Part shown: positions 1 to 33,311 of the stretch, piece after piece
Layout: each line of letters starts with the position of its first letter
Numbering within the stretch: the first letter of the stretch is position 1
Virus record (IMG/VR): IMGVR_UViG_3300034418_011681
Span: 1 to 33,311 of that record
Reading direction: 5' to 3' (one strand)
Length of the DNA: 33,311 bases
DNA from: a virus
Translations under genes and position numbers: made by a program
The notes under the pieces: generated by a model
Databases searched by the model: none
Seen by the model: the letters and a program-made list of their open reading frames with translations, nothing else
Told to the model about the DNA's origin: nothing

Positions 1-563
1 CAGGAAACCATTACATAATAAATGTTTCCACTTTTTGCTGGCATTCTTACTGATTCTTCAATTTCTTTTACATAGTTTTTATTTTTTCCAGGCTTTCCAA
101 CATCTCCACCATGCTTTTTGGTTCCACAAGTTTCTGCAACTACTTCTTCGGGAACGCAGTTTGGAACTTCTTTTCCACCCTTCATTTTAGTTTTAGGTGT
201 GCCAAGTTTTTTACCTTTCCAGCACTTGTCAGCACCAACATTATCTCTAGCCTGCTCAATACCCTCAACATTCAGAGTCTTTGGATAATCTTTATCGCCA
301 GGTTTTGCTGGTTTTTCTCCACGCTTTCTCTTAGCATGAATATTTGCCCAAAGACCCTTTTTTTCCTCTCCAATTTCTTGAAGAATTTTATCTACAAGCA
401 TGACCTCTTCTTTTTTTACATTCGGTAAATCTACGGAAGCAGCTTTTTTCTTTTGAAGTTCTACTGCCTTTGGTCCCAACTCTTTTGCTGCATTTGGAGT
501 AAGAGCACCCGCACCCGTAGATCTTTTAATTTGATTTTTGGGGTCTTTTAATGGATTATTCAT
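1..563 (-). CDS. Partial lysine-rich conserved phage protein, runs off left edge
   Basis: An open frame starts at the ATG read from 563 and continues without a stop to base 1, so at least 187 residues are present and the C-terminus is missing. It begins MNNPLKDPKNQ and is very rich in Lys and Gly. Two recognisable short motifs are visible: GLWANIHAKRKRG (about residue 70) and GTPKTKMKGGKEVPNCVPE (about residues 121-139). From memory, such motifs occur in marine phage proteins encoded near structural genes; their function is not known to me. A purine-rich GGAAAGG lies about 14 bases before the ATG. A late-promoter-like AATAAATA sits 28 bases upstream, overlapping the gp16 stop codon. In T4 the next gene would be gp17 (large terminase), but this is not gp17, so it is an extra gene in the gp16-gp17 interval or a rearrangement. 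Confidence 0.8.
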   Translation of the reverse strand, partial: MNNPLKDPKNQIKRSTGAGALTPNAAKELGPKAVELQKKKAASVDLPNVKKEEVMLVDKILQEIGEEKKGLWANIHAKRKRGEKPAKPGDKDYPKTLNVEGIEQARDNVGADKCWKGKKLGTPKTKMKGGKEVPNCVPEEVVAETCGTKKHGGDVGKPGKNKNYVKEIEESVRMPAKSGNIYYVMVS

Positions 564-591
564 TTATATACTGTAAACCTTTCCGTTCTAT

Positions 592-599
592 TATTTATT
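592..599 (-). promoter_or_regulatory. Candidate T4-type late promoter box AATAAATA
   Basis: On the minus strand this reads AATAAATA, matching the T4-like late -10 box (TATAAATA in T4, NATAAATA in cyanophages). It contains the gp16 stop codon and lies 28 bases upstream of the partial gene starting at 563. No -35 is expected for gp55-type late promoters. The assignment rests on sequence and spacing only. Confidence 0.5.
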
Positions 600-1032
600 C
601 AGATTCTTCTTTTTGCTGCTTTAGCAATTTACTAAGTTCTGCTGTAGACCCTATGAATAGTGCGTTGTTTGTAACACTTGTTGGACCTTTCTTATTGTCT
701 TCAGACTGAATATCTTTTAGTTTTTTCTGTAAGTCAATTAACTTTTCAGTAGCGTCAGAGACGCTTTTAATTAACTGTCCAGCAACTTCATATGCTCTTG
801 GCATCTCAGTTTCTTGGGCAAGTTCTATAACACCATTAAGTGCTTCTTGCCCCTTTTCTATAATAGAGTATAGATTTCCTCTACTATATTCATAATCTTT
901 TTTGATATCATCTGATATTTTTTCAAACTTGTCTATTGAACCATCTACATTAATACTTTCAACTTCTACTGCTGGTGTCATAGTTTCTTCCACATTAAAG
1001 GTTTCATCCAAGTTTTCAAATTTATTATTCAT
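595..1032 (-). CDS. 16: gp16, small terminase subunit
   Basis: A protein of 145 residues matching cyanophage gp16, the small terminase that helps the large subunit start headful DNA packaging. The layout I recall for cyanophage gp16 is all present: an acidic N-terminus with FENLDETFNV, the helical core DYEYSRGNLYSIIEKGQEAL (about residues 46-65), the segment AQETEMPRAYEVAGQLIKSV, and the C-terminal FIGSTAELSKLLKQ. T4 gp16 is 164 residues, so length fits. The core is predicted to be helical and would form a ring. It lies directly downstream of gp15, as in T4, with a 5-base gap. No clear Shine-Dalgarno precedes the ATG, and AATAAATA overlaps the start itself, so expression is probably by read-through from upstream. 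Confidence 0.88.
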   Translation of the reverse strand: MNNKFENLDETFNVEETMTPAVEVESINVDGSIDKFEKISDDIKKDYEYSRGNLYSIIEKGQEALNGVIELAQETEMPRAYEVAGQLIKSVSDATEKLIDLQKKLKDIQSEDNKKGPTSVTNNALFIGSTAELSKLLKQQKEESE

Positions 1033-1037
1033 ATTTA

Positions 1038-2039
1038 TTAAAAGCTAGAACTAAATCCAAAATCATCTCCAACTTCCACTAAAGAATTGTCTGCTTCAGT
1101 TATTAACTTTAAGTCAGAACCGGACACATGTAGAGATATTGGAGTTCCATAAGCTCCTCTTGTCACAGTAAGTTTGTTTCCTGACTTAGATTTTACAAAT
1201 AATGTTTCGGTATCTATTGTAATATAAGAACTATTAGGTATTGTTGAAGAATCTGCAACTTCAAATACCGTAGCATCTAAAGTAACATCTTCGGAAATTG
1301 TTGTTGTAACTTCATCAATATACTTCTTGGTTGCTTTTGGTTCAGTTCTATACGTAATATCTCTAGTTGAAGTTGATCCAACATCTCCAGAAATATATCC
1401 AATAGAAACTTTTTTGACAATATCTTTTGAAGAATCTGCAGAAGTTGGACCAAAAATGTAAGTTTTTGCCGTAAACCTTAAAGTATAAATTAAAGCTCTT
1501 CTACTAGTAAAGTCACCCTCGTATGAATCATCCATACTAATATTATCTAAAGTAATTGGAATATCTCTTTTTTCTCCAATTAACTCAACTAAATCGATGC
1601 TTATACTATAAGATGGTTGAAAATATGGTAATATTTGCTCAACAATTTGAAGCATGTCATCATTACTTTTTGTCATGATAGACAACTCAAAAGAAACATT
1701 ATATGGAACTGGCATGTAAGTAACTCTTACATCAGAAGCATTGTCTTTATTCTTTGAAATGAAAGTTTGAATTGGAGTTACTTTTCTTGTTGGGTCATAA
1801 TTCAATCCGACCATCTCAAAAGATAACCTTGGCAGTGTTATTTGTACTGGTTTATTAAGATCTGGAGACTGTTCTAATCTAGCCAAAAACTTCTGTGTTG
1901 GACCATAAGCAATAGGAACCTCTACAATAGAAAAAATGTTATCTGATCCATCTTTTCTTTTGATCGTAATGCTATTAAATAATGTTCCAAAACCTATTAC
2001 AGTTTTTCTAATTATTTCGTTATAAAAATATTCAAACAT
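1038..2039 (-). CDS. 15: gp15, tail terminator / sheath stabiliser
   Basis: This 333-residue protein begins MFEYFYNEIIRK and carries LFNSITIKRKDG, closely resembling the T4 gp15 start. The segment YELSIMTKSNDD/DMLQIVEQILPYFQP (about residues 114-143) is the gp15 signature; T4 has nearly the same EDDMFQIVEQILPYFQPH. gp15 caps the contracted or extended sheath and tube and joins the tail to the neck. T4 gp15 is 272 residues. The extra length is at the C-terminus, where VTLDATVFEVADSSTIP, then YITIDTETLFVKSKSG and LTVTRGAYGT (about residues 254-300) form a beta repeat shared with the neighbouring baseplate proteins. That repeat is absent from T4 gp15. The gene sits between gp14 and gp16. No strong ribosome-binding site is visible. 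Confidence 0.92.
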   Translation of the reverse strand: MFEYFYNEIIRKTVIGFGTLFNSITIKRKDGSDNIFSIVEVPIAYGPTQKFLARLEQSPDLNKPVQITLPRLSFEMVGLNYDPTRKVTPIQTFISKNKDNASDVRVTYMPVPYNVSFELSIMTKSNDDMLQIVEQILPYFQPSYSISIDLVELIGEKRDIPITLDNISMDDSYEGDFTSRRALIYTLRFTAKTYIFGPTSADSSKDIVKKVSIGYISGDVGSTSTRDITYRTEPKATKKYIDEVTTTISEDVTLDATVFEVADSSTIPNSSYITIDTETLFVKSKSGNKLTVTRGAYGTPISLHVSGSDLKLITEADNSLVEVGDDFGFSSSF

Positions 2040-2072
2040 ATTTTTTTTGTATATTATTGATTATTTAACTAT

Positions 2073-3449
2073 TTAAGGTGTTCCAAAAGGATTTTTTTCT
2101 GTGAAATCCAATATTTTGTCTGCCTCTTGCTCTATATCTATGTTTTGAGCATAAGCATCATCCAAATCCTCTACAGTTATTTTTGTAATTTTGTAATTTG
2201 CTCCAGACTCTTGTCCAATAATAACTTCTCCAGAAACAAAATCTCCTGTAATGTTTTTGAGTTCTAATTGCTTCGTATTTACATTCCAGGATTCAACATA
2301 AGCTGTTGTACTACTTGAAGATCCTATTACAACTTCATTAAATCTATAAGTTCCTACGCCAACTAAATATGGATCTGAAATTTGTATTGTAGGTGCTTCT
2401 GTATATCCAAGACCAGCATTTTTAAGTCTTATTGAAGTTACAGAACCATTGGTAAGAACAGCAACAGCTTCTGCTGATGTAGAAGCAATTCCAACAACCG
2501 TTACTGTTGGAGGAACTATGTACCCAGATCCTCCATTTGTTACTGTTATAATACCAACAACCCCGTCTCCTATAGTTGCAGTTGCTTTAGCTCCAGAACC
2601 ACCTCCGCCAAAAAGAGAAACTGCGGGATTTGAAGTATATCCAAAACCAGAATTTGCAACTTCAATTCCTTGAACTACTGATTTCTCTTTGTCAACTATA
2701 CAGTAATTAAATATCCCAGATAATAAAGTTGCTATTCCTACAGCATTTCCTCCTGAAGATGGTGAAGAAGATACTGTTACACTTGGAGATGAAGTATAAT
2801 CACTTCCTCTATTGGTTACTGTAAAATATTGAACTCCCCCATTAACTACGCTTGCAATAGCGGAAGCAGTTTCTCCTGCACCAACCATTGTAAATGTTCT
2901 TGTATATGCTTGATCTACAAAGTTATCATCAATTTCTTCGAATGATGTATCTACAATTTCGTCTCCATATCTGAACAATTCGCATCTAAGTTCATAAACA
3001 TAATTTTTTTGTAACTGGTAGAATGGACTTTCATGCTCAACATACTTTATTTCAAAAACCCTATCTCCAAGAGGAAAATAAATTAAATCTCCCTCTTTTG
3101 GTCTTTTAGTTAATTCAACTCCCGGAAGATCTTCCAATAATGGACTAATATAGTTTTCAAACCTTTCTTTAGAAATTACCAAAGTCAAATCATCAATATC
3201 CTGAATTCCAAATTTTGACAACAAAGTTCCTTGTCCACCATAACCATCATATGAAGATACGTATGCCTCTATTGGGTATGCACCATCAAATTTAGACTCT
3301 ATAACTTCTCTTATTACAGTATTTGTAGTTAAATATTTTCTTGGCATATAATATATTTCTATGCCATACATTCTTATCTGTTCATTTATTAAATCTTGTA
3401 CAAGATTTTGCTCACCACTAGAACCTTGAAGAAAAAATGGATTTAGCAT
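2073..3449 (-). CDS. 14: gp14, neck protein with beta-repeat insertion
   Basis: The N-terminal part, about residues 1-185, matches gp14 of T4-like cyanophages, with MLNPFF, LINEQIRMYGIEIYYMPRKY and a TNTVIREVIESKF segment. gp14 forms the head-completion (neck) collar with gp13 after DNA packaging. The gp14-like C-terminal tail, ending EKNPFGTP, is also present. Between them, about residues 190-430, are at least four short Gly-rich beta repeats of the type GxGYTxxPxV: RGSDYTSSPSVTV, SGFGYTSNPAVSL, GGSGYIVPPTVTV and AGLGYTEAPTIQI. T4 gp14 is 256 residues, so the 458-residue length is explained by the insertion. The same repeat is scattered through gp8, the gp7-like protein and others here. The gene starts 5 bases after gp13 stops, so the two are likely co-transcribed. 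Confidence 0.92.
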   Translation of the reverse strand: MLNPFFLQGSSGEQNLVQDLINEQIRMYGIEIYYMPRKYLTTNTVIREVIESKFDGAYPIEAYVSSYDGYGGQGTLLSKFGIQDIDDLTLVISKERFENYISPLLEDLPGVELTKRPKEGDLIYFPLGDRVFEIKYVEHESPFYQLQKNYVYELRCELFRYGDEIVDTSFEEIDDNFVDQAYTRTFTMVGAGETASAIASVVNGGVQYFTVTNRGSDYTSSPSVTVSSSPSSGGNAVGIATLLSGIFNYCIVDKEKSVVQGIEVANSGFGYTSNPAVSLFGGGGSGAKATATIGDGVVGIITVTNGGSGYIVPPTVTVVGIASTSAEAVAVLTNGSVTSIRLKNAGLGYTEAPTIQISDPYLVGVGTYRFNEVVIGSSSSTTAYVESWNVNTKQLELKNITGDFVSGEVIIGQESGANYKITKITVEDLDDAYAQNIDIEQEADKILDFTEKNPFGTP

Positions 3450-3454
3450 CTTAA

Positions 3455-4285
3455 TTACCCAATCATATCTAAAGGTGGAATTTCATTATCATAAGTCATT
3501 CTTTCAACCAAAATATCAATCTCTCTTTGAGCATCATCATATATTTGTCTTCCATTAAATTCAATTCCTCCAGGAAGCTTTACTCCCTGGAATTTAATTA
3601 AGTTCATACCCCACTGTCTTTTTATTAAAGATGTTAGGTATTTTTTTAAAAATGAATCGTTCCAAACACCAGAAAATGCAGTTGGATCTAAAGCTCTATG
3701 ACAGTCTATTATTAAGAACTGACCTACAGTAACATTTGTCCAATCAAAGTCTAAGTATAATCTATCTTGTCTTCTATTATATCTTATTTGCTTATCTGGT
3801 GTTAGTAAAAAGTCTAAGTCTTCAAGATATGTTTTTGTCATAGAATAAGTTAGAATATCAATTGAGTTCCAATAATACACATCATTTAAAAATAATTGAT
3901 ATTTAATTCCAAAAAGATTGCTTGAAATATTATAATTTCCGTCAAACTTAAATACTTTATTAATTCCTATAACATGATCTGGTATTTGGATAAAGTTATT
4001 GTTTTCAAAATAGTCAAAACTTACTCCAGTTGTTGAAGTGGTAGATGTTGTTGCAATACCAACTCCACCTTTTTTTGCTATGCCTCTATCAATATCATCC
4101 TGGGTTATTTCATATTTTAAATATGTTTGTATTGTGCCATCAAAATGTCTTTCTTGAAAAAGTTGTACTGCATCATCAACAAGGTCATCAATTTGCTCAT
4201 CTGCAACATTAATTTCTAGGACAGGAGAACCTAATTGTCTTTTACAGTATTCTATTAGTTCTTTTCTTGTTGATGGTTGTGCCAT
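3455..4285 (-). CDS. 13: gp13, neck protein
   Basis: A 276-residue protein recognised as gp13 of T4-like cyanophages, partner of gp14 in the neck that seals the packaged head and receives the tail. The diagnostic N-terminus is TRKELIEYCKRQLGSPVLEI followed by VADEQIDDLVDDAVQLFQERH. Other segments are YLDFDWTNVTVGQFLIIDC and the C-terminal IYDDAQREIDILVERM. T4 gp13 is 309 residues. A short Ser/Thr-rich linker (ATTSTTSTTG, about residues 79-88) separates the N-terminal helices from the rest. A purine-rich GGAAAG lies just before the ATG. The interval to the upstream 74-aa gene is 31 bases and holds only an imperfect late-box match (TTAAATA). Confidence 0.93.
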   Translation of the reverse strand: MAQPSTRKELIEYCKRQLGSPVLEINVADEQIDDLVDDAVQLFQERHFDGTIQTYLKYEITQDDIDRGIAKKGGVGIATTSTTSTTGVSFDYFENNNFIQIPDHVIGINKVFKFDGNYNISSNLFGIKYQLFLNDVYYWNSIDILTYSMTKTYLEDLDFLLTPDKQIRYNRRQDRLYLDFDWTNVTVGQFLIIDCHRALDPTAFSGVWNDSFLKKYLTSLIKRQWGMNLIKFQGVKLPGGIEFNGRQIYDDAQREIDILVERMTYDNEIPPLDMIG

Positions 4286-4316
4286 ATTCTTTCCGGCGGT
4301 TTCCCTATAATATCTA

Positions 4317-4541
4317 TTATTTAATATTATTTGTCAATAAAGATAACATAGATTTAATTTCTTCAATATTATCTTTAATTGAATTTATTTCATTTTCAAT
4401 AGTTTCTATTCTTTTTGTGCCATTTTGCTTATTCTTTTTAAGGTTCATATAATTTTGATATTCAGAATAATTTGTATTCAAAATGGCATTTGTTTTTTCG
4501 TCTCTAATTAAGTTTACATTGTCCTTAACTCTCTTCATCAT
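4317..4541 (-). CDS. Small conserved cyanophage coiled-coil protein
   Basis: A 74-residue protein. Its ATG overlaps the stop codon of the 817-residue structural gene (ATGA, 4538-4541), which strongly suggests translational coupling. The N-terminal half, MKRVKDNVNLIRDEKTNAIL, resembles a short protein I recall at this place in other cyanophages. The C-terminal half, IETIENEINSIKDNIEEIKS, has a clear heptad pattern of Ile/Leu and is predicted to be a coiled coil. It could be a small chaperone or assembly factor for the adjacent baseplate or fibre proteins, by analogy with small T4 tail-fibre assembly genes, but that is inference from position only. No enzymatic motif is visible. The alternative start is the second Met, one codon downstream. 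Confidence 0.8.
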   Translation of the reverse strand: MMKRVKDNVNLIRDEKTNAILNTNYSEYQNYMNLKKNKQNGTKRIETIENEINSIKDNIEEIKSMLSLLTNNIK

Positions 4542-6991
4542 GCTACAGCAATTACTCTTAAATCTTTTATTCTGGGTGGATATGCTTGATTTGTAGATGT
4601 TCCAACAAGTTTAATGCTAAAATATCTGAAGGTTTCTATGTTATTTTCTGTAAATTCATACTCTTTAAAAATTTCTAATGGACTTTCTGTTGTTAAAAAG
4701 TCTACTTTTGAAACCTTTCTGTCGGGAGAACCATCAGATAAAGACTCGTCTATAGTTTGTCCTAAGTTGTTGAGGTTATTGAAACCTGGGAAAGGAACAT
4801 AAATTGGTTCTTCCAATGGATCATTTTGTATTGCATAGAATGCCCTTAAGTCGCTAAAAGTATTTACATATGCTGTACAAAGTACTTTTATGGAAGTTGC
4901 CGGAACTTCTAGTGAAATTGTTTTTGATGCATATGTAAACGCTGAAGGATCTAAAGATAGAGAAGAAACTCTATTGTCTGTAGAATAATTTGATATTCTT
5001 TCATTAACCCTATTTGAACTTAAAATAATAGCAATTCTATCCAAGTCCACAACTGGAGAGACATATTTATCTGAAGTAAATAACTTCATGTTAAGATTTA
5101 ATGATTTTCCTCCTGGAATATTATTAAGTCCAACAGATTCATTTAGATCTGAGAATATTGCTCTTGGAGAATCAAAATAATTATTTGAATTTAAACTTAT
5201 ATTTTGGAAACCTTTATCTTGGAATGAAGACTCGTTACCATCAATGCTCTTTCCAGATACCGTTCTTACCGAAGAAACTATATTAGTTCCTGTCAAAGAT
5301 AAAGTTTGTACTACTGGTCTTATAGAACTATATTGTATATTTTGAGTAGCATTTGCATAATTTCCTCCAGTAGATTTAGATTCTTTTATGTAAAGTTTAG
5401 GATTTGATGTTCCGACAGTTCTATCTACTCCATTCTCATCCATTAATATCTTAACAGTATAATAGTCTAAACCAATTGGGTCTGGAACAGTTGCTCTTTC
5501 TAAAGAGTGAACTCTATTAATTCTTCTTAAAGAAATTCCATTCAACTCATACTTTAAAACTACATCATCCTTGTAATGATTTTGTATTTGGGTTGAATCG
5601 ACCCCTCTAGTTATTCCTGTAAGTTCTGTTGAAGTAACACCAGTGTATGATATTATTTCTCCATTAATTTTTACATATCCAGGATTTGCTACAGAGACTG
5701 GTAGGTTTTCAAATATTTCATAATTTGATGTTGATGTTAATCCAATCTGAACAGTAGAAGTTCTTGGGAAATCTAAACTAAGTCTATATGGAGTGACATC
5801 TCCAGAAACATTTGATAACTCAACTCTATCAGTTGATGAATGCATCCCGTGGTTTTTATGATTCACTCTAATGTGAAGACCATCATCAATTGTAGTAATT
5901 CCATCAGTTTGTACCAATACATTAGCACCGACACCATTTAAGAAAACTGTATTACCAGAATTATTCACATACTTTATACTTTTTCCTGCTCCAGTGTTAA
6001 AGTCTCCCTGTACATTATCAACTATAATTTCATTAGTTCCATTAATCTCTGATAAAGAGAGTCTTAAGTTTCTTCCTAAAGTATCTCCATCTAGATTATT
6101 TACTGTAAGAATATCTCCAACAACATAACCCGTTCCTCCAGATGTTATTGATGCTCCAATTGCAACACCATCTGAGTTAATTTCAATATCTGCAGTTGCA
6201 TTGAACCCAGTTCCCGTCACAGAAACTAAATTTTGGTCAAAGTAAGTTGCCGGTCCCACATATCCAACTCCACCATTAACAATATTCAAAGAACCAAATG
6301 CAGATCCTGCAAAACCAACATAGTCTCCAAAAACATTTTCATTATCTTGAAGAATTGTGTTTCCTAAGGTTAGATCGGTATCTGTTACTATTTTATCTAA
6401 TCTTAATCTAACTTTTTTAGAATCCATGTCAAAAGGATTTCTAATTAAAGTCGCAATTTGATCATTTCCTACTTTTAATGATGGATTATAAAAATCCACA
6501 TCTCCTTCAGAGACTGTAAAGTTTGCTCTATAAAGAGTAAACTTTAGATCTTGGTATGGTTCTTCTACCCAACTAGAAGCATTTTGAGATTTAAACAAAC
6601 CTCCATTTAGGGGTTGTTTGTCTATAATTGATTCGTTTTCTGCAGATATGTCAATTTGTCCAAGTTCAGATATCCAAAGAAAATATTTCTCAGAATTTGA
6701 AGAAATTACGAGAGCATGAAACTTTTTGCCTTCCAAATAAACAGGAGAAGGAAAAGTTACTCTAGTAGAAATTATTCCAAAATCTGTTGTTTTAATGTCT
6801 GCCGGATCTAATACAACTTCTCCAAATGGATATACTGTTCTAGAAGGTTGGCCCAATTCCATGGGCCTCAACTGGACAGTAATTGGAAGGTTTTCGTCTT
6901 TATTGTAAAAAAATAAATCTACAGAAGTCACAAACATCCCATTGCTATGTTCAACATAGAATGACTGTGCTAAGGGATTTAATAATTTCAT
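4538..6991 (-). CDS. Large virion structural protein, C-terminal partner of DUF4815-type proteins
   Basis: An 817-residue protein starting MKLLNPLAQSFYVEH. The segment NPLAQSFYV...GMFVTSVDLFFYNKDENLP followed by VQLRP is one I recall as the C-terminal part of long DUF4815-type phage tail proteins; here it begins a separate protein encoded just downstream of the DUF4815 gene. About residues 235-310 hold GVGYVGPATYF and GGTGYVVGDILTV, members of the GxGY beta-repeat family. About residues 430-480 hold YVKINGEIISYTG...LTGITRGVDST, a second repeat type shared with gp15. The C-terminus, RYFSIKLVGTSTNQAYPPRIKDLRVIAVA, looks like an end cap. The likely location is baseplate or fibre. A perfect late box, TATAAATA, lies 19 bases before the start. 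Precise role unknown. Confidence 0.85.
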   Translation of the reverse strand: MKLLNPLAQSFYVEHSNGMFVTSVDLFFYNKDENLPITVQLRPMELGQPSRTVYPFGEVVLDPADIKTTDFGIISTRVTFPSPVYLEGKKFHALVISSNSEKYFLWISELGQIDISAENESIIDKQPLNGGLFKSQNASSWVEEPYQDLKFTLYRANFTVSEGDVDFYNPSLKVGNDQIATLIRNPFDMDSKKVRLRLDKIVTDTDLTLGNTILQDNENVFGDYVGFAGSAFGSLNIVNGGVGYVGPATYFDQNLVSVTGTGFNATADIEINSDGVAIGASITSGGTGYVVGDILTVNNLDGDTLGRNLRLSLSEINGTNEIIVDNVQGDFNTGAGKSIKYVNNSGNTVFLNGVGANVLVQTDGITTIDDGLHIRVNHKNHGMHSSTDRVELSNVSGDVTPYRLSLDFPRTSTVQIGLTSTSNYEIFENLPVSVANPGYVKINGEIISYTGVTSTELTGITRGVDSTQIQNHYKDDVVLKYELNGISLRRINRVHSLERATVPDPIGLDYYTVKILMDENGVDRTVGTSNPKLYIKESKSTGGNYANATQNIQYSSIRPVVQTLSLTGTNIVSSVRTVSGKSIDGNESSFQDKGFQNISLNSNNYFDSPRAIFSDLNESVGLNNIPGGKSLNLNMKLFTSDKYVSPVVDLDRIAIILSSNRVNERISNYSTDNRVSSLSLDPSAFTYASKTISLEVPATSIKVLCTAYVNTFSDLRAFYAIQNDPLEEPIYVPFPGFNNLNNLGQTIDESLSDGSPDRKVSKVDFLTTESPLEIFKEYEFTENNIETFRYFSIKLVGTSTNQAYPPRIKDLRVIAVA

Positions 6992-7009
6992 TTTTTAGTC
7001 TTTATTAGA

Positions 7010-7017
7010 TATTTATA
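7010..7017 (-). promoter_or_regulatory. T4-type late promoter TATAAATA
   Basis: A perfect match to the T4 late promoter box on the minus strand, ending 19 bases before the ATG of the 817-residue gene. The leader would be only about a dozen bases, with AAAGA as a weak ribosome-binding site. This suggests the 817-residue protein and the following neck genes can be transcribed separately from the upstream baseplate genes. Confidence 0.65.
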
Positions 7018-7036
7018 ATATGAAGAATAGGTTTAT

Positions 7037-12802
<5,766 letters not shown>

Positions 12803-12812
12803 GATTTTTTAC

Positions 12813-14390
12813 TTAGAATTGTAAAATAACCTTAATATCTTCTTTTTGATTTGCAGACCTAATTACTGATGGTCTGTTATCGACATATATTATGTTTCCT
12901 GAGTATTTTTCAACCTCTGGATTTGATATGCCTGAATCAAAATTTTGTCCTAGATTATATGTTGTCGTATTATTTATGACTGTTGTGATACCAGAAAAAC
13001 TGGTATCAATGTCTAAATTTATACTCCCTCCAGAAATTGTTAAAGAACCGCCAGTATCTGGGGAAGATGTAAAGTTATTAACTTTATATCCAAAGTCTGG
13101 ATCTGTTGAAGATAATTCTAGTGTTGCTGTATTAAAACCAACAAGCGATCTATCTTGCCAATACTTTAGGACTCCAGTTTTGTTGTCATAGTATATTACT
13201 CTAGCAACAACTGTGACTCCAACACCAATTGTTTGTGTGATTATTTGATTTTCTGCAAAAATAGCATTTTCATAATCTAAAGAAGAAGTAATTCCAATTA
13301 ATTTTATTGCACCCAAAGAACTTGCTTTATCTACGCTAAGAAGTTGCTCGGAAGAATATTTTTTCGGATCCTTTATAACTCCTATGCGAGCAACTTTATT
13401 ACCGACAACAAAATCTGGATTTAAGATATCATTTTCTATTCTGGAGTATATCAATACATTATATGCACCAAGCTCTCGGTATATGTCTGCCCCATGACCT
13501 CCTGGAGGTGGTATTACTACCTCAAATACGGGTTTATCTGAAGCACTAGGTATCACTAAACCTCCTGAAGCAAGATCTAACTTTCCAAAAGTATATCCAG
13601 ATCCTCCGGATGTTATATTTACAGATTCTACAGTGGAGTCTTCTCCAACAACAACTGTTGCCTTTGCTCCAGTACCATCTCCAACTATATCTATATTAGT
13701 ATAAGTTCTTTTTGATCCTAAATTTGAACCTCTATTTTTTATAATAGCAACTTTTAATTGTCCACTAAATTTTGCATTGTCTCTTATTAGAGAATAATCT
13801 GCAGAACTCCAATCTAAAGGAACTGGAATGTAGTTTAAAGAATCAAATTTTACAACTTCACTGGGTTTTAGAGTATATAGATACTTCCACAAATAACCAT
13901 CTCCACTATCTCCTGCAGTTCTTGGCTCCAGATCTGTAAAAGTTGGTTCATCTAAAGAAGGTCTTCCATCTGGATTATCTGGGTTTATTCCATTGTTAAG
14001 ACAAATATAAACTCTATATTCACTGTTTATTACATAATAGTTCGCAGAATATAAACTAGTCTGTCCAGTAGGGGATGAAGTTTTATCCCTACTTACATCA
14101 TTTCTGTACATATCATAAGTGGTCCCGGAAGTCCACTCATTCTTTCTCACAACTCTTCTAACGTCATTTTCTTTATTGACCTTTTTCAGGGCAATAATAG
14201 TATCCCAAATATCATTAGAGTAATTAAAAGAATCTATTGGTGCATCTGGTGATGCATCCCAATTTGGATTATAATCGGATGCATTTGTCAAACCAACAAA
14301 TGTATAATATGCGGTATCTGTAGAACCAATAGAATTTACAAGGTTTTCCGAGTTTAATATTCTAAATTGATCAGTTATAATTGCTGACAT
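12813..14390 (-). CDS. 8: gp8, baseplate wedge subunit
   Basis: A 525-residue protein recognised as gp8, a baseplate wedge component that binds gp6, gp7 and gp10 in T4. The strongest evidence is the C-terminus: SGNIIYVDNRPSVIRSANQ then KEDIKVILQF, against T4 gp8 SGEMIYMENRPPIIMAMDQ then TEEINILFTF. The N-terminus (ITDQFRILNSENLVNSIGST, YYTFVGL) and the GDGYLWKYLYTL segment near residue 163 also match. T4 gp8 is 334 residues; the extra length includes a GxGY repeat (VESVNITSGGSGYTFGKLDL, about residue 255-275) and a beta-rich insertion before the C-terminal motif. A late-type AATAAATA box lies 22 bases before the ATG, overlapping the stop codon of the preceding gene. Confidence 0.93.
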   Translation of the reverse strand: MSAIITDQFRILNSENLVNSIGSTDTAYYTFVGLTNASDYNPNWDASPDAPIDSFNYSNDIWDTIIALKKVNKENDVRRVVRKNEWTSGTTYDMYRNDVSRDKTSSPTGQTSLYSANYYVINSEYRVYICLNNGINPDNPDGRPSLDEPTFTDLEPRTAGDSGDGYLWKYLYTLKPSEVVKFDSLNYIPVPLDWSSADYSLIRDNAKFSGQLKVAIIKNRGSNLGSKRTYTNIDIVGDGTGAKATVVVGEDSTVESVNITSGGSGYTFGKLDLASGGLVIPSASDKPVFEVVIPPPGGHGADIYRELGAYNVLIYSRIENDILNPDFVVGNKVARIGVIKDPKKYSSEQLLSVDKASSLGAIKLIGITSSLDYENAIFAENQIITQTIGVGVTVVARVIYYDNKTGVLKYWQDRSLVGFNTATLELSSTDPDFGYKVNNFTSSPDTGGSLTISGGSINLDIDTSFSGITTVINNTTTYNLGQNFDSGISNPEVEKYSGNIIYVDNRPSVIRSANQKEDIKVILQF

Positions 14391-14411
14391 TTATCTTAAA
14401 AATTTTAAAAC

Positions 14412-14419
14412 TATTTATT
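14412..14419 (-). promoter_or_regulatory. Candidate late promoter AATAAATA for gp8
   Basis: On the minus strand AATAAATA ends 22 bases before the gp8 ATG and overlaps the last two bases of the TAA stop of the 1430-residue gene. Spacing to the start is like that of the perfect box at 7010. Confidence 0.55.
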
Positions 14420-17400
14420 AGACAACGGTATAGGAATTATTTTTCAAAGGATTAACTCTTTTTACTGTTGGACTGCTATTCAAACCAACAACTCCATTAT
14501 TCAAATCAACAACAAATTCTTTAGGATCACTTCTTTTTTCTGCTTCAATAAGACCCCAAGTAAATTCCCCAAAGAATTTATTTTTTCCAATTCCAGATAG
14601 TCCATTATAACTGCTTAAACTTACAGTAACTTCTACCATGCTAACTGGGAAACCTGCAGGGAAGCTGTATCCAAGTTCAACTACGTTTGAAACATTTAAA
14701 ACTTTATATACATTATCCAAGAACAAAGTTCCAATTCCAACAACATTTCCAGTCTCGTCTAAAGAAACAACTCCATTGCCCACATTAGAATTAAATACTT
14801 CAAAGTAATAAGAATCTTTAATTGAACTTTGAGTAATTGTTGGGTTCGTATATTTTGAATCTCTCAAAGGGGAATCTGAAGGTATTAGTAATTGAAATAC
14901 CAATCCAGTAAGCGCATATCCAACAGAAGTTGTTGTAATTCCACTAATTATTCCAAAGTCTCCACTGTACCTGACATCTTTAATATACTCTTTATTAAAG
15001 TTTGGCGTTTCTACAATTACTAAAGGTGTAGTATCTGTAGTGTATCCAAAACCTGGATTTGTTATACTGATACTAGAAATAGAACCAGAAGAAATTGTGG
15101 TAGTTGCTTTAGCTTGTCCCGTAGTACCAATTCCTATTGGACTTGCAATTGTCAATGAAGGAGCATCCAAATATCCAGAACCACTATCCAATATGTTTAC
15201 TGAAGTTATTGTCCCTGCAGTTGATACTACTGCAGACAATACTGCAGTCTTTTTGTCAACATTTTCTATTATTTCTATTTGATCGATATATGAAGTTAAA
15301 GCATTTTCATTTTTATAATCAAATGTTTGACTGAGAGTATTTACAAATATCATGGTGCTTCCAATACCAACACTCTTTATTAAACTGGAAACTGGGTTTA
15401 TTCTTGGTTCATATTCAACTCTATTTTTTGTAACATATACACCATTTATTTTAAAATCTTCTGTTTGTTTACACCAAGCAACTGGTCTAACTGTTTCAAA
15501 GTTTGATGAAATTCCAATAGAAGAATATAAGTTTGTGTCTACCGCATTTGGCGAAAATATGCTATCTACAATTCTAGATTCTTGGGAAAGCTTAGGATTG
15601 TTGCTAACTATTTGAAGTGTATCTCCTTCCTTTATAGTATCTTCAATATCAACATCAACAACATCTATTCCATCAGTTCCTCGATAAAAAATAACTTTAC
15701 ATTCATCTCCTTCTTTAGGAGCTTCTGTAAATACTATTCTGCTTCCTCCCGAAAGTGTATAAGACTCATCAGGAACTTGCAAAACATCATTTAAGAATAT
15801 TAAAATTGTTGCTTTAACATCTATTTCAGAACCTTTTTTAGATATTATAGAGAAAATATTTCCATTGTCGGTTAAGAAAAAGACCTTTCTCTTACCATCA
15901 AATTTTGTACTAAAGTTATCTAATAATTTAAGTCCTCCAACATACCAACCAGAAAAATTATCTTTAGTAACTTTATCAATTATAATTGAAAACTCTTGGA
16001 AAGTTTTTGTTGAATCTAAAGGAATTCCATTTGGATCGCCAGTTTCAACTGTTAATATATCGCCAGCACGATATGAGTATCCGTAGTTTGTTATAGTAAA
16101 GTCTACAACACTAGAACCTTGACCAACAACTATATCAATTTTTGCTTCAGTTCCAAAACCTGCAGAGTATGATGGTGAATATATTAAAGGAATTCCTGAA
16201 TATGAAAGTGGATAATCAAAAACTACATCAGGAGGATTTGTTGATGTGTATCCTGAACCAGGATTAGTTATACTAACTCCAACAATGCCTCCATTTTGAA
16301 CCGTAGCTGTTCCAATAAATTCTATATTTGGAATTCCAGAACTATATGTTTGAACACCAACTCTTACTGTTGGTTGAATTCCAACCCTATATCCAGATCC
16401 ACTGTTTCCAATACTTACTGAGCTTATTGTTCCTGCAAATGAAACTATTGCAGTTCCACCTGCAGCAACAAGTGGTTGATATCCAAAACCATTACTGGAA
16501 GCGATAGAAACGGGTATTCCACCTCTTGGCACTGATGAGTTATTTGCATCATAAGAAACTGAAGTTGCAGTTCCTGTAAAGTTTAATTGAGTATTTGTTA
16601 AATTCTCCGTTAAAGTAAAGTCGTTTTCTGGTATTTGTAGTATATTGTTTATCAGTATGATTGACCTATCTGTAGAAATTCCTAAAATATCATTACCGTT
16701 ATTTTTTAAAGTAAAATCTTTACTTACAGCATTAAAATCCTCAGATATATCGTCAAACAAATAATTTTTTTCGTAAGTTTCAATATTACTGTCAGGAATA
16801 CCAGAACGAATAAAGACTCTTCCCTGGAAAGAAGACTTTACTTGATCGCTACTCACAACACTTCCAAATTCATTTGCGCTTATTGTTTCTCCATAAGGAG
16901 CAGATCCAAAAAATATTGTGCTCCCGACTATATTATAATTTCCTTCAATTTTTTCTATAATACTGTTTGGAGCATGAGATTCTATTCCTGTGCCAAAAAC
17001 TCCTCTGTTTACAAATACCAAACTGGATCCTGCGTCAACAGAATTAATTTTCATTATTTCATTTTCAATCTGTATAAAATCTCCAGAAGAAAAACCATCA
17101 ACATCCAAGAATGTGAGTTCTGAACTTGAACTGTTATTTAAAAGTTGATTTTGTAAAGTACTTAGACCAACAGAGCTTTTATAAATTGGAGATTGAATGA
17201 CATTATCTATTGCAATTATGCATTTTTGATTTTGGTTTGTTGATGTAATATAATGAGTTTTTCCTATTCCGAGTGAAGTAAAATCTATAAATTTTGGAGA
17301 TGTTGACAAAGAATTTTCAGCACTGGTTGATAACTTTATAGTTTTCGAATCGACCTTATACACATAAAGGTCTCCGGATAACTTGTCAGTTAAACCTACT

Positions 17401-18710
17401 CCATTAATTGTAGTTAAAGCAATTCCAATAGAACTAAAAGTATTGTCTTTGTTAATATCATTGGATCTGTATTGTACTTTTTCTCCAGTAACAAAGAAAT
17501 GATTAGGTATTGTTATAGAATCTTTACTTAAATTTACTACAGAAGAAAAATCTGCTCTAAAAAGTTTTTCAAATATAAAGTCGCCTTTATATTTTAAATC
17601 AAATCTAGTTTTATCTGCACTCCCAAATATTGCCAAACCGCTACTAATAGCGGAGTTTTCTAAATTTAAAGTTGTTGGGAAATTTGAAAACTCAAAATAA
17701 CTTATAACATTTTGAAATAACGTAACCTCAACATTCCTTCCCGGATCTGGAGTATATACTATTTCTACTTGGTTTGGAGATAATATTCTTCTAGTGTCAA
17801 AGTTTCCTAAAAATCCAGAAGTAAATGTGTTTCCATATTCTATAAAATTACTATCTGTAGAACTGTTAATTACAAAAAGTTCCAATATTTCTACTTGATT
17901 TGTATCAGTATCTACTACTTGAGATATAATGTATGATGCCTGATAAACATCTGCATCATAAGAACCAACAACTACTGGTATAGGAGATATACTAGATGTA
18001 ATTCCAGTCTTTGTAGATTCCAAATTTCCAGATCTTAAAGAAATATTTCCATCACCAGAAAAACTAGTTGATGCAAAGGATATGGAAACTGTATTTGTAA
18101 TAACTTCACCTAAGGAAACATGGTCTGGATAAAAATCCACATTTATATGAGATCCTGAAACATACACATCATAAGTCCCCAACCCAGAAAGTGCTGGGTC
18201 ATTATCAAAAACAAGTTGTCCAAACTCAGAGAATGCAACATCGTTGATATTTTTGTCTAAAGCTACACTCAATTCCGTGTACTCATAAAAATTGTTTGAT
18301 GTTGATATTTCTACAAGTATTTTTGCTGAAGTAAAATCTGTGGGTATCTTTGTTATTGTTCCTACAGTTCCCGTTCCAATATTTTTATATGAAGTGGCAA
18401 TACTTACAATATTTCCTATGGAAACTTCCGTAGAATCTTCTATATCTCTTTTTATATCATAAGTAATAAAACTATAGTTGTATTCGTTTATTCTTCCATC
18501 TAAAGGAACAAACTTAAGAACATTTTCACCTCCAATATCAACAACATCAAAAGAACCTAGTTCATCTTCTGTAAAAACTTTTGCATATGAGGATGTAAAT
18601 AAGTCTGTTCCATCAGTCAAAGATGCAATAATAGAAGATTGTCTTCTATCAGAAAACCTATCATCCAATACATTTAAAAATAACTTTTTAGATCTTATGT
18701 TTGATGCCAT
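14418..18710 (-). CDS. Large beta-repeat virion structural protein
   Basis: A 1430-residue protein between the gp7-like gene and gp8. The start MASNIRSKKLFLNVLDDRF is of a kind I recall from cyanophage structural proteins with no T4 counterpart. It contains several visible modules. One is the GxGY repeat: NSGSGYRVGIQPTVRV, NPGSGYTSTNPPDVVF, DSGSGYLDAPSLTI and NPGFGYTTDTTPLVIV. A second is a repeat with ILINNILQIPENDFTL and ILIFLNDVLQVPDESYTL, the latter followed by IVFTEAPKEGDECKVIFYRG. A third has FIQIENEIMKINSVD...VNRGVFGT, and a fourth TGEKVQYRS...YVYKVDSKTIKLS. The protein is probably an elongated beta structure on the baseplate or a fibre. An AAAGAA sequence precedes the ATG. Its gap to the upstream gene is 15 bases. 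Role inferred from position and composition. Confidence 0.85.
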   Translation of the reverse strand: MASNIRSKKLFLNVLDDRFSDRRQSSIIASLTDGTDLFTSSYAKVFTEDELGSFDVVDIGGENVLKFVPLDGRINEYNYSFITYDIKRDIEDSTEVSIGNIVSIATSYKNIGTGTVGTITKIPTDFTSAKILVEISTSNNFYEYTELSVALDKNINDVAFSEFGQLVFDNDPALSGLGTYDVYVSGSHINVDFYPDHVSLGEVITNTVSISFASTSFSGDGNISLRSGNLESTKTGITSSISPIPVVVGSYDADVYQASYIISQVVDTDTNQVEILELFVINSSTDSNFIEYGNTFTSGFLGNFDTRRILSPNQVEIVYTPDPGRNVEVTLFQNVISYFEFSNFPTTLNLENSAISSGLAIFGSADKTRFDLKYKGDFIFEKLFRADFSSVVNLSKDSITIPNHFFVTGEKVQYRSNDINKDNTFSSIGIALTTINGVGLTDKLSGDLYVYKVDSKTIKLSTSAENSLSTSPKFIDFTSLGIGKTHYITSTNQNQKCIIAIDNVIQSPIYKSSVGLSTLQNQLLNNSSSSELTFLDVDGFSSGDFIQIENEIMKINSVDAGSSLVFVNRGVFGTGIESHAPNSIIEKIEGNYNIVGSTIFFGSAPYGETISANEFGSVVSSDQVKSSFQGRVFIRSGIPDSNIETYEKNYLFDDISEDFNAVSKDFTLKNNGNDILGISTDRSIILINNILQIPENDFTLTENLTNTQLNFTGTATSVSYDANNSSVPRGGIPVSIASSNGFGYQPLVAAGGTAIVSFAGTISSVSIGNSGSGYRVGIQPTVRVGVQTYSSGIPNIEFIGTATVQNGGIVGVSITNPGSGYTSTNPPDVVFDYPLSYSGIPLIYSPSYSAGFGTEAKIDIVVGQGSSVVDFTITNYGYSYRAGDILTVETGDPNGIPLDSTKTFQEFSIIIDKVTKDNFSGWYVGGLKLLDNFSTKFDGKRKVFFLTDNGNIFSIISKKGSEIDVKATILIFLNDVLQVPDESYTLSGGSRIVFTEAPKEGDECKVIFYRGTDGIDVVDVDIEDTIKEGDTLQIVSNNPKLSQESRIVDSIFSPNAVDTNLYSSIGISSNFETVRPVAWCKQTEDFKINGVYVTKNRVEYEPRINPVSSLIKSVGIGSTMIFVNTLSQTFDYKNENALTSYIDQIEIIENVDKKTAVLSAVVSTAGTITSVNILDSGSGYLDAPSLTIASPIGIGTTGQAKATTTISSGSISSISITNPGFGYTTDTTPLVIVETPNFNKEYIKDVRYSGDFGIISGITTTSVGYALTGLVFQLLIPSDSPLRDSKYTNPTITQSSIKDSYYFEVFNSNVGNGVVSLDETGNVVGIGTLFLDNVYKVLNVSNVVELGYSFPAGFPVSMVEVTVSLSSYNGLSGIGKNKFFGEFTWGLIEAEKRSDPKEFVVDLNNGVVGLNSSPTVKRVNPLKNNSYTVV

Positions 18711-18725
18711 TTCTTTACTTAAATA

Positions 18726-21700
18726 TTAAAATGAGGTTACGAATGTTGCTGGCAGGTTGGTATTAAATTCATTACTTATATCATCTATCAACAAAACTCT
18801 ATTTCCAATAGACTCTGAATAATCTTGCAGAATTCTCGACTCAAAATAAATTTGATCGGACGATAAGATTTTATCAATATAGAAATAATTTTCAGTTACT
18901 AAGTCATAATCAAATAAACAATTAACATTCACCTGACTATTTAAGTCAATAACAATATCAGTTGCTTCTGACCTTTGAACAGTTGTAATGCCAGAAAAAG
19001 AATCTGGAGTAGATACTACTTGAAGATCGCCAAATTTTTTAAACCCTACTGTATGATTTAAATTGCTTACAGTAAAGAACCATTTGTCTAGAGGTATTTC
19101 ACTCTTGAGGGAATATGAAAAATATTGATAATAATCATTATCAGCAATTTTTTGAGTTGAATTATTTAAAAATCCAGTATCTTTATTCCATCCACCAATA
19201 ACTCTAGAAGATGAACTTATATCATAGTAAAATTCTAAACCACTATTCTCTTTAATAAATGCTGATGTATTTGAAGAAAGTCCTCTTATTATCTCTTCAT
19301 CTTCAATTTCGAATGCAGTTTCAACTTTTAGAATTTCATTTTTACTGTCCCAACTGACAACCTTTCCAGTTTTATTTCCAAATTTTACAACTTCTCTTAC
19401 ACTAAAATCATTTTTGACAAGTTGAACATTAAATTTTGGAAAATACTTCTCTGGTGTTACTATTCCAGAAGAGTTCTCCACATCAAATGTGCCAGGAGTA
19501 AGAGAACTGCTTAAGTATTTTTCTATAGAATATTTAATTGTTGGTAATGGTCCAGAAAGATCTACTTCATTAATTTCAAACAAGGAATAATCATATTCTT
19601 TAGAATTATATGTAATTCCAGAAGTTGTTGAAGTTCCCTCTACAATTATCTTATCACCAACTTCAAATGGGAATTCTTCCAAAGTAAAAACTTTATTTAA
19701 AGTTAAAGTAACTTCTTTTGTTGATGGATTATATGATGCTAATGATATTTTAATTCCGTTAGTATTTCTTATTGGAATTATGTCTGGAGTTGTATTATAA
19801 AAACCTTTTGTATTTTTTATAATAGTTACCTTATATTTTTCTATGTCATAGTCTAAAACTAAATCGTCAATTAACTCTCCAGTAAAACCATCTTTAACTA
19901 TTAAAGTTGGTGATTTTTTATAAAAACGTCCAACAGAAGATATTCCAACAGAAGCAAGTTTTGATAGAGGTTCTACTCTAATTGATAACGGAGCTTTTAC
20001 TCTAGGGACAATTGTATTATCTACACTGTATTCATATCCAATATCAACAATTTCAGTATTTTTTATAGAACCAACACTAGAAGAAACTGGTAAAACTATA
20101 GCTCCAGTTCCCTCTTGAGAATCTATTTCAATTATTGATGGCAGGGTTTCATATTCAAACCCTCCAGAAATTCTATTAAAACTTGATATTTTTCCTTTAG
20201 CAGTCGATGAATTTGTTGTGTACGAAATAGAAGAATTTGAAGTATTATATGTTGAAGATTCATTAGTATCACCTATACTAAAAGTAAAAGTATCTGTACC
20301 AACTCCAGATAAAGTTTTTGTTCCATAAAATACACTAGTTCTTAAAGAAATTAAGTTATTAAAGATAACTTCTTCATCTACCTTACATTCCTTCTTAATC
20401 CTAGAATTTTCTGGGTTTTGATCTGGAACCAAATTATAATAAAAATTGTCAGGGAAAGTGTTATCAATTAAAATTTCAACTTTTGCATTTGAATCTACTC
20501 CAATTATTCCAGTTTGCCTTATTTTGGAAATTTTATCAGAGTCTACTAAAAATAATCTATTTGATAAAGATTCATCAGTAAAAAACTCTAAACTAAATGA
20601 AGGTATTCTTTTTCCCAATAAAGTAGATTCTACAGATAAAGAAGAATCTGAAAGATCTAAAATAATTTTAGAATTTCTTATGATATTTAACTTTGGATTT
20701 ATTGGCGATAAAGTTCCGAAAGAAATTGATGATATAGTAACAAAAAATGGATTTTTCTTTGTTGCATCATATTGAGAATTGCACAATCTAATTCTATTTT
20801 CATCATAAACAGAAATATAATATATTTGATTGTCAGTCAACCCAGAAGAAGGTGAAGTTGAATTGTAGATTACTTTGTCTCCACTTATAAAATTGTGTGA
20901 GGGTATTCTTATTGTACTATAAGTCAAATCTATATCAGAAGAAATAAATTCTTTTTGATTGACAACTATTCTTCTATAGAAATCATTGTATTTGACCGAA
21001 TATGTTGTGGAAATTCCTGAGTAAATTTCAATATCAACTTTATCGGTTGCTTTCAATAGAGTTGTAGATGCCGTTGAAACTAAAGCTTCATTTTTGTTTA
21101 TATTGCAAAGTAAAGTATTGGTTTTTTCGGTTTTAAAACTATGATAAGTGCCAATTCCGGCACTATTAATGAATAATAGTCCACTAGATAAATCTGGGGA
21201 CTTATACTCCCCAAAAGTAGACAAACCGACTTTTACTGTAGAAATTCCTACAAAGTCCTTTCCTAAGTTTGTTATATAAAATCTATCTCCATCATTTACA
21301 GATGAAATGCTAGTTCCATCAGTTGAAACTGCTATTGGAGAACCGTTGGATGTATATTCTACAATAGTTCCACTTTTTAAATTATGATCTTTTAAGTAAA
21401 TGTATCTAGGATTGATTGTTATAGAAGTTACTCCAGATCCAGGACTTCCAAAAACTTTTAAAGATTTTTCAGTACCAAAACCGATAGACTCTACAGGATC
21501 AAAATAATATTCTCTATTGACATCATATTTAAAATCTGAATTTGGATATTCAAGAACTATCTTATTAGACTCTTCAACTAAAACAGTGGAAACTGAATGT
21601 GAGCTTATTGCAGTTGAGTTATATCCTCTAAGAACTCTAATTCTTGAAGTTGCCTCATCAACATTTAATATTTTTACTTTTTCAGATTCTAGAGTATAAA

Positions 21701-24700
21701 CATCGTTTTCTTTAATATTTGGATAAGTTAAGCTTCCATCAACACTAAAGTAAGTAACTGTTTTTGTCGGATCGTCATTGACATCTAATGATAAAGATAA
21801 TGTGTTTTTTGGAATCGTTGGTTTGAATTGCCCTCGTAATTGGTCATTAATTATAGATTTAACAACCAGTAAGTCATTATTTTTTAAATTATGAGTCTCT
21901 GTACAGAAACCTATTATTCTATTGTTTCCCCTGTATGAAGTAAACTCAACATCTTCAAAAGTTGTTAATAATGGTTCTAAACTAATAACATCTTTTCCAT
22001 AAATTTTTCCAACCTCAAAAGATGCTCTAGAACCACCAGTCCCACTGTTGTCAAAAATTACAGAATCTCCGATAGAATAATTATCACCACCAGATATTAT
22101 TTTGATATCATCCAAACTTGAAGAGAATGTAGATTTTATTTTAGAATTTTTTAAATCATAAGTTTTATTATTATTTTCTAAAAACTTATATTCGGATCTT
22201 GAGGATGTCAAATTGTAGGGATTGGTATTTCTCAATATGTTGGGATTTAAAAAATTAAATCTTTCTTGATTTGTTCCAATCTCAAAGTTTTCTTTTATTG
22301 GGTTTGAATAAAAGTTTTTACCAACAACATAGGGAAATCTTGGAACTTTGTCTCCATTAAATATTCCAACACCAATGTTTGTAGTTGTATTTAAAGTTTC
22401 ATCTTCTATTGTGGTAAAATATGCATAAGTTCCATTTGGATACTCTGGAGTTATGCAAAATCTGCCATTATTTTCGTCGAGGTCTCCTTCACCAGTAAAA
22501 TTGTAGTCTTCTACAAAAAATCCTGCAGGATATATCTTTCTATCTGGTCTACCTGGATATTCATCTTTCGGGTCAGAGTAACCCGAATTTATTTTCTTAA
22601 TAGTTGTAGAATTTAAAGACTCGTACCCATATGGACCATAAATCGGATTTCCATCATATGCCCAACCAACAATTGGAGAATGATACTTATCTTCACGAGA
22701 GTCGTTTAAATAATCGCTTCTATATTGAATCTTATCGTCCTGAGTATATTCTGAAAGAAGTTTTTTTCTAAGTTCTCTTGGTGTGTAAAGGTGAGTATAT
22801 TGCAAACCATATTTTGGATTTAAACCTCTATAAGCAACACTATCATCAAAAGAAATTTTATCCGATTCTAAAAGACGTGTAAAGTTATTAATAGTCCAAG
22901 TTTTAATATTACCTCTTAGTTTACATCCAACTCCTGGAGTTAAAATTTCTATTCTTGTAGTATCACTATTGTAAGATTTTCCACCATAGACCACTTTAAC
23001 TTCTTTTAGTTTTCCATCTTCTATAATAGAAACTAAAGAAGCTCCAGAACCAGTTCCAAAAATTAATATATCTGGAGGAGTAATATATCCAGAACCAGAA
23101 TCTGAAATTAAAACTTCAACTATAGAACCATTAGATATTACCGGAACAACTTTAGCACCACTTCCGCTATTTAAATTAAACTCAGGTTGGCGATTATAAT
23201 TTATAATATCTGAAGAACCATATCCAACACCATTATTATCTAAGAAAATAGATTTTACTTCTCCTCTAAAGTATGGAAGTACTTCGGCATTAAATTCTTT
23301 CTGGTTTACTGTAGAAACACCTACGCTTCCACTTATAGTAACCTTTATTGGTTCATAATTGAATATGTGCCTTCCTTGTCCGCCATCATTAAAGTTAATA
23401 TATTGCTTAGTATCATAAAAGAAACTTTTTGCAGTAGTACCAATTCCTATATTTGAAAGTTTAAACCTTTTTTCATCCAGTCTTGTTACATAATAACTCC
23501 CTGTGCTAAGTCCTGATATTGGAGTTCCTTCATAAGAATATGTTATTATTTCCCCACTCTGATAAGGATGTTCATAAACTCTAATTTCATCAAATGCAGT
23601 GTTTACTCCAGTTGGGTTAACTATAATTTTTTTATTTTTATATCCAAATCCTGTATTTAAAACAGATATCGAACCAATACTAAATTTTTTCTTTTCAGAT
23701 TTTATTGTATGGTTACCTTCACCAAAACTTGTAATATCAACTTCATTGGTGTTATTAATTGAATCCTCTTTTCTATCAAAAAGTCTGATAGTAAAGTCAT
23801 CAACTACATTTACATAATAATCTGATCCACTTTTAAGTCCTCCAATTTCTGTTTGTCCGTTTGAGTTATAGTTTACTTTCTCTCCAGTAAATAATTTATG
23901 GAAAGTGCTAAAACCAATTTGATTAAAGGGATCTGTAGGATTAATTCTTGTATTATTTACGCTAGAATCAAAAACTACTGAGTTATCTAAAGGTATTAAT
24001 TTTACTTCAGCTTTTGCTCCACTTCCAGATCCGCCAGTAATAGTGACCAAAGGATTTTCAATATAATCGTAACCAGGATCAATAACATCAATTCTAGTTA
24101 AAGAACCCTCTACGCCACAATGCCCTGTTGCAGAAGAACCAATGCTAGAAGAAATTTCTAACTTTGGAGGTTCTGTTACACTATAGTTTATGCCTCCATC
24201 AATAACTTCTATAGATTCTAAGGGGCCATAAAATATTTTATCACTCGATTTATAATTTAATAGTTCTACACCATTTAAAAATATTCCAGTACAACCAAAT
24301 TCTGTAGCATCCTTTCTATCAGATGTCTTTGGTTTTGTTAATCTTCTTATTAATTTTTGTGGTCCTACTACATCAGGAACTCTTTTTATATCAGAAAACC
24401 TTAGGAGGCTTATAAAATTATTTTTTAACGTCTTAGAGGTTCCTGGGGACAATAAATTTACAAAAGCATTATCAAACCTCAATCCTAAAGACTTTTCAAT
24501 ATTTTCTTTACTTCTAGATAACTTAAACTCAGAAGAAGACTCTCTCTTTACATAGTAAACTCCAGTTTCTATAAGTAATTTTTCATCTTCATTTTCTCCA
24601 GTAAACGTATATAAAACAGCGTCTCCAGTCAAAAACCCATGATTTGGTTGGGTTATGGTTATTCCATCAAAAGAGACTTTGGAGATTTCAAATTTAAAGT

Positions 24701-26420
24701 CTTTTACTGTATTGAAAGAATTTCCGTAATTTGGTAAAGAATTTGATGCAACGTATAAAGACTTTTCAGTTTTATTTTTATATACGTTTATAACATCTGA
24801 AGAATATTTTTCATCATATAGTGAAGTAACTTTTCTTACGCTAAAAATTTTATCAATAGACTTTTGTGAATTGTTTATTTTAAATTCTTTTGTTGGCACA
24901 GAAGTCTCTGATACCAACACCCCATCAAAAATTTCAGTTTGTCTTTGATTGTTTGTTAATGAAAAATAGTCAACTTCTACAGAGTCTTTATTGTAAATAT
25001 TGGTATTATCATATGTCTTAATCGTATAGCTAAAACTAGATCCTGTATCTTTTTCTTTTGTTATACTCTCTACTTCACAATTTACCGAAACGTTAAATAT
25101 CCAGTCATTAGATTTAAAATCTTTAGGATCATCATATCCATATCCAACAAGTTTTATTGGGTCGTCTTTAGTATATCCTTTTCCATTTTCTATAATATTT
25201 GTATTAGATACAACTCCACCTATCCTAAAACTTATTATGCTTCCAGAACTTGAGTATCCAAAAGCAAAAACATCCAAAAGAATGTCTTCTCCAGAAGACA
25301 AATCCTCTATTATATTCGAGCATTTATTAAACTGAGTTAATGACTTCTCTTCATAAGTAATGACAAAGTATCCATTAAGTCCCTTATATACTAAAGTTCC
25401 ACTTTCCGGAAACCCTACAGTAGAATCTACATTTATATAATCTGATCCAGTTAAAACTTTTTCTTTTATTTTTGTTTTTGGATGAATTGAAAAATCGCCA
25501 AAAACTGTTCCGATAACATTAATATCTTTATTAAAATCATTATCTAATTTTAATACATGATATGGTTTTCCATTTCTAATAATTCTTTGAACATCAGTTA
25601 CTGTACCAAAAGCTTTGGAGATATTACCTTGCTGTTGATCTTGGAATATTGTTCTATTTTTTAACTCTTCTGCAGATCCATTAATTTCTTCTACTATAAG
25701 ATCTTTTGTTATTCTATATTGAGCATCTGAAGGTTGTATTAAATAATCTCTTGGTTTAATTACCTCTACAGAAGCACCAAATAAAACTCTGAACAATATT
25801 TTAAAAGACTCGTCAGTGCCTTTTGAAGAATAAAAATCTTTTGAATTTTTTAAAAAGGTTCCAGAGTTTAAAGATGAAAATAATTTTCTACCTTCAAACC
25901 CAGGTAAAAACTGCTTTTTAACTTTATTGTAATACTCTTTTAAAAATAATATACTTAGGTTAAATACGTTTTTTGGAGATTCTTCTGTACCCTGAAGATG
26001 TGTTTGTGTAAGAGTATCTTCAAAAATAAAGTTCTCATTTTCTCCATAAGAAGAAATTCCACTAAATCCTCTAACACACTCTTCAAATGAAGTGTTGGTC
26101 TTACTTTTATAAAGAATAATTTCAGAGTCTATTTTAATTAGACCATACGTGTCAGGAAACCCTTCAGTAGACTCAACATTTATTGTATTGCTAAAAAGAT
26201 CAACATCACTTTTTAATACAGTAAAACCTACCAAGTTTGATATTGAATCGACCTTAGTCTGCTTATCAATATTTGTAAGGACATCATAAGCACCACCTTG
26301 AAGGTCTAATGACTTATAATACTCTTTTAAAAATTCTTGGACAAGAGGAAAATTCTCCCTTACAAAAGATGGGAGTTGATCTTCTACTATTGAATTGATT
26401 TTTATTCTTGTATTATCCAT
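18726..26420 (-). CDS. gp7-like giant baseplate wedge protein with YHYH domain
   Basis: A 2564-residue protein directly downstream of gp6, the T4 position of gp7 (baseplate wedge, 1032 residues). Near residues 192-212, DFYSSKGTDESFKILFRVLF matches the C-terminal part of T4 gp7 (DFYSTKGIEASYKFLFKVLY, from memory), preceded by a segment SFVRENFPLVQEFLKEYYKS at residues 16-35. After this come many beta repeats: GxGY type (for example SDSGSGYITPPDILIFG), GEKVNYNSNG...GSDYYVNVVDDFTIRLF type, and GFPDTYGLIKIDSEIILYKS type. A YHYH-type domain is visible at about residues 1245-1345: SPIVGWAYDGNPIYGPYGYE, then GRFCITPEYPNGTYAYFTT. Thus it seems to be a gp7 C-terminal core with a very large added C-terminal extension. 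The start has an AAGAAG ribosome-binding site and lies 3 bases after gp6. Confidence 0.85.
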   Translation of the reverse strand: MDNTRIKINSIVEDQLPSFVRENFPLVQEFLKEYYKSLDLQGGAYDVLTNIDKQTKVDSISNLVGFTVLKSDVDLFSNTINVESTEGFPDTYGLIKIDSEIILYKSKTNTSFEECVRGFSGISSYGENENFIFEDTLTQTHLQGTEESPKNVFNLSILFLKEYYNKVKKQFLPGFEGRKLFSSLNSGTFLKNSKDFYSSKGTDESFKILFRVLFGASVEVIKPRDYLIQPSDAQYRITKDLIVEEINGSAEELKNRTIFQDQQQGNISKAFGTVTDVQRIIRNGKPYHVLKLDNDFNKDINVIGTVFGDFSIHPKTKIKEKVLTGSDYINVDSTVGFPESGTLVYKGLNGYFVITYEEKSLTQFNKCSNIIEDLSSGEDILLDVFAFGYSSSGSIISFRIGGVVSNTNIIENGKGYTKDDPIKLVGYGYDDPKDFKSNDWIFNVSVNCEVESITKEKDTGSSFSYTIKTYDNTNIYNKDSVEVDYFSLTNNQRQTEIFDGVLVSETSVPTKEFKINNSQKSIDKIFSVRKVTSLYDEKYSSDVINVYKNKTEKSLYVASNSLPNYGNSFNTVKDFKFEISKVSFDGITITQPNHGFLTGDAVLYTFTGENEDEKLLIETGVYYVKRESSSEFKLSRSKENIEKSLGLRFDNAFVNLLSPGTSKTLKNNFISLLRFSDIKRVPDVVGPQKLIRRLTKPKTSDRKDATEFGCTGIFLNGVELLNYKSSDKIFYGPLESIEVIDGGINYSVTEPPKLEISSSIGSSATGHCGVEGSLTRIDVIDPGYDYIENPLVTITGGSGSGAKAEVKLIPLDNSVVFDSSVNNTRINPTDPFNQIGFSTFHKLFTGEKVNYNSNGQTEIGGLKSGSDYYVNVVDDFTIRLFDRKEDSINNTNEVDITSFGEGNHTIKSEKKKFSIGSISVLNTGFGYKNKKIIVNPTGVNTAFDEIRVYEHPYQSGEIITYSYEGTPISGLSTGSYYVTRLDEKRFKLSNIGIGTTAKSFFYDTKQYINFNDGGQGRHIFNYEPIKVTISGSVGVSTVNQKEFNAEVLPYFRGEVKSIFLDNNGVGYGSSDIINYNRQPEFNLNSGSGAKVVPVISNGSIVEVLISDSGSGYITPPDILIFGTGSGASLVSIIEDGKLKEVKVVYGGKSYNSDTTRIEILTPGVGCKLRGNIKTWTINNFTRLLESDKISFDDSVAYRGLNPKYGLQYTHLYTPRELRKKLLSEYTQDDKIQYRSDYLNDSREDKYHSPIVGWAYDGNPIYGPYGYESLNSTTIKKINSGYSDPKDEYPGRPDRKIYPAGFFVEDYNFTGEGDLDENNGRFCITPEYPNGTYAYFTTIEDETLNTTTNIGVGIFNGDKVPRFPYVVGKNFYSNPIKENFEIGTNQERFNFLNPNILRNTNPYNLTSSRSEYKFLENNNKTYDLKNSKIKSTFSSSLDDIKIISGGDNYSIGDSVIFDNSGTGGSRASFEVGKIYGKDVISLEPLLTTFEDVEFTSYRGNNRIIGFCTETHNLKNNDLLVVKSIINDQLRGQFKPTIPKNTLSLSLDVNDDPTKTVTYFSVDGSLTYPNIKENDVYTLESEKVKILNVDEATSRIRVLRGYNSTAISSHSVSTVLVEESNKIVLEYPNSDFKYDVNREYYFDPVESIGFGTEKSLKVFGSPGSGVTSITINPRYIYLKDHNLKSGTIVEYTSNGSPIAVSTDGTSISSVNDGDRFYITNLGKDFVGISTVKVGLSTFGEYKSPDLSSGLLFINSAGIGTYHSFKTEKTNTLLCNINKNEALVSTASTTLLKATDKVDIEIYSGISTTYSVKYNDFYRRIVVNQKEFISSDIDLTYSTIRIPSHNFISGDKVIYNSTSPSSGLTDNQIYYISVYDENRIRLCNSQYDATKKNPFFVTISSISFGTLSPINPKLNIIRNSKIILDLSDSSLSVESTLLGKRIPSFSLEFFTDESLSNRLFLVDSDKISKIRQTGIIGVDSNAKVEILIDNTFPDNFYYNLVPDQNPENSRIKKECKVDEEVIFNNLISLRTSVFYGTKTLSGVGTDTFTFSIGDTNESSTYNTSNSSISYTTNSSTAKGKISSFNRISGGFEYETLPSIIEIDSQEGTGAIVLPVSSSVGSIKNTEIVDIGYEYSVDNTIVPRVKAPLSIRVEPLSKLASVGISSVGRFYKKSPTLIVKDGFTGELIDDLVLDYDIEKYKVTIIKNTKGFYNTTPDIIPIRNTNGIKISLASYNPSTKEVTLTLNKVFTLEEFPFEVGDKIIVEGTSTTSGITYNSKEYDYSLFEINEVDLSGPLPTIKYSIEKYLSSSLTPGTFDVENSSGIVTPEKYFPKFNVQLVKNDFSVREVVKFGNKTGKVVSWDSKNEILKVETAFEIEDEEIIRGLSSNTSAFIKENSGLEFYYDISSSSRVIGGWNKDTGFLNNSTQKIADNDYYQYFSYSLKSEIPLDKWFFTVSNLNHTVGFKKFGDLQVVSTPDSFSGITTVQRSEATDIVIDLNSQVNVNCLFDYDLVTENYFYIDKILSSDQIYFESRILQDYSESIGNRVLLIDDISNEFNTNLPATFVTSF

Positions 26421-26423
26421 TTA

Positions 26424-28328
26424 TTATCTTCTTACTAGGTCTCCATTAAAATAGCTTGATGTGAAAATGTAATTTGAACCTGAGGAATCCGAACCAGATT
26501 CTATATTGTCAGGAATCATTCTTATCTCAGCTCTATTACTATCTAGTTGTAAATAAAGATCTTGTAAACCAATAATATCATTTGATTTTGGTATTGCTGA
26601 AATCTCTATTATTGGAGTTCCTCCTGAAAGTTTTTCTGTTGAAATTATATTAAGAGCAAACGTTCTTATCTCACCTTTTATATAATTTATTGTGCCAACA
26701 TTTTCTATGAGTATTGTGGGTTCAGAATCTGAATCTAATGTAAACAAAACTAAAGTGCCAGTAGTTAAATCATTATTAGGAGAGTCGCCAAAATAAACTG
26801 GCTGTTCTACACCAGAAATAGTAAAACCGGACGATTTAATATTATATCCATCAGAATCTGCAAAAAATCTATTCCCAAAGCATATTTCATATTCTGCAAG
26901 TTGATTTGGGAATATCTTTAAGTCTCTCCTCATTTGAACTTTTGTAATATTGGAGGTTACTGATGGGTCAGAGTTATCAATTATATTTTGATATCTACTA
27001 TACTTAAATCTGGCACCATACTTATTAATCTCACTGGATCTTGAATAGTTAAAAATATTTTGAAGAATTTGTGTTCCTACGGTTTGAGGAGAAGATGTCA
27101 AGTTTTGATTGTAATATACGCTAGAGAAAGTTTCAAGATAAAGAATTTTTGCATCTAAAATTTCTGGAACTATTCCTGCTACACTATATTTTTTTAATTC
27201 TTCCTTTATATTGTCTTTAACCGCGTTTGAAACAAAAGTTCCAAATGTTGGTTTTATTGTTATAAAAACTTTACCAAACTGTGGAGGGTCTAAGTCTTCT
27301 CCACCAAATACGTTTACAGATTCTGCTTCTGGATAGATTTTAGGAACAATTACTTCATAGTCAGATGAAGTAACTGCACGATTTTGTGCAGAGTAAAGTC
27401 TTGGTGCAAAGTTTTTTATTGAAGATACAGATTCTACCTCCGAACCTCCAGTAGAACTTGATTCTGTCGCTATAATAGATATTCCGCTTCTAATCAAATT
27501 GGAACTTCCATCTACAATTCTTCCCGAGAATGTAAATGAGGTAAACCCATTACCTTCTTCGCCATTAGTTACAAGATAAGAAGCTTCGATAAAGTTGTCG
27601 TTTTCTAGTTTTGTTCCAATTACACCATCCCCAAAAATTAACTCATAACTTTGGTTTTGGACTTCTTGAATAAAGTAAACTTTTGAATTTGAGTTTACTT
27701 GTAAAATATTTGGAGCATTTATAAACTTTCTAGATGAAGTACTCCTCTGAGAGTCTCTTACACTGACTCTTAGAGTAGAAGTATCAATATTTGGGTTATC
27801 TAAAATATATTTTTGATTTGGATTATTTGAACTTACAGTAAAAGTATTTTTTGTATAAGTTCCTTCGTAGATTTGAATTGAGTCAAATATTGCAATATTA
27901 TTTACTACAGGAACGGTAATATCATCCAAAATGGAAAATACAAAATTATTTGAACCAAAAGAAGATGTAGTACAAACCAAACCTTTTTGTAGAGTTAATG
28001 TAAGTGGTTTGTTTGCAAGGTTTTCGGTATTTACGAAAAAACTTATGGTTGCTTTTGCTGCAGTTCTTGACTTTGGAACATATCCAATATTTCTTGCAAG
28101 AGATACTACATTCTCTCTAAGAGTAGCACTATCAATAAAAACCTCATTGCTAACCATATTAGCATTATATGAGGCAAGGTATGTGTTATATGCTAAAGTA
28201 TCAATAATTACTGATAGGTTAGATCCCTCAAAGTCATAGTCAGTAAAATTTGAGTTTGATCTCAAATAGTCTTTTATGCCCGTTTTAATCTGATCGAAAT
28301 CTAGATTGGTGAAGTTTACTAGTGCCAT
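26424..28328 (-). CDS. 6: gp6, baseplate wedge subunit (gpJ-like)
   Basis: A 634-residue protein (T4 gp6 is 660). The N-terminus matches T4 gp6 closely: FDQIKTGIKDYLRSNSNFTD then YDFEGSNLSVIIDTLAYNT, against T4 YDFEGSRLNVLCDLLAYNT. Further along, RNIGYVPKSRTAAKATISF and SDYEVIVPKIYPEAESVNVF fit the gp6/gpJ family core. gp6 dimers link wedges into the baseplate ring. The start codon overlaps the gp25 stop by one base (TAATG), so translation is probably coupled to gp25. Confidence 0.94.
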   Translation of the reverse strand: MALVNFTNLDFDQIKTGIKDYLRSNSNFTDYDFEGSNLSVIIDTLAYNTYLASYNANMVSNEVFIDSATLRENVVSLARNIGYVPKSRTAAKATISFFVNTENLANKPLTLTLQKGLVCTTSSFGSNNFVFSILDDITVPVVNNIAIFDSIQIYEGTYTKNTFTVSSNNPNQKYILDNPNIDTSTLRVSVRDSQRSTSSRKFINAPNILQVNSNSKVYFIQEVQNQSYELIFGDGVIGTKLENDNFIEASYLVTNGEEGNGFTSFTFSGRIVDGSSNLIRSGISIIATESSSTGGSEVESVSSIKNFAPRLYSAQNRAVTSSDYEVIVPKIYPEAESVNVFGGEDLDPPQFGKVFITIKPTFGTFVSNAVKDNIKEELKKYSVAGIVPEILDAKILYLETFSSVYYNQNLTSSPQTVGTQILQNIFNYSRSSEINKYGARFKYSRYQNIIDNSDPSVTSNITKVQMRRDLKIFPNQLAEYEICFGNRFFADSDGYNIKSSGFTISGVEQPVYFGDSPNNDLTTGTLVLFTLDSDSEPTILIENVGTINYIKGEIRTFALNIISTEKLSGGTPIIEISAIPKSNDIIGLQDLYLQLDSNRAEIRMIPDNIESGSDSSGSNYIFTSSYFNGDLVRR

Positions 28329-28729
28329 TATCGTGTCGGTAGTAATGCAAATGATAACTGTTGAGGTAAAGCTTCAATTCCAATTATATTGTATATTATG
28401 GTAACGTCAAACTGGTTACTGTCAAAATCCGGTTCTACTTTAATTTTAACCAATTCAACTCTTGGCTCATAATTTTCTATAGTATTTTTGATTTCACCTT
28501 CAATTGCAAGAGCAGATATGGAATCAATATTTTCAAATAAACTTTGTGATATCTTAGAACCAATATTTTGATTAAAAAACCTCTCACCAGGAACTGTATA
28601 TACTAGATTTCTAATAGAGCGTGCTATTGCAGTTTCATTTTTTAGTGCAATTAAGTCAAAAGTCAAAGGGTTAGCCTGAAATGTCAGACTAACATCCTTA
28701 AAACTCTTACTAACGCGCTCTAAAGGCAT
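28328..28729 (-). CDS. 25: gp25, baseplate wedge subunit
   Basis: A 133-residue protein (T4 gp25 is 132) of the gp25/gpW-like family, which bridges the sheath and the wedge. The family features are all present: NETAIARSIRNLVYTVPGER near residue 31-50, IGSKISQSLFENID, and the conserved NYEPRVELVKIKVEP with the EPR triad at about residues 92-94. The gene ends in TAATG overlap with gp6. A GATAAATA late box lies 22 bases upstream of the ATG. No strong ribosome-binding site is visible. Confidence 0.93.
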   Translation of the reverse strand: MPLERVSKSFKDVSLTFQANPLTFDLIALKNETAIARSIRNLVYTVPGERFFNQNIGSKISQSLFENIDSISALAIEGEIKNTIENYEPRVELVKIKVEPDFDSNQFDVTIIYNIIGIEALPQQLSFALLPTR

Positions 28730-28750
28730 CTAAAACTAATAATTCTATCT

Positions 28751-28758
28751 TATTTATC
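28751..28758 (-). promoter_or_regulatory. Candidate late promoter GATAAATA for gp25-gp6 unit
   Basis: GATAAATA on the minus strand, 22 bases before the gp25 ATG and overlapping the TGA stop of the 80-residue gene. It fits the NATAAATA pattern and the spacing of the box upstream of gp8. Confidence 0.55.
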
Positions 28759-28999
28759 ACCCAAAAATGGGTTCTGTTCCATATTCCCAGTCATCATAGT
28801 CATTATCATTGCGAATTTTTTCATGAATTTCTTTTTGAACAGAAAAATCATGCTTTTTGGGTGTCATGTCATCATTATTAATCTCACGAAGCATCTTTTT
28901 TTCTGGTACTTTGGTCCAATAGTCAGTAATAAGACCACTTGTGCCCCACATTTCTCTCATGTAACTTGAATCACGGTCTGGATTTGGGTGCATTGCCAT
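28757..28999 (-). CDS. Conserved hypothetical cyanophage protein, 80 aa
   Basis: A hydrophilic 80-residue protein, MAMHPNPDRDSSYMREMWGT..., ending in the acidic, aromatic NDNDYDDWEYGTEPIFG. A good AAGGAG ribosome-binding site lies 8 bases before the first ATG (28999), which favours that start over the Met two codons later. There is no transmembrane segment or known motif. Its position immediately upstream of gp25 suggests a structural or assembly role, but this is only context. I do not recognise a T4 counterpart. Confidence 0.8.
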   Translation of the reverse strand: MAMHPNPDRDSSYMREMWGTSGLITDYWTKVPEKKMLREINNDDMTPKKHDFSVQKEIHEKIRNDNDYDDWEYGTEPIFG

Positions 29000-29033
29000 C
29001 TGTTTTCTCCTTTTTGGGGTTGAACAGAACTTT

Positions 29034-29651
29034 TTACGGGGTTTCTATCCCGGAGTCAATGTAAAATCCTTTTCTTAAGTAATCTTTATCCTCAACAAAG
29101 TGTAAATTATCGTATTCTACCTTATCATTTTCTTTCCAAACTGGTATTGCGACTCTATTACCATATCTAAAGTCGGGATTTCTTCTAAAATGAACCTCTA
29201 TAAGTCTATTTCCAATGAATTCGCAGTTGATCCACTCATAATCTCCAACCAACTCTTCTAATATTTGCGGAAATTCCACTTCCTTGTCTATTATATACCA
29301 CTTTTTCCACTTATAGTAAGGATCATTAACATTTCTTTCACCTTTGACAACTAATTTTGCCTTTTTGTTCTGGTAATCAACACTTATGTGCTCACCTTCA
29401 AATATCTCACACCAGAATTCGGAAGGATGAAAGTGTTCAGTGTCCTTATCAATCCACTCCTTACGCGAAAATCGCCCCATACCAAGTAAATTAATACTTG
29501 GTCGGACGATATAATACCCCGAATATGGAACAGGCACCCCTGTAGGTCCACAGAGATGCCCTAGAAGACGATTTAAAATGAGTTTATTGTAAACCCATAA
29601 GTCTTTTGGATGTATTGAATTCCATTCTGTACAAGGTTCTAAATGGTACAT
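29034..29651 (-). CDS. Conserved hypothetical, possibly ATP-grasp-like
   Basis: A 205-residue protein rich in Trp, Tyr and charged residues. A run CGPTGVPVPYSGYYIVRPSI (about residues 34-53), then NLLGMGRFSRKEW, then FWCEIFEGEHISVDY (about residues 80-94) is loosely like the lysine/Gly loop and acidic strand of ATP-grasp enzymes. The similarity is from visual pattern only and could be wrong. No signal peptide or membrane segment is visible. The ribosome-binding site is poor. It is flanked by the 43-residue basic protein and the 80-residue gene. In this context it could modify a metabolite or surface component together with the glycosyltransferase, but there is no direct evidence. Confidence 0.8.
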   Translation of the reverse strand: MYHLEPCTEWNSIHPKDLWVYNKLILNRLLGHLCGPTGVPVPYSGYYIVRPSINLLGMGRFSRKEWIDKDTEHFHPSEFWCEIFEGEHISVDYQNKKAKLVVKGERNVNDPYYKWKKWYIIDKEVEFPQILEELVGDYEWINCEFIGNRLIEVHFRRNPDFRYGNRVAIPVWKENDKVEYDNLHFVEDKDYLRKGFYIDSGIETP

Positions 29652-29672
29652 CCAAAAGAAACTATTCTTTAT

Positions 29673-29804
29673 CTATTTACCTTGACCACGATACTTTTTC
29701 TTGCGTCCATTACGAGATGTTGCTGAAAGCAATGTGCGAGCAGAACGACCTTGGCGAGTCTTTTTAGGAGGCGCCGGAGTAAAAACAGTCTTATTAAGTG
29801 CCAT
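29673..29804 (-). CDS. Small basic conserved cyanophage protein, 43 aa
   Basis: A short frame starting at the ATG read from 29804 and ending in TAG at 29673. It encodes MALNKTVFTPAPPKKTRQG, then RSARTLLSATSRNGRKKKYR, ending GQGK. The protein is strongly basic, with a PAPPKKTRQG segment and a KKKYRGQGK tail that I recall from equivalent short proteins in other T4-like cyanophages. A good GGAG ribosome-binding site (GGAGATTTAACTT before ATG) supports translation. It fits the otherwise empty gap between the glycosyltransferase and the 205-residue gene. The basic nature suggests nucleic-acid binding or packing inside the virion; this is inference. Confidence 0.8.
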   Translation of the reverse strand: MALNKTVFTPAPPKKTRQGRSARTLLSATSRNGRKKKYRGQGK

Positions 29805-29819
29805 AAGTTAAATCTCCAA

Positions 29820-30590
29820 TCAAATTACACGAGTTTTTTCATGTCCAACACGAATACGAGGATCGCACCAGATCTCAAATCCTTCTTCCTTTGCATCTAA
29901 ACAGAAGGAAACATCCTCTCCACACATATCCTGAACTGCACCAGACTCAAAGACTTGCATCTTAGGTGCAAACCATGGATACTCAAGATTCTCAAAGACT
30001 CCTTTCTTAATCAATACCCAACCAAAACCAGTGTAGTCTACAGTAAAAGGCTTCTTACGCTTTGCCATGGTTTCAGTGGTCTCATGATTCATTACACCAC
30101 CATTGTTACGGAAGTCATCCTCCTCCAACCAATGAGCAACTGAGGTCGTGCGCCCATCCTCTGTGGCGTACCACCCAGCTGTGATCTCACGTTCTGTGCC
30201 ATCTTCAGAGAGTGCGAGATCGCAAAGTTGCCAAAACTTCTGAGCGTTGAAAACAATATCACTATCAATCCACAACTGATAGTCATACTCTAACTTGCCA
30301 TCCCAAGGTTGTTGCTTCGGTCCTCTCAGAACATTTGCTCCAAGACACTTACAACGTGCAAAGTTAACCATCGAAGAATAGTCCTGAGAAATCTGAATAC
30401 TCATTCCATTCTGTACCATGTCAAAACATAGTTGTACAAAACTCTTCAGAAATGTAAATGAACACCCACGACCAGGAAGACAAAATACAATACTCTTGCC
30501 CTTCATACGCTCCTTGATAGCGTCGTAGTCCCAATCCTCAGACTTTGTAACCTCTGGTGGTTTCGCTTTTACAGTAAATCCTTTTGCCAT
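29820..30590 (-). CDS. GT-A-type glycosyltransferase
   Basis: A 256-residue protein with features of a GT-A fold glycosyltransferase that transfers a sugar from a nucleotide-sugar donor. IVFCLPGRGCSFTFLKSFVQ (about residues 34-53) forms the first strand and helix. YDYQLWIDSDIVFNAQKFW (about residues 103-121) contains the Asp-Ser-Asp metal-binding DxD motif. MCGEDVSFCLDAKEEGFEIW (about residues 222-241) supplies the catalytic-type ED and is followed by the C-terminal VGHEKTRVI. Such enzymes are common in T4-like cyanophages, where the acceptor is unknown: DNA, virion protein and host surface glycan are all possible. A perfect TATAAATA late box lies 37 bases upstream, so expression is probably late. 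The ribosome-binding site is weak (AAAGAA). Confidence 0.85.
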   Translation of the reverse strand: MAKGFTVKAKPPEVTKSEDWDYDAIKERMKGKSIVFCLPGRGCSFTFLKSFVQLCFDMVQNGMSIQISQDYSSMVNFARCKCLGANVLRGPKQQPWDGKLEYDYQLWIDSDIVFNAQKFWQLCDLALSEDGTEREITAGWYATEDGRTTSVAHWLEEDDFRNNGGVMNHETTETMAKRKKPFTVDYTGFGWVLIKKGVFENLEYPWFAPKMQVFESGAVQDMCGEDVSFCLDAKEEGFEIWCDPRIRVGHEKTRVI

Positions 30591-30626
30591 TTCTTTAATA
30601 AAACCTCAATGTCATTTTAGTCCCAA

Positions 30627-30634
30627 TATTTATA
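30627..30634 (-). promoter_or_regulatory. T4-type late promoter TATAAATA
   Basis: A perfect late box on the minus strand, 37 bases upstream of the glycosyltransferase ATG and just after the stop of the 75-residue gene. It marks a likely boundary between the early-type cluster on the right and the late structural genes on the left. Confidence 0.65.
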
Positions 30635-30638
30635 TCTG

Positions 30639-30866
30639 TCAATAAGAACTCTCATGTGTGAGCTCGGCGCTTCTTACTACCTTTTCATACTGTAAGTCCT
30701 TCTTACCAACCTCTGTGTATATCTCTACAAGATTATTGAGAGATTCCCATACTACTTTAAACTCTTCTTCCTTTAATGAATGGTATATGCAACGATCCTT
30801 TGCATATATGTGATAAACATTTTCCGCCATAAAAAAATTTTCAGAATTTTTTTCTCTGAGTCTCAT
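30639..30866 (-). CDS. Small conserved cyanophage protein (VYHIYAKDRCIYHSL family)
   Basis: A 75-residue protein whose ATG (30866) overlaps the TGA stop of the 52-residue gene (ATGA), favouring coupled translation from this start. An alternative start at 30830 gives MAENVYHIYAKDRCIYHSLK, 63 residues. From memory, the short version matches a family found next to cyanophage glycosyltransferase genes. Neither start has a ribosome-binding site; an A/T-rich run (TCTGAAAATTTTTTT) precedes the inner one. The protein is mixed alpha/beta with EEEFKVVWESLNNLVEIYTE probably helical. No function is known to me. Confidence 0.78.
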   Translation of the reverse strand: MRLREKNSENFFMAENVYHIYAKDRCIYHSLKEEEFKVVWESLNNLVEIYTEVGKKDLQYEKVVRSAELTHESSY

Positions 30867-31021
30867 TTTGAAACTGAATTATATATCACAACTACGCAAA
30901 CGCCCACTAGCATAAAAAACGGAAATCGGAATATCTCAAAGAATCTCCCCGGATATCGTATCAACCATCCCGCAAAGACTACCTTCCAGAAATTCCAATA
31001 AGGGTCACGGTGTCTTCTCAT
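30863..31021 (-). CDS. Small membrane protein, 52 aa
   Basis: A frame from the ATG at 31021 to TGA at 30863, overlapping the next gene by ATGA. It encodes MRRHRDPYWNFWKVVFAGW, then LIRYPGRFFEIFRFPF, then FMLVGVCVVVIYNSVSK. The C-terminal FFMLVGVCVVVIYNSV (about residues 35-50) is a clear hydrophobic segment able to span a membrane, with Arg-rich residues before it that suggest N-in topology. GAGAG lies about 4 bases before the start as a weak ribosome-binding site. The coupled overlap and coherent membrane-protein composition support a real gene despite its shortness. Its function is unknown. Confidence 0.68.
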   Translation of the reverse strand: MRRHRDPYWNFWKVVFAGWLIRYPGRFFEIFRFPFFMLVGVCVVVIYNSVSK

Positions 31022-31145
31022 AATACTCTCGGCGGGGTTCTCATGGTTTTTACTCGGCGAAAAATTTTTTGATCCTTATAGTTCTCTCGCGTTTTGTCAC
31101 CTCTGTAGGTTAGGGTAGTTTATGGTTTTTATACGGGCACGCCGG

Positions 31146-31151
31146 ATTATA
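31146..31151 (-). promoter_or_regulatory. Candidate sigma70 -10 box TATAAT
   Basis: On the minus strand GTTATAATCC contains a perfect -10 box, 125 bases upstream of the 52-residue gene. There is no convincing -35 at 16-18 bases. It lies in the otherwise geneless stretch 31022-31267, which also holds the TTATTCG repeats and a stem-loop, and could drive the small two-gene unit. Confidence 0.35.
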
Positions 31152-31184
31152 ACAATAAAAAATATATCGCATATACTGCTGATA

Positions 31185-31231
31185 CGAATAACGAATAAAC
31201 TGCGATTACACGAATAAAGAATAACGAATAA
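31185..31231. repeat. Short iterated CGAATAA repeats
   Basis: CGAATAA occurs four times on the plus strand (31185, 31192, 31211 and 31225), with AGAATAA variants between them. On the transcribed strand it reads TTATTCG. The cluster lies between the stem-loop at 31236 and the -10 candidate at 31146. It may be a protein-binding array or simple-sequence drift. Confidence 0.6.
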
Positions 31232-31235
31232 AGAA

Positions 31236-31258
31236 GGGGTGCTAAGTATAAGCACCCC
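31236..31258 (-). terminator. Stem-loop terminator after the first KTSC-like gene
   Basis: A perfect 8-bp stem GGGGTGCT / AGCACCCC with a 7-base loop, TATACTT on the minus strand, starting 9 bases after the stop codon of the gene ending at 31268. On the minus strand it is followed by TTCTTTATTCGTTATTC, a broken U-rich tract, so it is a plausible Rho-independent terminator closing the small-gene operon. The loop sequence is the same as the TATACTT core of the intercistronic elements. Confidence 0.75.
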
Positions 31259-31267
31259 GCACAACTA

Positions 31268-31492
31268 TCAGGCAGCAGCGATAGGCATAAGCACCTCAGA
31301 TTTGATGCTGTTGTTCACAAACCGACCGACAGATTCGCCGCTCTCAATAACCTTGCTCAAGGAAGTCACGAACTGTGCAACATCGTTGAGGGTGTAATCG
31401 TAGGAACGGTTACCCTTAAAGGTCAGAGTAGCGGTGTTGTCGTTGATAGCGATGTTCTCGATAGCGGTGCTGTTGGAGATAGCGAATTGCAT
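31268..31492 (-). CDS. KTSC-like small protein, copy 1
   Basis: A 74-residue protein starting MQFAISNSTAIENIAINDNT. It resembles the KTSC domain, a small fold found in bacterial and phage proteins whose name comes from a lysyl-tRNA-synthetase-associated context: a strand rich in Ala/Thr, FKGNRSYDYTLNDVAQF, then ESGESVGRFVNNSIKSEVL. The Y-x-Y and SVGRFVNxxI elements are the best match. The start was chosen as the ATG at 31492; a TTG two codons upstream is possible. There is no ribosome-binding site, and the leader is pyrimidine-rich (TTCTTTACTTTTTT). It is paralogous to the gene at 32037-32243. A 61-bp intercistronic element lies upstream. Function unknown. Confidence 0.82.
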   Translation of the reverse strand: MQFAISNSTAIENIAINDNTATLTFKGNRSYDYTLNDVAQFVTSLSKVIESGESVGRFVNNSIKSEVLMPIAAA

Positions 31493-31548
31493 GATCAAAA
31501 AAGTAAAGAATCAGTGTGGAGTTTTGGAGTCTTTAGGGCGCTGCCGTT

Positions 31549-31609
31549 CCCCTTACACCTTAGTGGCAATCTCAAAGTGAGTAACTTTAATTGTCACTCA
31601 CTAAGTATA
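31549..31609 (-). promoter_or_regulatory. Intercistronic conserved element, copy A
   Basis: One of four copies of a 61-62 bp sequence between genes of the small-gene cluster. On the minus strand it contains, in order, TATACTTA, an 8-base variable spacer, CAATTAAAGT, then TTACTCACTTTGAGATTGCC, a variable base (A), CTAAGGTGTAAGGGG. It ends 57 bases before the ATG of the copy 1 KTSC-like gene. In this copy CTTAGTG near the start can pair with CACTAAG near the end (7 bp). It could be a promoter, operator or leader RNA; the sequence does not decide between these. Confidence 0.85.
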
Positions 31610-31611
31610 AC

Positions 31612-31923
31612 TCACCCGAATGCAACTTGCAGGGCGGAGCGATACGAACGAACCTCCGAAATAGCGTCTTTCACGAACGGAATCACGACGGTTTGAGTAT
31701 AAGGAATCGCGACATTACGAACCCAAGTTTTGACTGCGCGGAACGCAATCTTGGTGCGGGTGCTCATACGGTGCTCAACCCACTTCTCAGAGGCAAGAGT
31801 GTAGACAGCGGCGACAATCGCACAGACCATGACTACAGTATCCATAAAGGAATTGTAGTGCTTTTTGTAATCGATGCCCATGAGGAAAGAGATGAGGGCA
31901 GTAGCGGGGGGGAAGGATTTCAT
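31612..31923 (-). CDS. Hypothetical membrane protein, 103 aa
   Basis: The chosen start is the ATG at 31923 (MKSFPPATALISFLMGIDYK); longer readings extend into the conserved intercistronic element and are unlikely. A hydrophobic segment, TVVMVCAIVAAVYTLASEK (about residues 29-47), is a clear transmembrane helix. It is followed by a basic, amphipathic C-terminal half (RTKIAFRAVKTWVRNVAIPY...VKDAISEVRSYRSAL). I do not recognise the family. There is no Shine-Dalgarno; the leader holds CTCTTTCTTTATC before the ATG and a strong hairpin further upstream. Neighbours are two KTSC-like genes, so the cluster looks like accessory early genes. Confidence 0.72.
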   Translation of the reverse strand: MKSFPPATALISFLMGIDYKKHYNSFMDTVVMVCAIVAAVYTLASEKWVEHRMSTRTKIAFRAVKTWVRNVAIPYTQTVVIPFVKDAISEVRSYRSALQVAFG

Positions 31924-31937
31924 GATAAAGAAAGAGT

Positions 31938-31970
31938 TTAGGTGGGGCGGTGAGCGCCCCTTACACCTAA
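31938..31970 (-). other. Strong leader hairpin before the 103-aa gene
   Basis: On the minus strand TTAGGT pairs with ACCTAA, enclosing an inner GGGGCG / CGCCCC stem with a 5-base CTCAC loop and a GTAA bulge, giving 12 bp in total. It partly overlaps the end of element B and lies 15 bases upstream of the ATG. It may occlude or present the AAGGGG sequence, which is the only ribosome-binding-like purine run in the leader. Confidence 0.7.
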
Positions 31971-32018
31971 GAGGCAATCTCAAAGTGAGTAATTTTAATT
32001 GGGAAGTCCTTAAGTATA
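31957..32018 (-). promoter_or_regulatory. Intercistronic conserved element, copy B
   Basis: Minus-strand order: TATACTTA, 9-base variable spacer, CAATTAAAAT, TTACTCACTTTGAGATTGCC, variable base T, CTTAGGTGTAAGGGG. The core is nearly identical to copies A, C and D. It lies between the second KTSC-like gene and the 103-residue membrane protein. Confidence 0.85.
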
Positions 32019-32028
32019 AAGAACTCCC
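32001..32028 (-). other. Stem-loop with TATACTT loop after the second KTSC-like gene
   Basis: GGGAGTTCTT pairs with AAGGACTTCCC on the minus strand (one bulged base, one G-U pair) around the loop TATACTT, starting 8 bases after the gene ending at 32037. No U-tract follows, so it is not a typical terminator. It shares its loop sequence with the stem-loop at 31236-31258. Confidence 0.6.
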
Positions 32029-32036
32029 CCGCAATC

Positions 32037-32243
32037 TCAGACCGCTTGCAACAACTGAGCGCGGATTGCAGAGTTCACAAACCGACCGACAGATTCACCC
32101 TCGGAGATGACATCGTTGAGGTCATTCTGGAAACCAACGACATCATGACAGTTGTAGGTATAGTCACGATCACCCTTAAAGGTCACGGTAACCTTATCAT
32201 CAGCGATTGCGATGTTGTTGATAGCGGAAGAAGTGATTTGCAT
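32037..32243 (-). CDS. KTSC-like small protein, copy 2
   Basis: A 68-residue paralogue of the gene at 31268: MQITSSAINNIAIADDKVT, then FKGDRDYTYNCHDVVGF, then SEGESVGRFVNSAIRAQLL. The shared framework is S-x-x-I-x-N-I-A-I, TFKG-R-Y-Y, DV--F, and ESVGRFVN--I. The start used is the ATG at 32243; the longer frame upstream would read through the conserved element. The leader has no Shine-Dalgarno but has TTCTTTATTCTTTC before the start, as in copy 1. Function unknown; the KTSC-like reading is a pattern match, not a search result. Confidence 0.82.
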   Translation of the reverse strand: MQITSSAINNIAIADDKVTVTFKGDRDYTYNCHDVVGFQNDLNDVISEGESVGRFVNSAIRAQLLQAV

Positions 32244-32282
32244 TTGAAAGAATAAAGAATTGAGTTTGGAGGGGTTTGGGTG

Positions 32283-32344
32283 TCCCTCACACCTTAGGGG
32301 CAATCTCAAAGTGAGTAACTTTAATTGATTGCCCCTTAAGTATC
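32283..32344 (-). promoter_or_regulatory. Intercistronic conserved element, copy C
   Basis: Minus-strand order: GATACTTA, 9-base spacer, CAATTAAAGT, TTACTCACTTTGAGATTGCC, variable base C, CTAAGGTGTGAGGG. Here the two ends form a perfect 10-bp inverted repeat, AGGGGCAATC / GATTGCCCCT (32296-32305 and 32327-32336), with a 21-base loop. Just after it on the minus strand, GGTGT-GAGGG-ACACC forms a small hairpin. It overlaps the stop codon of the 82-residue gene by two bases. Confidence 0.85.
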
Positions 32345-32591
32345 AGTAATCGAACACGTCTTCGTTGAGTTCGATAGCGTTCACTGCAGGATCGTTAAAC
32401 TTAACGCCATCAGGAGTTTGTGTCATAAACTCACCGACATAAGCAACGAAATCTTCATAGGAATCACATTCCTGAGCAACATCGTAGAGTCCCTGGTCAT
32501 TGTTAATCCAGAGAGCAACATTCCAGGTCTCATAGTTAGTCCAACCGTTGTAGGTGGTATCTGTGAGATTGGTTTGGAAAGTAGCAGTCAT
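32343..32591 (-). CDS. NGWTNYETW-family small protein
   Basis: An 82-residue acidic protein with the distinctive segment YNGWTNYETWNVALWINNDQ (about residues 14-33), then a helical QECDSYEDFVAYVGEFM and a tail NAIELNEDVFDY. I recall this motif from a small-protein family found in phages, plasmids and bacteria with no agreed function (DUF7249-type, name from memory). There is no membrane segment. The start ATG at 32591 lacks a Shine-Dalgarno (leader AAATCACTCAA). Element D lies upstream and element C begins at its stop codon. Confidence 0.82.
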   Translation of the reverse strand: MTATFQTNLTDTTYNGWTNYETWNVALWINNDQGLYDVAQECDSYEDFVAYVGEFMTQTPDGVKFNDPAVNAIELNEDVFDY

Positions 32592-32617
32592 TTGAGTGAT
32601 TTAGTGTGGATCTCGGT

Positions 32618-32679
32618 GACCCTTACACCATAGCGGCAATCTCAAAGTGAGTAATTTTAATTGTTTCGCCTTAAGTATA
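32618..32679 (-). promoter_or_regulatory. Intercistronic conserved element, copy D
   Basis: Minus-strand order: TATACTTA, 8-base spacer, CAATTAAAAT, TTACTCACTTTGAGATTGCC, variable base G, CTATGGTGTAAGGG. In this copy TATGGT resembles a sigma70 -10, with TTACTC 16 bases upstream as a weak -35. This promoter reading applies only moderately to copies A and C (TAAGGT) and poorly to B (TTAGGT). Confidence 0.85.
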
Positions 32680-32682
32680 AAC

Positions 32683-32727
32683 TAACCTAGAGGGAGTTAG
32701 AGTGCCCTTCCAGGGGCACGTAGGTTA
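32683..32727 (-). other. Two-part RNA hairpin downstream of the 54-aa gene
   Basis: An outer stem TAACCTA / TAGGTTA (7 bp) encloses an inner hairpin GTGCCC / GGGCAC (6 bp, 6-base loop) plus a short unpaired segment. It lies 26 bases after the stop at 32754 and just upstream of element D. No U-tract follows, so it may be a processing or stability structure rather than a terminator. Confidence 0.6.
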
Positions 32728-32753
32728 CTCTCACGGCGTTTCTGCCTTATACC

Positions 32754-32918
32754 TCACCAGTCAATATCCATGTCCTCAATGTATGCTTCCACCTTCTCAG
32801 TAGGTTCGAGTTTGAATACCTTTTCGAAGTCGATTTCACGGGGATTAAAATCACTCAGGACCTCCATGTCCAGGGTGATTCTTACACGACGCTTCTGTGC
32901 CATCTGATAGGAAACCAT
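32754..32918 (-). CDS. Small conserved cyanophage protein (RRVRITLDMEV family)
   Basis: The frame can be read further upstream, but the sigma70 promoter at 32952-32980 lies inside that extension, so the true start is downstream of it. The ATG at 32918 has AAGG 6 bases before it and gives 54 residues (MVSYQMAQKRRVRITLDMEV...). An ATG at 32903 would give 49 residues (MAQKRRVRI...). The body, RVRITLDMEVLSDFNPREID followed by FEKVFKLEPTEKVEAYIEDM, is of a type I recall in T4-like cyanophages: a short acidic protein with two strands and a helix. No known function. It is probably expressed early from the host-type promoter. Confidence 0.8.
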   Translation of the reverse strand: MVSYQMAQKRRVRITLDMEVLSDFNPREIDFEKVFKLEPTEKVEAYIEDMDIDW

Positions 32919-32951
32919 GAGAACCTTGTGCGATTTGACTGAACTGAACTT

Positions 32952-32980
32952 ATTGTAGGATAAATTAGGCGAACCGTCAA
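32952..32980 (-). promoter_or_regulatory. Sigma70-type promoter TTGACG-17-TACAAT
   Basis: On the minus strand a -35 TTGACG (32975-32980) and a -10 TACAAT (32952-32957) are exactly 17 bases apart, each one or two bases from the consensus. The predicted start of transcription is near 32945, giving a leader of about 27 bases to the ATG at 32918. It would be used by host RNA polymerase early in infection and probably transcribes the whole small-gene cluster down to the stem-loop at 31236. Confidence 0.78.
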
Positions 32981-33042
32981 GGGGTTTGGGAGTATTTAGA
33001 GGGGTGTGGAGTTTTATTTCGGGGTCTTGACATTTTGGGCGT

Positions 33043-33073
33043 CTTGTGATAGGACGCACGCTAAGATCACAAG
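33043..33073. promoter_or_regulatory. 8-bp dyad CTTGTGAT / ATCACAAG
   Basis: A perfect inverted repeat with a 15-base centre, 63 bases upstream of the -35. It also overlaps a smaller dyad GCGTC / GACGC. It may be an operator for a dimeric regulator or an RNA hairpin if transcribed. The half-site TTGTGA recalls CRP-type half-sites, but the spacing is too wide for a CRP or NtcA site. Confidence 0.5.
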
Positions 33074-33093
33074 GTCCAGATACATTTCCATGA

Positions 33094-33141
33094 GGATTTA
33101 GAGAGTGGTTTCTATAAGGATTTAAGGAGGTTTCTATAAGG
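33094..33141. repeat. Imperfect tandem repeat, two units of 22-24 bp
   Basis: Units at 33094-33117 and 33118-33139 both begin GGATTTA and share GGTTTCTATAA; the 13-bp GGTTTCTATAAGG occurs at 33107 and 33129. The repeat abuts the TTTTCCACA boxes and resembles iterons in layout. Confidence 0.7.
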
Positions 33142-33240
33142 TTTTCCACAGAATACACAGGGTTTTCCACACCCTTGTGGAAAAGAATAAAACTCTTAAC
33201 TATATTTTAAAATACATTTTTAATTGTTTTAATATACTAA
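33142..33240. other. Origin-like cluster: three DnaA-type boxes plus AT-rich tract
   Basis: TTTTCCACA occurs at 33142-33150 and 33163-33171 and, inverted, at 33176-33184; the last two form a perfect 9-bp dyad with a 4-base centre. From memory, TTTTCCACA is the DnaA-box form reported for cyanobacterial origins (E. coli TTATCCACA). Directly next to it, 33181-33240 is about 88% A/T by hand count. Boxes beside an AT-rich tract, plus tandem repeats on the other side, are the usual arrangement of a DnaA-type origin. No gene fits this stretch. Alternatively the dyad is a hairpin. Confidence 0.5.
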
Positions 33241-33246
33241 CAAAGA

Positions 33247-33272
33247 CAAAAAAGCACCTTTTTAGGGGTGCT
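33247..33272 (-). terminator. Rho-independent terminator for a gene beyond the right edge
   Basis: On the minus strand AGCACC pairs with GGTGCT (6 bp, 8-base loop CCTAAAAA) and is followed directly by TTTTTTG. This is a standard terminator for leftward transcription entering from the right. A TAG at 33297-33299 in frame with the last bases may be the end of that gene, but too little is visible to call it. Confidence 0.75.
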
Positions 33273-33311
33273 GAGAGAGAAATATGTTGTTTTAAACTAT
33301 AAGTCCAAGTC

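Follow-up and report, generated by a model that had tools for sequence, protein, structure and literature searches.

A conserved cluster of host-type DnaA boxes in an oriE-like module of T4-like cyanophages, a candidate start site of DNA replication

The closest described systems are the origins of phage T4 and the chromosomal origin of cyanobacteria. The T4 oriE apparently relies on an early promoter and contains evenly spaced direct repeats whose role is unknown, and oriF and oriG consist of a promoter with an A+T-rich unwinding element no more than about 100 bp away, where R-loops are formed (PMC3016281). In a text search of this review on T4-type initiation, no mention of DnaA was found (PMC3016281). 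In the T4 record, oriE is annotated at 79355, which is 1.7 kb upstream of gene 6, with (-) strand direction and a primer RNA complementary to the gene 5 transcript; no DnaA-box match exists in the oriE region. The repeats of this region (L522:1903-2070) have a 24-bp period and form part of the coding sequence of gene 5, which means that they could be mere coding repeats. On the host side, most cyanobacteria have TTTTCCACA as their DnaA-box consensus, and domain IV of cyanobacterial DnaA binds this 9-mer in vitro (PMC4674748). In the open literature that we searched, we found no origin of replication described for any marine T4-like cyanophage, and nothing on DnaA boxes in cyanophages.

The window, i.e. 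the whole stretch of 33,311 bp analysed here and the full length of its record, is a fragment of a T4-like cyanophage as judged from its predicted proteins, which include T4-like structural ones (terminase small subunit, sheath stabiliser, neck and baseplate). A sequence-only reading had proposed an origin-like cluster of three cyanobacterial-type DnaA boxes within 43 bp near its end, and it turned out that three exact boxes are indeed located there. Box 1 lies at 33142-33150 (+) and box 2 at 33163-33171 (+), 21 bp from box 1 on the same strand, while box 3 (33176-33184, -) is convergent with box 2 at 13 bp. Boxes 2 and 3 are the left and right halves of a perfect inverted repeat, TTTTCCACA-CCCT-TGTGGAAAA, with a 4-bp gap. 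The proposed identity of the boxes holds as well, the 9-mer being the published consensus (PMC4674748). As had been claimed, no other exact copy exists in the rest of the window (33,311 bp searched), and since shuffles give an expectation of only 0.69 copies for the entire window, three boxes in 43 bp are far beyond chance.

The boxes belong to a module that adjoins a conserved small gene (32754-32918, minus strand, ATG at 32918, 54 aa, PHROG 12516). The stretch had been described as free of genes, which is right: the listed 138-aa ORF across the boxes is a long GTG-start reading and was rejected as a real gene, because homologues of this gene begin at the ATG of position 32918. A separate sigma-70-like promoter (TTGACG-N17-TACAAT; 32952-32980, minus strand) serves the small gene, so this promoter and that of the module, described below, are divergent. 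On the other side, a terminator-like stem-loop of the next upstream gene (33253-33272, minus strand) forms the outer border of the module. The module sits 4.4 kb upstream of gp25-gp6, where gp25 (28328-28729, minus strand) was identified via homologues and gp6 (26424-28328, minus strand) is a baseplate wedge protein by PHROG. Besides, a near-identical 29-bp element, GGCAATCTCAAAGTGAGTAAYTTTAATTG, occurs in four (+) copies (31565, 31973, 32299 and 32635) between successive small minus-strand genes, possibly as a shared promoter or RNA element.

A 60-bp tract of about 88% A/T had been noted next to the boxes, and a direct count agrees with it (87%; 52 of 60 at 33185-33244), making this tract a candidate unwinding element. 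It contains a conserved AT motif, AAATGTATTAAAAAACATA, with three mismatches in the window (33201-33219, minus strand). This motif is present once each in S-PM2, S-RIM32 and the window, generally at a distance of 13-18 or about 25 bp from the palindrome, and has a near-constant orientation relative to the late genes (+ in 21 and - in 0 among 74 relatives). In ten complete relatives, a 50-bp stretch of the module ranks within the least stable 0.02-5.6% of the genome by predicted stability. The two-unit tandem repeat of the sequence-only reading is present too, but with three degenerate iteron-like units instead of two, each of about 21 nt (33085-33151, plus strand; starts at 33085, 33109 and 33131, spacing 24 and 22; TRF period 22), the last of which overlaps box 1. 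A close relative (L122) has boxes and AT tract identical to those of the window and one 22-bp unit missing. Tandem arrays were found in 30 of 102 module regions versus 1.7% of random kb, some of these arrays being the boxes themselves. The clearest ones are those of L014, S-SKS1 and the window, whose repeats are related; otherwise the repeats vary between phages. L014:2672-2880 and the S-SKS1 locus (L512) contain 9 and 4.7 copies of 21-22 bp repeats that share AGGTTTATAAG and adjoin boxes, and the window's GGTTTCTATAAGG repeat is related to them.

A sigma-70-like promoter sequence, TTGACA-N17-TAGGAC (33027-33055, plus strand), points away from the late genes and into the boxes and the AT tract, and is a candidate promoter for a primer or R-loop. 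It is overlapped by a conserved core, GATAGNNNGCRYGCTWAGA (33048-33066, plus strand), antisense to the late genes; this core and the TTGACA at 33027 are conserved and lie just beyond 33094-33240, the stretch covered by the sequence-only reading. Among the relatives, 64 of 74 have an antisense promoter-like site, TTGACN-N16-18-TANNNT, at a near-fixed distance from the small gene, and the core that overlaps it is antisense in 46 and sense in 0. In L582, L543 and L592 the promoter can be read as a near-perfect consensus, TTGACA-N17-TATAAT or TACAAT. The order of the parts varies, being promoter-AT-boxes in some phages and promoter-boxes-AT in others. In S-PM2 (19177-19333; L520:2178-2334), annotated tRNA-Asn and tRNA-Leu overlap the module and look spurious; they were rejected, as ARAGORN detects no tRNA in this stretch.

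We surveyed 23 complete T4-like cyanophage genomes, ten of which had been picked for having clusters with position no criterion, and 13 of the 23 contain a cluster upstream of gp25. In all ten cluster-selected genomes, which come from different genera (S-PM2, Syn9, S-RIM44, S-RIM2, ACG-2014d, S-CREM1, S-SSM5, S-E7, S-SM2 and S-RIM32), the densest cluster of the whole genome is located 3.1-7.8 kb upstream of gp25. Weaker clusters lie upstream of gp25 in S-SCSM1, S-BM3 and S-SKS1, and S-RSM4, S-WAM2, S-SCSM2R and the contig L631 have promoter or AT parts and no exact boxes; six of the 23 (SynMITS9220M01, RN05-S, P-SSM2, ACG-2014f, S-T4 and S-H34) received no assignment. In several phages, two box clusters 0.25-1.05 kb apart resemble a bipartite origin: S-RIM32 (60.8/61.9 kb), S-RIM44 (58.9/59.9 kb), ACG-2014d (36.8/37.7 kb), S-CREM1 (87.8/88.4 kb) and the contigs behind L012, L098, L101, L104, L112 and L123. 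The same DnaA-box palindrome is also present in contigs that encode ribonucleotide reductase or carry other genes that are not T4-like. These are L008, L059, L121 and the similar, GC-richer contigs of L042 and L045; L008 resembles cyanophage S-CBS4 from a separate phage group.

Relatives were also gathered via the neighbouring small gene, independently of the boxes and with the same definitions for both of the resulting sets, which may share near-identical loci. In set 1 (37 non-redundant), the 22 kb upstream of the small gene contain 28 exact boxes and the 171 kb elsewhere contain 0; in set 2 (74 non-redundant), 69 lie in 44 kb upstream versus 5 in 284 kb elsewhere, and 28 of the 74 loci have boxes. 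The region upstream of the homologous small gene, where the sequence-only reading would have the arrangement sought in related phages, is where the boxes are conserved. In a third collection, keyed by gp6, most clusters and the antisense core are found at the same position. About two thirds of the relatives have no exact boxes, and because boxes exist in about a third and the antisense promoter is far commoner, the boxes are an add-on to the module and not the module itself. A skew change had been named as another sign of a replication start, and here the result is negative: the extremes of cumulative GC and TA skew are not at the cluster, and the module shows no skew switch or inflection, which is a weak test as the genes of these phages are mostly on one strand.

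The spacing of the boxes follows the helical turn. In the surroundings of the non-redundant viral palindromes, boxes on the same strand are mostly spaced by 11/12, 21/22 or 42 bp and convergent ones by 13 and 23, divergent pairs stand at 19 in 13 of 16 cases, and the palindrome gap is 4 in 52 of 88; the coherence with a 10.5-bp period is 0.69. For the gene-keyed sets, convergent pairs are at 13/14, 23-25 and 33/34, and the same-strand coherence is 0.76 (n=27, including related loci that are incompletely independent), a value reached by 0 of 20,000 random sets. The window, with 21 bp direct and 13 bp convergent, agrees with this phased pattern; its direct spacing of 21 bp is the one seen most often in relatives, and it also turns up frequently at cyanobacterial dnaN loci. 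There, the coherence is 0.79, with spacings such as 11, 21, 41-43 and 51-53 and divergent pairs at 18/19. Clusters of TTTTCCACA exist at several of the dnaN loci that we fetched (L350, L380, L384, L403 and L407), and candidate clusters lie away from dnaN in L358 and L359; many other fetched dnaN loci have no such cluster in their vicinity, and small-genome, picocyanobacteria-like genomes have few or degenerate boxes around dnaN. Of 390 cyanobacterial genomes, 42 contain an inverted box pair whose gap is 2-14. Unlike in phages, the scan of bacterial genomes gave no favoured palindrome gap (43, 31 and 45 matches for gaps of 3, 4 and 5), so most of these bacterial matches look like chance.

Some box-less relatives contain inverted repeats, ATTCTCAATAA..TTATTGAGAAT or GTGATAATGATAAGAATTAGTATCA, where others have DnaA boxes. 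The carriers are L524, L543, L544, L559 and L598 as well as L582, L592, L593 and L528, whose repeats precede the small gene by about 190-430 bp. We take these repeats to be like Fur/Zur sites. In the two gene-keyed sets, 41 loci have DnaA boxes, 18 have Fur/Zur-like repeats and 0 have both, an exclusion that is partly circular in set 1, where the Fur-like motifs were chosen by eye in a mostly box-less list. For this reason only set 2 is independent, and it gives a one-sided p of 0.03.

Taken together, a real and conserved cluster of host-type DnaA boxes is contained in an oriE-like module of T4-like cyanophages. We hold with slightly better than even confidence that this cluster serves as the DnaA-binding portion of a conserved oriE-like replication-initiation module, which would work as a transcript-assisted origin. 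Starting from the boxes, their spacing, the AT element, the promoter-like site and the synteny, we infer the following course of DnaA binding, transcription, R-loop formation and origin activity. Early in infection, host RNA polymerase would start at the sigma-70-type promoter (33027-33055), and its transcript, leading away from the late genes, would cross the boxes and the AT-rich tract and could remain annealed there as an R-loop primer, as in T4 oriF and oriG. Where boxes exist, host DnaA may bind them in helically phased order, as in cyanobacterial oriC, and help to open the adjoining AT tract or keep it open, and the opened tract would let the phage helicase, primase and polymerase load. 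The best reading of the distribution is that about a third of the phages may recruit host DnaA in addition; the boxes are facultative.

The DnaA-type origin proposed by the sequence-only reading survives in part. Box identity, syntenic conservation, oriC-like geometry and the AT element speak for it, and the skew and the presence of boxes in only about a third of relatives speak against it; the roughly two thirds of relatives with no exact boxes are the main weakness of a DnaA-assisted origin. Other points against it are the T4 oriE region, which is devoid of DnaA-box matches, the few or degenerate dnaN boxes of small-genome, picocyanobacteria-like genomes, and the variable order of AT element and boxes. 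A further variant is a hybrid origin, primed by an oriE-type transcript, whose modular initiator slot has taken over the DnaA boxes of the host chromosome and holds them in some lineages and Fur/Zur-type sites in others. We regard this version as possible but tentative; if true, it would wire viral replication to different host DNA-binding proteins.

Sequence alone cannot separate an origin from a regulatory or a titration site. Since the Fur/Zur-like repeats stand at the position of the boxes, a regulatory slot fits as well as an origin does: DnaA, or elsewhere a Fur/Zur-family protein, beside a strong early antisense promoter would tune a non-coding RNA or the divergent early genes, and no replication would start here. 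The site is flanked by divergent sigma-70-like promoters, the two kinds of motif never occur together, as expected for interchangeable operators, and S-BM3 has genes downstream of the antisense promoter. Most of the inspected phages, however, have no gene downstream of this promoter near the boxes, which are moreover accompanied by an AT-rich low-stability element and tandem arrays, and T4 oriE is matched in position and orientation; we consider a purely regulatory role rather unlikely.

Still less probable is that multiplying phage genomes absorb host DnaA and thereby halt initiation on the host chromosome. The phage boxes are perfect consensus, whereas small-genome cyanobacteria have few or degenerate ones by dnaN, and phages commonly have two clusters; but the boxes per genome are few, and titration needs no fixed position, helical phasing, promoter or AT element. 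We are equally doubtful that a phage protein recognises the same 9-mer, or that the inverted repeat functions by folding into a hairpin in DNA or RNA. The palindrome with a 4-bp gap is the commonest arrangement, but in a set that was selected for palindromes, and many clusters are made up entirely of direct repeats (S-RIM44, L572, L591), whose helical phasing resembles that of host dnaN loci. As for the hairpin, an intrinsic terminator at the box palindrome was rejected, because the T and A runs flank the palindrome the wrong way round, and Rfam contains no known RNA matching at the site.

In conclusion, an origin function of the module is likely, and the module is a strong candidate for the start of DNA replication in T4-like cyanophages. 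It forms one small conserved address, which can be tested in cultured S-PM2, Syn9, S-SSM5 and S-RIM2; if the proposal is true, DNA synthesis of abundant ocean phages is tied to the host's own initiation protein.

Compared with known systems, the module shares 21-22 bp iteron-like repeats, DnaA boxes and an AT-rich tract with iteron plasmid origins, but no Rep protein was recognised beside it and the repeats are scarcely conserved between phages. With the cyanobacterial oriC by dnaN it has in common the TTTTCCACA boxes and their spacings (direct 11, 21, 41-43 and 52/53, divergent 18/19), whereas it is accompanied by neither dnaN nor dnaA, has fewer boxes and includes an antisense phage promoter. 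Of the marks of an oriC-type origin, a cluster of species-type boxes, helical phasing and an adjacent AT-rich element of low predicted stability are found in the sequence; we do not class the module as DnaA-dependent, because the skew inflection is missing and the binding of host DnaA is something we infer. As in oriF and oriG, a promoter is followed by an AT-rich element, but the promoters of these two are MotA middle promoters, and DnaA boxes have not been described for them, while the cyanophage promoter resembles a plain host sigma-70 one. T4 oriE lies inside gene 5 with its repeats in the coding sequence, whereas the cyanophage module is intergenic and its repeats are host-type DnaA boxes. 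Both have the oriE-type location upstream of gene 6. The promoter-like site of the module would, as an early sigma-70-type promoter, give an RNA antisense to the late genes as in oriE, and the degenerate iteron-like units of the window and the arrays of some relatives may correspond to the direct repeats of oriE; in place and orientation the cyanophage module matches T4 oriE.
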